DNA from: Micromonospora sp. WMMD980
GTDB lineage: Bacteria > Actinomycetota > Actinomycetes > Mycobacteriales > Micromonosporaceae
Direction: 5' to 3'
NCBI RefSeq assembly: GCF_029626035.1
Contig: NZ_JARUBE010000003.1
Coordinates: forward strand, 2,356,001-2,420,000
DNA length: 64,000 bases
A program made the translations under genes and the position numbers. Of the stretch, positions 1 through 64,000 are shown one piece after another (the first letter of the stretch is position 1; every line of letters begins with the position of its first letter). The notes under the pieces were generated by a model. It had not been told where the DNA came from and searched no databases. It saw only the letters and a program-made list of their open reading frames with translations.

Positions 1-26
1 CGCCCGGGCGGGTGTCCGCCCGGGCG
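1..26 (-). terminator. Hairpin terminator candidate after the DUF3140 gene
   Basis: An inverted repeat with 11-bp perfect arms (1-11 and 16-26) and a GTGT loop lies just past the stop codon of the leftward DUF3140 gene. There is no T tract, as is usual for hairpin terminators in high-GC actinomycetes. The call rests on position and symmetry. Confidence 0.55.
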
Positions 27-39
27 GCGCAACCCCGGC

Positions 40-390
40 TCAGCGTTCCACAAGCACGTCGTGACCGAGGTCGAGCAGTGCGTGCCGCCACTCGTCGTCG
101 GCGTTGCCCCGGCCGGGCTTCTCGGCGGTCAGCTCCCGGATCCGGGTGATCGCCTCCCGCATCACCTCGACGTCCTCCGGGGTGAGGTCGACCTTGCGCT
201 TGCGCAGCACGGCGAGGATCTGCCGGCCGGGCTCGGGGAGGTCCAGGTCGGGGTCGGGGCCGAACGCCTCCTCACCCGACCCACGGGTCAGCAGCCACTG
301 CCGTAGCTGCTCGGAGGGTACGTTCACCTCGGCGTGGAAGTCGTCCCAGATCAGTTCGACCTCGGGGTCGAGTCGCGCGTCGCGTGCCAT
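40..390 (-). CDS. DUF3140 family protein
   Basis: A 116-residue acidic soluble protein. The N-terminal block (ELIWDDFHAEVNVPSEQLRQ) and the spacing to the lysine-rich middle match my recollection of the DUF3140 family, small actinobacterial proteins of unknown function. ATG at 390 is preferred over GTG at 393 because the GGAGG of the ribosome site sits only 1 nt from the GTG but 4 nt from the ATG. The start overlaps the stop of the 57-residue gene upstream (TGATG), so the two are probably translationally coupled. A hairpin follows the stop. Confidence 0.8.
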   Translation of the reverse strand: MARDARLDPEVELIWDDFHAEVNVPSEQLRQWLLTRGSGEEAFGPDPDLDLPEPGRQILAVLRKRKVDLTPEDVEVMREAITRIRELTAEKPGRGNADDEWRHALLDLGHDVLVER

Positions 391-563
391 CACGCCTCCT
401 CTCCCGGCGGCGGCCCGGACTCCTCCGGGTCGACCTCGCCGTGCGGTGCCTGCTGGGTCAGACCTTCCGGCGGCACCCGGACCCGGGACGGGTTGGCCGT
501 CGGCGCCGCCTCGATCGGTTCACCGGCCGCGGTGTCCTCCCGGGTTTCCTCGGGTTCGGTCAT
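390..563 (-). CDS. Small acidic hypothetical protein, 57 aa, coupled to DUF3140
   Basis: The product (MTEPEETREDTAAGEPIE...) is glutamate- and proline-rich and probably disordered; I do not recognise a family. The start is chosen because a strong GGAGGG lies 5-6 nt upstream of ATG 563, whereas the longer reading frame running back to 668 has no such site and crosses a terminator-like hairpin. Its TGA overlaps the ATG of the DUF3140 gene by 1 nt. It lies downstream of clpC in the same direction and might receive read-through from it. Confidence 0.6.
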   Translation of the reverse strand: MTEPEETREDTAAGEPIEAAPTANPSRVRVPPEGLTQQAPHGEVDPEESGPPPGEEA

Positions 564-592
564 GTCCGCCCTCCGATCCGTGCGCGACGGGC

Positions 593-623
593 CGGGCCGG
601 CCCGCCGAGGGTGGGCCGGCCCG
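593..623 (-). terminator. Hairpin terminator candidate after clpC
   Basis: Perfect 11-bp arms (593-603 and 613-623, CGGGCCGGCCC and its complement) with a 9-nt loop begin 2 nt past the clpC stop codon. It lies between clpC and the next leftward gene and has no T tract. Confidence 0.55.
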
Positions 624-624
624 C

Positions 625-3177
625 TCACCGGGGATGGGACGTGGTGGCGGCCGTGTATCCGCGCTCACCGGCGGACACGTCGAAGACGAGCTGGTCGTCG
701 CGGGCGTCCACGCTGACCTTCTGCCCCGGTGAGATCTCGTTCTCCAGCAGCATCCGGGACAGCCGGTTGTCGACCTCGCGCTGGATCACCCGGCGCAACG
801 GGCGGGCGCCGAACTCCGGCTGGTAGCCGTGCTCGGCGAGCCAGTCGACGCCGGCGGTGCTGATCTCCACCTGGATGTCCTGGGTGTGCAGCCGGCGGCG
901 GGTCTCCTCCAGCAGCAGGCCGGTGATCTCGCGCAGCTGCTCGGCCTCCAGACGCTGGAAGATGATGATCTCGTCGACCCGGTTGAGGAACTCGGGGCGG
1001 AAGTTCTCCTGCAACCGGCGCATCAGCCGTTCCCGCAGCTCGGCGGACTCCTGCTGGCCCGGGTCGCCGGTGGCGAAGCCGACCGTGCGCTGGGCACCGG
1101 TGATCAGCTCCGAGCCGAGGTTGCTCGTCATGATCAGGACGGTGTTCTTGAAGTTCACGGTCCGGCCCTGGCTGTCGGTGAGCCGGCCGTCGTCGAGCAC
1201 CTGGAGCAGGATGTTGAACACATCAGGGTGCGCCTTCTCGATCTCGTCCAGCAGCACCACCGCGTACGGGCGGCGGCGGACCGCCTCGGTGAGCTGGCCG
1301 GCCTCCTCGTAGCCGACGTAGCCGGGCGGGGCGCCGACCAACCGGCTGACCGTGTGCCGCTCCTGGAACTCGCTCATGTCCACCCGGACCATCCGGTCCG
1401 CCTCGCCGAACAGCGCCTCGGCCAGCGCCCGGGCCAGTTCGGTCTTGCCGACGCCGGTGGGGCCGAGGAACAGGAAGCTGCCCATCGGCCGGTTCGGGTC
1501 GGCCAACCCGGTACGCGAGCGGCGCACCGCCTCGGACACCGCGCCGACCGCGTCGTCCTGCCCGATCACCTTCTCGTGCAGGTGGCCCTCCAGGCGCAGC
1601 AGGCGGTCGCGTTCCTCCTCGGTGAGCTGGGTGACCGGGATACCGGTGGCCCGCGACACCACCTCGGCGATCTCCTTCGGCCCGACCTCGGGCACGTGGT
1701 TGGGTCCCTCGTCACCGCGGGCGCGGCGGATCTGGTCCTCCAGCTCGGCGAGCCTGTCGCGCAGCGCGGAGGCCCGCTCGTACTGCTCGTCGGAGACCGC
1801 CTGTTCCTTGTCCCGGCGCACCTCGTCGAGCTGCTGCTCCAGTTCGCGCACGTCGGAGGCGGGGGTGCGGGTGCGCAGCCGCACCCGGGCGCCGGCCTGG
1901 TCGATCAGGTCGATCGCCTTGTCCGGCAGGAACCGGTCGGTCACGTACCGGTCGGACAGCTCGCCGGCGGCGACGAGCGCCTCGTCGGTGAACCGGACCT
2001 GGTGGTGCGCCTCGTAGCGGTCGCGCAGGCCGCGCAGGATGGCGACGGTGTCCTCGACGGTCGGCTCGGGCACCAGCACCGGCTGGAACCGGCGGGCCAG
2101 CGCGGCGTCCTTCTCGATGCTGCGCCGGTACTCGTCGAGCGTGGTCGCGCCGATCACCCGCAGCTCACCACGGGCGAGCGCGGGCTTGAGCATGTTGGAC
2201 GCGTCCATCCCGCCCTCGCTGCCGGCGCCACCGGCCCCGACCAGGGTGTGGATCTCGTCCAGGAAGATGATCAGCTCGTCGCGGTGGGCGCGGATCTCGT
2301 CGATCACCTTCTTCAGGCGTTCCTCGAAGTCGCCCCGGTAGCGGGTGCCGGCGACCAGCCCGGACAGGTCGAGCTGGACGACCCGCTTGCCGATCAGCGT
2401 CTGCGGCACGTCGCCGTCGCAGATCCGCTCGGCCAACCCCTCCACGATGGCGGTCTTGCCGACGCCGGCCTCACCGATCAGCACCGGGTTGTTCTTGGTC
2501 CGTCGGGACAGGATCTCCACCGCCTGCTCGATCTCGTCGGCCCGGCCGATCACCGGGTCGATCTGGTCCATCCGGGCCAGTTCGGTGAGGTCCTGCCCGT
2601 ACTGGTCGAGGGTGGGCGTGCCCCGGTCCGGGCGCGGCCCGTTGTTCGCCGCGCCGCGCTCGGCGCTGGCCGCCTGCAACGACTCCGGTTGGATCCGCCC
2701 GGCGGCGAGCATCCGCCCGGCCGGCGACTCGGGGTTCAGCGGCAACGCCATCAGGATGTGCTCGGGTCCGATGTAGTTGGCACCCATGGCCCGGGAGAGC
2801 TGGTGCGCGTCCAGCAGCGCCCGCTTCGCCGCCGGGGTGAGCGACAGGTTCGGCGGCACCTCGCCACCGGGTGCGCCTTCGGCGCGCCCACCGAGCGCGT
2901 TGACCAGCGCGTCCGGGTCGGCGCCGGCACGGCGGACCAGGTCGCGCAGCGGCTCGCGCTGCAGCGCCGCCCAGAGCAGGTGGTCGGTGTCCAGGTCGTT
3001 GCTGTGCTTCTGGGCGGCCCGTCGGGCCGCGTCGGCGAGCATCTCCCGGGCGTCGGCGGTCATCAGGCGGGTGATGTCGACCCGGTGGGCCGGCCGGCGT
3101 CCTCCCTCGCCCCGGCCGAAGTAGCGGGCCAGGAACTCGTCCCACGGGTCGTTGCCGAAGTCACCGGGTCCCATCAT
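625..3177 (-). CDS. clpC: ClpC/ClpA-type AAA+ unfoldase (Clp protease ATP-binding subunit)
   Basis: An 850-residue Hsp100 protein predicted to unfold substrates and feed them to ClpP. Order: Clp_N repeats about 35-175, first AAA+ with Walker A GEAGVGKT (235-242) and Walker B FLDEIH, a UVR-like coiled segment about 455-485 (typical of ClpC), second AAA+ with GPTGVGKT (572-579), and a TVGF loop, the usual ClpP-docking tripeptide position. Start 3177 has GGAGG 6 nt upstream; a second ATG follows at 3174. The leading [15 protein letters not shown] segment differs from the housekeeping ClpC start, so this may be a second, stress-inducible paralog. A GTTT-N15-GGGTAG element lies upstream at 3242-3266. 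Confidence 0.93.
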
Positions 3178-3241
3178 CTTCGTCCTCCGCAGTCGGTCGG
3201 CACGACCGGGACGCGACACGGCGCGGCGCGGTCGGCGGTGG

Positions 3242-3266
3242 CTACCCGGCGGGGTGCGCGACAAAC
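3242..3266 (-). promoter_or_regulatory. SigB/SigF-type promoter candidate for clpC
   Basis: On the minus strand GTTT (3266-3263), 15 nt, then GGGTAG (3247-3242). This resembles the actinobacterial SigB/SigF pattern GTTT/GNNT-N14-16-GGGTA. Transcription would begin near 3235, giving a leader of about 58 nt. Found by eye; the GTTT lies in the short gap that also serves the divergent gene at 3292. Confidence 0.5.
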
Positions 3267-3291
3267 GCGACACCGGTGGCAGGCTGGGGGC

Positions 3292-3669
3292 ATGGAGAGC
3301 AGAGCGCTGCTGGTGGTCGACGGCGCGAACGTGGTGGGGTCACGGCCGGACGGCTGGTGGCGGGACCGGGCCGGCGCCGCGGTCCGGCTGCGCGACGCGC
3401 TGGCCGCGCTGGCCGGCGCCGGCGTGCCACCGGAGCTGCCACCGCCGGTGCAGGTGGTGCTGGTGGTGGAGGGGGCGGCCCGGCAGGTGGCGCCGGTGCC
3501 CGACGTCGACGTGGTGTCCGCGGCCGGGTCCGGCGACGACACGGTGGTCGAGCTGGTCGCCGCCGCGCCGGACCGGCGGCGGGTGGTGGTCACCGCCGAC
3601 CGGGAGCTGCGGGCCCGGGTGACGGCGCTGGGCGCGGAGGTACGCGGGCCTCGCTGGTTGGGCCGCTGA
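3292..3669 (+). CDS. PIN/NYN-like small protein, possible nuclease
   Basis: A 125-residue protein opening with LLVVDGANVVGSRPDGWW. The hydrophobic strand followed by D-G-A-N, then GSGDDTVVE and a later TADREL, gives the spaced acidic residues of the PIN/NYN (YacP-like) fold, which usually cleaves RNA. Family assignment is by motif only; substrate unknown. ATG 3292 is chosen because similarity to the fold begins at once; the reading frame is open far upstream only because it runs antisense to clpC. There is no clear ribosome site, so it may be leaderless. Divergent from clpC. Confidence 0.65.
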   Translation: MESRALLVVDGANVVGSRPDGWWRDRAGAAVRLRDALAALAGAGVPPELPPPVQVVLVVEGAARQVAPVPDVDVVSAAGSGDDTVVELVAAAPDRRRVVVTADRELRARVTALGAEVRGPRWLGR

Positions 3670-3792
3670 CCGGCGTCCCGTCGGCGGGACCGGCTCGCTC
3701 GCCGGTGGGATCGCCGCACCCGCCCGGTCGGGTCTTCGCGCACGTCAGCGGCGTAACCGGACACTCGGGCAGGAACGACGCGAGGGTGGATG

Positions 3793-3821
3793 TTCGCCCA
3801 CCCGTCGGGATGGGATGTAAT
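3793..3821 (+). promoter_or_regulatory. Possible housekeeping promoter of the FtsK cassette
   Basis: TTCGCC (3793-3798), 17 nt, TGTAAT (3816-3821), ending 30 nt before the GTG of the first cassette gene. A short inverted repeat (GGGTGG...CCACCC) overlaps the -35 side. Weak match, supported mainly by position. Confidence 0.35.
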
Positions 3822-3851
3822 GGAGATCTCCCCTGCCCCCCGGAGGTCCCC

Positions 3852-4112
3852 GTGGCGAGCGTCGCCGAGCTGAAGGCCGCCATCGATGTCGCTCTCCAGC
3901 AGATCGGCGACGGCCAGACAGCGGTGCAGGCGGCCGGCGAGAAGCTGGCCGAGGCGCAGCAGACGCTCGCCGGCGCGCTGGAGGGCAGCGGCCACGAGAC
4001 GGTCGAGGCCGCGCAGGCCTCGCTGACCCAGGCCAGCCAGGAGCTGGAGGAGTGCCTCGCCGCGACACTGGTGGCGGTGGAGCAGGCACAGCTCTACGTC
4101 GCGACGCTCTGA
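3852..4112 (+). CDS. Small helical protein, first gene of the FtsK cassette
   Basis: An 86-residue protein rich in A, E and Q with heptad-like spacing throughout, predicted to be one helical hairpin. It is about the size of a WXG100/ESAT-6-like protein but has no W-x-G, so that relationship is only a guess. GTG 3852 is preceded by GGAGG at 5 nt. It starts a run of four co-directional genes with gaps or overlaps of 10 nt or less that includes an FtsK/SpoIIIE ATPase. It could be a partner or substrate of that ATPase. Confidence 0.7.
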   Translation: MASVAELKAAIDVALQQIGDGQTAVQAAGEKLAEAQQTLAGALEGSGHETVEAAQASLTQASQELEECLAATLVAVEQAQLYVATL

Positions 4113-4122
4113 GGGGCCGGCC

Positions 4123-5001
4123 GTGTCCATCGTCGAGGACATCGGCGCGCAGGTCCGCGCCGCCGCCGAGGAGCTGCCGCTGGCGCAGCTCGCCGCCGCG
4201 CTGGAGAAGCTCGGCCAGGCCGAGGAACGACTGCGCTGGGTGCGCCAGGAGTCGGCCGATCCGATGGGCGTGCCGGAGCTGACCTCGGCGACCGAGCACG
4301 CCGAGACCGCCGGCTACGCGCTGCGGGTGGCGCAGGAGCAGCTCACCGCGTACCTGGCCGCGATCGGGCTGGCCGCCGACGGCGCGCCCACCGCCCCACC
4401 GGGCGAGCGCCGGCCGCGGCACGACGCGCCGCGTGGCGCCGAGCCGCCCGCGCCGGGCCCGGCCGCCGAGCCGGACGAGCCGCCCGCGGTGCGGCGCTGG
4501 TGGGCGGTCCGGGTAGCGGAGCTGACCGGCGGGCGGGAGGGCGCGCCGGACCAGCCGGACGAGCGGGTCACGGACTCCCGCGAGCTGCTGCGCCGGGTGG
4601 TGGTCGGGATCCGCTCCGGCGACCGGGACCGGCTGCACGCCGAGCTGCGCCGGGCCCACGCCGACGTCGGGCTGGGGATGGCCGCGATCGCCCCGCCGAT
4701 GCTGCGCGACCTGGCCGGTGAGCTGCTCGGCCATCCACCCCGCGCGGACGACCTGACCCGACTGCGCCGCGAGCTGGACGGACGGGTCCGCGACCTGCTG
4801 CCCGGGTTGCCGGCGCCGGTGCTGGACACGCTGCTCACCCGGGTCTGCCGGATGCCCCCGCCGCGCCGCGACGACGGGCCGGAGCAGCCGCACGCCGCCG
4901 ACCCGGCGGTCACCGCCGGGGTGCTCGCCGGCGTGCTGCTCGACCGGCTCGGCCGGGACCTGCCGAAGGACACCGAGGAACGGGAGCCGTCGCGTGGCTG
5001 A
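4123..5001 (+). CDS. Hypothetical protein of the FtsK cassette, 292 aa
   Basis: Unrecognised family. Residues 1-85 are helical and resemble the preceding small protein in composition (LAQLAAALEKLGQAEERL). Residues about 90-125 are a proline- and acid-rich linker. The rest (about 130-285) is a helical domain with no membrane segment. GTG 4123 follows the previous stop by 10 nt with GAGGGG upstream. Its end overlaps the start of the FtsK-like gene by 8 nt (GTGGCTGA), so the two are co-translated. Likely an adaptor between the ATPase and the small protein, by context only. Confidence 0.68.
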   Translation: MSIVEDIGAQVRAAAEELPLAQLAAALEKLGQAEERLRWVRQESADPMGVPELTSATEHAETAGYALRVAQEQLTAYLAAIGLAADGAPTAPPGERRPRHDAPRGAEPPAPGPAAEPDEPPAVRRWWAVRVAELTGGREGAPDQPDERVTDSRELLRRVVVGIRSGDRDRLHAELRRAHADVGLGMAAIAPPMLRDLAGELLGHPPRADDLTRLRRELDGRVRDLLPGLPAPVLDTLLTRVCRMPPPRRDDGPEQPHAADPAVTAGVLAGVLLDRLGRDLPKDTEEREPSRG

Positions 5002-7666
5002 CGTCCGCGCCCAACTGGTCACGCGTGTGCGGGGGATGCTCTCCGAGGCGCTGGGGGCCACCCGTACCCGACTGGCCGCCGCCGACGCCGAGCTGGTCGC
5101 CGGCCGGGAGCGGCTGGACCGCACCCGCCGCGCCGCCGCGGCGGTGCCGGCCCGGGTCGGCGCGGCGCGCGACCGGCGGCTCGCCGAGATCGACGCCCGA
5201 CACACCGCCCGCCTCGCCGAGCTGGCGCGGCGGGCCGCGGACGCGGCGCGGCGGGAGGCGCCGGGCGCGGCGTCCGAGCCCTGGGACCGCTGGCAGGCGA
5301 CGCCCGCCGGTCGGGCCGAGCCACCGGGCGCGGTCCGGATCGGCACGGTACGCATCGCCGGCGCCGAACCGGTGCCGGCGCTGGTGCCGCTCCTCGACGC
5401 CGGGCACGCGCACCTGGCCGGCGGCGACCGGGACGGCCTGGCCTCGGTGGTGCCCGCGCTGCTGCTGCGCTCGGTCGGGCGGGCCGACCCGGGCGCGGTG
5501 CGGGTGTACGGCTACGACCCGGAGCACCTGGGCGGCGGGCTGGCCGGATTCGCGCCGCTCGGCACCGCCGGCCTGCTCACCTTCGTCGGCCCGGGCGGCC
5601 TGGGCCGGCTGCTCGACGACCTGGTGGAGCAGATCCGCCGGATCAACGCCACGGTGCTGGCCGGCGAGTACGCGTCGCTGCGCGAGCTGGCCGCCGCGAC
5701 CGGGCGCCGGCCCGAGCCGTGGCGGGTCGCGGTGCTGCTCGGCGGCGACGAGCTGTCCCGGCACGAACGCGGCCAGCTCGACCGGGTGGTCCGCACCGGT
5801 GCGGCCTGCGGCGTGCACCTGGTGGTCCGCGGCATCGACCTGCCCGACGACCGGACCGTCACCCGGATCGTGGTCGAGGAGGACGACGCCCGGATCGCCG
5901 GGCTGCCGGTGGTGCTCGACGACCCGCCGCCGGCGGCCCTGGTCACCGAGACCTGCCGCGCGGTCGCCTCCCGGGTGGCCGCCGGGCCGCCGCCGACGCC
6001 CTTCACCGACCTGCTCCCCCCGCCCGACGAGTACTGGCGGGAGGACTCGGCGCACGGCCTCAGCGCCCCGATCGGCGAGGGCCCACACGGGCGGCCGGTG
6101 CTGCTCACGCTCGGCGACTACCCGCCGCACGCGTTGATCGGCGGCCCGTCCGGCACCGGCAAGACCAACCTCATCTTCGCCTGGATCGGCGCGCTCGCCG
6201 CCCGCTACTCCCCCGCCGAGCTGGAGTTCTATCTGCTCGACTTCAAGGAGGGGGTGTCCTTCGCCCGGTTCGCCAAGGGTCGGCGCGACCCGAGCTGGCT
6301 GCCGCACATGCGCCTGGTCGGGATCAACGTCAACACCGACCGCGAGTTCGGCCTGGCCCTGCTGAGGTTCCTCGCCGAGGAGCTGCGCCGGCGGGCCGAC
6401 GCGGCGAAGAAGCACGAGGTCACCAAGCTGGCCGAGCTGCGCGCGGTGGACCCGGCCGGGCACTGGCCGCGCATCGTCGCGGTGGTCGACGAGTTCCAGG
6501 CGCTGCTCGCCGGCCGGGACGTGGTCGCCCGGGAGGCCGCCGACCTGCTGGAGGACCTGGCCCGCCGGGGCCGTTCGCAGGGCATCCACCTGGTGCTCGC
6601 CTCCCAGGACGTGCGCGGCATCGAGGCCCTGTGGGGCCGGCCCGCCCTGGTCGCCCAGTTCACCCTGCGGATCGCGCTGCCCAAGGCGCTGCGCATCCTG
6701 GCCGAACGCAACGACGCCGCGCAGTCGCTGCCGCGCCACCACGCCGTGGTCAACGCCGAGTCCGGTCTGGCCGAGGGGAACGAGGTGGCTCGCATCCCGT
6801 CGGCCAGCGACTGGGAGACCTGGAGCGAGTTGCAGCACCGGCTGTGGCGGATGCGGCCGCAGGACGCCGCGCCGGCCCGGCTCTTCGACGGCGACGCGAT
6901 CCCCCGGCTGGCCGACGCGCCGGACTTCCGCGCCCTGACCGCCCCCGAGCAGGGTGTGCCGCGCAACCCGGTGGCCCTGCTCGGCGAGATCATCGACGTG
7001 CAGTCCCGCTCCGCGTCGATGCGGCTGCCCCGGGCGCCCGGGCGGAATCTGGCGGTGCTGGGCACCCGGGTGGACGAGGCGTGCGCGGTGCTCGACGCCG
7101 CCGCCCGCTCGCTGGCCCGCCAGTACGCCCCGGGCGCCGCCCGGTTCTCCATCGCCTGTCTCGACCCGGACGCCGACCCCGCGGCCCGCGCGCTCTACGA
7201 GGACCTGCCCGGTGACGCCTCCTGGTACGACGAGGAGACGGTGCCCGAGCTGATGGCCGAGGTGGGCGACGGGCTGGCCGCGCCGGGCACCCCGCGTACG
7301 CCGCACTTCCTGCTGCTCTACGCGGTGGACGCGGCGGCCGGCGCGCTGACCGGCAAGGCGGGCACCCGCACCGGGTTGGAGCAGTTGCGCCGGATCCTGC
7401 ACGACGGGCCGGAGCGGCGCACACACGTGCTGGCCTGGTGGCGGGGGGTGGCCCGGATGCGGGCCGACCTCGGTGGGGCCGGCGCCCGCACGGATCAGAT
7501 CGGGGCCTGGGTGGCGCTCGACGTGCAGGGCGGTGAGCTGAGCGCGTCGCTCTACCCGGGCAGCGGCGGGCCGGACTGGTATCCCCGGCCGTGGCGCGGT
7601 CTCTACTTCGACCGCGCGGTGCACCGCACCGGCCAGGTGATCATCCCTTATGGTCCGTCCCGATGA
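4994..7666 (+). CDS. FtsK/SpoIIIE-type ATPase with three tandem modules
   Basis: An 890-residue protein. Residues 1-90 are a long coiled coil. The middle module has Walker A GGPSGTGKT (383-391), LLDFKEG, and Walker B VAVVDEF (about 496-501) followed by a GRSQGIHLVLASQ sensor region, all typical of FtsK/SpoIIIE/EccC motors. By my reading, residues 110-330 (HLAGGD in the P-loop position, then RVAVLLGGDEL) and residues about 665-880 (NLAVLGTR in the P-loop position) are degenerate copies of the same fold, giving inactive-active-inactive. EccC proteins of type VII secretion also carry three modules, but the classical active one is the first. No transmembrane segment is visible. The stop overlaps the next start (ATGA). 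Confidence 0.85.
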   Translation: MADVRAQLVTRVRGMLSEALGATRTRLAAADAELVAGRERLDRTRRAAAAVPARVGAARDRRLAEIDARHTARLAELARRAADAARREAPGAASEPWDRWQATPAGRAEPPGAVRIGTVRIAGAEPVPALVPLLDAGHAHLAGGDRDGLASVVPALLLRSVGRADPGAVRVYGYDPEHLGGGLAGFAPLGTAGLLTFVGPGGLGRLLDDLVEQIRRINATVLAGEYASLRELAAATGRRPEPWRVAVLLGGDELSRHERGQLDRVVRTGAACGVHLVVRGIDLPDDRTVTRIVVEEDDARIAGLPVVLDDPPPAALVTETCRAVASRVAAGPPPTPFTDLLPPPDEYWREDSAHGLSAPIGEGPHGRPVLLTLGDYPPHALIGGPSGTGKTNLIFAWIGALAARYSPAELEFYLLDFKEGVSFARFAKGRRDPSWLPHMRLVGINVNTDREFGLALLRFLAEELRRRADAAKKHEVTKLAELRAVDPAGHWPRIVAVVDEFQALLAGRDVVAREAADLLEDLARRGRSQGIHLVLASQDVRGIEALWGRPALVAQFTLRIALPKALRILAERNDAAQSLPRHHAVVNAESGLAEGNEVARIPSASDWETWSELQHRLWRMRPQDAAPARLFDGDAIPRLADAPDFRALTAPEQGVPRNPVALLGEIIDVQSRSASMRLPRAPGRNLAVLGTRVDEACAVLDAAARSLARQYAPGAARFSIACLDPDADPAARALYEDLPGDASWYDEETVPELMAEVGDGLAAPGTPRTPHFLLLYAVDAAAGALTGKAGTRTGLEQLRRILHDGPERRTHVLAWWRGVARMRADLGGAGARTDQIGAWVALDVQGGELSASLYPGSGGPDWYPRPWRGLYFDRAVHRTGQVIIPYGPSR

Positions 7667-8334
7667 ACGAACCGGTCTCCAGTGAGACGTACCACGTCCA
7701 GATCCGCCGCCTCGCCGAGCTGACCGCCCGGGTGTCCGCGCAGCGGTCCGAGGCGCACACCTGGCACGCCCAGCAGGTGGCCGCCGCCGAGCGGGCCGTG
7801 GCCGAGGCGGCCGAGCAGGTACGACGCGCCGAGGCGGAGGTGGGCGAGGCGCAGCGGATGGTGGAGCGGGTGGACGGCGAGGTCACCCACCTGTGGGCGC
7901 AGCTGCGGGCCCGGCTCGGCGGCGGCCCCCGACGCCTCGGCGACCCGCCGGGCCCGGTGCGCGGCGCCGCGGGCGACCCGGTGCCGTTGCTGCACGGGGT
8001 ACGCGAGCTGCTGGAGCGCACCGGGCAGCCGGGCGAGCTCCCCGGCTCGGTGAACCCGCTGCTGGTCGCGTGCGGGGTGGGCGGCGCACTGGTGGCGTAT
8101 CTGCTGGGGATCGGCGCGCGGGCGTTGGGGACCGGCTCGGGCGGCGACCTGGCGGTCGGCCTGCCGGTGCTGGCGCTGGTGATCACGCTGCTCGGGCCGC
8201 TGGTCGGGTTGGCGCCGGCCCGGCTGCTGGCCGATCGTCGGCACGCGGTGCTGACCCCGCGCCCGATGATCCTGGTGGCGGCCAGCGGCCTGGCGACGAC
8301 CCTGCTCCTGCTGGCGGTCACCTACACCCGCTGA
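7663..8334 (+). CDS. Coiled-coil membrane protein of the FtsK cassette
   Basis: A 223-residue protein. Residues 1-85 form a coiled coil rich in A, E, R and Q. A glycine/proline linker follows, then three hydrophobic stretches near 130-150, 160-182 and 200-220 that look like membrane spans. ATG 7663 overlaps the stop of the ATPase gene as ATGA. As the only membrane protein in the cassette it could anchor the soluble ATPase at the membrane. No family recognised. A bidirectional hairpin follows. Confidence 0.75.
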   Translation: MNEPVSSETYHVQIRRLAELTARVSAQRSEAHTWHAQQVAAAERAVAEAAEQVRRAEAEVGEAQRMVERVDGEVTHLWAQLRARLGGGPRRLGDPPGPVRGAAGDPVPLLHGVRELLERTGQPGELPGSVNPLLVACGVGGALVAYLLGIGARALGTGSGGDLAVGLPVLALVITLLGPLVGLAPARLLADRRHAVLTPRPMILVAASGLATTLLLLAVTYTR

Positions 8335-8351
8335 CCCGCGCGTCCCGCGCG

Positions 8352-8375
8352 CCGGCCCCGACCTGTTGGGGCCGG
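8352..8375. terminator. Bidirectional hairpin terminator candidate
   Basis: CCGGCCCC (8352-8359) and GGGGCCGG (8368-8375) with an 8-nt loop lie between the converging FtsK cassette and the JmjC gene. Confidence 0.55.
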
Positions 8376-8387
8376 GGCGCGGACGGG

Positions 8388-9662
8388 TCAGGCAGGGACC
8401 AACACCGCTTCCTTGAGCAGGCGGCGGGCGAGGACCAGGCGGTCGGCGTCGTCGAGGCCGGGCAGGTCGCCGACCCGGGTCGGCTCGCCGGTGAGCAGCG
8501 CGCGCAGCGCCGGCTCGCAGGTGCCGGGCAGGGTGAGCGTGCGGTCGACCAGGCGCAGCGCGACGCGGCCGTCGCCGGTCGGGGCGAGCTGCCGGCGCAG
8601 GCCGGCGCGCAGCACCACCCGGCTGTCCGGGTCGAGCCGGGCCAGCGCCTCGGCCTGGGCGAGCGGGCGGATCGGCGCCGGTCGGGCGGCCGGCCACACC
8701 CGGCCCCGCAGCCGCGCGGCGACCGCCGCCGGGTCGGCCCGCAGCAGCCAGTCGCGCAGCGCCTCGACGGTCTCGGTCAGCTCCGGCTCGATCGCCTCCG
8801 GGTCGGCCAGGTCCAGGCCGAACGGCAGGCCGGCGCGCAGCCGGGCGTCCTCGGCGGCGAGCGCCGCCAACTCCTCCACCAGGGCGTAGCGGGTGAGCGC
8901 CCGGATGCCCACGGTCAGGTGCAGCGAGCTGGACTCCTGCGCTTGGGCGCTGTGCAGCCAGCCGCGCGGCAGGTAGAGCGCGTCGCCCGGTTCGAGCACC
9001 ACGTCCAGCGCGGGCCGGCCCTCGGCGGTCGCGGAGACCTCGTCGGCCCGGCCGCCCCACGGCTGGCGCTCCAGCGGGTCGGCGAGCACCGGCGGGTGGA
9101 TCCGCCAGCGCTTGCGGCCGTCGACCTGGAGCACGAACACGTCGTGGGTGTCGTAGTGGGTGGCGAAGCCCTGACTGCCGGCCGGCGTCAGGTAGGCGTT
9201 GACCTGCAACGGCTGGGCCAGCGCCGCGCCCAGGTCGCGGGCCAGGTCGACGAGCGCCGGCCAGGTGCGGTGCAGGCCCTGCAACACCAGGGTGGCGCCG
9301 TCGGCGTAGAGCGCCAGGACCTTCTCGTCGAGCACCTGGTCGCCGATCTCGGCGCCGGCGCCACCGCCGCCGGTGTAGCGCGCCGCCGGCACGAGCTGGC
9401 CGTCCTTGGCCACCCGCAGGAACGGGGTACGCAGGCCGCGTCGGCTGAGCAGCTCGTCGGCGTCGGCGGGGCTGAGCAGGTCGGTGAAGCCGTGCGGGTT
9501 GGGCAGTTCGGCGGCCCGGGACAGCAGCGGGCTGCGCCCCCAGTGGTCGGCGGCGAACTTGGCCGGCTCGACGGCCACGCACCGGGCCAGCGCCGCGGCG
9601 GCGGGGGACGACACCGCCGGGTGGCCGTGGCCACCCGGCGGGTCGACGTGCGTCGTGCTCAT
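8388..9662 (-). CDS. JmjC/cupin protein, ribosomal-oxygenase-like 2-oxoglutarate/Fe(II) hydroxylase
   Basis: A 424-residue protein of the Cupin_4/ROX group (YcfD, NO66, MINA53), iron and 2-oxoglutarate oxygenases that hydroxylate arginine or histidine side chains of ribosomal proteins. The JmjC core is intact: H169-Y-D171 within ATHYDTHDVFVLQ, then DGRKRW, and the distal ligand H237 in LPRGWLHSA. A C-terminal helical/winged region (about 260-424) follows, as in ROX proteins. The start lies only 3 nt after the stop of the four-repeat peptide gene upstream and has no good ribosome site of its own, implying coupling. The neighbouring repeat protein has one histidine per repeat, so a dedicated substrate is plausible. 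That link is inference. Confidence 0.9.
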   Translation of the reverse strand: MSTTHVDPPGGHGHPAVSSPAAAALARCVAVEPAKFAADHWGRSPLLSRAAELPNPHGFTDLLSPADADELLSRRGLRTPFLRVAKDGQLVPAARYTGGGGAGAEIGDQVLDEKVLALYADGATLVLQGLHRTWPALVDLARDLGAALAQPLQVNAYLTPAGSQGFATHYDTHDVFVLQVDGRKRWRIHPPVLADPLERQPWGGRADEVSATAEGRPALDVVLEPGDALYLPRGWLHSAQAQESSSLHLTVGIRALTRYALVEELAALAAEDARLRAGLPFGLDLADPEAIEPELTETVEALRDWLLRADPAAVAARLRGRVWPAARPAPIRPLAQAEALARLDPDSRVVLRAGLRRQLAPTGDGRVALRLVDRTLTLPGTCEPALRALLTGEPTRVGDLPGLDDADRLVLARRLLKEAVLVPA

Positions 9663-9665
9663 GTG

Positions 9666-9968
9666 TCAGGCGCTGCCGTCGGCGCCGCCGTCGTGCTGGC
9701 CCGGGGTCGCGCCACCGTCGGCCGGGCCCTCCGCGCCACCGTCCGCGCCACCGTCGTGCTGACCCGGGGTCGCGCCACCGTCGGCCGGACCCTCCGCGCC
9801 ACCGTCCGCGCCACCGTCGTGCTGACCCGGGGTCGCGCCACCGTCGGCCGGACCCTCCGCGCCACCGTCCGCGCCACCGTCGTGCTGACCGGGGGTGGCA
9901 CCGCCGTCGGCCGGGCCCTCCAGGCCGCCGCCACCGTTGGTCTGGATGTCGTCGTCGTTCAATGCCAT
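9666..9968 (-). CDS. Four-repeat peptide, candidate modified-peptide precursor or substrate of the JmjC enzyme
   Basis: A 100-residue protein. Residues 1-16 (MALNDDDIQTNGGGGL) precede four tandem 21-residue repeats (17-100) with core GATPGQHDGGADG. They are essentially identical except for the last (GSA instead of GGA). The repeats contain only A, D, E, G, H, P, Q and T, with one His and three Asp each and no hydrophobic core, so the protein is probably disordered. GGGAG lies about 7 nt before ATG 9968. It is followed after 3 nt by the JmjC gene and preceded by a GTTA-N16-GGGTAC promoter candidate. A leader plus repeated cores next to a tailoring oxygenase is the layout of a multicore RiPP. 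A stress-induced acidic disordered protein is the alternative. Confidence 0.75.
   Translation of the reverse strand: MALNDDDIQTNGGGGLEGPADGGATPGQHDGGADGGAEGPADGGATPGQHDGGADGGAEGPADGGATPGQHDGGADGGAEGPADGGATPGQHDGGADGSA
9669..9920 (-). repeat. Four 63-bp tandem repeats inside the peptide gene
   Basis: The marker GTCGTGCTG recurs on the plus strand at 9690, 9753, 9816 and 9879, an exact 63-nt period. The unit is in frame (21 codons) and the copies differ at only a few bases, pointing to recent amplification or gene conversion. This is coding, not a CRISPR: there are no spacers. Confidence 0.95.
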
Positions 9969-10024
9969 GGGTGCTCCCTCGGTGTGCCGCCCCGCGTGTT
10001 CCCGGGGTCCGTCTTCAGCGGGGG

Positions 10025-10050
10025 GTACCCCACGCCCGATCTTCTCTAAC
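10025..10050 (-). promoter_or_regulatory. SigB/SigF-type promoter candidate for the repeat-peptide/JmjC operon
   Basis: On the minus strand GTTA (10050-10047), 16 nt, GGGTAC (10030-10025). The -10 matches the Streptomyces SigB form exactly. The predicted start near 10018 leaves a leader of about 50 nt before ATG 9968. Confidence 0.5.
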
Positions 10051-10159
10051 CACACGGTAGACGCCCGGACCGGCGCGCACCGAGGGTTCGCGCCCGGACG
10101 GCGGCCGGGCCCGGTCGGTGCCAGGATGGGCCGGAGGAGACGCGCGAGGAGGTAGCCAC

Positions 10160-10903
10160 GTGGCGCAGCCGGAACCGCTCACGCCGCTGACCGAGGACTG
10201 GCACCGGGCGCTGGCCGTGGTGGCCCACCCGGACGACCTGGAGTTCGGCGCCGCCGCCGCGGTGGCCCGCTGGACCCGGCAGGGCAAGGAGGTCGTCTAC
10301 TGCCTGCTGACCAGTGGTGAGGCGGGGATCGACGGAATGCCGCCGGAGCGCAGCCGGGTGCTGCGCGAGGAGGAACAGCGCGCGTCCGCCGCCGTGGTCG
10401 GGGTGTCCGCCGTCGAATTCCTCGGCCTGCCCGACGGGCTGCTGGAGTACGGCGTGCCGCTGCGCCGGGCCATCGCCGGGGTGGTCCGCCGGCACCGGCC
10501 GGACGTGGTGCTCACGAACAACTTCCGGGAGACCTGGGACGGCGAGTACGCGCTGAACCAGGCCGACCACATCGCCTGCGGCCGGGCCACGCTGGACGCG
10601 GTCCGCGACGCCGGCAACCGGTGGATCTTCCCGGAGCAGCTCACCGGCGGCACGCAGCCGTGGTCCCGGGTGCGCGAGGTGTGGGCGGCCGGCTCACCGG
10701 CGGCCCGGCACGGGGTGGACGTGACGGACACCTTCGACGCCGGGGTGGCGTCGTTGCGGGCGCACGGCGCCTACCTGAGCGGGCTCGGCGACGGCGGCTT
10801 CGACGCCGAGGAGTTCCTGGAGGGGATGGCCCGGCCCGCCGGCACCCGGCTCGCCGTCCGCTACGGCGCCGCGTTCGAGGTGTTCCGCATCGACCTGGCC
10901 TGA
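10160..10903 (+). CDS. PIG-L family deacetylase
   Basis: A 247-residue zinc-dependent N-acetylglucosaminyl-type deacetylase of the MshB/PIG-L (LmbE) family. The signature AHPDDLEFG lies near residue 27 and the second metal/catalytic element NQADHIACG near 140. Related enzymes act in mycothiol synthesis (MshB) or on mycothiol conjugates (Mca). This one is shorter than MshB and its substrate cannot be told from sequence. GTG 10160 has AGGAGG 7 nt upstream. Divergent from the repeat-peptide operon and convergent with the DUF2267 gene. Confidence 0.85.
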   Translation: MAQPEPLTPLTEDWHRALAVVAHPDDLEFGAAAAVARWTRQGKEVVYCLLTSGEAGIDGMPPERSRVLREEEQRASAAVVGVSAVEFLGLPDGLLEYGVPLRRAIAGVVRRHRPDVVLTNNFRETWDGEYALNQADHIACGRATLDAVRDAGNRWIFPEQLTGGTQPWSRVREVWAAGSPAARHGVDVTDTFDAGVASLRAHGAYLSGLGDGGFDAEEFLEGMARPAGTRLAVRYGAAFEVFRIDLA

Positions 10904-10952
10904 CCCGCGGCCCACCCCGCCGAGGGGGCGGGACGGGCCGGGGCGGGGCCGG

Positions 10953-11381
10953 TCAGGGAATGAGCTGAGCCAGGTCCCGCGGCATGTTCGACTTCACGTC
11001 CTGCCACTCGCCCTGCGTGACGTGCCGGCGCAACGTGTCCAGCACGACCTGCGTCACCCGCTGCGGGCCACCCTCCACGTCGTACGGGAAGCCCTGCCGG
11101 ACCTCGTAGAGGAAGTCGTCGCGGTTCAGCTTGATCGGCACGTTCTCCGGCTGCCAGCCGTCGAAGTAGATACCCCGCAGCAGCACCGGCAGTTGCTGGG
11201 CGAACTCGGCGCTCTCCAACACCGGCATCCGGTCGCGCAGCAGGTGCAGCACCGTGCGCAGCGCCGCGTACGACTGGTTGCGCCGCTCGGGCGGCCAGCC
11301 GTAGGCCGACTCGATCTCCTTGAGGATCACGTTCGTCTTGTCCAGCGAGGACTCGAACGCGGACATCAGCTGCTCAGCCAT
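10953..11381 (-). CDS. DUF2267 family protein
   Basis: A 142-residue all-helical protein. The pattern LHLLRDRMPVLESAEFAQQL, then LLRGIYFDGWQPE and a DTLRRHVTQGEWQDVKSNMP end, matches the DUF2267 family, whose function is unknown but which is common beside stress genes in actinobacteria. ATG 11381 lies 5 nt past the stop of a 61-residue gene, so they form an operon. An internal Met at residue 6 is an alternative start. Confidence 0.85.
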   Translation of the reverse strand: MAEQLMSAFESSLDKTNVILKEIESAYGWPPERRNQSYAALRTVLHLLRDRMPVLESAEFAQQLPVLLRGIYFDGWQPENVPIKLNRDDFLYEVRQGFPYDVEGGPQRVTQVVLDTLRRHVTQGEWQDVKSNMPRDLAQLIP

Positions 11382-11386
11382 CCCGC

Positions 11387-11572
11387 TCACCCCCGGGCGT
11401 CGGTCTCCCAGCGTCGGTCGTCGGCGCGTCGCGGCGGGCCGCTGGGGCCCCGCCACAGCCGGGTCGGGCTGAACCGGCCGGGCCGGCCGCCCCGCTCCCG
11501 CGGCACCTCGGAGTTGCCGACCACGTGCAGCACGCCGCCGCGGCGTCGTTCCGCCACCACCCGTACCGTCAT
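11387..11572 (-). CDS. Small basic hypothetical protein, 61 aa
   Basis: MTVRVVAERRRGGVLHVVGN followed by an arginine- and proline-rich tail ending ETDARG. A strong GGAGG 8 nt before ATG 11572 decides the start; the frame reading back to 11626 lacks one. It is 5 nt upstream of the DUF2267 gene in the same direction. No family recognised. Confidence 0.6.
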   Translation of the reverse strand: MTVRVVAERRRGGVLHVVGNSEVPRERGGRPGRFSPTRLWRGPSGPPRRADDRRWETDARG

Positions 11573-11650
11573 GACCCACCTCCTCGTCGCCGCGCGCGGG
11601 CCGGTGCGTCCGCGCGCTGGTTCCATGCTGCGCGGCGACGGGGTGAGCCG

Positions 11651-11673
11651 GCCTCACCCGGTGCGGGTGAGGC
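11651..11673 (-). terminator. Hairpin terminator after the DUF72 gene
   Basis: Perfect 10-bp arms GCCTCACCCG (11651-11660) and CGGGTGAGGC (11664-11673) with a GTG loop, 4 nt past the DUF72 stop. Confidence 0.65.
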
Positions 11674-11677
11674 GCGC

Positions 11678-12547
11678 TCACCGCTCCAGCAGGCCGAGGA
11701 GCGTGCTGGCGTTGCGCTGTGCGTTGTCCCTGAAACAGTTGTTCATCAGCACGTGCGTCCGCTCCGCCCGCCCGGCCAGCTCGCGGAGCTTCGGCGCCCA
11801 GTCGCGCAGCTCCCGGTCCGAGTAGTCGTAGCCGAACTTCTCGTGGATGTCCCTGCTGGTCCACCTGTCGCTGTGCCCGTGGAACCGGACCACCGCGAGG
11901 TCCGCGGTGGCGGCCAGCACCGGGGGTACGGACGACGTGTGGCCCTGCGGCATGTCCACGCAGACGAACGGCAGCTCGTGCCCGCGCAGGAAGTCGAGCG
12001 TCTCGTCGGCGTTGTCGCCGTCGAACCAGGAGGCGTGCCGGAGTTCGAAGACCGGCCGCAGCGGGGCGCACCGCCGGGCCACCTCCAGCAGGTACTGCTT
12101 GTTGTCCCGCTTGATGGTGAACCAGGGCGGGAACTGGAACAGCAGCGCGCCGAGCTTGCCGGCGTCCACGAGCGGGTCGAGGGCGGACAGGAAGCGGGTC
12201 CAGACCTCCTCGTACGCCTGCGCCGGCAGGTCGTCCGGGTAGACGGTACGCTTCTCCGTCTCCGGGCGCAGGTCCTTGTAGAGCGCGGAGACCCGGGTCG
12301 GGTGACCGGTCAGCAGGCTGAACGCCTTGACGTTGAAGGTGAACCCGGGCGGCGTGCGCTCCGCCCACAGCCGCGCGGTGCGCTCGGCGGGCGGTGCGTA
12401 GTAGGTGGCGTCCACCTCGACCAGCGGGAACCGCCGGGCGTAGTAGGACAGCCGGCGTTCCGGGGTGTCGGCGTCCGCCGCATACCAGCCGGAGTCGAGC
12501 AGGGTCCGGTCGGTCCACGACGCGGTGCCCACCTTGATCTCACCCAT
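11678..12547 (-). CDS. DUF72 domain protein (TIM-barrel fold)
   Basis: A 289-residue protein of the DUF72/YecE family: VGTASWTD start, EVDATYYAPP, FTFNVKAFSLLTGH, LFQFPPWF, FELRHASWF and VVRFHGH blocks in order. The family adopts a TIM barrel and its biochemical function is unproven. ATG 12547 is used because the VGTASW motif begins five residues later. It follows the DksA-like gene by 29 nt, so both may be read from the promoter candidate at 13095-13120. Confidence 0.9.
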   Translation of the reverse strand: MGEIKVGTASWTDRTLLDSGWYAADADTPERRLSYYARRFPLVEVDATYYAPPAERTARLWAERTPPGFTFNVKAFSLLTGHPTRVSALYKDLRPETEKRTVYPDDLPAQAYEEVWTRFLSALDPLVDAGKLGALLFQFPPWFTIKRDNKQYLLEVARRCAPLRPVFELRHASWFDGDNADETLDFLRGHELPFVCVDMPQGHTSSVPPVLAATADLAVVRFHGHSDRWTSRDIHEKFGYDYSDRELRDWAPKLRELAGRAERTHVLMNNCFRDNAQRNASTLLGLLER

Positions 12548-12576
12548 GGGACCGACCGGTGGGGCGGGCGGACGGC

Positions 12577-12975
12577 TCAGGCCGCCCGCCGCTCCCGGGT
12601 CTGCTTGCAGGCCACGCAGGACGTGGCGGACGGGAAGATCTCCAGCCGCTCCACCGGGATCGGCGCGGTGCAGCCCTCGCAGAAGCCGTACGTGCCCTCG
12701 TCGAGGCGGGCCAACGCGCGCTCGAACTGGGCGCGCCGGTCCAGGATGGTGCGCAGCAGAGACTGCGCGGTGTCCCGCTCGGCGGTCTTGGTGCCGCTGT
12801 CGGCCTGGTCGTCGCCGGCGGTGTCGCCGACCTCGACCAGTCGCAGCACCTGGCTCTGCGTCACGGCGTGGTCGTACTCGGCGGTCAGCTCGTCGTACCG
12901 GGACCGCAGGGACTGCCGGATCTGGTCGACCTCCGCCTGGGAGCGGCCCGTGGCTGTCGTGTCGTGGACGAGCAT
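12577..12975 (-). CDS. DksA/TraR-family zinc-finger protein
   Basis: A 132-residue protein with a long coiled-coil N-terminal part (about 10-95) and a C-terminal C4 zinc finger, CEGC at about 98-101 and CVAC at about 119-122. DksA proteins bind the secondary channel of RNA polymerase in the stringent response. Actinobacterial members are short and their role is less clear. A GTTT-N16-GGGTAT promoter candidate lies about 120 nt upstream of ATG 12975. DUF72 follows in the same direction. Confidence 0.88.
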   Translation of the reverse strand: MLVHDTTATGRSQAEVDQIRQSLRSRYDELTAEYDHAVTQSQVLRLVEVGDTAGDDQADSGTKTAERDTAQSLLRTILDRRAQFERALARLDEGTYGFCEGCTAPIPVERLEIFPSATSCVACKQTRERRAA

Positions 12976-13094
12976 CGCTGCCTGCCTTTCCTGCGGCCTC
13001 GTGCCGGTCCTTCCCCGGCGACGAGCGCGGAGGAGGACCGGTCCGGGACATCGGGTGCCCGGGTGAGATCACCCGTGCTCTGTGAGCCGGGCGA

Positions 13095-13120
13095 ATACCC
13101 CTGCCTCCGGCGAGCCAAAC
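13095..13120 (-). promoter_or_regulatory. SigB/SigF-type promoter candidate for the DksA-like gene
   Basis: On the minus strand GTTT (13120-13117), 16 nt, GGGTAT (13100-13095), a perfect fit to the expected pattern. The 187-bp gap 12976-13162 holds nothing else that I can assign. Confidence 0.6.
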
Positions 13121-13162
13121 CGGAGTTTTCCTGGCACTTTCCGGTGAGTTCGTCCGGCCTGG

Positions 13163-13792
13163 TCAGGGCCCTTCCACGAAGGCCGGGTGGCGGGGGTCGT
13201 CGGCGCGCACCACCACGTCGGCGAAGGAGGCCGGGTCGACCTCGTCGGCGTAGCGGGCGAAGGCCGGCAGGGTCCAGCGCCACGCCGGGTCGGTGCGCCG
13301 CTCCAACGCCGCCGGGGAGAGCACCAGGTGGACGGTGAGGTCGAAGTCGAGCGTGCCGCCGAGCAGCAGAGCGCCACTGACCAGGACCACCCCGCCGGGT
13401 GGCAGGTCCCGGTAGCCGGCCCGGCTGGCCCGGTCGGCGTCGGCGTCCCAGAGCGACGGCAGCAGTCGGCCACTGCCGCGCGGGCCGGCCGGGTCGAGCA
13501 CCTCGCGGCGCAAGCCGGGTTCGTCGAGCCAGCCTTCGTAGTAGGCGTCCGGGTTGGTGCGGCCCTGCTCCAGGCGGACCGAGGCGGGACGCAGGAAGTC
13601 GGCGGCCCGCACGTGCAGCGCCGGCCGGCCGGCGGCGCGCAGCGGGTCGACGAGGGCGGCGGCGAGGGTGTCCGGCGCGGCGGCCGGCGGGCCGTCGACG
13701 GCCACCCGCAGCCGGCCGGGCGCCTCGGCGTGGACGAGGTGCTCGGCCAGCTCGGCGACGAGCCGGTCGGGGCTGATCGGGCGCACGCGCAT
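13163..13792 (-). CDS. Uridine-kinase-like protein with degenerate P-loop
   Basis: A 209-residue protein resembling actinobacterial uridine kinase/nucleoside kinase-like proteins (LRVAVDGP..., HVRAADFLRP, DPDAYYEGWLDEP-like block, VVLVSGALLL). The Walker A position (33-42) reads DGPPAAAPDT where GxxxxGK[ST] is expected, so the ATP-binding lysine is absent. It may be a non-catalytic relative or use a different nucleotide contact. Followed by the DksA-like gene in the same direction after 187 bp. Confidence 0.7.
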   Translation of the reverse strand: MRVRPISPDRLVAELAEHLVHAEAPGRLRVAVDGPPAAAPDTLAAALVDPLRAAGRPALHVRAADFLRPASVRLEQGRTNPDAYYEGWLDEPGLRREVLDPAGPRGSGRLLPSLWDADADRASRAGYRDLPPGGVVLVSGALLLGGTLDFDLTVHLVLSPAALERRTDPAWRWTLPAFARYADEVDPASFADVVVRADDPRHPAFVEGP

Positions 13793-13893
13793 CCGACCAT
13801 CCTGCCCGCCCGGCGGCGGTGGCTCACCTCGTGCGCGCGTCCGGGCGGTCGGGGCTCCGTCCGGCGGGCGGGTCGAGGGCGGTGGGCGGCCGG

Positions 13894-14499
13894 TCAGCCG
13901 GTGCGGTCGATGGTCACCCGGGCGTCGTCGGCGAGCCGGTAGCCGACGCCGTAGACGGTGGTGACCAGCGGGACGTCCACGCCGACCTTGCCGCGCAGCC
14001 GGCGGACGTGCACGTCGACGGTACGGACGCCGGCGTGCTCGTAGCCCCAGACCGCGTTGAGCAGTTGCAGCCGGGTGAACACCCGACGCGGGTGGGCGAC
14101 CAGGTGCAGCAGCAGGTCGAACTCCAGGCGGGTCAGCGGCAGCGGCTCTCCGTCGCGCAGCACCGACCGGGACGAGGCGAGGATGTGCAGGGCCGGGATG
14201 ATCGAGGTGAGCGGGCGCGCGGGGGTGCGACCGGCCGGCACCTCGGGGCGGCGCTCCGGCGCCAGGGTGCCCGTGCTGATCACCGCGTCGCCGCGTTCCA
14301 GCAGCTCACGGGCGGCGTCGAGGAGCCGGCGGGCGGCCGGGGTGAGCGACTCCTCGGAGGCCAGCGGAATGTTCAGGGTGACCGTGAGCACCGGGGTGGC
14401 TGTGTTCGCCGGGCGCCGTTGGCCGCCGGGTGGCCGGCCCGGGACCGCGGGTTGGGACGTATGCCATCCGGCGCGCGACGAGGCGGGGCTGACCGACAT
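13894..14499 (-). CDS. Winged-helix (OmpR/PhoB-type) DNA-binding protein without receiver domain, copy 1
   Basis: A 201-residue protein. Residues about 100-195 form a Trans_reg_C domain: [52 protein letters not shown]. Response regulators of this class normally begin with a phosphorylated receiver. Here the N-terminal half is a short unrelated segment (VTLNIPLASEESLTPAARRLLDAA), so control must be of another kind. ATG 14499 has AAGGAGG 4 nt upstream, favouring it over the longer frame to 14625. A paralog sits immediately upstream. Confidence 0.85.
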   Translation of the reverse strand: MSVSPASSRAGWHTSQPAVPGRPPGGQRRPANTATPVLTVTLNIPLASEESLTPAARRLLDAARELLERGDAVISTGTLAPERRPEVPAGRTPARPLTSIIPALHILASSRSVLRDGEPLPLTRLEFDLLLHLVAHPRRVFTRLQLLNAVWGYEHAGVRTVDVHVRRLRGKVGVDVPLVTTVYGVGYRLADDARVTIDRTG

Positions 14500-14743
14500 G
14501 GTCCTCCTTGGCTGGTCCGGGTATCTCCCCACGGCCCGGGACGCCGCTTCATCGATGCTTCCCGGCGCTCGCGTGAGGGTCAAGGGGCCACTGCGTTGCA
14601 TGAATGTGACAATTGACGAACGCATCGGAGCCGAGTGCTCGCTCTGCGTACGAGGCCTGTTGATTACAGCAGAGCGGGTGGACGAGGCGTTACGGGGGGT
14701 CCCCGGGCCGGTTCACAATGGCGGGTTGCGGCGCGAACGTGAA

Positions 14744-14775
14744 CGCGGCGTGCCCGACCGCCGGGGCACGCCGCG
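14744..14775 (-). terminator. Hairpin terminator after the second winged-helix gene
   Basis: Perfect 12-bp arms (14744-14755 and 14764-14775, CGCGGCGTGCCC and its complement) with an 8-nt loop, 18 nt past the stop at 14793. The remaining gap to 14499 shows nothing I can name with confidence. Confidence 0.65.
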
Positions 14776-14792
14776 TGTCGGCCGGGGCCGGT

Positions 14793-15380
14793 TCAGGCGT
14801 CGCGGTCCACTTCGATCGGGGCGTCGTCGGCGAGCCGGTAGCCGACGCCGTACACGGTGGTCACCAGCGGCGTGTCCGGGCCGAACTTGGCGCGCAGCCG
14901 CCGGACGTGGACGTCCACGGTCCGGGCCACCGCGTGCTCGTAGCCCCAGACGTTGGCGAGCAGTTGCAACCGGGTGAACACCCGGCGGGGGTGCTCGGCG
15001 AGAAAGAGCAGCAGGTCGTACTCGATGCAGGTCAGGCCGACCTCGACGTCGCCGCGCCGCACGCGGCGGGTGCCGGCGAGGACGCGCACGCCGCCGGGCT
15101 CCGCCGGCGCGGCCGGCCGGACCCCGGCCGGCGGCGCGGCGAGACGGCGCAGGTCACGCACCGCCCCGGTGGACCGGCGCTCGTCCGGGCGGACGAGACC
15201 CTCGCCGGACGCGGCCAACTCGTCGAGCAGGTCGACCAGCCGGGCCAGGCCGGGCGTCAGCGGTCCGGCCCCCAGGTCGAGCGTGATGGTCAGGGCCGGC
15301 GCGGTACGCGGCGGGGGCGGCACGGCCCGGTCGGCACGGCCCGGTCGGGCCGGACGGGTGGTGAGGGCGACGAGGGACAT
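14793..15380 (-). CDS. Winged-helix (OmpR/PhoB-type) DNA-binding protein without receiver domain, copy 2
   Basis: A 195-residue paralog of the 13894-14499 product with the same plan: an N-terminal stretch [20 protein letters not shown], a variable middle, then a Trans_reg_C domain (about 105-190: [52 protein letters not shown]). The recognition-helix regions are nearly identical, so both may bind related sites. GGAG lies about 9 nt before ATG 15380. It lies downstream of the cysteine dioxygenase-rhodanese pair in the same direction. Confidence 0.85.
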
Positions 15381-15432
15381 GAGGGGTCTCCTGGGCGGGC
15401 GTCGCTCCGCCCCACCGGGTGCGGCGGGACGG

Positions 15433-15924
15433 TCAGCGGAGCGCCCGGCCGGCGGTGACCGGGGGCGCGATGGACGAGGGTCGGTGCGGCGGGGTGGGGC
15501 CGAGGGCGGGCAGGCCGGCGATGCGCCAGGCGGCGAAGCCGCCGACCACGTCGGTGGCGCGGCCCAGGCCGATGTCCTGCAACGCGGCGGCGGCCAGCGA
15601 CGAGGTGTAGCCCTCCTGACACAGGACGACCACCGGCACGTCGTAGTCGACCGCCTGCGGCAGCCGGGCCGCGCAGCGCGGGTCGAAGCGCCATTCCAGG
15701 ACGTTGCGCTCGACGGTGAGCGCGCCCGGCACGGTGCCGTGCGCGGCCCGTTGGCCGGCCGGGCGGATGTCGACCAGCAGCGCGCCGCGCCGGTGGGCCA
15801 GGTGCGCCCACTCGGGTTCGAGACGACGCAGCCGGGCGCGGGCGGCGGCGAGGGTCTCGTCGATCCCCCGCGAGCCGGGTGGGGGGACCGGACAGCTCTC
15901 GACGGGGGCGGGGCTCTGCGCCAT
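15433..15924 (-). CDS. Rhodanese-like sulfurtransferase
   Basis: A 163-residue single rhodanese domain: [20 protein letters not shown] and the active-site loop [15 protein letters not shown] with the catalytic Cys. A distal [12 protein letters not shown] completes the fold. Likely transfers or removes persulfide sulfur. It follows the cysteine dioxygenase gene by 50 nt, a pairing expected for cysteine/persulfide catabolism. ATG 15924 has AAGGA 8 nt upstream. Confidence 0.88.
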
Positions 15925-15974
15925 GACGGCGTCCTTCCGTTCGACGGGGATCGGGGGCGGTGCGGCCGACCGGG

Positions 15975-16427
15975 TCACCACGCGACGCCGGCCTCGGCCA
16001 CCTGGGCGACCCGCAGTCCGCCGGAGTCGAGCCGGTAGCGGGTCATCCGGCGCAGCGCGGGCCGGTAGACGTGCACGCTTACCGCGGGCTGGTCGCCGTG
16101 GTTGGTGACCTGGTGCACGTGCCGGGCGCCGAAGCGCCGGCCGGCGCCCGCGGCGAGGCGGTGCGGGCGCAGAAGGCCCCCGCTGACCGTCTCCTCGGTG
16201 AGCACGCCGGCGACGACCAGGAAGGCGCCGGACGAGCCGCCGTGGTCGTGCAGGTCGGTGCCCTGCCCGGGCAGCCAGCTCAGCGCCCACACCTCGCGCG
16301 CGCCGTCGGCGTCCAGCCGCGCGTACCAGCGTTCGGACCGGTCGAAGCTCAGCGGCACCGGCCAGCCGGTCGGGTCGGCGAAGCGGGCGGCGACGGTGAG
16401 CAGATCGGTCGGCTCGGTCCTGGTCAT
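15975..16427 (-). CDS. Cysteine dioxygenase family protein
   Basis: A 150-residue cupin of the type I cysteine dioxygenase family, which oxidises cysteine to cysteine sulfinate. Iron ligands are visible as H-D-H in GTDLHDHGGSSG and the distal His of HVHQVTN. Start MTRTEP (ATG 16427) is chosen over the frame to 16472 because cupin similarity starts soon after and the upstream part overlaps the palindromic operator region. Cotranscription with the rhodanese gene is likely. Confidence 0.88.
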   Translation of the reverse strand: MTRTEPTDLLTVAARFADPTGWPVPLSFDRSERWYARLDADGAREVWALSWLPGQGTDLHDHGGSSGAFLVVAGVLTEETVSGGLLRPHRLAAGAGRRFGARHVHQVTNHGDQPAVSVHVYRPALRRMTRYRLDSGGLRVAQVAEAGVAW

Positions 16428-16479
16428 CGGCGGGACGTCCTCACGGTGCGGGAGCGGCGCGTGCCCCCACACGCTAGAC

Positions 16480-16510
16480 GGTAAAACCTATAGGCTTAGT
16501 AGGTTATACC
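16480..16510. promoter_or_regulatory. 31-nt palindromic operator candidate upstream of cysteine dioxygenase
   Basis: GGTA-A-AACCTA, a 9-nt centre, TAGGTT-A-TACC: 10 of 11 arm positions pair (the mismatch is 16484/16506). It is strikingly AT-rich for this genome and lies 53 nt before ATG 16427. The CC...GG pattern with AT flanks recalls Rrf2-type (CymR/IscR-like) operators, which regulate cysteine and sulfur genes. That assignment is inference, and no such regulator is encoded in the window. Confidence 0.65.
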
Positions 16511-16526
16511 AGATGCTGGGACGCGG

Positions 16527-16904
16527 TCAGCGGAACAACGGCGGGTCGACCCGGTACCCGGGCACCGACGGCCAGCGGACGGTGAGCACGGTGGACTCGC
16601 GCTCCGCGTACCAGGAGTGGTCCACGCCCCGGCCCCACACCACGTAGTCACCAGGCGCGCGCAACACCACCGTGCGGTCCGGCAGCTCGACCCGGAACGC
16701 GCCGCTGACCAGCACCAGCAACGCGGTGCGCCGCTCGCCGGTGGCCCACCGCGAACGCGTCTCCCCCGCCGGGTGCACACCCCACTTCACCTCGACCTCG
16801 GTGCTGTGCCGCACGTCGCCCTCCGGCTTGAAGTGACCCAACAGCCAACCGGCGTCGGTCGCCCCGTCCACCGCCGCGTTCCCCGCATACACCCGACCGT
16901 CCAT
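16527..16904 (-). CDS. Cupin-fold protein
   Basis: A 125-residue protein with a single conserved beta-barrel: VEVKWGVHPAGETRSRW, TALLVLVSGAFRVELPD, APGDYVVWGRGVDHSWYA. This is a small actinobacterial cupin of unknown substrate; the metal ligands are not obvious (H and D in VDHSW). ATG 16904. The next leftward gene (cysteine dioxygenase) is separated by the operator-bearing gap. Confidence 0.75.
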   Translation of the reverse strand: MDGRVYAGNAAVDGATDAGWLLGHFKPEGDVRHSTEVEVKWGVHPAGETRSRWATGERRTALLVLVSGAFRVELPDRTVVLRAPGDYVVWGRGVDHSWYAERESTVLTVRWPSVPGYRVDPPLFR

Positions 16905-16973
16905 GACCGCCCTCCCGTATCCGGCTGCGCAAGCTACCAGGCGCGGCCGGCCGCGACGCCCTAACCTGGGCGG

Positions 16974-17366
16974 ATGCCCGACGAACTGGACGCCGCGACG
17001 ATCGACTTCGCCCACCGGATGTTCGACCTGGCCCGGGCCGGCGCGACCGAGGAACTGGCGGCCAACGTGGACGCCGGACTGCCGGTCAACCTCACCAACG
17101 GCAAGGGCGACACGCTGCTGATCCTGGCCGCCTACCACGCCCACCCGGAGACCGTCTCCGCGTTGCTGGCCCGCGGCGCCGACCCGGCCCGGGTCAACGA
17201 CCGGGGGCAGACCGCGCTGGCGGCGGCCGTGTTCCGGCAGAACACGGCGGCGGTACGGGCACTGCTCGACGCCGGCGCCGACCCCGACCACGGCAGCCCC
17301 TCGGCGGTCGAGACCGCCCGGTTCTTCACGCTGCCCGAGATGCTGGCGCTGCTCGGCCGCGGTTGA
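16974..17366 (+). CDS. Ankyrin-repeat protein
   Basis: A 130-residue protein with about three ankyrin repeats: GDTLLILAAYHAHPETVSAL, GADPARVNDRGQTALAAAVF and GADPDHGSPSAVETAR. Probably a small protein-binding scaffold. The start is probably leaderless: TAACCT, a good actinobacterial -10, ends 6-7 nt before ATG 16974, and no ribosome site is seen. Confidence 0.88.
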   Translation: MPDELDAATIDFAHRMFDLARAGATEELAANVDAGLPVNLTNGKGDTLLILAAYHAHPETVSALLARGADPARVNDRGQTALAAAVFRQNTAAVRALLDAGADPDHGSPSAVETARFFTLPEMLALLGRG

Positions 17367-17415
17367 CGCCCGCGGGCGGGTATACAGGGTCGGTGGAGGA
17401 TCCCTACCCGAGCAG

Positions 17416-18363
17416 ATGCGCGCCGCCACGGCGTTGCTGGCGACGCTCGACGACCCGGCCCGGCGGCGCGCCCGGCACGACTTCGACGACGAGCCGGCCC
17501 GGCGGTGGCTGGAGTACCGTCCCCGGCCCCGCCCCGGAATCGCGGTAGCCGACCTCGACGTCACCGCCCGCAAGGCCGCGCACCGGCTGCTCGCCACCGC
17601 GTTGAGCCCGGCCGCCTACGCGCAGGCGATGGCCGTGGTGGCGCTGGAGGAGGTGCTCGACCGGGCGGAGGGCTGGCGGCGCGGCCGGCACAGCGGTGAC
17701 TACTGGGTGGCGGTCTTCGGCGACCCGGCGCGCGACGACCGCTGGGCGTGGCGCTTCGAAGGACACCACCTGTCGGTGAGCATGACCGTCGCCGACGACC
17801 AGGTCTCCCCCGCCCCGGTCTTTCTCGGCGCGAACCCGGCCACGGTGCGGCACGCCGGTCGACCGGTCTCCCGGCCGCTGGGCCCGGAGGAGGACCTGGC
17901 CCGCGAGCTGCTGGACGCGCTCGGCCCGGGCGGGCGCGCCGCCGCGCTGATCGCCGAGCAGGCGCCGGCCGACATCATCAGCGCCACCCGGGTCACCGCG
18001 CCCGGCCGGCTGGAACCGCTCGGCGTGGCGCGGAGCCGGCTCGGGGCGAGCGGCCGCGCGCTGCTCGACCGCCTGGTCGCGCTCTACCTCGACCGCCTCC
18101 CCGCCGAGCTGGCCGCCCAGGAGGCCGCCCGGCTCGACGGCGGCGAGCTGCACTTCGCCTGGGCCGGCCCGGTCGAGCCGGGGCGGCGGCACTACTACCG
18201 GGTGCAGGGCGACGACCTGCTGATCGAGTACGACAACACCACCGACGACGGTAACCACGCGCACACCGTGCTGCGCCGCCCGGCCGGCGACTTCGGCGCC
18301 GACGTGCTGGCCGCGCACCACGCCGCCGCGCACCGCCAGGTCACCGGCGACGCGCCTCGATGA
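17416..18363 (+). CDS. DUF3500 family protein
   Basis: A 315-residue protein. WAWRFEGHHLSVSMTV, PVFLGANPATV and a C-terminal HYYRVQGDDLLIEYDNT...NHAHTVLRR match the DUF3500 family, which is of unknown function. There is no signal peptide. ATG 17416 is the first in frame. The 3' end overlaps the converging methyltransferase gene by 23 nt. Confidence 0.85.
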   Translation: MRAATALLATLDDPARRRARHDFDDEPARRWLEYRPRPRPGIAVADLDVTARKAAHRLLATALSPAAYAQAMAVVALEEVLDRAEGWRRGRHSGDYWVAVFGDPARDDRWAWRFEGHHLSVSMTVADDQVSPAPVFLGANPATVRHAGRPVSRPLGPEEDLARELLDALGPGGRAAALIAEQAPADIISATRVTAPGRLEPLGVARSRLGASGRALLDRLVALYLDRLPAELAAQEAARLDGGELHFAWAGPVEPGRRHYYRVQGDDLLIEYDNTTDDGNHAHTVLRRPAGDFGADVLAAHHAAAHRQVTGDAPR

Positions 18364-19099
18364 GGAACCGCCGGGCGTGGGCCACGAACCGGCCCTCGGC
18401 CCGGATCCGCTCGTCCAGCCGGCGCAGCGCGGCGCGGTGCCCGTCGACCGTGAAGCCGGGCACGGTCCAGACCACCTTGCGCAGGAACCACACCACCGCA
18501 CCGATGTCGTGGAAGACCGTCCGCAGGGTGGCGCTGCGCAGGTCGACCACGGTCAGCCCGGCGGCCTCGGCGGCGGCCACCGCGTGCTCCGGGTGGCGGT
18601 GCTCCGGCGGCGGCAGCGGCCCGAGGACCGCCTCGCTGAGCTCCCGCACCGTGCCGGGGCCGATCTGCTGGGAGAGGTAGCTGCCGCCGGGCCGCAGCAC
18701 CCGGGCCACCTCGTCCCACCAGGTGTGCACCGGGTGCCGGCTGACCACCAGGTCGAACGCGGCATCACGGAACGGCAGCGGCGGGCGCTCGCCGACCCGG
18801 ACCACGTGACCGCCGACCCGGCGCAGGGTGCGCCGGGCCACCGGCACGTTCGGGGGCCACGCCTCGGTGGCGACCAGCAGCGGCGGCGGCGCGGGCGCCT
18901 CGGCCAGCACCTCGCCGCCGCCGGTGTCGATGTCCAGGGCGGCGTCGACGGCCGCGAGCCGGGCGCCGACGAGACGCGCGTAGCCCCACGGCGGGCGTTC
19001 CTCGGTGGCCCGACCGGCCAGCCAGGAGAAGCCCCACCCGTCGACCGGCGCGGCCTCCGCCTCGGCGACCAACTCGTCGAACCCGCGATCGATGACCAT
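18341..19099 (-). CDS. Class I SAM-dependent methyltransferase
   Basis: A 252-residue protein with a Methyltransf_11-type core: ALDIDTGGGEVLAEAP is the SAM-binding motif I, and PFRDAAFDLVVSRHPVHTWWDEVARVLRPGGSYL is the motif IV/post-I region. Substrate unknown. ATG 19099 (MVIDRGFDELVAEAE) is used rather than the in-frame ATG at 19135. A perfect 17-bp palindrome lies about 230 nt upstream. Confidence 0.82.
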   Translation of the reverse strand: MVIDRGFDELVAEAEAAPVDGWGFSWLAGRATEERPPWGYARLVGARLAAVDAALDIDTGGGEVLAEAPAPPPLLVATEAWPPNVPVARRTLRRVGGHVVRVGERPPLPFRDAAFDLVVSRHPVHTWWDEVARVLRPGGSYLSQQIGPGTVRELSEAVLGPLPPPEHRHPEHAVAAAEAAGLTVVDLRSATLRTVFHDIGAVVWFLRKVVWTVPGFTVDGHRAALRRLDERIRAEGRFVAHARRFLIEARRR

Positions 19100-19446
19100 G
19101 CGCCGAGCCTGCCGCCGGACGGCGCCGGCCGGCAACGCGATTTCCGTGTCCGGCTCGGCTGCGCGTTGCCCGCGGACGCCGGTGTGTGCGCCGGCCGGCG
19201 CGAGTCTGCGGGCCCGTTGGCCCGGGTATGCGGGCCGGGCAGGCGGGCGTGCCCGGGCGGACCCGACCTCGGCGCCGTCTGGTCACCCAACGTAATGGCC
19301 CGGGGACAAGCGTCACCTCGACAGTGACATACCTCCTGGTCAAAAATATGACCAGGAGGTATGTCGCGTCGACCTCACATGTCCTGACCGCCGCGACGCG
19401 CCCGGCGCCCCCACCGGGACGCGGCGACCAGGTTGCTCAGCGGTGG
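19100..19446. other. 347-bp gene-free stretch
   Basis: Lies upstream of the methyltransferase and downstream of the DUF2231 gene. It holds the palindrome at 19326-19365. Short frames in it (for example those starting ATGACCAGG on both strands) arise from the palindrome itself. No other gene is supported. Confidence 0.6.
19326..19365. promoter_or_regulatory. 40-nt perfect inverted repeat (17-bp arms)
   Basis: Arms 19326-19342 and 19349-19365 are exact reverse complements (inner core ACCTCCTGGTCA) around AAAATA. The element is AT-richer than its surroundings. It could be an operator for the methyltransferase gene or a transcription terminator for the DUF2231 gene, whose stop is about 80 nt away. 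There is no T tract on either side. Confidence 0.6.
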
Positions 19447-19944
19447 TCAGAAGGGGCGCGGACGGGCGATCTCGACGGTGGCGCCGGGGATCGCCTCCAG
19501 CCCGGCCGGCTCCGCGGCACGACCCGAATCGGACTGCTGCATCAGCCGCGCGCCCAGGCCCACGCCGACCGCGCCCACCACCAGCGCGACCAGCTCGACG
19601 GCGAGCTGGCCCCCGGTCGCGCCGCGCTGCGGCGCGTGCGCCCGGATCAGGCAGGTGAGCAGGAACATCGCCGCCATCACCGCGTTGACCAGGTTGAACG
19701 TGACAGCGGTCCGGTTGGCCCGGCCGATCCGCACGTCCCACAGGTCGACCAGCCCGGCGACCGTCGCGAGCCCGGCCGCGACCAGCGCGGCGACCGCCGT
19801 CCAGTAGCCCACCTCGCCCAGGAAACCCGGGCCGCCGACGACGTCGGCCAGGTCGAACACGGCGGCGCTGACGAAGAGCCCGAACGGGAACGTCACCAGC
19901 ATCGGTTGGATGGGGTGCCCCTGCACCCGAAGTCGGCTGTCCAT
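19447..19944 (-). CDS. DUF2231 family membrane protein
   Basis: A 165-residue protein starting MDSRLRVQGHPIQPMLVTFP, the characteristic HP-x-H/Q-PML opening of DUF2231. Four hydrophobic spans follow (about 15-38, 50-72, 85-105 and 115-135), then an acidic/proline tail. Function unknown. GGGGAG lies 6 nt before ATG 19944. A GTTT-N16-GGGTAG promoter candidate is upstream. Confidence 0.87.
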   Translation of the reverse strand: MDSRLRVQGHPIQPMLVTFPFGLFVSAAVFDLADVVGGPGFLGEVGYWTAVAALVAAGLATVAGLVDLWDVRIGRANRTAVTFNLVNAVMAAMFLLTCLIRAHAPQRGATGGQLAVELVALVVGAVGVGLGARLMQQSDSGRAAEPAGLEAIPGATVEIARPRPF

Positions 19945-19985
19945 CGCGTTCTCCCCACGTCGGCGCAGATCACCAGTCCAGGGTG

Positions 19986-20011
19986 CTACCCGACGCCCCG
20001 CGACGCGAAAC
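19986..20011 (-). promoter_or_regulatory. SigB/SigF-type promoter candidate for the DUF2231 gene
   Basis: On the minus strand GTTT (20011-20008), 16 nt, GGGTAG (19991-19986). It lies wholly within the 76-nt gap between the ANTAR stop and the DUF2231 start. Confidence 0.5.
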
Positions 20012-20020
20012 GACTGTCGG

Positions 20021-20761
20021 TCAGTTGTCCCGAGGTCGGGAGACGGTGAGCACGAGCCGCTCGGCCACCTCGCGCAGCGGGATGTCCAACGAGGAGGCGG
20101 CACTGCGGAGCACGTCGAGGGCCTCCGGCGCGGGACAGCCCCGCTGAGTCATGATCACCCCGACCGCCTGGCCGACCACGCCCTCGGCCAGCAGCGTGCC
20201 GTCGAGCTGGTCGGCGCGGGCGGCGGCCCGCTCCCGGTCCCGGACCGCGGCGAGCAGCAGGCCGGCGTGCTCGGCCAGCAGCATCGCGGTGAGCTGGTGG
20301 CTCGGCGTGAGCGCCTCCGGGGACGGCGCGTACAGGTTGATCGCGCCGATCACCTGCTCGTCCACGTCCACCGGGGCGGAGATCACCCCGTGCACGCCCA
20401 ACGCGCGGGCACGCGCGCTCCAGGTCGGCCAGCGGGTCTCGTCCGCCAGCCCACCCGCAGTGATCATCTCGCGGCGACGGATGGCGGTCAGGGCCGGCGT
20501 GTCCGGGCCGTGCCGCAGGTCGTCCAGCTCGGCCCGGTGCGGGTCGGACGCGGCCACCCCGGCCGGCTCACCGGCGCGCAGCGCGGTGAAACCGCAGCAC
20601 TCGACGCCGGGCACCGCGTCGCGGGCGATCCGGACCAGCCGGTCCAACGCCTCGTGGAAGTCGGCCACGGCGATCAGACCGGCGGTCAGCTCCCGCAGCA
20701 GCGCGGCGGTCTCCAGCACGCCCAGGTCGTCGGTCATCGGCTGGCAGGCGTCGAGGTTCAC
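20021..20761 (-). CDS. GAF-ANTAR transcription antiterminator-like regulator
   Basis: A 246-residue protein: GAF domain about 20-170 (GVHGVISAPVDVDEQVIGAIN) and a C-terminal ANTAR three-helix domain about 185-240 (LAEGVVGQAVGVIMTQRGC, EALDVLRSAASS). ANTAR proteins bind paired RNA hairpins to prevent termination; GAF senses a ligand or redox state. I place the start at GTG 20761 because it overlaps (GTGA) the stop of a 24-codon upstream frame with a good ribosome site. ATG 20737 is the alternative. Confidence 0.85.
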   Translation of the reverse strand: MNLDACQPMTDDLGVLETAALLRELTAGLIAVADFHEALDRLVRIARDAVPGVECCGFTALRAGEPAGVAASDPHRAELDDLRHGPDTPALTAIRRREMITAGGLADETRWPTWSARARALGVHGVISAPVDVDEQVIGAINLYAPSPEALTPSHQLTAMLLAEHAGLLLAAVRDRERAAARADQLDGTLLAEGVVGQAVGVIMTQRGCPAPEALDVLRSAASSLDIPLREVAERLVLTVSRPRDN

Positions 20762-20832
20762 CGCGACGAGGCCCCCACCGCCCCCGCGTCCGTCCACGCG
20801 GTCTCCCCGTCCGGCGCCGTCGCCTGTCCCAT
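20758..20832 (-). CDS. Possible 24-aa leader peptide of the GAF-ANTAR gene
   Basis: ATG 20832 preceded by AGAGAGGA at about 6 nt; the product begins MGQATAPDGETAW. Its TGA overlaps the GTG proposed as the ANTAR start. It lies 26 nt downstream of the predicted transcription start. It could serve translational coupling or attenuation, or be fortuitous. Confidence 0.35.
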   Translation of the reverse strand: MGQATAPDGETAWTDAGAVGASSR

Positions 20833-20864
20833 GTCCGTCCTCTCTCTGGCCGAGCCCCGGCCTA

Positions 20865-20890
20865 CTACCCTGCCGGGTCGGCGTCGAAAC
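20865..20890 (-). promoter_or_regulatory. SigB/SigF-type promoter candidate for the GAF-ANTAR gene
   Basis: On the minus strand GTTT (20890-20887), 16 nt, GGGTAG (20870-20865), the same geometry as the elements at 13095 and 19986. Confidence 0.5.
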
Positions 20891-20946
20891 CGCGCAAAAG
20901 GGCCCCATCCGACCGTGCCCGGCCGGATGGGGCCCCGCGAAACGGG

Positions 20947-23241
20947 TCAGCGGGACCCGGAGATGAGCCGCCGGCCCACCGACGCGATCAGCCGGTCCAG
21001 CTCGGAGCCGAACGGGTTGTCGTGCACCAGGTAGGTCCAGGTGGCGCTCGGCCGCACCAGCTTCGACGCGTCCGGCTCCCAGCCCTCGTCGAACTCGGTC
21101 TCCTCGAACGTGGCGACGGTCCGCGTCTCGATCTCGGGCATCAGCGCGTTGAACGCCGGCACCGCGCTGCGGTGGAACTCGTCGAGCGGGTCGAGGCGGC
21201 CGAGCGCGCGCAGGTGCACGCCCTCGCGCACCTCGGACAGCTCGGCCAGGTGCTCCGCCCAGAGCCGGTCCAGGTGGTAGAGGGCAATCTTGCGGGCCAC
21301 GTCGGCGAGCAGGTCCTCGTCCATCTCGCTGGCCTTCTCCGGCACGCGCTCCAGCAGCATGAGCGCCGCGATGTCGGTGGTCAGCAGCCGCTCCCGCCGC
21401 TCCGCGAGGGCCTTGCGCTGCTGCTCGATCACGTGGCTGTAGCGCCAGGTGTTGCGGTGGATCTCGTGGTTGACGCCCTCCGCGACCCGCTGGGCGTGCT
21501 CCACCGCGTAGTCGACCTGCGCGTCGGTGACCAGGCCGTCGGCGTTCATCCGGGGCGAGGCCGGCACCGTGTCGCCGGCGTGCCGGGCGACCAGGTCGTC
21601 CTCCAGGCTGACGAAGAAGACCGACCCGCCCGGGTCGCCCTGGCGACCGGCCCGGCCCCGCAACTGGTCGTCGACCCGGCGGCTGTCGTGCCGGCCGCTG
21701 CCGATCACGTAGAGGCCACCCAGCTCGGCCACCCGCTCCCGATCGGACTGGTCGCTGCCGCCGAGCCGGATGTCCACGCCCCGGCCGGCCATCTGGGTGG
21801 AGACCGTCACCGCGCCGTACGCGCCGGCCTCGGCGATGATCCCCGCCTCCTCGTCGTCGTTCTTGGCGTTGAGCACCACGCACGGCACGCCGGCGGCCCG
21901 CAACGCGGTGGCCAGCCCCTCGGACTCCTTCACGTCGAGCGTGCCCACCAGCACCGGACGCCCCGCCTCGTGGCACCGGGTGATCTCGTCGACCAGCGCC
22001 TCCTCCTTCTCGGCGCGGGTGGCGTAGATCCGGTCCGACTCGTCCTCGCGGACGCACGGGGTGTTCGGCGGGATCACCGCCACCTCGAGGCCGAAGAACT
22101 CGCGCAACTGGTCGCCGACGAGCACCGCGGTCGCGGTCATCCCGCAGACCGTCGGGTAGAGCGCGATGAACGCCTGCACGGTGACCGTGCCCAGCACCTC
22201 GCCCTCGGCGGTGGCGTCCAGCCCCTCCTTCGCCTCGACTGCCGCCTGCAGCCCGTCCGGCCAGCGGCGGCGCTGGGCGACCCGGCCACGCATCTCGTCG
22301 ATCAGCTCGACCGAGTCGTCCCGGACGATGTAGTCGACGTCGCGGTGCAGCAGGGCGTGCGCGTGCAGCGCCACGTTCACCGCGGAGAGCTGCCCGACGT
22401 GCTCGGCGTCGTAGAGGTCGATGCCGCCCAGCTTGGCCTCGACGGTGGCCAGGCCCAGCGAGGTGAAGGCGACGCTGCGGCCGTCCTCGGCGACGGTGTA
22501 GTGCTTGCCCTTGCGCAGGCCGCGCACCAGGGCGGCGGCGGCGTGCACCGGATCCTGCTCGCCCGGCACCGCGCCGGCGAGCACCATCGGCACCCGGGCC
22601 TCGTCGATGAGGATCGAGTCGGCCTCGTCCACGATCGCGGTCTTCAGCGGCGGCTGCACCCGGTCGGCCAGGTCGGTGGCGAGTTGGTCGCGCAGGTAGT
22701 CGAAGCCGGCCTCGCTGACCGCGACGTAGGTGACGTCGCAGCCGTACGCGGCGCGCCGCTCCTGCGGCGTGGATGCCTCGTTGACCCACCCGACGGTGAG
22801 CCCGAGCAGGGTGTAGACCGGCTCCATCCACTCCGCGTCGCGGCGGGCCAGGTAGTCGTTGACGGTGAGCACGTGCACCGGCCCGTTGCCCAGCCGCACG
22901 TGCCCGTACGCGGCGACGGTCGCGGTGAGCGTCTTGCCCTCACCGGTGGCCATCTCGGCGACCTTGCCGGACAGCAGCGCCATGGCGCCGAGCAGCTGCA
23001 CGTCGTAGGGGCGCTGGTCGAGCCCGCGACGCGCCGCCTCCCGCCCGACGGCGCAGATCTCCTCGTACTTCTCCGCCCGACCGGCGGCCTCGGTCAGCTC
23101 GGCGTCGGAGAGCTGCTCCAGCTCGGCCTCCCGGGCCTCGATCGCCGGCAGCAGCTTCTCCAGCGGAGCCAGGTCGACGGTCGTCCCCGGGCGCTGGAGG
23201 AAACGGCGGAACCTGGTCTTCATCCGTTGCGACACACCCAT
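20947..23241 (-). CDS. secA2: Accessory Sec translocase ATPase SecA2
   Basis: A 764-residue DEAD-type motor: ATGEGKT (Walker A region near 100), VDEADSILIDEARVP (Walker B), a preprotein cross-linking insertion, and the C-terminal motor TQMAGRGVDIRLGG with QLRGRAGRQGDPG. It is shorter than housekeeping SecA (about 900+) and ends without the zinc-binding SecB-type tail, as in SecA2 of mycobacteria and relatives. SecA2 exports a subset of proteins, often without signal peptides. ATG 23241 (MGVSQRMK) and ATG 23223 (MKTRF) are both possible; neither has a ribosome site. An ABC exporter lies upstream in the same direction, 54 nt away. Confidence 0.9.
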   Translation of the reverse strand: MGVSQRMKTRFRRFLQRPGTTVDLAPLEKLLPAIEAREAELEQLSDAELTEAAGRAEKYEEICAVGREAARRGLDQRPYDVQLLGAMALLSGKVAEMATGEGKTLTATVAAYGHVRLGNGPVHVLTVNDYLARRDAEWMEPVYTLLGLTVGWVNEASTPQERRAAYGCDVTYVAVSEAGFDYLRDQLATDLADRVQPPLKTAIVDEADSILIDEARVPMVLAGAVPGEQDPVHAAAALVRGLRKGKHYTVAEDGRSVAFTSLGLATVEAKLGGIDLYDAEHVGQLSAVNVALHAHALLHRDVDYIVRDDSVELIDEMRGRVAQRRRWPDGLQAAVEAKEGLDATAEGEVLGTVTVQAFIALYPTVCGMTATAVLVGDQLREFFGLEVAVIPPNTPCVREDESDRIYATRAEKEEALVDEITRCHEAGRPVLVGTLDVKESEGLATALRAAGVPCVVLNAKNDDEEAGIIAEAGAYGAVTVSTQMAGRGVDIRLGGSDQSDRERVAELGGLYVIGSGRHDSRRVDDQLRGRAGRQGDPGGSVFFVSLEDDLVARHAGDTVPASPRMNADGLVTDAQVDYAVEHAQRVAEGVNHEIHRNTWRYSHVIEQQRKALAERRERLLTTDIAALMLLERVPEKASEMDEDLLADVARKIALYHLDRLWAEHLAELSEVREGVHLRALGRLDPLDEFHRSAVPAFNALMPEIETRTVATFEETEFDEGWEPDASKLVRPSATWTYLVHDNPFGSELDRLIASVGRRLISGSR

Positions 23242-23294
23242 GAGCCGCAACGGTACGCGAACCGGAGCCGATTGTGACCCCCGACCCGGACGGA

Positions 23295-25040
23295 TCAGGC
23301 CACGAGCAGTTGGTGGGTGGCCAGCTCCCGGTAGAGCGGGCTGGTGGTGGTCAACTCGTCGTGCGTGCCGACCGCGACCACCCGGCCGCCGTCGAGCACC
23401 ACGATCTGGTCGGCGTCCACCACGGTGGAGAGGCGGTGCGCCACGATCACCAGGGTACGGCGCACCGCGACCGCGTCGATGGCCCGGCGCAACGCCGCCT
23501 CGTTGCGCGCGTCGAGGTTGCTCGTCGGCTCGTCGAGCAACAGCACCGGCGGTCCGGCCAGCAGCGCCCGGGCGATGGCCAGCCGCTGCCGTTCCCCGCC
23601 GGAGAGCAGCACCCCACCCTCCCCCACCTGCACGTCCAGCCCGTCGACGGTCCGGTCGGCCAGGTGGCCCAGGTTCACCTCGTCGAGCACCGCACACAGC
23701 CGGTCGTCGGTGGCGTCGGGCGCGGTGATCAGCAGGTTGTCGCGCAGCGTGCCGGCGAGGACCGGCGCCTCCTGCTCGACGTAGCCGAGCCGGGCCCGCA
23801 GCGCGTCGCGGGGCAGCTCCCGCACGTCCACGCCGTCCAGGCGCACCGCGCCCTCGTCCACCTCGTAGAAGCGCTCGACCAGGGCCAGCAGCGTGGACTT
23901 GCCGGCGCCGGACGGACCGACGAGCGCCGTCCGGGTGCCGGCCGGCACGGTGAAGCTCACCTCGCGCAGCACTGGCGGCCCGCCGGGATAGCCGAAGCCG
24001 ACCCGGTCGAACTCGACCCGCGCCGGCACGCCGGCGGACGGTGCGACCGCCGCGCCCGGACGGTCGTCGACGGCCTCGTCCGGCACCGCGAGGATCTCCT
24101 CGATCCGGGCCAACGCGCCCAGACCGCTCTGCAACTGGGTGTACGCGTGCACCGCCTGGCCCAGCGGCAGCACCAGGAAGAACAGGAACATCACGAACGC
24201 GACCAGGTCGCCGACGCTGATCGCGCCCGCCGCCACCCGGGCCCCGCCCACGGCCAGCACCAGCAGGAACGCGCCCTGCACGGTGACCGTGCTGGCCGGG
24301 CCGACCACCGCCTCGGCGCGGGCCACCCCCAGCCCCGCCCGGTACGCCGCCGTCGCGCTCGCCACCACCGTCCCGGTCTCCCGCCCCTCGGCACGGCTGG
24401 CCCGGATGGTCCGCGCCGCGGAGATCGCCCGCTCGACCGCCGAGGTCATCTCGCCGACGCGTTCCTGGGCCCGGCGCGCCAGCCCGCGCACCCGGCGGGC
24501 GACGGTGACCGCGAAGACCACGCCGAGCGCGACCGCGCCCAGCGTCACCCCGAACAGCAGCGGGTCGAGCAGCAGCATCGCGGTGCCGGCGCCGAGCACC
24601 ATCACCGCCCCGGTGACGGTCTCGAAGAGGCCCGAGGTGACGACCGCCCGCAGCAACGTCGTGTCGGCGCCCACCCGGGACAGCAGGTCGCCGGTACGAC
24701 GCCTGTCGTACTCCACGATCGGCAGCCGCAGCAGGTGCCCGGCCAGCCGGCGGCGCACGCCCAGGACGAGCCCCTCGGCGGTGCGTTGCAGCAGAAAGTC
24801 GCGGAGCCCGCCGAGCAGCGCGCCGGCCACCACCAGGGCGACCAGCGCGACCACCAGCGTGGCGGCCGGGCGGTCGGCGGTGATCCGGTTCAGCAACTTG
24901 CGGGTGAGCAGCGGCTGGGCGAGCGCGGCGGCGGACCCGGTGAGCGACAGCGCGCCCACCGCGACCAGGGTGCCGCGGTGGGCGCGCAGGTAGGGCAGCA
25001 GAGCGGCGAGTCCCGGCGTCGGGCCGGCTTCGGCGGTCAT
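23295..25040 (-). CDS. ABC exporter, fused permease and ATPase
   Basis: A 581-residue half-transporter of the MsbA/multidrug type. Six membrane helices lie in about 1-310. The nucleotide-binding domain (about 340-575) has Walker A GPSGAGKST, signature LSGGERQRLAIARAL, Walker B VLLLDEPTSNLD and an AHR switch histidine. It probably exports a lipid or drug-like compound as a homodimer; the substrate is unknown. It is probably leaderless (TACCGT about 9 nt before ATG 25040). Confidence 0.9.
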   Translation of the reverse strand: MTAEAGPTPGLAALLPYLRAHRGTLVAVGALSLTGSAAALAQPLLTRKLLNRITADRPAATLVVALVALVVAGALLGGLRDFLLQRTAEGLVLGVRRRLAGHLLRLPIVEYDRRRTGDLLSRVGADTTLLRAVVTSGLFETVTGAVMVLGAGTAMLLLDPLLFGVTLGAVALGVVFAVTVARRVRGLARRAQERVGEMTSAVERAISAARTIRASRAEGRETGTVVASATAAYRAGLGVARAEAVVGPASTVTVQGAFLLVLAVGGARVAAGAISVGDLVAFVMFLFFLVLPLGQAVHAYTQLQSGLGALARIEEILAVPDEAVDDRPGAAVAPSAGVPARVEFDRVGFGYPGGPPVLREVSFTVPAGTRTALVGPSGAGKSTLLALVERFYEVDEGAVRLDGVDVRELPRDALRARLGYVEQEAPVLAGTLRDNLLITAPDATDDRLCAVLDEVNLGHLADRTVDGLDVQVGEGGVLLSGGERQRLAIARALLAGPPVLLLDEPTSNLDARNEAALRRAIDAVAVRRTLVIVAHRLSTVVDADQIVVLDGGRVVAVGTHDELTTTSPLYRELATHQLLVA

Positions 25041-25092
25041 GACCGAACGGTAGCCGGGAGCCGCACCGGGCCGACCGGTCGCCGCGTCACCG

Positions 25093-26181
25093 TCAGCCGG
25101 TCAGCACCACCTGAAGCTCCGAGCGGCGGCGTTCCGCCAGCTCGGTGAGCAGGCTCGGCGCCTCGTCCAGCGGCGCCACCGCGGAGACGAGGTGCTTGCG
25201 GATCTGGTCGCCGTGCTGGCGCAGCAGCTCCACCGTCTCGGCGGAGAGCCGCTCCCGGTCCCAGGTCGGGGCGAGCCCGCGCGGCACCCGCCCGATCTGC
25301 GCGCAGCGCAGCGACAGGCCGTTGTGGTGGAACTCCTCGCCGAGCCGGACCGCGTCCGCGCCGCCCTGGTAGAAGGCCAGGTCGATCACCGTGCCCTGCG
25401 GGCGGAGCAGGCGCAGCGCGAGCTGCAACGCCCAGTCCTGGCCCCGGCACTGGAAGACCACGTCCGCACCGCGGTCGCCGGCGGCGTGGTTCCACCGGGT
25501 CTTGAGCACCACGGCCGGGTCGTCCGCCGCCGGGTCGAGCGTCTCCAGGCCGAGCGCCTCGGCCACCTGCCGCCGCGCCGGGGTCGGATCCACCACCACC
25601 ACCGAGGCGGCGCCGTGGCGGCGGGCGAACAGCGCGGTGAGCAGCGCGACCACGCCACCGCCGACGACCGCCACCCGCCGTCCCCGGACGCCGTCGCCGA
25701 GGGTACGCACGTCGGTGCCGCACAGGTCCGCCGCGGCGTGCAGCAGCCCGTTGGCGCAGATCGGTCCCATGTGCGCGACGTAGACGCCGAGCAGCGGGTC
25801 GAGGTCGTCGGGCAGCGGCACGAACCGCTCGGCGACCGGGTCGGCGACCCAGCCGCTGCGGTGGCCGTACGTCATCGCGCCGACCGTGCCCACCGCGACC
25901 GCCGGGGTGCGGCTCTCCACCACCCGGCCGACCTGCATGTAGCCGAGGCGCTCGACCGGGTACGGGGTGCTCGCCCCGCCCGGCCGGAACAGCCCGAGGC
26001 CGGCGTCCCAGGTGACGTGCAGATAGGGGTTGGTGCCCTTGACGAAGCTCAGCTCGGTGCCGGCGGACACGCCGCTGTAGAGCGTCTGCACCCGGAACGT
26101 GCCGTCGCGCAGCTCGGCCGCGTCCCGCTCGACCAGCTCGACCCGGCCCGGTCCGCTGACCACCACCACCCGGTCACGCAT
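25093..26181 (-). CDS. Medium-chain dehydrogenase (zinc-alcohol-dehydrogenase-like)
   Basis: A 362-residue MDR protein. The N-terminal catalytic region has YSGVSAGTELSFVKG in place of the usual GICGTD, as in the BchC-like subgroup that lacks the classical zinc ligand. The Rossmann motif VAVVGGGVVALL (about 171-182) follows. NAD(P)-dependent oxidoreductase of unknown substrate. Its ATG overlaps the end of the Gfo/Idh/MocA gene by 8 nt (ATGCGTGA), so the two are co-translated and probably act in sequence on a sugar or polyol. Confidence 0.85.
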   Translation of the reverse strand: MRDRVVVVSGPGRVELVERDAAELRDGTFRVQTLYSGVSAGTELSFVKGTNPYLHVTWDAGLGLFRPGGASTPYPVERLGYMQVGRVVESRTPAVAVGTVGAMTYGHRSGWVADPVAERFVPLPDDLDPLLGVYVAHMGPICANGLLHAAADLCGTDVRTLGDGVRGRRVAVVGGGVVALLTALFARRHGAASVVVVDPTPARRQVAEALGLETLDPAADDPAVVLKTRWNHAAGDRGADVVFQCRGQDWALQLALRLLRPQGTVIDLAFYQGGADAVRLGEEFHHNGLSLRCAQIGRVPRGLAPTWDRERLSAETVELLRQHGDQIRKHLVSAVAPLDEAPSLLTELAERRRSELQVVLTG

Positions 26182-27193
26182 CGACGGCCACCCCCGCGTC
26201 GGTGTCCGCCACGGCGGCGGTGAGCCGGGCCGCCGGGCCGGTCGGCAACGCCACCGGCCGGCCGGTGCGCGCCGACTCCGCCACCGCCAGCGCGAGCCGC
26301 TGGGTGCGCAGCGCCTCGGCGTACGGGACCCGCACGTCGTCGCCGACGCCGCGCACCGCGTCGACGAAGGCCCGGTCGACGGCGACCCGGGCGGCGTCCG
26401 GGTCGGCGGGCAGGTGCCGCTCGCCGTCGGCGTCGCGCACGGTCAGGCCGTCCTCGGCCAGCGACAGCGCCAGCCCGTCGGCGAGGATCTCCAGGCCGGC
26501 CCGGTGCTTCCAGGTGAGCACGCAGGCGGCGGCGAGCGTGCCCACCGCCCCGGAGGCGAACCGCAGCGTCGCGGCGGTCACCGAGTCGATGTCGGCGCCG
26601 TCGACCGGTGGCGGCGTGCCGTCGCCGTACGCGGTCACCTCGGTGACCTCGCCGACCAGCAGCCGGACCAGGTCGAGCACGTGCGCGGCCTGCTCCACCA
26701 CCGGGCCGCCGGAGCGGTCCCGCCGCGCCCACCAGGCAACCGGGGGCACCTTGTCCAGCCAGGCGCCGTTGACCATCCGCACCGGACGGTCGGCGAGCAG
26801 CCGCCGCGCCTCCTCCACCACGTGCAGGTAACGCCAGTGGTGGCCGACGCCGGTGCGCAGCCCGGCGCGCTCCACCAGGGCGGCGATCCGCTCGGCCGTC
26901 TCCAGGTCGACGGCCACCGGCTTCTCCACGAACATCGGCACGCCGGCGGCGACCACCGCCTCCTCGGCCGGGCCGTGCGCGAACGGCGGCACGCACACGT
27001 ACACCGCGTCCGGGCCGGCGGCGAGCAGCTCGGCCACGTCGGCGAAGACCTGGCCGCCGTACGTGCCGGCGAGCGCCCGCGCCGCCTCCGGCGCGACGTC
27101 CGTCACGCCGAGCAGTTCCACATCCTCGAAGCCGGTGAGCACGCGGGCGTGGCGTTGCGCCACCCCGCCGGCCCCGACCAGTCCCACCCGCAT
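26174..27193 (-). CDS. Gfo/Idh/MocA-family oxidoreductase
   Basis: A 339-residue NAD(P)-dependent sugar oxidoreductase. The Rossmann motif VGLVGAGGVAQRHARVL is at residue 3, the EKP motif (FVEKPVAVDLETAE) near 93, and VGHHWRYLHVVEEAR in the catalytic region. It starts an operon with the MDR gene and is divergent from gpgS, with a 205-bp region between. The set may serve a sugar-acid or glucosylglycerate-related pathway, by context only. Confidence 0.87.
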   Translation of the reverse strand: MRVGLVGAGGVAQRHARVLTGFEDVELLGVTDVAPEAARALAGTYGGQVFADVAELLAAGPDAVYVCVPPFAHGPAEEAVVAAGVPMFVEKPVAVDLETAERIAALVERAGLRTGVGHHWRYLHVVEEARRLLADRPVRMVNGAWLDKVPPVAWWARRDRSGGPVVEQAAHVLDLVRLLVGEVTEVTAYGDGTPPPVDGADIDSVTAATLRFASGAVGTLAAACVLTWKHRAGLEILADGLALSLAEDGLTVRDADGERHLPADPDAARVAVDRAFVDAVRGVGDDVRVPYAEALRTQRLALAVAESARTGRPVALPTGPAARLTAAVADTDAGVAVDA

Positions 27194-27341
27194 CCGACCG
27201 CCCTCTCACCGTCACCGACAAGCTGCGCCTGAGCACTCCCCCCGCCGGCTTCGCGGCAAACCGGCGGGCCCGCAACGTGACGTTCATCTGCCGGGAACCG
27301 ACCGGTACGCACCTAGTGATCAAGTAGTTGAGCATTATCCG

Positions 27342-27367
27342 GTTAGCGCGGGCTCGCCACTGGGAAA
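27342..27367 (+). promoter_or_regulatory. Possible SigB-like promoter of gpgS
   Basis: GTTA (27342-27345), 16 nt, GGGAAA (27362-27367), ending 31 nt before the gpgS start. The spacing matches the other elements, but the -10 is GGGAAA rather than GGGTA. The rest of the 27194-27398 gap is unusually AT-rich around 27310-27345. Confidence 0.35.
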
Positions 27368-27398
27368 CAAGAGTCCGCGATTCCGCCACTAATGGGGG

Positions 27399-28418
27399 GT
27401 GCCCGTGCGGGAATCAGATTCGACCGTCTCACCGGTGGTGGAGGCGTGGGCAACGTACCGCACCAGCACGGCCGACGACTGGCCGGCGGAACGGCTGCTG
27501 GGGGTCAAGGGCGCCAGCCGGGTCAGCGTGGTGCTGCCGGCGCGTAACGAGGAGGCCACGGTCGGCGCGATCGTGTCGACCATCCGCGAGCACCTGATGG
27601 ACCGGGTGCCGCTGGTCGACGAGCTGATCGTGGTGGACTCGCGGTCCACCGACCGGACCGCGCGGGTGGCGCGCGCGGCCGGCGCCGAGGTGGTGGGGCA
27701 GGACGCGATGACACGCGGGCTGCCGCGGCTGACCGGCAAGGGCGACGCGCTCTGGGCCGGGCTCGCCGCCGCCGAGAGCGACGTGGTGGCGTTCATCGAC
27801 GCCGACCTGCGCGAGTTCCGGCCACACTTCGTCACCGGCCTGCTCGGGCCGCTGCTCACCGACCCGGGCGTGGAGTTCGTCAAGGGCTTCTACCACCGCC
27901 CGCTGGTCGGTGCGACGAGCGTGGAGCCCGACGGCGGCGGCCGGGTGACGGAGTTGATGGCCCGGCCGCTGCTCAACCTGTTCTGGCCGGAGCTGGCCGG
28001 CTTCGTGCAGCCACTGGCCGGCGAGTACGCGGGCCGCCGCGAGGTGCTGGACCGGATTCCGTTCGTCACCGGGTACGGCGTCGAGACGGCGATGCTCATC
28101 GACCTGCTGGAGCTGGTCGGGCTGGACGCGCTGGCCCAGGTCGACCTGGGCGAGCGCAAGCACCGGCACCAGGACACCGCCGCGCTGGGCCGGATGTCGG
28201 CGCAGATCATGCTGACCGCCTGGTCACGGCTGCAACGGCGCGGCTGGGCCGCGCCCGGCACGATGCCGACGCCGCTGCTGACCCAGTTCCGCCGGGGCGG
28301 CTCGGAGACGTTGCCCAACCTGGACCGGGAGATCGTGGTCAACGACGTCTCGGTCGAGGAACGGCCACCGCTGGCCGAGCTGCGCCACCGGGTTCCCCGC
28401 CGGCGCGTGCCCGCGTGA
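27399..28418 (+). CDS. gpgS: Glucosyl-3-phosphoglycerate synthase
   Basis: A 339-residue GT-A enzyme (GT81-type) that joins glucose from a nucleotide sugar to 3-phosphoglycerate, the first step to glucosylglycerate and methylglucose lipopolysaccharides. Motifs: VSVVLPARNEEATVGAIV, VDSRSTDRTARVA, and the metal-binding DADLREF. PLAGEYAGRREVLDRIPFVTGYGVE is highly typical of GpgS. GTG 27399 or GTG 27405 are both possible; GGGGGG is upstream. A GT4 gene follows after 28 nt. Confidence 0.92.
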   Translation: MPVRESDSTVSPVVEAWATYRTSTADDWPAERLLGVKGASRVSVVLPARNEEATVGAIVSTIREHLMDRVPLVDELIVVDSRSTDRTARVARAAGAEVVGQDAMTRGLPRLTGKGDALWAGLAAAESDVVAFIDADLREFRPHFVTGLLGPLLTDPGVEFVKGFYHRPLVGATSVEPDGGGRVTELMARPLLNLFWPELAGFVQPLAGEYAGRREVLDRIPFVTGYGVETAMLIDLLELVGLDALAQVDLGERKHRHQDTAALGRMSAQIMLTAWSRLQRRGWAAPGTMPTPLLTQFRRGGSETLPNLDREIVVNDVSVEERPPLAELRHRVPRRRVPA

Positions 28419-28446
28419 CGACCACATCCGAGAAGGAGACCGGCGT

Positions 28447-29601
28447 ATGACGCTCACCGTGCTGATGAACGCCGGTCCGTGGCTGTCCGTGCCGCCCCCG
28501 GGCTACGGCGGGATCGAGAACGTGATCGCCACGCTGGTGCCGGAGCTGCGCCGACTCGGCGTACGGGTGGTGCTGGCCTCGGTGGGAAGCAGCACGCTGC
28601 CGGTCGACGAGCGGATCGCGGTCTTTCCGGACGGCCAGTTCCACGCGCTGCAGCGGCCGTACAACCAGGTCTGCGGCGTGTCGCAGGCGCACCTGGCCGG
28701 CGTGGCGCGGGCCCTGCACGCCCGCGACGACATCGACCTGGTGCACGACCACGTGGAGGCGGTCGGTCTGGCCACCCTGGCCGCGATGGGTCCGGACGCG
28801 CCGCCGGTGCTGCACACGCTGCACTGGGATCTGGCCAAGCACCCGGAGCTGTACGGCAACCTGGACGGCGGCGACCGGGTCCGGGTCAACGGCGTGTCCG
28901 CCGCGCAGCTGGCCCGGGCGCCGCGCGCGCTGCGCGAGCACTCGGTCGGCCACGTGCACCTGTCCACCCCGCTCGCGGTCGACGCGGACCGCCGCCCGGC
29001 GGCGGCCAGGGGCGAGCACGTGGTGATCCTGGGCCGGATCAACCCGGGCAAGGGGCAGGACCTGGGCGCCCGGCTGGCCCGTGCGGTCGGCTTCCCGCTG
29101 GTGCTGGCCGGACCGGTCGGCCCGTACCACCGTCCGGAGGACCTGGCCGCGGCCGGCGACGAGGCGCGACAGAACCCGGACGTGCGGTTCTTCCACGAGC
29201 ACGTCGCCCCGTACGTCGACGGCGACCTGGTGCGCTGGGTGGGCACGGTGGTCGGGCGGGAGCGCGACGACCTGGTGGCCTCGGCGCGGGCGTCGCTGTT
29301 CCCGCTGCGCTGGGAGGAGCCGGGCGGCACCGCGGTGGTGGAGTCGCTGGCGCTGGGCACACCGGTGGTGGCCACCGCCCGTGGCTGCCTACCGGAGCTG
29401 ATCGAGCACGGCCGCACCGGCCTGCTCGCCACCGACGAGGAGGAACTGGGCGACCTGGTGCTCGCCGCCGGCATGCTGGCCGAGGACGAGTGCCGGCGGG
29501 TGGCGGCCGAACGGTTCACCCCGGCCCGGATGGCACAGCGGTACGTGGCGCTGTACGACCGGGTCCGCCAGGGCGCCACCACGCCGTTGCAGCCCGCCTG
29601 A
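28447..29601 (+). CDS. GT4-family glycosyltransferase
   Basis: A 384-residue GT-B retaining glycosyltransferase. The N-domain has PPPGYGGIENVIATLVPELR. The C-domain has VVILGRINPGKGQD and the E-x7-E element EEPGGTAVVESLALGTPVVA. Donor and acceptor unknown; adjacency to gpgS suggests a sugar-phosphate or glycoside pathway. AGAAGGAGA lies upstream of ATG 28447. Confidence 0.87.
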   Translation: MTLTVLMNAGPWLSVPPPGYGGIENVIATLVPELRRLGVRVVLASVGSSTLPVDERIAVFPDGQFHALQRPYNQVCGVSQAHLAGVARALHARDDIDLVHDHVEAVGLATLAAMGPDAPPVLHTLHWDLAKHPELYGNLDGGDRVRVNGVSAAQLARAPRALREHSVGHVHLSTPLAVDADRRPAAARGEHVVILGRINPGKGQDLGARLARAVGFPLVLAGPVGPYHRPEDLAAAGDEARQNPDVRFFHEHVAPYVDGDLVRWVGTVVGRERDDLVASARASLFPLRWEEPGGTAVVESLALGTPVVATARGCLPELIEHGRTGLLATDEEELGDLVLAAGMLAEDECRRVAAERFTPARMAQRYVALYDRVRQGATTPLQPA

Positions 29602-29641
29602 TCTCGGCGCCGCCCCGCCGCTCGGGTTCACCCGGCCGGCG

Positions 29642-29666
29642 GTTTGCCGGGGGCGGGCCGGGGAAC
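29642..29666 (+). promoter_or_regulatory. Possible SigB-like promoter of the DUF4383 gene
   Basis: GTTT (29642-29645), 15 nt, GGGAAC (29661-29666), 23 nt before GTG 29690. The -10 deviates from GGGTA, so confidence is lower. Confidence 0.35.
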
Positions 29667-29689
29667 CCGGCGGCGGCGAGGAGGTCGCC

Positions 29690-30154
29690 GTGACGAACTC
29701 GATGGCGCACTCCCGGGCGCGACGCAACCCGGCCGCCGGCCGCCCGCCGGTGCGCCGGGTCGCCTCCGGGTTCGCCGTGCTCCTGCTGCTGCTCGGCGTG
29801 CTGGGCTTCGTGCCCGGCGTCACCAGCGCCTACGCGGAGCTGCGGTTCGCCGGGCCCGGCTCCGGCGCCCGGCTGCTCGGCGTGTTCCAGGTCTCCGTGC
29901 TGCAGAACCTCGTCCATCTGGTGCTCGGTGCGGCCGGCCTGGCACTGGCCCGCACCGTCGCCGGCGCCCGCGCGTTCCTGCTCGGCGGCGGCGCGGTCTA
30001 TCTGGTGCTCTGGCTCCACGGCCTGGCCGTCGACAGGCGCAGCGCGGCGAACGTGCTGGCGGTCAACCGCGCCGACACCTGGCTGCTCCTGCTGCTGGGC
30101 GCCACCATGCTGGCGCTGGGGCTGTTCGCCGGCCGGCGCGGGCACCGCCGCTGA
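29690..30154 (+). CDS. DUF4383 family membrane protein
   Basis: A 154-residue protein with four hydrophobic spans (about 25-46, 68-88, 92-113 and 124-146). The LLGVFQVSVLQNLVHLVLGAAGL segment is the DUF4383 signature. Function unknown; members are often under general-stress control in actinobacteria. GAGGAGG lies 6 nt before GTG 29690. Confidence 0.87.
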   Translation: MTNSMAHSRARRNPAAGRPPVRRVASGFAVLLLLLGVLGFVPGVTSAYAELRFAGPGSGARLLGVFQVSVLQNLVHLVLGAAGLALARTVAGARAFLLGGGAVYLVLWLHGLAVDRRSAANVLAVNRADTWLLLLLGATMLALGLFAGRRGHRR

Positions 30155-30204
30155 CCTGCGCCCATGCCACGCGAGCGGCGGGGATGTGACACGCCGGGCG
30201 CCCG

Positions 30205-30230
30205 GTTTCGGGCCTCCGGGGCCCGGGTAC
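30205..30230 (+). promoter_or_regulatory. SigB/SigF-type promoter candidate for the STAS-ATPase gene
   Basis: GTTT (30205-30208), 16 nt, GGGTAC (30225-30230). The predicted start lies about 32 nt before ATG 30269. Spacing and -10 are identical to those of the ctaD element. Confidence 0.6.
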
Positions 30231-30268
30231 GTCGGTAGTCCTCCCGACGAGTTGGAAACGAGGGCCCG

Positions 30269-31000
30269 ATGTCGACCCGGATCAGGTGCGAGGTCCGCGA
30301 CGAGTCTCCGGTCACCGTCGTACGGCTGGCCGGCGCGCTCGACCTGGGAACCACGCGCGCGGTGCACGAGGTGCTGGACCGGTGCCTGTCCGCGCAGCCG
30401 GACGCGCTCGTGGTCGACCTGGAGGAGGTCCACGTCGTCGAGCCGCTGGCGCTCTCCGTCTTCGCCGCGGCCTGCCGCAGGGGCGGCGACTGGCCGGCCG
30501 TCCCGCTGGTGCTCTCCGCGCCGCCCCGGGAGGCGGCGGCCTGGCTGAACGAGACCACCGCCTGCCGGGTGGTGCCGGTCCGGCAGGACTGCGCGGAGGC
30601 CACCGCGCTGGCCGGCGCCGAGGCCGCGCCGCGGCTGCGGGCCCGGCTGGAGCCGGTGGCCGGGGCGTGCCGCCGGGCCCGGGAGCTGGTCACCGAGGCG
30701 TGCGGCAGGTGGAACGTGCCGGAGCTGGTCGGCCCGGCCTCGCTGGTGCTCAGCGAGCTGGTCGGCAACGTGGTCCGGCACGCCGGCACGCCCATGCACG
30801 TCACGCTGACGCTGCGCCGGCCGTACCTGCGGGTGGCGGTGATGGACGGCAGCCCGGCCGACGCCCGCGCCGCGACCGGCCGCGACCTGCGGTCCGAGGG
30901 GGGCCGCGGACTGATGCTGGTGCGCGAGCTGACCCAGCGGTGGGGCAGCACGCCGGTCGGCGCCGGCAAGGTCGTCTGGGCCATGCTCCCGGCGAACTGA
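30269..31000 (+). CDS. STAS domain fused to an anti-sigma-type ATPase (HATPase_c)
   Basis: A 243-residue fusion. STAS (about 5-100) resembles anti-sigma antagonists, but at the phosphoacceptor position of FIDSSGL it reads VVEPLAL, so no phosphorylatable serine is present. HATPase_c (about 125-243) has the N-box SELVGNVVRHA, VMDGSP and GGRGLMLV, as in RsbW/SpoIIAB kinases. Antagonist and kinase are normally separate proteins; here they are joined. Likely acts on a SigB/SigF-type factor such as the one at 33219-34358. Its own promoter candidate is of that class, suggesting feedback. Confidence 0.85.
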   Translation: MSTRIRCEVRDESPVTVVRLAGALDLGTTRAVHEVLDRCLSAQPDALVVDLEEVHVVEPLALSVFAAACRRGGDWPAVPLVLSAPPREAAAWLNETTACRVVPVRQDCAEATALAGAEAAPRLRARLEPVAGACRRARELVTEACGRWNVPELVGPASLVLSELVGNVVRHAGTPMHVTLTLRRPYLRVAVMDGSPADARAATGRDLRSEGGRGLMLVRELTQRWGSTPVGAGKVVWAMLPAN

Positions 31001-31022
31001 CCGAATTCTCCGCTCTCGCCTG

Positions 31023-31048
31023 GTTTTATGGGCAGCGGGGACGGGTAC
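31023..31048 (+). promoter_or_regulatory. SigB/SigF-type promoter candidate for ctaD
   Basis: GTTT (31023-31026), 16 nt, GGGTAC (31043-31048), with a leader of about 35 nt before ATG 31089. Confidence 0.6.
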
Positions 31049-31088
31049 GCGCGCCCGTCCTGTCTGTCGTCACACGGGGTGAGATGCC

Positions 31089-33092
31089 ATGCCCAAGCGG
31101 GTAGTCACGGATCCGGCACACGACCGGGGGCCCGCGATCCTCGCGCCGGCCCGGTTCGGCGGTTTTCCCGGCCCGGTCCGGGAGCAGGTGCACGGCAACT
31201 CGCTGTGGCGCCTGCTGCGGACCACCGACGCCAAAACGATCGGCCTTCTCTATCTGGGCACGTCGTTCCTCTTCTTCCTGGTCGGCGGAGTGCTCGCGCT
31301 CGTGCTGCGGGCCGAACTGGCACGGCCCGGCATGCAGTTCCTCTCTCCCGAGCAGTACAACCAGATGTTCACCATGCACGGCACGATCATGCTGTTGCTG
31401 TTCGCCACCCCGCTGGTGTTCGCGTTCGGCAACTACATCGTGCCGCTGCAGATCGGCGCGCCCGACGTGGCGTTCCCCCGCCTCAACGCGTTCGCGTACT
31501 GGCTGTACCTGTTCGGCGGCACGATGGTGGTGGCCGCGTTCGTCACGCCGCAGGGCGCGGCGGACTTCGGCTGGACGGCCTACACGCCGTTGAGCACCGC
31601 CCAGCACAGCCCGGGCGTCGGCGCGAACATGTGGGTGGTCGGGCTGGCTCTCTCCGGCCTGGGGACCATCCTCGGGGCGGTCAACCTGATCACCACCATC
31701 CTGACCCTGCGCGCGCCCGGCATGACGCTGTTCCGAATGCCGATCTTCACCTGGAACCTGCTGCTCACCAGCCTCCTGGTGATCTTCGTGTTCCCGCTGC
31801 TGGCCGCCGCGCTGTTCGCGCTCGCCGCGGACCGGATCCTGCACTCGCACGTCTACGACCCGACCACCGGCGGCCCGATGCTGTGGCAGCACCTGTTCTG
31901 GTTCTTCGGCCATCCCGAGGTCTACATCGTGGCGCTGCCGTTCTTCGGCATCATCACCGAGATCATCCCGGTCTTCTCCCGCAAGCCGGTCTTCGGCTAC
32001 ACCGGACTGGTGCTGGCCACGCTGACCATCACCGTGCTGTCGATGGCGGTCTGGGCGCACCACATGTTCGCCACCGGCCAGGTGCTGCTGCCGTTCTTCA
32101 GCATCCTCAGTTATCTGATCGCGGTGCCCACCGGGGTGAAGTTCTTCAATTGGATCGGCACCATGTGGAAGGGACAGCTCACGTTCGAGACGCCGATGCT
32201 GTTCGCCGTCGGCTTCCTGGTCACGTTCCTGCTCGGCGGCCTGACCGGGGTGCTGCTGGCCAGCCCGCCGGTGGACTTCCAGGTCACCGACTCGTACTTC
32301 GTGGTGGCGCACTTCCACTACGTGCTCTTCGGCACCATCGTGTTCGCCGCGTTCGGCGGCGTCTACTTCTGGTTCCCCAAGATGACCGGCCGGCTGCTCG
32401 ACGAGCGACTGGGCAAGATGCACTTCTGGACCATGTTCATCGGCTTCCACGCCACGTTCCTGGTGCAACACTGGCTCGGCGCCGAGGGCATGCCCCGCCG
32501 GTACGCGGACTACCTGCCCAGCGACGGATTCACGGTGCTGAACGAGATCTCCACGGTGGGATCGTTCATCCTCGGCGCCTCCACGCTGTTCTTCATCTAC
32601 AACGTCTGGAAGTCCTGGCGGTACGGCGCGATGGTCACCGTGGACGACCCGTGGGGCTTCGGCAACTCGCTGGAGTGGGCGACCACCTGCCCGCCGCCGC
32701 TGCGCAACTTCGACCGGATGCCCCGGATCCGCTCCGAGCGCCCCGCGTTCGACGCCAAGTACGGTCCACTCGTCTCCGACCTCGGCCGCGACCTGCCGCA
32801 GCGCAGCACGAGGCCACCGCAGCACTTCGCCGAGGAGCTGCGCCACGAGAGGCGGACGCCGGAGTCGCCGGCCGCCGAGGGCGCGCACGGCGCCCGCGAG
32901 GCGGTGGAGTACCAGCCCGCGCCGCAGTCCGGCGCGCGCCCGGTCGACGTGCCGGAGCCGGAGGGAGTGATCCGGGCCAGCTTCGAGGAGACCGACGAGC
33001 CGGAGGAGAACATCCTCGGCGCGGAGCGGAGCGATCCCCCGAACGATCGGTGGCGCCACCCGCGCGGACACGGCGACTCCCGGGACAACTAG
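31089..33092 (+). CDS. ctaD: Cytochrome c oxidase subunit I
   Basis: A 667-residue haem-copper oxidase subunit I with twelve membrane helices. Haem and copper ligands are visible: MHGTIM (haem a His), WFFGHPEVY (CuB His and cross-linked Tyr), AHHMF (CuB pair) and [11 protein letters not shown]. It ends in an approximately 115-residue hydrophilic acidic/arginine-rich tail absent from the usual ~560-residue core. No other oxidase subunit is nearby, so this is probably a second, stress-regulated ctaD used with subunits encoded elsewhere. Confidence 0.93.
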
Positions 33093-33165
33093 CAAGGCGG
33101 GCCCCCGGTTGCCGCATCCGGCAGCGGAGGGGCCCCGGCCCCGCTTGGCACCCGCGCACCCGCGC

Positions 33166-33210
33166 ACCCGCGCACCGGCTCGCCGAGAAGGCGGGCCGGT
33201 GCGCGGGTTT
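33166..33210. terminator. Terminator between ctaD and the sigma factor gene
   Basis: Perfect 13-bp arms (33166-33178 and 33196-33208, ACCCGCGCACCGG and its complement) with a 17-nt loop, followed by TT on the plus strand. It lies between converging genes. The left arm belongs to a short GCGCACCC tandem run at 33150-33175. Confidence 0.65.
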
Positions 33211-33218
33211 GCGGCTGT

Positions 33219-34358
33219 TCAGTCCCCGGCGGGCAGGCCGGCGGCGGTGAGCGAGCGGCGCACCGCCGGCTGCACGCGGGTCAGGCGCAGCGGCACCCCG
33301 GTCCGGGCGGCGGCATCGCGACCGGCCATCAACGCCGCGATCCCGCCGGCGTCGAAGCCACCCGCGCCGACCAGGTCGACCACCACCTCGCGGGGCTGCC
33401 CGGTGACCGCCTCCAGCACGGCCCGGCGCAACTGGTCGGCGCCGGCCCGGTCGACCTCGCCGCCGACCTCCACGACCACCCGGTCCCCGTTCTGCCGGAC
33501 CGAGATGCGGGCCTTGGCCGGTTCGGCCTCGGCCTCGGCGGCGCCGTTCTGCCACGGCGGCGGCGCCTCGGCGAGCATCGCCTGGCGCAGCCAGGTCAAC
33601 GCCCGGGACAGCAGCCGGGACACGTGCATCTGCGAGATGCCGAACCGGGCGGCGATCTCCGCCTGGGTCTGGTTGCCGTAGAAGCGCATGGCCAGGATCC
33701 GCCGCTCGCGCCAGGGCAGCCGGTGCAGCAGGCCGCTGACCGTGACCCGGTCGTCGACCGACTCCAGCGCGTTGTCGGACTCGCCCACCAGGTCGCCGAA
33801 CTCGGCCGAGCTCTCCCCGCCGACGGGCGCATTGAGCGACGCCGGACTGTAGCCGGCGGCCGACTCCAGCGCGGCGAGGATCTCCTCCTCCGGCGTCTCC
33901 AGCCGTTCGGCCAGCTCGGCCACCGAGGGCGCCCGGGACAGCTCGCTCGTCAGCGTCGCCGTCGCCTGGCCCACCTCGAGGATCAGGTCACGCAGCCGGC
34001 GCGGCACGTGCACGCCCCAGGTGCGGTCGCGGAAGTGCCGTTTGATCTCGCCGACGATGGTGATCGCGGCGTACGCGGTGAACGAGCCGCGTTCCGGGTC
34101 GTACCTGTCGACGGCGTTGACCAGACCGAGCCGGGCCACCTGCTCCAGGTCCTCCAGCGGTTCCCCGCGGCCCCGGTAGCGGCGGGCCAGCCGGCCGGCG
34201 AACGGCAACGCGAACCGGACCAGATCGTCGCGCGCCTCCTGCCGCCGCTCGGGTGGCAGCCCCTCGATCCGGGCCGCGTACGCGAGCGCCGCCGCGTCGA
34301 GGTCCTCCAGGCCCCGATCGGTGGTCGGTGGTGTGGGTGTGGCGGTCTGTCCGAACAT
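33219..34358 (-). CDS. SigB/SigF-family sigma factor fused to a C-terminal STAS domain
   Basis: A 379-residue protein. Sigma region 2 (about 45-115: EDLEQVARLGLVNAVDRYD, AAITIVGEIKRHFRD), region 3 (about 120-200) and region 4 (about 210-262: AEIAARFGISQMHVSRLLSR) place it in the SigB/SigF/SigG group. After a linker, residues about 283-376 form a STAS domain with FDAGGIAAL where antagonists have IDSSGL, so the phosphoserine is lost. Normally sigma and antagonist are separate. ATG 34358 has GGGAGG 5 nt upstream. No convincing SigB-type promoter was found before it. Confidence 0.88.
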   Translation of the reverse strand: MFGQTATPTPPTTDRGLEDLDAAALAYAARIEGLPPERRQEARDDLVRFALPFAGRLARRYRGRGEPLEDLEQVARLGLVNAVDRYDPERGSFTAYAAITIVGEIKRHFRDRTWGVHVPRRLRDLILEVGQATATLTSELSRAPSVAELAERLETPEEEILAALESAAGYSPASLNAPVGGESSAEFGDLVGESDNALESVDDRVTVSGLLHRLPWRERRILAMRFYGNQTQAEIAARFGISQMHVSRLLSRALTWLRQAMLAEAPPPWQNGAAEAEAEPAKARISVRQNGDRVVVEVGGEVDRAGADQLRRAVLEAVTGQPREVVVDLVGAGGFDAGGIAALMAGRDAAARTGVPLRLTRVQPAVRRSLTAAGLPAGD

Positions 34359-34584
34359 CCGCGCCTCCCTCGCCGAAGGGTCCCCCGCCCGGTCGGAAAC
34401 CGGTCGTGCGCGTGGTCGGGCCACGCACCGGGTGAGGAAGTTGGGTTACGTGACGGATTACGTCGAAAGCGGTGGCTGCGCGCCGCACGGCGTCGTGGGC
34501 CGTTCCGCGGCGAGCGGTCTTCCCGCTCCGTAGGTACTCAATCACGGACCGCAGGATCGCGAGGATGTTTCGCCAGGTTGCCGG

Positions 34585-36000
34585 TCAGCAGACCAGCAGG
34601 CCCTGGTGGGCGCCGGCGTCCCGGAGCGCGGCGAGGGCCTCGGCCATCGCGAGCGGCGGCGGCGCGGGCAGGTCACACGGCTGGTTGCGCAACACCTCCC
34701 TGGCCCGTCGGGTCGGTACCGAGGCGACCGGGTAGCCACGGGCCGCGCCCCGGTCCAGGGCTCGCCGCCGGCGTCCGAACCCGGCCACGGCCAGCCACTG
34801 GGGCAGGCCGGCGAGCGCGGGCGACCGCAGCCCGGGCGGCTCCGGCAGCACGTCCACCGAGCTGAACGGCTCGCTGCCGGCGAGCCACCACTCGACGCCC
34901 TCGACCCGGCGACGGGTGGCGTTCTCGCACCAGTAGGGCACCAGCCCGGCGCGCAGCACCTGCCCCGGGTCGAGCAGCCGGCCGCACTCCACCACCAGCC
35001 GGTCCCCGGTCTTGCCCGCCCGGCGCAACCAGCGTCGGTACAGGTCGGCGGTGGCCGCGCTCAACGCGTCCGGCTGCGGCACGAGCACCCGGTGCAGCGG
35101 GTGCCCGTGCCGGTCGCCCCACTCCCGCGCGCCGTGCTCGAAACCGGAGTCGACGCCGTGTTCGGCGAACGCCGCCGACGCGGTCACCTCCGGGGCGCTC
35201 CAGCGGGTCTCGTCGCCGCCGGCCGCGCGCAGCACGTGCCGCAACGTACGGGCGTCCGGGTGGAAGTCGACCGGGTCGAGGCCGCTGCCCGGGCAACCGG
35301 CCTGGAAGCTGTGGCCGGCGCCGGTGTCGCGGACCGGCCATGTGCGCACGTCGTGCAACAGCAGCACCGGCGCCGCCGGCTCCAGCCGGTCGGCCAGGAA
35401 CCGCGCGTACGCCCCGGGCAGCGTCCGCCAGCGGGCGGTGAGCGTCACGGTGGCCCCGGCGGTCACGCCGCGGCTCGCCGGACAGTGCACCTGCCGCACG
35501 TGCACCCGGGGGTTGCCGGCCAGCAGCCGCCCGGCCAGCGCCGCGCCGTGGTCGAGCGCGGCGTCGGGCCGGTCCACCGCGCCCCGGCCCCACTGCGCGG
35601 TCAGCTCGAAGCCGGCGGGCAGCCAGGGCACGCCGAGGGCCACCGCCAGGTGCGCCGCCGCGCCGTGCGGGGAGCCGAGCACCGCCCCCGGCCAGCGCCG
35701 GTCCGGGTACTGATCGACGAACCAGCCGGCCACCCGCTCGGCGTCGACGCGGGCGACCTGGGCGGTGGTGAGCGCGGCCCGGCCGGCAGCCCGGCTCGCG
35801 GCGGCGCGGCGTACCGGATCGGGCGTGCCGGCCAGCCGGGCCCGCGGACCCGGATGGCCCAGGTCGCCGCAGTCGTCGCCGCGCAGCGCCCGAGCCGTCG
35901 CGGCGACCAGGGTACGGGCGGCGCTGCCCACCGCCACCACCCGCTCGCCGGACAGCCCGGCGTCCCCCGCCGACCTCCGCCTGCCTCGTTCGCTCACCAC
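34585..36000 (-). CDS. Hypothetical protein, about 471 aa
   Basis: No family recognised. The protein is soluble, without signal peptide or membrane spans. Visible blocks: VVAVGSAARTLVAAT, VAGWFVDQYPDRRWPGAVLGSPHGAAAHLAVALG (alpha/beta-like), VLLLHDVRTWPV, and a histidine/aspartate-rich middle (FQAGCPGSGLDPVDFHP). The last 100 residues are basic. Codon use is native. The start is GTG 36000 or the adjacent GTG 35997; the frame is open further upstream only through the rearranged CDGSH region. A GTTT-N15-GGGAAG element precedes it. Confidence 0.7.
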   Translation of the reverse strand: MVSERGRRRSAGDAGLSGERVVAVGSAARTLVAATARALRGDDCGDLGHPGPRARLAGTPDPVRRAAASRAAGRAALTTAQVARVDAERVAGWFVDQYPDRRWPGAVLGSPHGAAAHLAVALGVPWLPAGFELTAQWGRGAVDRPDAALDHGAALAGRLLAGNPRVHVRQVHCPASRGVTAGATVTLTARWRTLPGAYARFLADRLEPAAPVLLLHDVRTWPVRDTGAGHSFQAGCPGSGLDPVDFHPDARTLRHVLRAAGGDETRWSAPEVTASAAFAEHGVDSGFEHGAREWGDRHGHPLHRVLVPQPDALSAATADLYRRWLRRAGKTGDRLVVECGRLLDPGQVLRAGLVPYWCENATRRRVEGVEWWLAGSEPFSSVDVLPEPPGLRSPALAGLPQWLAVAGFGRRRRALDRGAARGYPVASVPTRRAREVLRNQPCDLPAPPPLAMAEALAALRDAGAHQGLLVC

Positions 36001-36009
36001 GCGGCCCGG

Positions 36010-36034
36010 CTTCCCGTCCCTCTGGGGTCTAAAC
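36010..36034 (-). promoter_or_regulatory. Weak SigB-like promoter candidate
   Basis: On the minus strand GTTT (36034-36031), 15 nt, GGGAAG (36015-36010), ending 9 nt before GTG 36000. Transcription from it would be nearly leaderless. The -10 is off consensus. Confidence 0.3.
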
Positions 36035-36160
36035 GGGGCATCTCCCCACGGCGCGGACCAACGCCCGGTCGGGTGTCGTCGCGCCGCCGAACCGCCGTCT
36101 CGTGCGCCAACGGCACGGCGGTGCGGGTTGGGCCCGGGTGGGACGGGCACTGCACGGCGC

Positions 36161-36316
36161 ATGCCCGACGACGAGAGCACGCCGGCCGCGACCGTCACCC
36201 CATACCGGGACGGACCGCTGCTGGTACCCGGCGACTTCGCGCTCGCGACACCGGAGGGCGAGCCGATCGAGCGACGCCCGGGCACGGTGGCGCTGTGCCG
36301 CTGCGGCAAGAACGCG
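36161..36316 (+). pseudogene. Truncated CDGSH iron-sulfur protein gene
   Basis: The first 52 codons (GPLLVPGDFALATPEGEPIE, then TVALCRCGKN) match the start of a CDGSH [2Fe-2S] domain protein up to the first two cysteines. The expected K-P-F-C-D-G-S/T-H segment, which carries the third cysteine and the histidine ligand, is missing. After codon 52 the frame runs on to 36556 in sequence that reads as the antisense of another gene. The protein cannot hold the normal cluster. Confidence 0.65.
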
Positions 36317-36498
36317 CGGACCAGGCGGACAGCACATGGCCGGCGAGGACGCGGTCCAGCGCCAGCCCGGCGGCCGCCCCGGACAGCACGTCCCCGGCGA
36401 GCGCCGGCTCCCGCCCGGACCAGCCCGCCGCACATGTCGTGCACGGCGATCTGCTCGTGTACCGCGTCGGCCTCGACGTGCTCGTCGTTGGTGGACAA
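36314..36498 (-). pseudogene. Frameshifted C-terminal fragment of an iron-containing redox enzyme (haem-oxygenase-like)
   Basis: On the minus strand DEHVEADAVHEQI, then AEPALAGDVLSGAAAGLALD and RVLAGHVLSAW read as the end of the haem-oxygenase-like iron-containing redox family that commonly neighbours CDGSH genes. The two parts are in different frames; one extra base in the run at 36410-36412 explains this. The N-terminal two thirds is absent. It abuts the CDGSH fragment end to end in the opposite direction, so an inversion with deletion has occurred. Confidence 0.55.
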
Positions 36499-36552
36499 GC
36501 GGGACCTCTCGGGCCGTCGAACGCCTGTTCGCAGTGCCCCGGTCGGGTCCGG

Positions 36553-38310
36553 CTAAACGAGGTCCTCGGCCGCGATGGCCTCGGTCTTGATCACCCGCTC
36601 GCGCACCCGCCGGGCCGCGTCGCCGTCGGCCACCAGGCCACGCAGGTCCGCCAGCGCCGGTTCGGGCACGTCCAGCGGCACGGCCGGGTCCACCACCGCC
36701 TCCAGCACGCTGGGCCGGTCCGCCGCGAGCACCTCGTCCCACGCCGCGCCGACCAGGTCCGGCCGGTCCACCCGGACGCCGTGCAGGCCGAGCAGCCGCG
36801 CCCAACCGGCGTACGGCACGTCGGGCCGCCGATCCACCGACGCGCCCGGGGGACGCCCCCCGCCCACGCCCGACTGGTCCCGGTTGTTCAGCACCAACAC
36901 GACCAGCCGGGGATCCGGCCACTCGGTCCAGTGGTGCGCCACGGTGATCAGCTCGGCCAGTCCGTTGAGCTGCATCGCCCCGTCGCCGAGCAGCGCCAGC
37001 ACCGGCTGGTCGGGCCGGTCCAGCTTGGCGGCCACCGCGTACGGCAGGGCGCAGCCCATCGAGCCGAGCGTGCCGCAGAGCCGGGCCTGTACGCCCGGCG
37101 GCAGTTCCAGGTGCCGGGCGTACCAGTAGACGACCGAGCCGACGTCGACGGCGACCGACGCCTCGCGCGGCAGCCGTGCGGACAGTTCGCGGAGCACCAG
37201 TTGCGGATTGACCGGCTCGGCCGGCACGGCGGCCCGGTCGGCGGCATCGGTGCGCCAGCGGTCCACCGCGCTCTCCACCACGCCGCGCCACTGCGTATGG
37301 GTCCGCTCCGGCACCCGGGCCAGCAGGGCGCGCAGCGTGTCGGCGGCGTCGCCGACCAGCGGCACGTCGACCGGGTAGCGGGTGCCGCTGCGCCGCCCGT
37401 CGATGTCGATCTGGATGGTGCGGACCTGTCCCGGCAGTGGGAACCAGTCGGTCCACGGGTCGTTCGTGCCGATCATCACCAGCGTGTCGCAGCCGCCCAT
37501 GAGCTGCGCCGCCGCCGTGGTGCCGACCTCGCCGAGCACGCCGGTGTGGAACGGCAGCCGCTCGTCCAGCACCGGCTTGCCGAGCAGCGACGTGGCCACG
37601 CCCGCGCCGAGCCGGTCGGCGAGCGCGACGATCTCCTCGGCCGCGCCGTGCGCCCCCTGGCCGACCAGCAGCGCCACCCGCTGCCCGGCGCCGAGCAGCG
37701 AGGCGGCGGCGTCCAGGTCGGCGTCGTGCGGCAACACCCGGGCCAGCGGCTCGCCGGGCGTCGCGGTGACCACGCCGGCGGCCTGTGGCAGCAGGTCCGG
37801 CACGGGGGTCACCTGCAACGCCCGGGGCAGCACCACGCAGGTCGGGCTGCGGGTCGCCGCCGCGGTCCGGAACGCCTGGTCCAGCAACGCCGGCACCTGT
37901 TGCGGGCTGCGGCCGTAGCGGACGAACTGGTTGCACACGTCGCCGAAGAGCCGGCTCAGCCCGATCTCCTCGTGCGCGCCGCCGAGCGGGCCGCTGACGT
38001 CCTCGCCGATGATCGCCACCACCGGCTTGCTGTCCAGCTTGGCGTCGTAGAGGCCGTTGAGCAGGTGCACCGCGCTGGGGCCCTGGGTGGCCAGGCACAC
38101 CCCGATGCCGCCGGTGAACTTGGCGTGCCCGGTGGCCATGTAGGCGGCGGTCTCCTCGTGCCGGGCCGGCACGAACGCCGGGTCGCCGCCGGCGTCGTCG
38201 AGCGCGGCCAGCAGCGGGGCGAGCGCCGCGCCGGGATAGCCGAAGGCCCGCGGTACCCGCCAGGCCCGCAGGCGCTCGACCACCAGATCGGCGACGGTAC
38301 GGTCAGCCAT
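36553..38310 (-). CDS. Thiamine-diphosphate-dependent enzyme (pyruvate oxidase/acetolactate-synthase-like)
   Basis: A 585-residue protein with the three domains of the POX/ALS family: N-terminal pyrimidine-binding part with the catalytic Glu in RHEETAAYMATGHAK (about 51-52), central domain, and C-terminal pyrophosphate-binding motif LLGDGAMQLN...VLNNRDQS (GDG-x-N type). Annotated relatives are called thiamine pyrophosphate-requiring proteins; they are not the biosynthetic IlvB. Reaction uncertain (pyruvate or 2-oxo-acid decarboxylation or oxidation). ATG 38310 overlaps the stop of the baeRF-like gene by 8 nt (ATGGCTGA). Confidence 0.87.
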   Translation of the reverse strand: MADRTVADLVVERLRAWRVPRAFGYPGAALAPLLAALDDAGGDPAFVPARHEETAAYMATGHAKFTGGIGVCLATQGPSAVHLLNGLYDAKLDSKPVVAIIGEDVSGPLGGAHEEIGLSRLFGDVCNQFVRYGRSPQQVPALLDQAFRTAAATRSPTCVVLPRALQVTPVPDLLPQAAGVVTATPGEPLARVLPHDADLDAAASLLGAGQRVALLVGQGAHGAAEEIVALADRLGAGVATSLLGKPVLDERLPFHTGVLGEVGTTAAAQLMGGCDTLVMIGTNDPWTDWFPLPGQVRTIQIDIDGRRSGTRYPVDVPLVGDAADTLRALLARVPERTHTQWRGVVESAVDRWRTDAADRAAVPAEPVNPQLVLRELSARLPREASVAVDVGSVVYWYARHLELPPGVQARLCGTLGSMGCALPYAVAAKLDRPDQPVLALLGDGAMQLNGLAELITVAHHWTEWPDPRLVVLVLNNRDQSGVGGGRPPGASVDRRPDVPYAGWARLLGLHGVRVDRPDLVGAAWDEVLAADRPSVLEAVVDPAVPLDVPEPALADLRGLVADGDAARRVRERVIKTEAIAAEDLV

Positions 38311-39427
38311 CGCCCCGCCCCGGGGTGCCGGCGTCGACGTAGCGCAGCACCGCGCCGACCCCGTCGGTCAGCTCCGGCGCCTCCTCCGGCGCGAGCACGG
38401 TCAGGTCCGCGTCGGTGCCGATCAGCGCGCGCAGCAGCGCCGCGTCGGCGCGTACCTTCTGCGGGTCGGCCACCGACATGTCCGCGAGCTGCGCCGGGTC
38501 GGTGGCGATCTCGGTCGGCTCGGGGCCGACCCACAGCTCACCGTCGGCGGACGCGTCGTCGACGAGCAGCATGGTGTCCACCTGGTTGCGTTGCAGCGCG
38601 GCGACCACCGCGTCGAGCCCGGCGCCGACGTCCTCCTGCACGCCGAAGCGGTCCAGCGCGGCGGCGATCCGCCGGTCGGCGACCTCGGCGACGGTCTGCA
38701 CGGTGAGGTCGTCCATCAGCGTGTCGTCGGAGCCGCTGGTCCGCGCCCCGGCGTCCGTGCGGACCAGCACGTCCTGCCAGCGCTCCGGTAGCTGGGCCGC
38801 GATCATGCCGGTGGCCCGGATGTCGCCGGCCACCACGACCACGTCGGCGCCGACGCGCTCGGCCAGGTCGGCGGTGGCGGCCGCGGCGTCGCCGGCGTTG
38901 TGGTGCCACGCCTCCATGGCGGCACGCTGGTAGCGCGACTGCGACCAGCCGCCCGGCCGCACCCGGCGCAGCTGCCGGCTCTCCCGGCCGGTCACCTGGG
39001 CCCGCCGGGGCACCCCGCCGGCGCTGACCGCCATCGCGTCCGCGCCGGTGCGGTCGGCCAGCACGCGTACCCAGGCGACCTGCTCGCCGCGTTGGGCGAC
39101 CAACGGCATGGTGTGCGGCAGCGTGGCCCAGGTGGCCAGGTCGCGCAACGGCGGCGCGGAGAGGTACTCGGTGAGCACCACCCGACCCCGGCTGGCGAAG
39201 ACCGCGATGCCGTAGTCGCCGGGCATCGGCTCGTGCCGGCGCACCACCTCCTCCACCGCCTCCACGGTCACCTGGTCGGCGCCCTGGGCCAGCAGGTCAC
39301 CCTTGAGTGCCCGCCAGCGCAGGTCGACCTGCGGGCGGGAGTCGTGGGTGTCCCGGGAGGCGTCCAGGTAGACCGAGCACCACGGCCCGGGACGGTCGTA
39401 GAGCGGGCGCAGGAAGGACAGCTGCAT
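38303..39427 (-). CDS. baeRF-like protein (Rv2629/Vms1-eRF1 fold)
   Basis: A 374-residue protein: WCSVYLDASRDTHDSRPQVDLRWRAL, the central VVVVAGDIRATGMIAAQLPER and a C-terminal NQVDTMLLVDD. This matches Rv2629-type proteins of the bacterial eRF1-like (baeRF) group, proposed to act on ribosomes or peptidyl-tRNA and induced by hypoxia in mycobacteria. Family recognition is from memory. ATG 39427 has a weak GGGTAT -10 upstream (39458-39463) without a clear -35. It is the first gene of an operon with the thiamine-diphosphate enzyme. Confidence 0.75.
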   Translation of the reverse strand: MQLSFLRPLYDRPGPWCSVYLDASRDTHDSRPQVDLRWRALKGDLLAQGADQVTVEAVEEVVRRHEPMPGDYGIAVFASRGRVVLTEYLSAPPLRDLATWATLPHTMPLVAQRGEQVAWVRVLADRTGADAMAVSAGGVPRRAQVTGRESRQLRRVRPGGWSQSRYQRAAMEAWHHNAGDAAAATADLAERVGADVVVVAGDIRATGMIAAQLPERWQDVLVRTDAGARTSGSDDTLMDDLTVQTVAEVADRRIAAALDRFGVQEDVGAGLDAVVAALQRNQVDTMLLVDDASADGELWVGPEPTEIATDPAQLADMSVADPQKVRADAALLRALIGTDADLTVLAPEEAPELTDGVGAVLRYVDAGTPGRGDG

Positions 39428-39550
39428 GCTCGACCCCTTTCCAGCTCGGCCGCACGCATACCCGCACCCCGGCCGAGTTCACCTGCACCCCTCACCGGGG
39501 CGTGACCGCCGTTCATTCACGTCGTTCAACCCGAAGGATCGATACCATCT

Positions 39551-40120
39551 GTGCACGCAACGGAACTCTCGGTGGTGAACATGGACACGGACCTGCACGC
39601 CCGACGCCCGGCGCATCCGACCGAGCGCGTCGTCACCGGACGCCTGGTCCGGCTGATGGAGGGCTACGCCCGGGAGGTACGCGTGGGCCAGCCGGTGCTG
39701 GTCGCGGTGCTGACCGCCGCCGGCGTGGTGGGGTTGCTGCTACGGGTGGTCCGCGCGTTGCTGAGCAGCGGCGGCGGCGGTGCGAAGCGCAGCTTCAAGG
39801 ACCTGAAGAAGGGTCCGGAGTTCCTGGTCACCCCGGTGCGGGTGCGCGACGCCGCGGACCGCCTGGTCGAGGTGGAGCTGCACGGGCACCTGCCGCAGAG
39901 CGCGCTGCACCCCGGCGACCACGTCCAGCTCACGCTGCGCGCGCAGCGTGACGCGGACCTGCCGCCCCGGATCGAGCGGATCGTCAACCTGACCACCGGG
40001 CAGTTGCTGACCCCGCGCACCGCGACGCTCTGGTCACACCTGGGCCCGGCGCTGCTGCTGCAGGCGCTGCTCGGCGCGTTCCTCGTGCTCGCCGTCGCCG
40101 CCTGCTCCGCGCTCACGTGA
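39551..40120 (+). CDS. Hypothetical membrane protein
   Basis: A 189-residue protein (or about 179 from ATG 39581, MDTDLHARRP). Two hydrophobic spans lie at about 46-70 and 165-187; between them is a soluble beta-rich domain (FLVTPVRVRDAADRLVEVEL, HPGDHVQLTLRAQ). No family recognised. Divergent from the baeRF-like gene. A 51-nt repeat begins directly at its stop codon. Confidence 0.65.
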   Translation: MHATELSVVNMDTDLHARRPAHPTERVVTGRLVRLMEGYAREVRVGQPVLVAVLTAAGVVGLLLRVVRALLSSGGGGAKRSFKDLKKGPEFLVTPVRVRDAADRLVEVELHGHLPQSALHPGDHVQLTLRAQRDADLPPRIERIVNLTTGQLLTPRTATLWSHLGPALLLQALLGAFLVLAVAACSALT

Positions 40121-40171
40121 AAGGAGGGGCCCCCTGTTAACGCCTCCGGTATAGGCGGGGCCCCCTGTTAA
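40121..40171 (+). repeat. 51-nt GGGGCCCC/TTAA interspersed repeat, copy A
   Basis: Contains two direct copies of GGGGCCCCCTGTTAA (40126-40140, 40157-40171) around a small hairpin GCCT...AGGC. The stop codon of the DUF3817 gene lies in its last TTAA. Copy B, in inverted orientation, lies 403 bp to the right. It may act as a terminator or a REP/MITE-like element. Confidence 0.85.
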
Positions 40172-40515
40172 CCGCCGACGCCGGTGAGCGTGCGGTCGGC
40201 GGGAGCCGGGGCGGGAGCGTCGAGCAGGCCGCGGCGGCGCGCCCAGCGCTCGAACAGCACGGTGGCGAACGGCGGCACGGCACTGGCCAGCGCCAGCCCG
40301 GTCTGCACCAGCGACCAGCGGCGGCGCCGGGCCACCACGAGGACCAGCAGCCCGTACGCCACGAAGAGCGCGCCGTGGATCGGGCCGAACACCTGCACGC
40401 CGATCTCGTCGCGCGGCGGCCCGTACTTGACCGCCATGCCGGCCAGCAGCGCCGCCCACGAGCACGCCTCGGCGATCGCCGCCACCACGAACGCCCGGAC
40501 CCAGCCGTCACGCAT
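40168..40515 (-). CDS. DUF3817 family membrane protein
   Basis: A 115-residue integral membrane protein: FVVAAIAEACSWAALLAGM, IHGALFVAYGLLVLVVA and LASAVPPFATVLFERWA are the spans and motifs of DUF3817 (YdzA-like), of unknown function. ATG 40515 has GGGGGAG 6 nt upstream. The gene is framed on both sides by inverted 51-nt repeats; its TAA stop is part of copy A. Confidence 0.88.
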   Translation of the reverse strand: MRDGWVRAFVVAAIAEACSWAALLAGMAVKYGPPRDEIGVQVFGPIHGALFVAYGLLVLVVARRRRWSLVQTGLALASAVPPFATVLFERWARRRGLLDAPAPAPADRTLTGVGG

Positions 40516-40574
40516 CCCGCACTCCCCCTGTCGCAGCCGGCGGCCATGGTAGCCGCCTCGGCTGTGGCCAGGTG

Positions 40575-40625
40575 TTAAAAGGGGGCCCCGCCTATGCAGG
40601 AGGCGTTAAGCGGGGGCCCCTCCTT
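40575..40625 (-). repeat. 51-nt GGGGCCCC/TTAA interspersed repeat, copy B
   Basis: Same element as copy A in the opposite orientation. The two together flank the DUF3817 gene as an inverted pair. Confidence 0.85.
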
Positions 40626-40660
40626 GACCCTCGAAGGGTGAGGGAAGGCGGTTCTGGGTA

Positions 40661-40687
40661 CAGGAAAGGTCCTTCGGGCCTTTCCTG
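40661..40687. promoter_or_regulatory. Hairpin upstream of the GCS2 gene
   Basis: CAGGAAAGGTCC and GGCCTTTCCTG form a 12-bp stem with one G-T pair around TTC, ending 53 nt before the ligase start. It may be a terminator for leftover upstream transcription or an mRNA leader structure. Confidence 0.45.
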
Positions 40688-40739
40688 ACCGGTGGCTTCG
40701 TGCCGGGTTGGGAGAACCAACGGTGACAAGGCGGTGACC

Positions 40740-42218
40740 ATGGGCGAGGATGTCGGCGCGCGCACCTTCAGCCGGGAGGATCGGGCCCGCTATCGCGAGA
40801 AGGTCCGGCGGTGCCTGGACGTCTTCGCCGAGATGCTGCGCGAGTCCCGGTTCGACGTGGAGCGGCCGATGACCGGGCTGGAGATCGAGCTCAACCTGGT
40901 CGACGACAACTTCGACCCGGCCATGCGCAACGCGGACGCGCTGGAGGCGATCGCCGACGAGGCGTTCCAGACCGAGCTGGGCCGGTTCAACGTGGAGATC
41001 AACGTGGCGCCGCGCCGGCTCGCCGGCACCGGCACCGCCCAGTTCGAGGAGCACGTCCGGGCCAGCCTCAACGCCGCCGAGCAGAAGGCCCGTACGGTCG
41101 GCGCGCACATGGTCATGATCGGCATCCTGCCGACGCTGCGCCCGGAGCACCTGACCGCCGAGACCCTCTCCACCAACCCCCGCTACGCGCTGCTCAACGA
41201 GCAGATCCTCGCCGCCCGCGGTGAGGACCTGCCGATCTCGATCAGCGGAGTGGAGCGGTTGGCCACCACCGCCGACAGCATCACGCCGGAGGCGGCGTGC
41301 ACCAGCACCCAGTTCCACCTCCAGGTCAGCCCGCCGCAGTTCGCCGACTACTGGAACGCCGCCCAGGCGGTCGCCGGCATCCAGGTGGCGCTCGGCGCGA
41401 ACTCGCCGCTGTTCTTCGGCCGGGAGTTGTGGCGGGAAACCCGCGTCCCGCTGTTCCAGCAGGCCACCGACACCCGGGCGGAGGAGATAAAAGCCCAGGG
41501 GGTACGCCCGCGGGTGTGGTTCGGTGAGCGCTGGATCACCTCGGTGTTCGACCTGTTCGAGGAGAACGTGCGCTACTTCCCGGCGCTGCTGCCGGTATGC
41601 GACCCGGAGGACCCGGCGGCCACGCTGGCCAGTGGCGGCGTGCCGAAGCTCGCCGAGCTGCGCCTGCACAACGGCACGATCTACCGCTGGAACCGCCCGG
41701 TCTACGACGTGCTGCGCGGCCGGCCGCACCTGCGGGTGGAGAACCGGGTGCTGCCGGCCGGCCCGACCGTGCTGGACACGGTGGCCAACGGCGCGTTCTA
41801 CTTCGGCCTGGTCCGGGCGCTGGCCGAGTCGGACCGTCCGCTCTGGTCGCAGATGTCGTTCAGCGCCGCCGAGGAGAACTTCACCGCCTGCTCCCGGCAC
41901 GGCATCGAGGCCCAGGTGTTCTGGCCGGCGTTGGGCTACCTGCCGGTGACCGAGCTGGTGCTGCGCCGGCTGCTGCCGCTGGCCCACCACGGGTTGGACC
42001 GGTGGGGCCTGGACCTGGCCGAGCGGGACCGGCTGCTCGGCATCATCGAGCAGCGCTGCCTGACCGGCCGCAACGGCGCGACCTGGCAGGTGGAGACGCT
42101 GCACCGGTTGGAGTCCGCCGACCACCTGGACCGGCCGGCGGCGCTGCGCGAGGTGGTCCGCCACTACGTCGACCTGATGCACAGCAACCGACCGGTGCAC
42201 GAGTGGCCGATCCCCTGA
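40740..42218 (+). CDS. GCS2-type glutamate-cysteine ligase family protein
   Basis: A 492-residue carboxylate-amine ligase: TGLEIELNLVDD near the N-terminus, RFNVEINVAPRRL, STQFHLQVSP and NSPLFFGRELWRETR. Family members make gamma-glutamylcysteine; in actinobacteria several act in ergothioneine or unknown pathways rather than glutathione. ATG 40740 is chosen over the in-frame ATG 40692, which would place the start in the leader hairpin region. It is a single gene, with a hairpin terminator after it. Confidence 0.88.
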   Translation: MGEDVGARTFSREDRARYREKVRRCLDVFAEMLRESRFDVERPMTGLEIELNLVDDNFDPAMRNADALEAIADEAFQTELGRFNVEINVAPRRLAGTGTAQFEEHVRASLNAAEQKARTVGAHMVMIGILPTLRPEHLTAETLSTNPRYALLNEQILAARGEDLPISISGVERLATTADSITPEAACTSTQFHLQVSPPQFADYWNAAQAVAGIQVALGANSPLFFGRELWRETRVPLFQQATDTRAEEIKAQGVRPRVWFGERWITSVFDLFEENVRYFPALLPVCDPEDPAATLASGGVPKLAELRLHNGTIYRWNRPVYDVLRGRPHLRVENRVLPAGPTVLDTVANGAFYFGLVRALAESDRPLWSQMSFSAAEENFTACSRHGIEAQVFWPALGYLPVTELVLRRLLPLAHHGLDRWGLDLAERDRLLGIIEQRCLTGRNGATWQVETLHRLESADHLDRPAALREVVRHYVDLMHSNRPVHEWPIP

Positions 42219-42232
42219 GCGGCATGCACGAC

Positions 42233-42261
42233 GTGGGCCGTACCCGGGGGTGACGGCCCAC
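42233..42261. terminator. Hairpin terminator between converging genes
   Basis: GTGGGCCGT (42233-42241) and ACGGCCCAC (42253-42261) with an 11-nt loop, between the GCS2 stop and the stop of the secreted repeat protein. Confidence 0.6.
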
Positions 42262-42275
42262 ATCGGCGATCGAGA

Positions 42276-42914
42276 TTACGGGGTCGCGCAGACGGCGTAG
42301 GACGTCAGGCTCCAGTTGCCGGCGAACGCGTCCTCCTCGTACGTGCCGGAGGTGACCGAGGTCGGCGCGGTGGCCGGCCCGCCGTTCGGCCGGAAGTCGT
42401 CTACCACCGCCTCACCGGTGGCGCCGTTCACCTCGTAGCCGGCGCCGGTGAGCACCTTGCCCGCCGGGCAGGGCGCGGCGACGCTGCGGAAGTCGTTCGA
42501 GTTGCTGGCGCCGGCCACCGAGGCCCGCACCAGCCCGGCGAGCGGGTTGGCGCAGATCGCGTACGCGGTGACGCTCCAGTTCCCGGCGAACGCGTCCGCC
42601 TCGTACGCCCCCACGGTGACCGAGGTGGGCGCGGTGGCCGGTCCACCGTTGGGCCGCAGGTCGTCCACGACCGCCTCGCCGGTGGCGCCGTTGAGTTCGT
42701 AGCCGGTGCCGGTGAGCACCTTGCCGGCCGGGCAGGTCGCGGTGACGGTGCGGTAGTCGTTGGAGTTGGTGGCGCTGACCGCGGAGATCCGCACCAGGCC
42801 GGGGACGGCGGCGGAGGCCGGGGTGGCGGGGGGGGCGACCACCACGACCGCGGCGGCGCCGCAGAGCGCGAGGGCGACCGCGGCGTGACGCCAGGATCCG
42901 GTGTGCTGGGACAT
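42276..42914 (-). CDS. Secreted protein with two tandem domains
   Basis: A 212-residue protein. Residues 1-36 are a Sec signal peptide (basic start, hydrophobic core VALALCGAAAVVVVAPP, then ATPASA-A cleavage). The mature part is two near-identical domains of about 85 residues: S-x2-S/T-NSND-[YF]R, CPAGKVLTG[TA]GYE, NGATGEAVVDD, RPNGGP and NW-S-[VL]-T-[AS]-YA-[IV]-CA, each with two cysteines probably disulfide-bonded. Function unknown. CAGGAG precedes ATG 42914. Confidence 0.82.
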   Translation of the reverse strand: MSQHTGSWRHAAVALALCGAAAVVVVAPPATPASAAVPGLVRISAVSATNSNDYRTVTATCPAGKVLTGTGYELNGATGEAVVDDLRPNGGPATAPTSVTVGAYEADAFAGNWSVTAYAICANPLAGLVRASVAGASNSNDFRSVAAPCPAGKVLTGAGYEVNGATGEAVVDDFRPNGGPATAPTSVTSGTYEEDAFAGNWSLTSYAVCATP

Positions 42915-43081
42915 GGTTTGCTCCTGTTCCTACCCGGCTGACGCCGGGCTGCCGATGTGACAGCCCTACGCTAAGTAACTCGCCGAACAGGGATTACCGC
43001 CGATCTGACCACGCTCGGTAGTCGATATGCCCTCCCTTACTGGGAATATCCGGCATACCATCCCCCGCGCGCGGCACCCCG

Positions 43082-43690
43082 TCAGCCGGAGACGGCGGTG
43101 AAGACGAGCGCGCCGGCGACGGCCAGCGGGAGCGCCACGGCCGCGGCGAGCAGCCGGGCGCGGACCGAACGGCCGACCAGTTCCAGCAGCAGCGCGGCGA
43201 GGACGAGGTCGATGGCGACGTTCCACCACGCCCCGGGATAGCCGGTGCGGGCCTTGCCGGCGAAGCGCAGCGCCTCCTCGAGGAAGACCGCCACCGGCAG
43301 CGCGGTAGCCACCACCTCACGCCACCCGGAGGTACGCGCCCAGACACCGGCGACGCCGAACACCACGCCCGCGAGCACGCCGGACGCCATCCAGAGCAGC
43401 GAGGTGGGTGCCGCGATCACGGCCAGGTCGTCGCCCTGGAGCAGCGTCGCCGCCAGGTAGTAGCTGGGCACGGCAACGACAAGCAGCACCGTGGCGGCCA
43501 CCGTCGCCCGCAGCGCGCCCGTCCGGGCCCACCAGCCGAGCGCGAACGCGGCGACCGCCCAGGTGGCGGTGGAGTTGCCGAGTTCGGCGAAGGGGTACGG
43601 CACCCACTTGATCCAGACGAAGTCGAGCACACCGAGCAGGAGACCGGCGACGGGGGCGACGAGCGCCAGGGTGCGAGGTGCGGGTGGCAT
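43082..43690 (-). CDS. DUF6518-like multi-pass membrane protein
   Basis: A 202-residue protein with about seven hydrophobic spans, starting APVAGLLLGVLDFVWIKW. Conserved polar positions in spans and FLEEALRF suggest the DUF6518 family (moderately sure). Function unknown. Two overlapping palindromes sit 8-34 nt before ATG 43690, so a repressor probably controls it. Confidence 0.7.
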   Translation of the reverse strand: MPPAPRTLALVAPVAGLLLGVLDFVWIKWVPYPFAELGNSTATWAVAAFALGWWARTGALRATVAATVLLVVAVPSYYLAATLLQGDDLAVIAAPTSLLWMASGVLAGVVFGVAGVWARTSGWREVVATALPVAVFLEEALRFAGKARTGYPGAWWNVAIDLVLAALLLELVGRSVRARLLAAAVALPLAVAGALVFTAVSG

Positions 43691-43697
43691 GACGGGA

Positions 43698-43724
43698 GCA
43701 TACTCAGTATGCGATCGCGTACTG
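43698..43724. promoter_or_regulatory. Overlapping palindromes, repressor operator candidate
   Basis: GCATACT-C-AGTATGC (43698-43712) is perfect and overlaps a second palindrome at 43705-43724 (CAGTA-T-GCGATCGC-G-TACTG, one mismatched pair). It is placed directly upstream of the DUF6518-like start, as TetR- or MarR-type operators often are. Confidence 0.6.
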
Positions 43725-43727
43725 CGG

Positions 43728-44375
43728 TCAGGCGGACGGGCAGCGCTCCCGCAGCGTGGACACGCCGGGCCCGCCGAGGTCGTCGCAGTAGTCGGCCCGT
43801 CCGGCCATTGCCATGGTCAGCGCCAGCGTGGTGCCACTGACCAGCGGGCCGGCCCCGGCGGCGAAGGGCCCGTCGGTCGCCTCCACCCGGAGCCCCGCGA
43901 TCGCGGTGCGCCCCGACACGGTGAAGTCCCGCCCGGCGAAGAAGCGGGCGACCGGCGTGACGGCCCCGACCGGCGGCGTACGGCCGAGGCCGAGCGGGCG
44001 GCGGATGTCCTGGGCATGCACGATCACCTCGCCGAGCCACGCCTCGGTCGGGCCGAACGTCGACGTGGTGCTGCCGATGACGCGCCGGAACCGGTCGAGG
44101 GTGTCCGCCGGGTCGGCGCCCCGGTGCTCGGCCAGGCGACGGTCGTTGTGCCGGTCGAAGTCGAACCGGGCGCTCAGAACGCTCGCCACCCACCGGACCC
44201 GGCCGACGCTGGCCGCCGCGGTCAGGTGGGCGACCACCTCCCGCACCGTCCACCGGCCACACAGCGACTGTCGCGCCCACTGTGCCGCGTCGAGCCCGGC
44301 CAGGTCGTCGGCGAGCGCGGCCCGTTCGGCGTGCGCGAGCGCCCACAGCTCGTCGCGGGACAAGGTGTCGGGCAT
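43728..44375 (-). CDS. Maleylpyruvate-isomerase-fold (mycothiol-dependent/DinB) protein
   Basis: A 215-residue protein with the MDMPI/DinB four-helix fold: LCGRWTVREVVAHLTAAA, a glutamate in the third helix and GEVIVHAQDIRRPLG supply the expected His-Glu-His metal site. Family members use mycothiol as cofactor, in keeping with an actinomycete. GGAGG 5 nt before ATG 44375 decides the start. Confidence 0.85.
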   Translation of the reverse strand: MPDTLSRDELWALAHAERAALADDLAGLDAAQWARQSLCGRWTVREVVAHLTAAASVGRVRWVASVLSARFDFDRHNDRRLAEHRGADPADTLDRFRRVIGSTTSTFGPTEAWLGEVIVHAQDIRRPLGLGRTPPVGAVTPVARFFAGRDFTVSGRTAIAGLRVEATDGPFAAGAGPLVSGTTLALTMAMAGRADYCDDLGGPGVSTLRERCPSA

Positions 44376-44446
44376 GGAAGCCTCCAGCAATTCGATCCGT
44401 CCCCGGATAGGACCGCGCCCCGACCCCGGACTCATCGGCGCACCGG

Positions 44447-45565
44447 TCAACGGGTGAGGCCGACCAGCGTCGCCAGGCGGGCCACGCCGGGTGGCGCCGG
44501 GTGACCCCGGGCGATCTCCGCCACGACGGTACGCGCCACCGGGCGCAACCTGACCTCGGCCGGCGCGACGCCATCCGCCTCCACCACCGCCCGGCCGGCT
44601 CCGCGCAGGTCACCCAGTTGGAGGTACGCCCGCGCGGCATCCAGCAGGTAGGCGCCCCGAAACTCGACCGGCAGCCGCCGCCACGCCTCCCGCCGGAGCA
44701 TGCGCTCGTGCCGGTACACGGCCTCGCCGCCGTCGCCCGACTTCGCCGCCGCCACCACGCGTGCCAGCTCGACGGCGGCCGGCCCGAAGCCGGCTGGGTG
44801 GGGCTCGTCACCAGCCTTGCGCCGCGCGGCCAACTCGGCGGCCCGATCCAACAACTCGCCAGCGCGGCGGGACTCGCCGCAGCCGGCAGCGGCGAGCGCG
44901 GCTTGAATCAGCAACGGCCCGTGCGCCGCACTCACCGGCGCGACGGCGGCCGTCACGGCCAGTGCCAACCGATCCTGGCCCAGCGCTCGCAGCGCCTCGC
45001 CCACCGACGCCACGGCCAACGCCGTCAGCATTGGATCGCCACCCGCCCCGGCCACCGCCCGGTCGGCGGCCAGCCACCCCAGGTCCGCCTCCCCCAGCTT
45101 GACCAGCACCGACGAGGCGGCCCGGAACACCTGAACCGGCAGTTCCGGCGCGGCACCGCGCATCCCTCGGGCCGAGTCGAGCAGCCCGGGCAGCAGGCGC
45201 ACCGTCTGCGCATAGTGGGCATGCTGGTAGGTCAGCCACGCGTGTGCCACCCGCCGACGTAACTCCTCGTGCGACAGCGCGTTGCGACCGCTGTCGTAAC
45301 TGGCGAGAGCCGCCCGAACCTCGTCGACCCCGTCCAACGTGCCCACCGACGGCGGGAACCGCTCGCCGAGCAGGACCGACGGCTCGACCCGCAGCACGTC
45401 GGCGATGTCCTGGATCACCGAGTAACGGTCCAGTCCACGCACCCCCCGCTCGACCTTGTCCACCCAGCTCTTCGACTTGCCGAGCCGGTCGGCGAGCATC
45501 TGCTGGGTCAGCCGGCGGCGCACCCGCCACCGGGCGACCCGCCGGCCGATCGGCTCACCGGTCAC
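44447..45565 (-). CDS. XRE-family helix-turn-helix regulator with TPR-like C-terminal part
   Basis: A 372-residue protein. HTH_3 domain about 8-65: RRLTQQMLADRLGKSKSWVDKV; then a long helical region rich in A and L (about 100-370) resembling tetratricopeptide repeats. GTG 45565 lies inside the last codons of a 54-residue upstream gene (11-nt overlap). Probably a transcription regulator with a protein- or peptide-sensing C-terminus. Divergent from a second regulator at 45943. Confidence 0.82.
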   Translation of the reverse strand: MTGEPIGRRVARWRVRRRLTQQMLADRLGKSKSWVDKVERGVRGLDRYSVIQDIADVLRVEPSVLLGERFPPSVGTLDGVDEVRAALASYDSGRNALSHEELRRRVAHAWLTYQHAHYAQTVRLLPGLLDSARGMRGAAPELPVQVFRAASSVLVKLGEADLGWLAADRAVAGAGGDPMLTALAVASVGEALRALGQDRLALAVTAAVAPVSAAHGPLLIQAALAAAGCGESRRAGELLDRAAELAARRKAGDEPHPAGFGPAAVELARVVAAAKSGDGGEAVYRHERMLRREAWRRLPVEFRGAYLLDAARAYLQLGDLRGAGRAVVEADGVAPAEVRLRPVARTVVAEIARGHPAPPGVARLATLVGLTR

Positions 45566-45719
45566 GCCGCCACCGCCGGTCCGGCACGGCCCGGGTGGTG
45601 TCCTCGATAGGTACGCGCTCCGCCTCGGCCTGCTCCAGCAGCCGCCGCTTCGCGGCCTCCCGTTCGGCCGCCTGGATCTGCTCACCCCGGCTCGGCTGTT
45701 CCTCACCTCGACCTCGCAT
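45555..45719 (-). CDS. Small charged protein, 54 aa, overlapping the XRE regulator
   Basis: MRGRGEEQPSRGEQIQAAER then a helical stretch rich in E, A and R, ending in a basic tail. ATG 45719 has GGAGG 5 nt upstream, a much better site than that of the downstream regulator. The two genes overlap by 11 nt, so translation of the regulator is probably coupled to it. No family recognised. Confidence 0.6.
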   Translation of the reverse strand: MRGRGEEQPSRGEQIQAAEREAAKRRLLEQAEAERVPIEDTTRAVPDRRWRRDR

Positions 45720-45942
45720 TGCCACCTCCGTCGACAGGCGACGGAGACCTCACGAAAGTCGGCGGCCGTCGCATCCAACGCCAGCGAAGTCGACTACCAG
45801 AACGCGGACCAGATGGTGTGCGATGGGCGGCGTTGCGCTACCCGGGCACAAGGTTGCGCACGGTTGCGCGGGACCGACAGCGACGGTATCAACCCATAGG
45901 TTGGTCACCTGTGGTAGTTGCTTGATTCCTGGAGGTACACCT

Positions 45943-47298
45943 ATGGTGCGGCCGGTCACCAATGCGGCACTCGAAGCGCTGCTGCATGCCGCCGGTTACC
46001 GCAATGCCCACGGAGCCTTGGCCCGCCAGCTCAACCATGCCGGTCGCCGGTACGGCACTTGGCGCTACGACGCCGCCAGCGTCTACTGGTGGCTGCGCGG
46101 GCGTCGCCCGAGCGACCTTGTCCAAGAGGTGATGGCCGGCACGATCGCCCGGAAACTCGGCCGGCCCGTCGCCGTCAGGGAGCTTGGATTCGCCGACGCC
46201 ACGCCAGCCCTGAACAGCGCCTACCCGACGTCTGCCCGGTCCGCGATCGATGCGGCGCAGCGACTCTGGGCAATTCTCGCCACGCGGCCCAATTCCCGAC
46301 CCGGCGAGGAGGTCGAGGGCGGTACCGCCCTCCAGGCCGCGATCGCCTGGCGGTACGACTTGCCCGACAAGACGGTCGCCAGCACGGGCCGCCAGCCCGT
46401 CACGACCGCCGACGTTGAGACGCTGCACGTACTCGCCGACCACTTCCTTGATCTTGATCGTCGTCATGGCGGCGGTTCCCACCAGGCCCGGGCACTCATG
46501 GCCGATCTCCTCGTGCGCCAGGTCACCCCCATGTTGGGAGGCACCTATACCGACGCGGTCGGGCACGACTTCATGCGGGCGGTCGCGACGCTCTCCGGCC
46601 AGCTCGCGTTCATGTGCTACGACGCCGGCGATCACGCCATCGCTCAGCATCACCTGATCATCGCGCTACGGCTTGCCAAGGCCACCGACGACCGGCTGCT
46701 CGGTGCCCACCTGCTTGCCAACCTCGCCACTCAGGCCATGTATCTCGGCCATGCACAGGACGCCGCCAGACTGGCCGAGGCAGCGATCGATGGTGCCGGT
46801 CGAGCACCTGCCACCGTGCGCGCCCGCCTCTATACGACGGCGGCCAGCGCGTACGGTCGATCGGGAGAAAAGCGTGCCTGCCAAAATGCGCTCGGTCGAG
46901 CCGAACGCGCAGTTGATCGCTCGCACTCAGCCGGCGAACCCCGATGGGTGGGATACTTCACCCCGGCCCACTTCGCTGGCGCCGCGCTCGGGTGCCTGGG
47001 CGACCTTCAGCTCTACCGGCAGGCGCTGCGGCATGCACCGGACGCGATCGCCCTCGCCCCGCAGAACACCCGGACTCGCGCACTGCACACCGCGCTCATC
47101 GCCACCACCCATGTCCGCGCGGGAGACCTCGACGCCGCTTGCAGCTGGGGCCGCGAGCTTGCGCACCATGCGCGAGACATCCATTCCGTTCGCGTGACAC
47201 GCCGGGTTCGAGAACTCGCCCGCTCCTTGGGCCGGCATCGGACAGTCCCCGAGGTCGAGGAAGTGCTTCTGACCATCAACGCCTCCCCGCCGCAATAG
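45943..47298 (+). CDS. TPR-containing regulatory protein with atypical N-terminal HTH
   Basis: A 451-residue protein. The N-terminus (LHAAGYRNAHGALARQLNHAG, then ASVYWWLRGRRPSD) looks like a divergent DNA-binding helix-turn-helix. Residues about 150-440 are helical repeats (AIAQHHLIIALRLAKATDD, LLGAHLLANLATQAMYLGHA) typical of TPR regulators of Streptomyces such as NsdA-like proteins. GGAGG 7 nt before ATG 45943. Codons are noticeably less GC3-biased than those of neighbours (many CTT, GAT, CAT), hinting at transfer. A Nudix gene follows after 40 nt. Confidence 0.78.
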   Translation: MVRPVTNAALEALLHAAGYRNAHGALARQLNHAGRRYGTWRYDAASVYWWLRGRRPSDLVQEVMAGTIARKLGRPVAVRELGFADATPALNSAYPTSARSAIDAAQRLWAILATRPNSRPGEEVEGGTALQAAIAWRYDLPDKTVASTGRQPVTTADVETLHVLADHFLDLDRRHGGGSHQARALMADLLVRQVTPMLGGTYTDAVGHDFMRAVATLSGQLAFMCYDAGDHAIAQHHLIIALRLAKATDDRLLGAHLLANLATQAMYLGHAQDAARLAEAAIDGAGRAPATVRARLYTTAASAYGRSGEKRACQNALGRAERAVDRSHSAGEPRWVGYFTPAHFAGAALGCLGDLQLYRQALRHAPDAIALAPQNTRTRALHTALIATTHVRAGDLDAACSWGRELAHHARDIHSVRVTRRVRELARSLGRHRTVPEVEEVLLTINASPPQ

Positions 47299-47338
47299 CG
47301 CCCCGCCACATCGATGCCCTTCGGCTACGGTCATCGGT

Positions 47339-47821
47339 GTGACCTGGACGGACCCCGCCATCTGGTACGCCGCTCTGCCCGCGTTTCACGCCGCCGCAGC
47401 CGCCCTCATCACCGATCCGGCCGGCAGGGTTCTCCTCGTCAAGCCCACCTACCGCGACCACTGGGCCTTCCCGGGCGGTTACGTCGAGGAAAGCGAATAT
47501 CCGCACCAGGCATGCGCCCGAGAAATGCGCGAGGAACTGGGCTTTACCCTGCCGGTCGGTGACCTGCTCGTCGTGGACTGGGCGCCTCCCAGCGGCAGCC
47601 GACCGCGCGCGATCATCAGTTTCACGTTCGACTGCGGCCGTCGGGCGAGCACGGATGGCATTTCCCTGCCAAGCCAGGAACTTGAAGATGTTGCCTTCTT
47701 CTCCCCCGACGAGGCCGAGGGCTACCTTCCCGACAACGTCGCTCCACGCGTCCAGGCGGCGTTGACCGCTCGCGCTCGGCACACCCCGGCATACCTCTCC
47801 CACGGCATACCACCGCAGTAG
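47339..47821 (+). CDS. Nudix hydrolase
   Basis: A 160-residue protein with a complete Nudix box (GGYVEE, then REMREELGF) at about 42-64; it hydrolyses a nucleoside diphosphate linked to another moiety, substrate unknown. GTG 47339, probably leaderless (TACGGT just upstream). Codon use is less GC-biased, as in the preceding gene; the pair may have arrived together. The 152 bp after it hold nothing assignable. Confidence 0.88.
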   Translation: MTWTDPAIWYAALPAFHAAAAALITDPAGRVLLVKPTYRDHWAFPGGYVEESEYPHQACAREMREELGFTLPVGDLLVVDWAPPSGSRPRAIISFTFDCGRRASTDGISLPSQELEDVAFFSPDEAEGYLPDNVAPRVQAALTARARHTPAYLSHGIPPQ

Positions 47822-47973
47822 CCGAGTGGCGCCACCGGCGAGTGATCGACCCCAGGAACTCGTCGCGGCGCGGCCGTCCGCCAGCAACACCTGCGCCTCC
47901 GGGCCGTCGGGCCGGTCCTCCGGGTGCAGCGGCCGCGCAGCCATGGTTGTTCCAACCGCGCCGCTGCGAGCGC

Positions 47974-49707
47974 TCAGAGCGCGACGATCGCCGCGCTCTC
48001 CGCCGGAAGCTCGATCCCGTCGCGCATCACCGTGGCCCCCTCGGCGGTCGCCAGCAGCACCCGGCGCACCACCCCGGGCAGGTTGACCCGCTGCGGTCGC
48101 TCGGCCAGGTTGGCCACCACCAGCGTGTCGCCACGCCGTACCACCAGGAACTGGTCGCCGTGGCGCACCTCGACCCGGTGCAGCCGGGGGTCCGACAGGT
48201 CGGGGCGCGACTTGCGCAGCGCGATCAGCCGGCGGTGGAACTCGTACATCTCGCGGTGTTCGGGTTTGTCCAGCTCCGCCCAGTCGAGCCGGGACCGCAG
48301 GAAGGTCTGCGGGTCCTGCGGGTCGGGCACGTCGTCGGTGGCCCAGCCGTGCGCGGCGAACTCCCGCCGGCGGCCGGTCGCGACCGCGACGGCCAGTTCC
48401 GGCTCCGGGTGGCTGGTGAAGAACTGCCACGGCGTGGTGGCGGCCCACTCCTCCCCCATGAACAGCATCGGGGTGAACGGCGCGGTCAGCAGCAGCGTGG
48501 CGCCGACCCGCAGCATCCCGGCCGAGAGCGTGGCGGAGATCCGGTCGCCGGTGGCCCGGTTGCCGATCTGGTCGTGGTTCTGGAGGTAGGCCACGAACCG
48601 GTGGCCGGGGGTGCGCCGGCGGTCCACCGGCCGGCCGTGGCCGCGGTTACGGAAGCTGGACCAGGTGCCCGCGTGGAAGAACGCGCCGGTCAGCACGTCG
48701 GTGAGGCACTCCAGCGAGCCGAAGTCGCCGTAGTAGCCCTGCCGCTCGCCGGTGAGCAGCGTGTGCAGCGCGTGGTGGGCGTCGTCGTTCCACTGGGCGT
48801 GCAGGCCGTAGCCGCCGGCCTCCCGGGAGGTGATCAACGTCGGGTCGTTCAGGTCGGACTCGGCGATCAGCGACAGCGGCCGGCCCAGGGCGGTCGACAG
48901 CGACTCGACCTCGACCGCCACCTCCTCCAGCCAGTGGGTGGCGCGGCCGTCCGGCATGGCGTGCACGGCGTCCAGGCGCAGCCCGTCGACGTGGTAGTCG
49001 CGCAGCCAGCCGAGCACGCTGTCGACGATGTAGCGACGGACCCCGTCGGAGTGCGGGCCGTCCAGGTTTACCGTGCGGCCCCAGGTGTTGCTCTGCTCGG
49101 CCAGGTAGGGCGCGAACCGCGGCGCGTAGGCCCCGGAGGGCCCGAAATGGTTGTAGACGACGTCGAGGATCACCCCCAGCCCCTTGCCGTGGGCGGCGTC
49201 CACGAACCGTTTCAGCCCGTCCGGCCCGCCGTAGGGTTCGTGCGGCGCATACCAGCAGACCCCGTCGTAGCCCCAGTTGTGCTCGCCGTTGAACGCGTTG
49301 ACCGGCAGCAGCTCGACCAGGTCGACGCCGAGCTCCACCAGGTGGTCGAGCTTGGCGATCGCCGCGTCGAACGTGCCCTGCGGGGTGAACGTGCCGACGT
49401 GCAGCTCGTAGAGGACGCTGCCGGGCAGTTGCCGGCCGGTCCAGGTGGTGTCGGTCCAGGCGAACGCCGCGTGGTCGTAGACCCGGCTGGGGCCGTGCAC
49501 CCCGGCAGGCTGCCAGGCCGAGCGGGGGTCGGGCAGCGCCTGCTCGTCGTCGTCGATAACGAACGCGTAGTCGGTGCCCGGCCCGGCGTCGGGCGCCTCG
49601 ACCCGCCACCAGCCGTCCCGACCGGAACGCATGTCGTGGTCGGCGACGCCGGGCAGGCGCAGCCGCATCCGGGTGGCCGCGGGCGCCCACACGGTGAACT
49701 CGGTCAT
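47974..49707 (-). CDS. treZ: Malto-oligosyltrehalose trehalohydrolase
   Basis: A 577-residue GH13 enzyme releasing trehalose from maltooligosyl-trehalose. N-terminal CBM48-like domain (FTVWAPAATRMRLRLPG), catalytic barrel with DGLRLDAVHAMPD (nucleophile Asp) and AESDLNDP (acid Glu), plus the C-terminal beta domain. ATG 49707 overlaps the treY stop (ATGA). Last gene of glgX-treY-treZ. Confidence 0.94.
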   Translation of the reverse strand: MTEFTVWAPAATRMRLRLPGVADHDMRSGRDGWWRVEAPDAGPGTDYAFVIDDDEQALPDPRSAWQPAGVHGPSRVYDHAAFAWTDTTWTGRQLPGSVLYELHVGTFTPQGTFDAAIAKLDHLVELGVDLVELLPVNAFNGEHNWGYDGVCWYAPHEPYGGPDGLKRFVDAAHGKGLGVILDVVYNHFGPSGAYAPRFAPYLAEQSNTWGRTVNLDGPHSDGVRRYIVDSVLGWLRDYHVDGLRLDAVHAMPDGRATHWLEEVAVEVESLSTALGRPLSLIAESDLNDPTLITSREAGGYGLHAQWNDDAHHALHTLLTGERQGYYGDFGSLECLTDVLTGAFFHAGTWSSFRNRGHGRPVDRRRTPGHRFVAYLQNHDQIGNRATGDRISATLSAGMLRVGATLLLTAPFTPMLFMGEEWAATTPWQFFTSHPEPELAVAVATGRRREFAAHGWATDDVPDPQDPQTFLRSRLDWAELDKPEHREMYEFHRRLIALRKSRPDLSDPRLHRVEVRHGDQFLVVRRGDTLVVANLAERPQRVNLPGVVRRVLLATAEGATVMRDGIELPAESAAIVAL

Positions 49708-52004
49708 GCGGCGGCCTCCACAGGGTCGGTGGGTGCGAGGAGGGCGACGGGATAGGTGCTCAGCAGATCATCCAGGAGCAGCTCGGCACCACTGTAGGCC
49801 CGACCGGTGAACAGGTCGGTCATCCGATGAACGGGAAGTGACAGGGTCGTGTCCCGCCAGCCGCCGTCGCGGGCGAGACGCAGCGGCAACCGGGTCGCCA
49901 CCGCGACCGCCCCACCCCGGTCGAACGCCACCGCGTGCGCGCCGGCCGGGCCGTGCGCCGGCACCGGCCGGTAACCACCGAACAGCTCCGGGCGGTCGCG
50001 GCGCAACCGCAGCGTCCGGGAGACCACCAGCAGCTTGGCCGCGCCGTCCGCGGCCACCGTCGGCTGCCAGCCGGCGTCGAGCCGGGCCAGCAGATCCCGG
50101 CGTACGGCGAAGTCGACCGGGCGGCGGTTGTCCGGGTCGACGAGCGAGTTCTCCCACAGCTCGGTGCCCTGGTAGGTGTCCGGCACCCCGGGCATGGCGA
50201 GCTGGACCAGCTTCTGCCCGAGCGCGTTGGACCAGCCGGCCGGCGTGATCTCGGCGGCGAACGCGGTGAGCTGGGCGCGCAGCTCCGGGTCGTCGTACAT
50301 CCGGTCGACTAGGGCGTGCAGCTCGTGCTCGAAGGCCGGGTCGGGGTCGGCCCAGCTGGTGCTCACCGAGGCCTCCCGGGCGGCCTTCTCGGCGTACCCG
50401 TGCAAGCGGTCGCGGTCGAGCGGCCAGGCCCCGACGGCGGTCTGCCAGAGCAGGTGGGCCAGCGCGGGGTCGGCCAGCGGCGCCCGCGACATCCAGTCGC
50501 CGACCCGCTCGGCCCAGCGCCCGGGAATCTCGCTGAGCACGGCGAGGCGGGCCCGGACGTCCTCGCCGCGCTTGGTGTCGTGGGTGGAGAGCGTGGTCAT
50601 GCTCGCCGGCCAGCGCACGTGCCGGGCGGTGGCGAAGCGGTGCAGCTCGGCCGGCGGCACGCCGAAGTGGGCCGGGCTGCCGCCCACCTCGTTGAGCGCG
50701 ACGAACCGGCTCCACCGGTAGTAGGCGGTGTCCTCCACGCCCTTGGCCATCACCGCGCCGGTCAGTTGCGGGAACCGGGCGGCCAACTCGTGGCCGGGGT
50801 CGCGCAGCCGGGCGGTGACCCGGTCGAGCACGCCGGTCAGGTCGGGGCGGCGCCGGCCGGCCTCGCTGCGCGCGGCGGCCAGGTGCCTGGCCCCCTCGGG
50901 CGGGTAGCCGCGGTAGACCGGGAAGCAGGCGGCCAGCTCGGCCAGCGCGGCGCGGACCTGCTCGCCGGGCAGCTCCGGCACGAGCGCGGCGAGGCGGGTC
51001 AGCTCGGCGGCGAGCAGCCGGGTGGCGGCCTCCAGCTTGGTGGCGTGGGTCAGGTCCTCCCAGGAGGTGTGCCGGCCGGTGACCCGGCCGTCGAGCGCGG
51101 TGAGGTCCGGCTCGGCGTCCGGATCCACGAACAGGCCGCTGACCGCCGCCAGCGCGTCGTAGCCGGTGGTGCCGTCGACCGGCCAGTCCGGCAGGTCCTC
51201 GCCGTACTCCAGGATCTTCTCCACCACCAGCCAGCGTCCCGGCGCGGCGGCGCGCAACCGGGCCAGGTAGCCGGCCGGGTCGCGCAGCCCGTCCGGGTGG
51301 TCCACCCGGATGCCGTCGACGTCGCCGGCGTCGACCCAGCGCAGGATCTCCGCGTGGGTGGCGTCGAAGACCGCCGGGTCCTCCACCCGCAGCCCGGCCA
51401 GGTCGGAGACGGCGAAGAAGCGACGGTACGTCAGCTCGGTGTCGCCGCGCCGCCAGTTCACCAGCTCGTAGTGCTGCCGGTCGTGCACCTGCCGCGGGCT
51501 CCCGTCGCCGGTGCCGTCGGCGACCGGGAAGCGGTGCTCGTGGTAGCGCAGCTCGCCGTCGACCAGCTTGAGGTCGTCGAGCGCCTCGGGGGCGTCGGCG
51601 AGCACCGGCAGCAGCAGCCGGCCGCGGTCCCAGTCGATGTCGAACCAGCCCGCGTACGCCGAGTCGCGGCCCCGCCGCAGCACGTCCCACCAGGCCGGGT
51701 TGGCCGCCGGCCGGGCCACCCCGGCGTGGTTCGGCACGATGTCGACGACCAGGCCCAGCCCGGCCGCGCGCAGCGCCCGGACCAGCCGCTGCCGGGCCGC
51801 CTCGCCGCCCAGCTCCGGGTTGACCGCCCGGTGGTCGACCACGTCGTAACCGTGCGACGAGCCGGGGGTGGCGGTGAGCAGCGGCGCGGTGTAGAGGTGG
51901 GTGACGCCGAGCGCGGCCAGGTAGTCGGTCAGCTCGGCGGTGGCGTCCAGGTCGAAGCCGGGTCGCACCTGCACCCGGTAGGTCGAACGGGGGGTGTCCG
52001 GCAT
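49704..52004 (-). CDS. treY: Malto-oligosyltrehalose synthase
   Basis: A 766-residue GH13 enzyme that converts the reducing end of maltodextrin to a trehalosyl unit. STYRVQVRPGFDLDATAELTDYL start, DIVPNHAGVA, DGIRVDHPDGLRDP (nucleophile), and VVEKILEYGEDLP (acid Glu); length is normal for TreY. ATG 52004 lies 2 nt after the glgX stop. Cotranscribed with treZ. Confidence 0.94.
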   Translation of the reverse strand: MPDTPRSTYRVQVRPGFDLDATAELTDYLAALGVTHLYTAPLLTATPGSSHGYDVVDHRAVNPELGGEAARQRLVRALRAAGLGLVVDIVPNHAGVARPAANPAWWDVLRRGRDSAYAGWFDIDWDRGRLLLPVLADAPEALDDLKLVDGELRYHEHRFPVADGTGDGSPRQVHDRQHYELVNWRRGDTELTYRRFFAVSDLAGLRVEDPAVFDATHAEILRWVDAGDVDGIRVDHPDGLRDPAGYLARLRAAAPGRWLVVEKILEYGEDLPDWPVDGTTGYDALAAVSGLFVDPDAEPDLTALDGRVTGRHTSWEDLTHATKLEAATRLLAAELTRLAALVPELPGEQVRAALAELAACFPVYRGYPPEGARHLAAARSEAGRRRPDLTGVLDRVTARLRDPGHELAARFPQLTGAVMAKGVEDTAYYRWSRFVALNEVGGSPAHFGVPPAELHRFATARHVRWPASMTTLSTHDTKRGEDVRARLAVLSEIPGRWAERVGDWMSRAPLADPALAHLLWQTAVGAWPLDRDRLHGYAEKAAREASVSTSWADPDPAFEHELHALVDRMYDDPELRAQLTAFAAEITPAGWSNALGQKLVQLAMPGVPDTYQGTELWENSLVDPDNRRPVDFAVRRDLLARLDAGWQPTVAADGAAKLLVVSRTLRLRRDRPELFGGYRPVPAHGPAGAHAVAFDRGGAVAVATRLPLRLARDGGWRDTTLSLPVHRMTDLFTGRAYSGAELLLDDLLSTYPVALLAPTDPVEAAA

Positions 52005-52006
52005 GG

Positions 52007-54127
<2,121 letters not shown>

Positions 54128-54417
54128 GTCGCTCCTTCGGGCCCATGATCGTGAGCGCGCCGGACGGGCGGCCGGCGCGCACGCCGTTGATGCCCCGGCG
54201 CCACCGCCGCCAATCCATCCGTTCGGACGGTAACCCGAAAGCGCGGGTGTCGTCCGTCACGATCGTCCTTTTCGAGATGCGCCCCCGCGCCCGATGCACT
54301 TTCCTGGAGCGCGGACGCGCGCCCGCGTGGGTCCGCCCCGGCCGTTCGGCCACCCTCACCGCTGCTCCCGCCGCCACCGATGCCGGCGTGTCCCCCCATG
54401 CATGGACGGAGATCGAC

Positions 54418-55815
54418 GTGACCTCTCTGCGGGTCGGCGCGCAGACCGCCACCGCGACGGACCGGCTCCACCGGCCCACCCTCACCTCCCGCCCGACCCC
54501 GCCGGGGCCGGCCGGCGCGGCGTCCCGCAGCCGGCGCATCCTGATGCTGTCGTGGGAGTACCCGCCGGTGCTCGTCGGTGGCCTCGGCCGCCACGTGCAC
54601 GCGCTCTCCGTCGCGCTGGCCGCCGCCGGGCACGAGGTCACCGTGGTCACCCGGCACGCCGAGGGCGCGCCGCTGGAGGAGTACGCCGACGGCGTGCGGA
54701 TCGTCCGCGCCGCCGAGGACCCGGTCACCTTCCCGCTCGCCACCGGCTCGCTGCTGGCCTGGACCATGGCGTTCAACCACACGCTCACCCGGGCCGCGCT
54801 GCGCGCCGCCCAGACCGGCGGCTACGACGTCATCCACGCCCACGACTGGCTGGTCGCGCACACCGCGATGACGCTGCGCGAACACCTGGACGTGCCGCTG
54901 GTGACCACCGTCCACGCCACCGAGGCCGGCCGGCACCAGGGCTGGCTGCCGGAGGAGATGAACCGCACCATCCACGGCGTCGAACACTGGCTGGCCGGCG
55001 AGTCGGGCCGGGTCATCGTCTGCTCCGGCTACATGCGCGACGAGGTGGGCGCGCTGTTCGGCGTGGACGCCTCCCGGGTCGACGTGGTCCCCAACGGCGT
55101 GGAGCCGCACCGCTGGCGGGTGCCCGCCTCGGCGGTCGCCACCGCCCGGGCCCGCTTCGCGGCCGACGGTCCGCTGGTCACGTTCGCCGGCCGACTGGTC
55201 TACGAGAAGGGCGTGCAGCACCTGCTGGCCGGGCTGCCCCGGCTGCGCGAGCGGCACCCCGGGCTGCGCGCGGTGATCGTCGGCGACGGGCCGTACCGGG
55301 CCGAGTTGGAGGCCGAGGCGCACCGGCTCGGGCTGGGCGGCACGGTCAGCATGCCCGGCTTCCTCGGCGGCACCGACCTGCCCGCCGTGATGGCCGCCTC
55401 GGACTGCTTCGCGGTGCCCAGCATCTACGAGCCGTTCGGCATGGTCGCGCTGGAGGGTGCCGCCGCGGGCGCGCCGCTGGCGGTGTCGCGTACCGGCGGG
55501 CTGGCCGAGATCGTCGAGCCGGGCGTGACCGGGATGACGTTCGCGCCGCACGACCCGGACGGGCTCGCCGAGGCGGTGCACGCGGTGCTCGCCGACACCG
55601 ACCGGGCCCGCGCCATGGCCCGCCGCGCCCGCGCCCTGGTGCACGAGAAGTACGGCTGGTCGGCGATCGCTTCCCGCACGGCCGCCGCGTACGCCGCCGC
55701 CATCGCGGGCGACCCGGCGTTCACCGCGGCCCGCGCCGAGCAGCGGATGGCAAGCGGCCACACCCTGCCCACCCTCCCCACCGGCAACCTCCTCACCGCC
55801 GCCGGCCTCAGGTGA
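54418..55815 (+). CDS. GT4-family glycosyltransferase, glycogen/starch-synthase-like
   Basis: A 465-residue GT-B enzyme. ILMLSWEYPPVLVGGLGRHV at about 40-59 is a synthase-like opening with the G-G-L-x-x-H loop; the C-domain has VTFAGRLVYEKGVQHLLAGL and E-x7-E in IYEPFGMVALEGAAAG. Its position opposite glgX-treY-treZ suggests alpha-glucan or maltose-phosphate synthesis (GlgA/GlgM role). GTG 54418 has GGAG at 6 nt and is preferred to the longer frame from 54145, which has non-native N-terminal sequence. A 51-nt repeat starts right after the stop. Confidence 0.85.
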   Translation: MTSLRVGAQTATATDRLHRPTLTSRPTPPGPAGAASRSRRILMLSWEYPPVLVGGLGRHVHALSVALAAAGHEVTVVTRHAEGAPLEEYADGVRIVRAAEDPVTFPLATGSLLAWTMAFNHTLTRAALRAAQTGGYDVIHAHDWLVAHTAMTLREHLDVPLVTTVHATEAGRHQGWLPEEMNRTIHGVEHWLAGESGRVIVCSGYMRDEVGALFGVDASRVDVVPNGVEPHRWRVPASAVATARARFAADGPLVTFAGRLVYEKGVQHLLAGLPRLRERHPGLRAVIVGDGPYRAELEAEAHRLGLGGTVSMPGFLGGTDLPAVMAASDCFAVPSIYEPFGMVALEGAAAGAPLAVSRTGGLAEIVEPGVTGMTFAPHDPDGLAEAVHAVLADTDRARAMARRARALVHEKYGWSAIASRTAAAYAAAIAGDPAFTAARAEQRMASGHTLPTLPTGNLLTAAGLR

Positions 55816-55866
55816 AAGGAGGGGCCCCCTGTTAACGCCTGCGGCATAGCAGGGGCCCCCGCTTAA
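55816..55866 (+). repeat. 51-nt GGGGCCCC/TTAA interspersed repeat, copy C
   Basis: Same element and orientation as copy A. As with copy A, it begins at the stop codon of a plus-strand gene. It pairs with inverted copy D 74 bp away. Confidence 0.85.
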
Positions 55867-55886
55867 CACCCCCGCCCCCGGCGCAT

Positions 55887-55930
55887 CGCGAAAGGCCGCC
55901 GACCCGAACTCGGGTCGGCGGCCTTTCGCG
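55887..55930. terminator. Strong bidirectional hairpin terminator
   Basis: Perfect 21-bp arms (55887-55907 and 55910-55930) with a 2-nt loop, the most stable hairpin in the window. It lies between the converging GT4 and citrate synthase genes and midway between inverted repeats C and D. Confidence 0.8.
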
Positions 55931-55940
55931 TACGTCGTTG

Positions 55941-55991
55941 TTAAGAAGGGGCCCCGCCTATACCGCAGGCGTTAACAGGGGGCCCCTCCTT
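55941..55991 (-). repeat. 51-nt GGGGCCCC/TTAA interspersed repeat, copy D
   Basis: Inverted relative to copy C. It ends 5 nt before the stop of the citrate synthase gene. Confidence 0.85.
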
Positions 55992-55996
55992 GCACC

Positions 55997-57280
<1,284 letters not shown>

Positions 57281-57433
57281 CTGTTCCTCGCTTCGCCGGC
57301 AAGATCTTCGTTGAATTGCCTTCGCTTCTACCGTAATCACGGTGCGGTGGACAACGCTCGCCATGGTTTGGGGGTGAGGTATGCGTCACCTCATTCCCGA
57401 CTTGCTGGGTCGGAAACCGGGTGGGAGCGCGGA

Positions 57434-59476
57434 TCAGGACAGGTGGAGCCGCCGCAGCGCCCCGCCGGCCTCGATCCGGTAGACGTCGAGGCGGTTGGCC
57501 CCGGCGGCGAAGAGCCGGTCGTCGGGGAGGAACGCGGCGAACCGCCGCCCGCCGGCGTCCGGTGGCACCACCGGCACCACCGCGCCGACCGTGCCGTTGA
57601 CCGCGACCGCGAGCCGGGTGCCGTCCGGCACCGAGGCGGGCACGGTCCCCCAGACCAGCGCCGGCAGCCCGCGCCTCGGGTCGACCGCGTCGAACGCCGC
57701 CCGGTTCGCCACGGTGGCGGCGCCGCCGGCGGGCACCGCGCCGACCCGGGTGCCGACCAGCCGGTCGGCGGGGGGCAGCGGCACCGGCGCGGGCGGCCCG
57801 CCGGTGATCGTCACCGGCTGCCCGGGCCGGTCGTAGAAGCGCTTGTCGGCGCGCTGGCGCGGGGCGGCCTTCGCCGAGACGCCGTCGAGCCGCCACGGCA
57901 CCCGCACGTGGGTCTCGTCGGCGATGGTGGGCAGCAGGTCGACGTGCTCCCAGTTGCGGTCGTCGACCCGGCCGGCGTGCTGGCCGGGCTCCTTGACGAA
58001 CATCGGCACCCAGGCCACCTGGTCGGCGGCGTGCTCGATGGCGCCCATCCCCCGCCCCTGCCAGTCCTGCCGGAAGCTCACCCCGTGGTCGGCGGTGACC
58101 AGCACCAACGCCTTGTCGTAGAGGCCGGTGGCGCGCAGCGTGCGCAGCGTCTCGCCGATCAACCGGTCGGTGTAGCCGAGCTGGGCCAGGTGCCGGGCGC
58201 GGGCCAGGTCCACCCGGCCGGCGCCGTCGTTGGGCAGGTCCTCCGGCGCGTCGTAGTGCGCCCCGGACGGCAGGTACGCCCACGGCGAGTGCGGCATCAG
58301 CAGGTGCAGGAAGTGCAGCGTGGGCCGGGCGGCGGGGCGCAGCCCGGCGAGGAACGAGGTGAACCGGGCGAGCTGGTTGTCGTCGAGGGTGTCCCAGCGG
58401 AACTTGGGATCGTCGGGCACCGGCTCGGCGGCGTCCAGCCCGGCCTCGGCCGCGGTCTGTTCGCGGTAGGAGTCCTCCGGGTCGACCCGGCTGTCCACCG
58501 GCGCGACGAGCTGGCGCAGCAGCTTGCCGCTCTCCCGGGTCAGCACCCCGATCCCCTGCTGCGGGCTGGTCGCCTGCTCGCAACGGCTGGGTGGGCAGAG
58601 CCGGGTGATGCTCTCCTCGGCCTTGATCTGGTAGAGGCCGCCGAGCGCGGTGAACAGGTTGTCCGGGTACTGCGAGTAGTGCGGAGCCACGGCCCGTTCC
58701 GGGTAGCGGCCACTGAGCATCGCGGGCAACGCGTAGGGCGTCCAGCCGCTGACCCCGGTGGCGTTGCGGTACCAGGTCGAGCCGCCGGCCAGCGCGGCGA
58801 AGTTCGGGTAGCGGGTGGCGTCGATCCGCCCGTCCGGGCCGAGCAGGGATACCAGCGGCAACTCGTCGAGCACGATCATGACCACCGGCGGGTGCGCGCC
58901 CGCCCCGGCCACGCCGGCCGCGCCGCCGTCGCCGCGGGGCAGCACCACCGCCGAGGCCGGCGACGTGAACAGGAACAGCCCGACGAACACCACCGGGCCG
59001 ACCGCCGCGACCCGCAGCACCCGCCGCAGCGCCCGCCACCGCCGGTGCGCGGCCGCCGCGGCGGCACCCGCCACGCCGGCCGCCAGCAGCAGCGGTACGC
59101 CCCGAAGCGGCGTGAGGTGCCGGCCCACCTGCACCGCGAGCGCGGCGAGCAGCAGCCCGACCAGCACGGTGTGCACCGCGAGCCGGGTGATCCGGCCGCC
59201 GAGCAGGGCGAGCGCGCCGAGCGCCGCGAACGGCAGCGTGGGCGCCAACGCGATCAGGGCGACCAGGAGCAGCACGTCGCCCCGGGAGGCCCGGTGGAAC
59301 AGGAAGAAGTCGGGGCTGCGGCCGAGCACGTCCAGCAGCGGCTGGGTGACCACCAGGCCGACCAGCGCCACCACCTCGGCCAGCCGCGCCGCCTCGGCTC
59401 GCCAGGTGCCGCGCCGCCGGGGTGCGTCGGCGTGGGCCGGCTGTTCCCGGGGCGGCGCGAGGGTGCCCTCAGCCAC
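57434..59476 (-). CDS. Membrane-anchored sulfatase/phosphotransferase-like enzyme
   Basis: A 680-residue protein. Five hydrophobic spans lie in about 1-180, followed by an extracellular alkaline-phosphatase/sulfatase-fold domain: VVMIVLDELPLVSLLGPDG (metal Asp), GWTPYALPAMLSG (candidate Thr nucleophile), LHLLMPHSPWAYLP and VLVTADHGVSF (metal Asp-His). The plan is that of LtaS/phosphoethanolamine-transferase-type enzymes that decorate surface polymers; the exact group is unknown. GTG 59476 overlaps the methyltransferase stop by 8 nt (GTGGCTGA). Confidence 0.82.
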   Translation of the reverse strand: MAEGTLAPPREQPAHADAPRRRGTWRAEAARLAEVVALVGLVVTQPLLDVLGRSPDFFLFHRASRGDVLLLVALIALAPTLPFAALGALALLGGRITRLAVHTVLVGLLLAALAVQVGRHLTPLRGVPLLLAAGVAGAAAAAAHRRWRALRRVLRVAAVGPVVFVGLFLFTSPASAVVLPRGDGGAAGVAGAGAHPPVVMIVLDELPLVSLLGPDGRIDATRYPNFAALAGGSTWYRNATGVSGWTPYALPAMLSGRYPERAVAPHYSQYPDNLFTALGGLYQIKAEESITRLCPPSRCEQATSPQQGIGVLTRESGKLLRQLVAPVDSRVDPEDSYREQTAAEAGLDAAEPVPDDPKFRWDTLDDNQLARFTSFLAGLRPAARPTLHFLHLLMPHSPWAYLPSGAHYDAPEDLPNDGAGRVDLARARHLAQLGYTDRLIGETLRTLRATGLYDKALVLVTADHGVSFRQDWQGRGMGAIEHAADQVAWVPMFVKEPGQHAGRVDDRNWEHVDLLPTIADETHVRVPWRLDGVSAKAAPRQRADKRFYDRPGQPVTITGGPPAPVPLPPADRLVGTRVGAVPAGGAATVANRAAFDAVDPRRGLPALVWGTVPASVPDGTRLAVAVNGTVGAVVPVVPPDAGGRRFAAFLPDDRLFAAGANRLDVYRIEAGGALRRLHLS

Positions 59477-60884
59477 CCACCACCACCTGGTAGAGCGTGC
59501 GGGTGCCGGACGGCAGCTCGGCGCGGTCCACCACCCGGCCGCGTCGGGCCAGCAGCGCCTCGAACGCGTCCCGCTGGTAGTCGGGGAAGAGCCCGTCGGG
59601 CTTGTTGGCGAGCAGCCGGCGGGCCATCGGATCGTCCGGGTGGACGAACTCCACCACCAGGCTGCCGCCGGGCTCGGTGAGACCGACGAGCTGGTCGAGC
59701 ACCTCGGGCAACGGCACGTTCCGGCCGATGGCCAGGTGGTGCACGACGGCCAGGGCGAGCACCGCGTCGCCGCGCGCCCGGTCGGCGAACGCGGCCCGCT
59801 CGACACCCCGCCAGCCGCCGCCGGGCGACGGGTCGGCCAGGTCCATCACCAGCGGCAGGATCCGCCGCTCCCCCTCGTCGCGCAGCGCGCGGTAGAACGC
59901 GTCGACCACGGCCGGGTCCTGCTCGACGGCGACCACGTGCGCGGCGTGCCGGGCCGCGATGCGGGCGTACCGGCCGTCGTTGGCGCCCAGGTCCAGCGCC
60001 GAGCCGGGGCCGGCGGCGGCCATCGCCCGGTCGACGAAGTCCTCCTTGGCCTGCCGGTCGGGCACCGAGTAGGCGCAGGTGCGCTGGTAGTCCGACCAGT
60101 GGCTGTCGCCGGGCCGGTGGTCGAGGCGGCGCACCAGCCGGGTCAGTCCCCGCACCGTGGCCAGCGCCAGCTCGCGGGAGAACCCGGCGGCGCGCAGCTG
60201 GGCGCGGACGTCGCTGGTGCTGGCGCCGGAGTTGCGCGCCTGCATGGCGCCGTGCAGGTGCACGTGGGTGGGCACGCCGGCGCGCCAGCGGCGGGCGCCG
60301 GCGAACAGCCGCCGCATCTGGTCCGCCTCCACGCCGTCGACGCGGGCCCGCAGGAACGGCTGGAAGTCCAGCCCGAGGTGGGCCTGGATCAGGAGCGGAT
60401 AGAGGAACGTCTGGCAGAACTGCCGGTAGCCGGCCCACGGTTCGCCCTCGCGCAGCGCCTCGAACGAGCCGACGTCGATGAACACCGGGTGGGCGCCGCG
60501 CCACTGCACGTTGTAGGCGGAGCCGTCCTTGGTGGTGAAGCCGGCCTCCAGCGCGGCGCGCAGCACGTCCAGGTGCAGCAGCGCGGCGTCGCGCAGCATC
60601 GCGTACGACCACTCGTAGGGGTGCGAGACGAACGGGATGCGATCGTGTCGCAGCACCGCGGCCCAGGGGGCGTCGACCGGGGTGGGGGTCAGCTCCTCGG
60701 TGCCGACCAGGTGCCCGGCGGCGGTGAGGTCACGGAAGAGGTCGCTGGCGGCCAGCGCCCGCCAGTCGCGGGCGGACCGCTCGTCGAGCCCGCGCAGCAC
60801 CTCCTGACCGCGGTGGAAGACCCGGTTGCCGGGGTCCCGGAAGGAACCGGGTTCGACGCGGACGCCGGTGTCGGGGATCGTCAC
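59469..60884 (-). CDS. Class I SAM-dependent methyltransferase
   Basis: A 471-residue protein. The N-terminal 255 residues (WAAVLRHDRIPFVSHPYEWS, VQWRGAHPVFIDVGSFEAL) are a family-specific domain. The Rossmann methyltransferase (about 285-460) has ALDLGANDGRYARIAA (SAM motif I) and VVHHLAIGRNVPLPEVLDQL. It resembles NoeA-like proteins of polysaccharide loci and may methylate a sugar or lipid carrier. GTG 60884 lies 4 nt past the 48-residue gene; its stop overlaps the sulfatase start. Confidence 0.82.
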   Translation of the reverse strand: MTIPDTGVRVEPGSFRDPGNRVFHRGQEVLRGLDERSARDWRALAASDLFRDLTAAGHLVGTEELTPTPVDAPWAAVLRHDRIPFVSHPYEWSYAMLRDAALLHLDVLRAALEAGFTTKDGSAYNVQWRGAHPVFIDVGSFEALREGEPWAGYRQFCQTFLYPLLIQAHLGLDFQPFLRARVDGVEADQMRRLFAGARRWRAGVPTHVHLHGAMQARNSGASTSDVRAQLRAAGFSRELALATVRGLTRLVRRLDHRPGDSHWSDYQRTCAYSVPDRQAKEDFVDRAMAAAGPGSALDLGANDGRYARIAARHAAHVVAVEQDPAVVDAFYRALRDEGERRILPLVMDLADPSPGGGWRGVERAAFADRARGDAVLALAVVHHLAIGRNVPLPEVLDQLVGLTEPGGSLVVEFVHPDDPMARRLLANKPDGLFPDYQRDAFEALLARRGRVVDRAELPSGTRTLYQVVVGG

Positions 60885-60888
60885 GCCG

Positions 60889-61035
60889 TCAGCCCTGGTC
60901 GGTGGGCTGGCGACGGAACCGGCTCACCAGTCGGCGCCAGTAGAGCTTGGCGGCCACGGCCACTCCGGCCACCCCGCCGACCACCGCCTGCACGATGAGA
61001 CTGCCGGATCCCGCATCCAGGTAGGCCAGGTGCAT
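60889..61035 (-). CDS. 48-aa single-span membrane protein
   Basis: MHLAYLDAGSGSLIVQAVVG, a further glycine/valine-rich span and a basic C-terminus RRLVSRFRRQ. The YLDAGSGSLI motif followed by one membrane helix recurs, as I recall, in small proteins beside surface-polysaccharide phosphotransferase genes. AAAGGGAAG precedes ATG 61035 (GTG 61038 also possible). It starts a three-gene operon with the methyltransferase and sulfatase-like genes. Confidence 0.68.
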   Translation of the reverse strand: MHLAYLDAGSGSLIVQAVVGGVAGVAVAAKLYWRRLVSRFRRQPTDQG

Positions 61036-61217
61036 CACGGCTGCTTCCCTTTCTTCGCCGGTCATCGGTACAGCCCGGTATGCGAGCTTTATTGCTCAAA
61101 GCCGGACTCGTCCCCTACCGTACGCTGTCGACCGGATACCGCGCGGGCACACCGGTGACTCTCGCGCGTCCGATCCGTTCAAGACGCGCGGGCCGGGGCG
61201 CGCCTAGCCTGGCGGGC

Positions 61218-61616
61218 ATGACACCGCAGTTCGATCTCGTCGGGACGGTCGTCACCGACATGGCCCGGACCCTCGACTTCTACCGCCGCCTGGGGCTGCC
61301 TGTCCCACCCGGCGCCGAGACGGAACCCCACGTGGAGGTCGCCCTGCCCAACGGGGTGCGGCTGGCCTTCGACACCGTCGACACGGTCCGTGGCTTCCAT
61401 CCGCGCTTCACCCCGCCCGCCGGCAGCCCGCGGATGAACCTGGCCTTCCGCTGCGCCGACCCGGCCGAGGTGGACCGCTGGTACGCGGAGCTGACCGCCG
61501 CCGGGCACCACGGGGAGTTGCCCCCGTGGGACGCCTTCTGGGGCCAGCGCTACGCGGTCCTGCACGACCCGGCCGGCAACGGCGTGGACCTGTTCGCGCC
61601 GCTGCCGGCCGGCTGA
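61218..61616 (+). CDS. VOC-family (glyoxalase/bleomycin-resistance fold) protein
   Basis: A 132-residue protein with two beta-alpha-beta-beta-beta modules: FDLVGTVVTDMARTLDFYRR and MNLAFRCADPAEVDRWYAEL, ending YAVLHDPAGNGVDLFAP. Enzymatic role unknown. Probably leaderless: TAGCCT lies 7 nt before ATG 61218. Confidence 0.87.
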   Translation: MTPQFDLVGTVVTDMARTLDFYRRLGLPVPPGAETEPHVEVALPNGVRLAFDTVDTVRGFHPRFTPPAGSPRMNLAFRCADPAEVDRWYAELTAAGHHGELPPWDAFWGQRYAVLHDPAGNGVDLFAPLPAG

Positions 61617-61707
61617 CCGCCACCCGGCCGTCCGGCCGGCTACGCCACCACCGCCGGGCACGGGTCAGGCGGCCGGCGCGGGGCGGGCCGGGCTGCGCCG
61701 CTCGCGG

Positions 61708-62424
61708 TCAACCGGTGGACGGGGTGAGCAGCCGGGTCGGCGGCACCCCGGCCAGCTCACGCACGTCGCGGGTGAGGTGGGCCTGGTCGGCGTACCCGGT
61801 GCGCGCCGCGACCTCGGCGAGCGGCACGCCACCGCGGGCCAGATCGAGCGCGCGGCCCATGCGCAGGATGCGGGCGAGCGTCTTCGGGCCGTACCCGAAG
61901 AGGAGCCGGCTGCGCCGGTGCAGGGCCCGCGCGCCGAGGCCGACCTCGGCGGCGGTCGCGGCCACCGTCGCCCCGGCGGCCAGCCGGGCGGCCACGCGCG
62001 CGCCGAGCGGGTCGGGCCCACCGGCGGCCCGCAGCCGCGCCCGCGCGGCCTCCTCCAGGACGGCCGCGCCGGCGGCCGGCCGGTGGGTCAGCGGACCGGC
62101 CTCGATCCGCTCGGCCAGGTTCTCGGCGGCGCGGCCCCACAGGTCGGCGAGCGGCACCCGCCGGTCCCGCAACTCCTCGGCCGGCACCCCGAACACGGCC
62201 GGCCCGACGCCCGGTGGCAGGCGCAGCCCGATCCACCGCTCCCCCGGCACCGACCGACCCACCTGCGCGACGCGGTCCGGGCCGGCCACCAGCAACCCGG
62301 CCCGGCTGGACCAGAGCAGATCCAGGCACCCGTCCGGCAGCACCCGCACCACCCCGTCGCCGGCCGAGACGCTCTCCCACCGCACGGCCGACCGGATGCC
62401 CACCGCGGCCCGCTCCCGATACAT
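61708..62424 (-). CDS. AraC-family transcription regulator
   Basis: A 238-residue protein. The N-terminal ligand domain has VLPDGCLDLLWSSRAGLLVAG (the DUF6597-like type). The C-terminal double helix-turn-helix is at about 145-232: AATAAEVGLGARALHRRSRL, FGYGPKTLARILRMGRAL and AEVAARTGYADQAHLTRDVR. Convergent with the VOC gene, which could be its neighbour target. Confidence 0.88.
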   Translation of the reverse strand: MYRERAAVGIRSAVRWESVSAGDGVVRVLPDGCLDLLWSSRAGLLVAGPDRVAQVGRSVPGERWIGLRLPPGVGPAVFGVPAEELRDRRVPLADLWGRAAENLAERIEAGPLTHRPAAGAAVLEEAARARLRAAGGPDPLGARVAARLAAGATVAATAAEVGLGARALHRRSRLLFGYGPKTLARILRMGRALDLARGGVPLAEVAARTGYADQAHLTRDVRELAGVPPTRLLTPSTG

Positions 62425-62512
62425 CCCCCCACCCTGCCACCTCGCCGTCGGTCATGAGGTCGGCGGCAGCCGCGGTGGCGTGTCGCCGACCTCGTGATCG
62501 ACCTGAGCGGCG

Positions 62513-63736
62513 TCAGGGGCGGTGGTGCATGGCCAGGCGGAGCAGCAGGAAGCGCAGCGCGGTGGCGGCCAGGTTGGCCGCCACCAGGACGGTCAGCTCG
62601 ACCGCGCGCGGCGGGACGGTGAGCGCGTGCAGGACCGCCAGCGAGCCGCTGGTCAGCGCCAGGCCGAGGGCGAACGCGAGCAGCCCCTGCAGGTGGTGCC
62701 GCCCGGCATGCCGCCGGCCGGTCACCCCGAAGGTGAGCCGCCGGTTCGCCGCCGTGTTGGCCACCGCGGTCAGCAGCAGCGCCAGCAGGTTCGCCGGTTG
62801 CGCGCCGAGCGGGCCGCGGGCCGCCAGGAAGAGCAACAGGTACGCGAGCGTGCTGGCCACCCCCACCGCTCCGAAGCGGACGAGCTGGCGGGGCAGCCCG
62901 ACCGGCACCTGCGCCGGCGGCACCGGCAGCGGCCCCCGCCCGAGCTGGGCGCGCAGGCGGGCCAGCGGCAGCGCGCCGGTGACCAGCGCCCGGCCCAGTC
63001 GCCCGATGCCGCGCAGGTCGGCCAGGGCGGTGGCCACCACGTCGACCCGGCTGTCCGGGTCGTCCACCCAGTCCACCGGCACCTCGTGGATCCGCAGCCC
63101 GGCCCGCTGGGCCAGCACCAGCAACTCGGTGTCGAAGAACCAGCCGGTGTCCCGCACCAGCGGCAGCAGTTCGGCCGCCACGTCGGCGCGGATCGCCTTG
63201 AACCCGCACTGCGCGTCGGAGAAGCGCACCGCGAGCGTGCCGCGCAGCAGCAGGTTGTAGCCCCGGGAGATCACCTCCCGCTTGGCGCCCCGGACCACTC
63301 GGCTGGTGCGGGCCAGCCGGGTGCCGATGGCCAGGTCGGAGTGCCCGGACAGCAGCGGCGCGACGAGCGGCGGCAGCGCCGCCAGGTCGGTCGAGAGGTC
63401 CACGTCCAGGTAGGCGAGCACCGGCGCCGGCGAGGCGGACCAGGCGGCGTGCAGCGCCCGTCCGCGTCCCTTCTCCGCGAGGTGCAGCACCGCCACCTCG
63501 GGCAGCTCGGCGGCGAGCGCCTCGGCCACCGCCAGGGTGCCGTCGGCGCTGGCGTTGTCGGCCACCGTGATCCGGAACGGGTACGGGAACTGCGCGCTCA
63601 GGTACGCGTGCAGCCGCCGGACGCCGGGACCGAGGTCGACCTCCTCGTTGTAGACGGGGACCACCACGTCCAGCACGGCGCCCTCGGCGGCGGGTCGAGC
63701 CAGCACGGCGGCCCGGGGCTCCGGCGTCAGAGTCAC
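62513..63736 (-). CDS. GT2 glycosyltransferase fused to a GtrA-like membrane domain
   Basis: A 407-residue protein. GT2 domain 1-240: LDVVVPVYNEEVDLGPGVRR, VADNASADGTLAVA and LDVDLSTDLAALPPL; it resembles dolichyl-phosphate glucose/mannose synthases. GtrA-type four-span domain about 275-400 (LVRFGAVGVASTLAYLLLFL). It probably makes and flips a polyprenyl-phosphate sugar. GTG 63736 lies 3 nt after the stop of a GT39-like gene that would use such a donor. Confidence 0.88.
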   Translation of the reverse strand: MTLTPEPRAAVLARPAAEGAVLDVVVPVYNEEVDLGPGVRRLHAYLSAQFPYPFRITVADNASADGTLAVAEALAAELPEVAVLHLAEKGRGRALHAAWSASPAPVLAYLDVDLSTDLAALPPLVAPLLSGHSDLAIGTRLARTSRVVRGAKREVISRGYNLLLRGTLAVRFSDAQCGFKAIRADVAAELLPLVRDTGWFFDTELLVLAQRAGLRIHEVPVDWVDDPDSRVDVVATALADLRGIGRLGRALVTGALPLARLRAQLGRGPLPVPPAQVPVGLPRQLVRFGAVGVASTLAYLLLFLAARGPLGAQPANLLALLLTAVANTAANRRLTFGVTGRRHAGRHHLQGLLAFALGLALTSGSLAVLHALTVPPRAVELTVLVAANLAATALRFLLLRLAMHHRP

Positions 63737-63739
63737 CGC

Positions 63740-64000
63740 TCAGCCCTGCTTTCCGCTGCTCAGGTCGTACATGGTCACCCCGTCGACGGTGGTCGCGGTG
63801 AAGGTCTCGGCGACCCAGGCGTTGATCTCGGCCGAGGCGCTGCTGCCGCCGTCGGCCCGGAACCCGCCTCCGCCGAGGAACCAGTGGATCCGCCCGTCCG
63901 CCACGTACCGCCGGAACTGCGCGAGCGTCGGCGACGGGTCGCTGCCGTTGAAGCCGCCGATCGGCATCACCGGCTCGCCGGTGGCGAGCTGGTAACCGGA
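63740..64000 (-). CDS. C-terminal end of a GT39-like membrane glycosyltransferase (partial)
   Basis: The last 86 residues of a gene that continues beyond the window. YQLATGEPVMPIGGFNGSDP and FRRYVADGRIHWFLGGGGF are typical of the extracytoplasmic C-terminal domain of actinobacterial ArnT/PMT-like GT39 proteins, which transfer sugars from polyprenyl phosphates. The adjacent GT2-GtrA protein could supply the donor. Confidence 0.75.
   Translation of the reverse strand, partial: SGYQLATGEPVMPIGGFNGSDPSPTLAQFRRYVADGRIHWFLGGGGFRADGGSSASAEINAWVAETFTATTVDGVTMYDLSSGKQG

Follow-up and report, generated by a model that had tools for sequence, protein, structure and literature searches.

Hydroxylation of repeated motifs by a JmjC enzyme is known from FIH, which is an Asn/Asp/His hydroxylase of ankyrin repeats. 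The closest solved relatives of the enzyme considered here are NO66, MINA53 and YcfD, and the titles of the structure entries give His or Arg of ribosomal proteins as their substrates, not Asp. For biphenomycin, the parts of the literature available to us head the JmjC protein BipG as an ornithine hydroxylase and report that the cupin-like PbsQ hydroxylates ornithine in the precursor peptide. Asp hydroxylation in a RiPP precursor is mentioned for SmaO/SmaX of a graspetide cluster in the accessible portion of PMC13097080, and is ascribed to the MNIO domain of PflD in that of PMC12636437. In addition, the available text of PMC12710340 describes PF08007 proteins with RRE-like folds and notes that bacterial homologues, about 30% identical, occur in genomic contexts of RiPP-like character. 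Both the presence of JmjC enzymes in RiPP clusters and the hydroxylation of Asp in RiPPs are already known singly; what appears to be new at the locus described below is their combination, and the pair possibly represents a new peptide class. We found no description of such a peptide-JmjC combination in the open-access literature, outside which most subscription papers fall.

The locus lies in a 64,000-nucleotide stretch of the genome of Micromonospora sp. WMMD980 (the window, whose numbering is used throughout). It consists of a short gene for a repetitive, acidic peptide and a gene for a JmjC oxygenase, and we consider here how this arrangement compares with that of its relatives and with the systems named above.

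The gene pair in the window

The peptide gene (9666..9968, minus strand) encodes 100 aa, made up of a 16-residue leader, MALNDDDIQTNGGGGL (9921..9968, minus strand), and four 21-residue units, EGPADGGATPGQHDGGADG(G/S)A; Tandem Repeats Finder reports a period of 63, 3.9 copies and 95% matches. Conservation of the acidic leader motif, M-x-L-x-D-D-D-I/M, makes it a putative recognition element: in the form M-x-[LI]-[NDS]-[DEN]-[DNE]-D-[IM] it starts 78 of the 80 peptides in the set comprising the window and 79 named loci, the remaining two being cut by contig ends, and the acidic motif was found in deep branches too. Under the strict pattern these 80 peptides mostly hold three or four units (range 1-6). 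The window peptide has no hydrophobic signal stretch, no second copy was found in the window's genome, and neither Pfam nor NCBIfam has a named family for it; a few relatives bear the database label 'BatC protein'. Some peptides are built differently. A degenerate DRGAERG-type spacer takes the place of one unit in many Micromonospora peptides (L009, L011-L013, L037-L041, L045 and others), the peptide of Micromonospora pattaloongensis (L099) is enlarged to 222 aa and has a second, different repeat, DRGVERGADAGADVGA, between standard units, and two peptides (L167 and L170) are almost pure (DGGA)n runs of about 16 copies. Given this reduction to near-pure (DGGA)n, DGGA may be the minimal unit.

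As judged from substitution counts, the repeat frame encodes a protein under purifying selection. Pooled over 25 Micromonosporaceae peptides with four intact EGPADGGA motifs, pN/pS was 0.10 in frame (pS 0.41, pN 0.043; 300 pairs); the other two frames of the same genes gave 4.8 and 9.8. Since choosing peptides for the intact motif favours a low pN, the ratio was recounted, and it came to 0.17 when the EGPADGGA codons were left out of the 25 four-unit peptides and to 0.20 across all 29 peptides of 100-101 aa with no motif selection. Values of 0.10-0.20 mean that the protein is under purifying selection. Among relatives, the conserved Asp residues are encoded by either GAC or GAT. A chance frame in GC-rich DNA is ruled out by these ratios together with the background-window counts given in the next section.

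The second gene (8388..9662, minus strand) follows on the same strand after 3 nt (9663-9665) and encodes a JmjC_2 (PF08007) Fe(II)/2-oxoglutarate oxygenase of 424 aa. The assignment is based on the Pfam match (106.2 bits against a curated cut-off of 22), on the HxD...H metal triad H169-D171-H237, which is invariant in 56 of 56 aligned enzymes, and on the predicted architecture of the whole chain, in which a JmjC part, a helical part and a C-terminal winged-helix part make up a complete ribosomal-oxygenase (ROX) fold of the NO66 type. NO66, MINA53 and YcfD are the best structure matches, with identities of at most about 28% in the structure alignments. In the C-terminal part the predicted order is strands, then helices, yet it aligned with NO66 up to its end; no RRE protein appears among the structure-search matches listed, which excludes nothing about a relation to RRE proteins. 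Databases mostly name the relatives 'cupin domain-containing protein' and in a few cases 'histidyl-hydroxylase NO66'.

A ribosome-binding site, GAGGGAG (9974..9980, minus strand), precedes the peptide gene. In the window sequence there is no GGAGG-like site directly ahead of the JmjC ATG, which fits translational coupling of the JmjC gene to the peptide gene. Farther upstream lies a candidate SigB/SigF-type promoter, GTTAGA-N14-GGGTA (10026..10050, minus strand). A pattern drawn up after this element had been seen, GT[TA]-N14-19-GGG[TA]A, was scanned for in the 160 nt upstream of the peptide and occurred in 70 of 77 loci versus 29 of 1540 sequences made by shuffling the bases of these stretches, a comparison that overstates independence because the loci are related. 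It mostly starts 53-87 nt ahead of the peptide start, and four of the seven loci from which it is missing are Salinispora. In Paractinoplanes and Phytohabitans, as seen by eye, the flanks have diverged and the element is kept. From this apparently conserved, SigB/SigF-like element we infer control of the pair by stress.

Seven neighbours of the pair were scanned in the window, namely PIG-L, FtsK-like, DUF72, DksA/TraR and response-regulator proteins and two without a useful match. There is no protease or exporter among these seven (such genes are usual for RiPP loci but not universal), nor is there an ATP-grasp ligase, by which a graspetide cluster would be recognised. PADLOC gave no defence-system model for the peptide-enzyme pair. 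The PIG-L family deacetylase (10160-10903, plus strand) is divergent, its best NCBIfam match being BshB1-like and below cut-off, and is otherwise ordinary. The FtsK/SpoIIIE-type ATPase (4123-8334, plus strand) points, with two small neighbours, toward the pair. In a comparison of six Micromonosporaceae loci, that of the window among them, five have a member of this ATPase family downstream of the JmjC gene, and a limited stretch of the ATPase part matches the SspH/mad8 defence models.

The preliminary description of this DNA had read the locus in much the same way. Its 16-residue lead, its four 21-residue units and its JmjC gene 3 nt downstream agree with the sequence and with Tandem Repeats Finder; its complete JmjC/ROX-type hydroxylase agrees with the Pfam match, the intact triad and the predicted whole fold. 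It was also right that the JmjC gene has no clear ribosome site of its own, that a SigB-type promoter candidate stands ahead of the pair, where a stress-type element recurs among relatives, and, among the seven neighbours scanned, that no protease or exporter is adjacent.

Spread of the pairing

The pairing of an Asp-rich peptide with a JmjC enzyme is widespread in Actinomycetota. Of 61 genomes, 48 gave a match to P0002, among them that of the window. Immediately upstream, a repeat frame is present in 109 of the 110 loci L005-L114; L060 is the exception and stops at a contig end. This set contains the window's own locus (L005) and draws on two collections that share species. Eighty named loci were kept, and the window with 79 named loci forms a cleaner set, that of the 80 peptides described above. 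At the level of the class, an enzyme profile search matched 84 of 296 genomes, of which 50 gave strong matches (E under 1e-100, L135-L184; three from the window's genus) and 34 weaker ones, 20 of the latter being retrieved. The repeat pattern flagged the upstream frame in 48 of the 50 strong loci. On inspection, a leader and a short DGTD-rich frame were seen in one of the two exceptions, L182, and the other, L180, has like L179 an upstream frame that is Asp-rich with no clear repeats.

An independent composition test, in which an Asp-rich frame of at least 36 residues has to end within 300 nt upstream of the enzyme's matched part, was positive in 75 of 77 testable named loci. All 13 order-level loci (L115-L127) and all 47 class-level orthologues (L138-L184, two of whose genomes are also in the order set) were positive, as were 10 of the 11 loci that could be tested from other Actinomycetota classes. 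L096, L099 and L239, which the test missed, nonetheless carry the peptide and fail the filter only. All five loci of a more distant clade (L185, L189, L192, L202 and L203) were positive as well, this clade having been split from the paralogues after the upstream frames had been seen, but in agreement with the tree described below. The test was positive in 4 of 738 background windows and in none of 22 paralogue loci, where, with its 36-residue minimum, it could hardly detect the 35-residue peptides of a second JmjC clade; another short Asp-rich peptide, below test length, is present in 10 of these 22 loci. These conservation counts are phylogenetically dependent.

A stricter pattern, leader plus Asp-rich tail, was found in 72 of 80 named loci, all five distant-clade loci and, from other classes, 11 of 12 loci (upstream DNA being too short in the remaining one), and in none of the 738 background windows or 22 paralogues. 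At the order and class levels it was found in only 9 of 13 and 17 of 47 loci, respectively, which we attribute to altered leaders in several lineages: MALDDDTTT is an example, and the Streptomyces relative P0086 and similar loci have no DDDI. With 30 of 47 class-level and 4 of 13 order-level loci missed, the pattern was rejected as a universal marker. Cores in the other classes are DGTDGD-, DADA- or DTD-like instead of DGGA, with the acidic leader still present.

One branch (SH-aLRT 81) in a tree of 98 enzymes sets 76 rows, among them all those with DGGA- or DxD-type peptides, apart from 22 rows without such a peptide. The tree came from a quick search with a midpoint root, and because long branches were flagged in it we give its exact branching no weight. 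Seven of the 76 rows (L123, L125, L145, L149, L155, L179 and L180) are labelled 'none' owing to a narrow regular expression; all seven are Asp-rich by the composition test, L123 and L145 being the same gene. With a support of 81, a single origin of the peptide-bearing enzyme clade is likely. The preliminary description had proposed a dedicated peptide-enzyme pair, and had named JmjC orthologues lacking a repeat neighbour as the observation that would speak against it. None was found in the clade, and the JmjC genes without the peptide are more distant paralogues; within the orthologous clade every JmjC gene with enough upstream DNA has an Asp-rich frame, those of L179 and L180 being not clearly repetitive, and the idea of a dedicated pair is supported by these frames. 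Occurrence across the class and in other Actinomycetota classes rules out a local oddity of Micromonospora, and the same spread over several classes suggests that the role is a general physiological one and not that of a rare metabolite.

A third gene often accompanies the pair. A sucrase/ferredoxin-like gene (PF06999) lies close downstream of the enzyme on the same strand in 21 of 27 class loci (L138-L164) and in 18 of 20 larger loci (L205-L224, whose genomes are partly shared with the class set), and a PF06999 match was found in 11 of 12 loci of other classes, counted regardless of position. It occurs in none of the 80 named Micromonosporaceae loci, seven of which end within 500 nt of the enzyme gene, and the window's genome has no PF06999 match. 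Its name suggests a redox or iron role, but Micromonosporaceae can do without the gene.

Target residue and competing explanations

The preliminary description noted one His per unit, in GQHDGG, and took it, with Asp as the alternative, as the likely target. One His per unit is correct for the window peptide but is not a property of the family: across 272 pattern-found units, position 13, where this His stands, holds His 145 times, Gln 88 times, Arg 32 times, Val 4 times and Ala, Thr and Ser once each, and 19 of the 80 peptides have no His anywhere. The expectation that repeat number would vary while GQHDGG is kept held for the number and failed for the His. The pattern behind the 272 units fixed the central Asp (position 14) by construction; a recount with only 'EG' fixed, which leaves out the spacer units without EG seen in many Micromonospora peptides, gave 275 stretches. 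Four of these are out of register; each of the remaining 271 has Asp at positions 5 and 14, and 270 of them have it at position 18 too. Cores, taken from the first Asp-rich window to the stop with residues ahead of it uncounted, are His-free in 7 of 47 class-level loci, 4 of 13 order-level loci, 4 of 5 distant-clade loci and 8 of 10 loci of other classes. Asp makes up 18 to 33% of cores on average and is the residue common to the different core types. It could still be argued that the histidine is the target and Asp its binding context only, given that His is the commonest residue at the position and that the entry titles name NO66 and MINA53 as histidine hydroxylases. We regard this as very improbable, because Gln or Arg occupies the position in 120 units and the aligned enzymes all retain the triad. 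If an enzyme stays intact where the peptide has no His, it probably does not need His, and the residue counts rule out His as a conserved target. Asp being shared by different core types, beta-hydroxylation of Asp would be the simplest chemistry.

The strongest competitor, although an unlikely one, is that the enzyme is a ribosomal oxygenase like NO66, MINA53 and YcfD that acts on a ribosomal protein, the repeat peptide being an independent acidic protein that is merely co-transcribed. The whole-chain ROX fold predicted for the enzyme, with its best matches to those three proteins, and the NO66 name of a few relatives speak for this explanation; a strong orthologue in only 50 of 296 class genomes would, however, be odd for a ribosome function, and the Asp-rich frame tracks this enzyme clade (0 of 22 paralogue loci), its sequence changing and its loss not being observed. 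Alternatively, the peptide could be a metal-loading, inhibitory or sensor subunit that binds and regulates the enzyme via its acidic repeats, which could bind Fe(II) and which in many genomes lie near the ferredoxin-like third gene. We consider this improbable, since a unit number that varies and a layout of leader and core would be expected more of a multicore substrate, and we know of no precedent for a regulatory-partner peptide of this kind. It is hardly credible that the repeat is simply GC-rich repetitive DNA with no function as protein: a tandem 63-bp repeat in a GC-rich genome invites the thought, but pN/pS is 0.10-0.20 in frame as against 4.8 and 9.8 in the other frames, the start, leader and promoter element are conserved and the spread is phylum-wide.

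We favor, with a probability of roughly two in three, a multicore, RiPP-like system whose JmjC enzyme hydroxylates Asp residues of the repeats. As in RiPP systems, there is a gene-encoded precursor, a conserved leader (altered in several lineages), a variable core and an adjoining candidate modifying enzyme. What the preliminary description had said of the repeat protein, that it may be a dedicated substrate yielding a multicore peptide, survives as a dedicated pair, by its conserved pairing, and not with His as the target. We infer the peptide as substrate, Asp as the residue, beta-hydroxylation, stress control and the biological role from the genes, their conserved pairing, the selection on the frame, the near-invariant Asp, the intact triad and the recurring promoter-like element, all read from sequence, together with a predicted fold. 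In the proposed mechanism the peptide and JmjC genes would form one operon, which a SigB/SigF-type sigma factor would turn on under stress. The acidic leader would be recognised by the NO66-like enzyme, which would use Fe(II), O2 and 2-oxoglutarate to hydroxylate side chains of the repeats, the likeliest site being the beta carbon of Asp in A-D-G-G-A / x-D-G-G contexts, with up to 12 sites in the window peptide. The product would be a poly-acidic, multiply hydroxylated peptide, for which metal-ion binding would be the most plausible property; such binding, by a peptide made under a stress-type promoter, is a tentative suggestion. Equally speculative is the broader idea that the DGGA, DGTDGD and DADA types form one phylum-wide class of acidic-leader multicore peptides, which would be converted to poly-beta-hydroxyaspartate and serve as stress-induced intracellular iron or calcium buffers, aided mostly by the sucrase/ferredoxin-like protein.

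Related clades and described systems

A further JmjC_2 clade (L187, L188, L190 and L194-L200) has a short Asp-rich peptide of MDPIEVEVEDLAEVTSRDITAGGDSDGTDSSSDFI type. In 10 of 10 loci viewed there is a conserved peptide of about 35-40 residues, whose C-terminal sequence is GGDSDGTDSSSDFI or nearly so and whose frame stops about 160-310 nt short of the enzyme's matched part, and a prolyl oligopeptidase gene stands before it in all three loci scanned, as seen in that related clade only. This looks like another peptide-modification cluster. At L191, a TfuA-like protein (PF07812; 1358-2899 of that locus, minus strand), a typical partner in thioamide/azole peptide clusters, lies beside a distant JmjC_2 gene. 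Both settings are RiPP-like and agree with the remark on bacterial PF08007 homologues in the available text of PMC12710340; that text describes no peptide, repeat, clade or operon of the present kind for its JmjC-RRE proteins.

The systems in which Asp hydroxylation of a RiPP precursor has been noted differ in setting. As far as the accessible portions of their sources go, SmaO/SmaX and PflD belong to other cluster types, and PflD acts via an MNIO domain, whereas here no ATP-grasp ligase was seen among the scanned neighbours. BipG and PbsQ, which we liken by their partial descriptions, share with our proposal a 2-oxoglutarate-type enzyme working on a ribosomal precursor peptide; they differ in having ornithine as target and in a cluster with MNIO, rSAM and arginase, in contrast to a two-gene pair with a repetitive acidic peptide. 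If the favored explanation is true, the pair would define a new peptide class, characterised by a JmjC oxygenase whose substrate is an Asp repeat of variable length.

With NO66, MINA53 and YcfD the enzyme shares Pfam family PF08007, the metal triad and the predicted full-length fold, C-terminal part included, and it differs from them in its low identity (at most about 28%) and in being tied to an Asp-repeat peptide; it is not known to act on a ribosomal protein. The group of bacterial NO66-like oxygenases to which it belongs is widespread and mostly called only 'cupin domain-containing protein', and a function would have been found for this group if the enzyme does modify its neighbour. The likeness to FIH would then lie in a JmjC enzyme that hydroxylates repeated motifs of one protein, and the pair would serve as an ordinary bacterial model for FIH-like hydroxylation of repeats.
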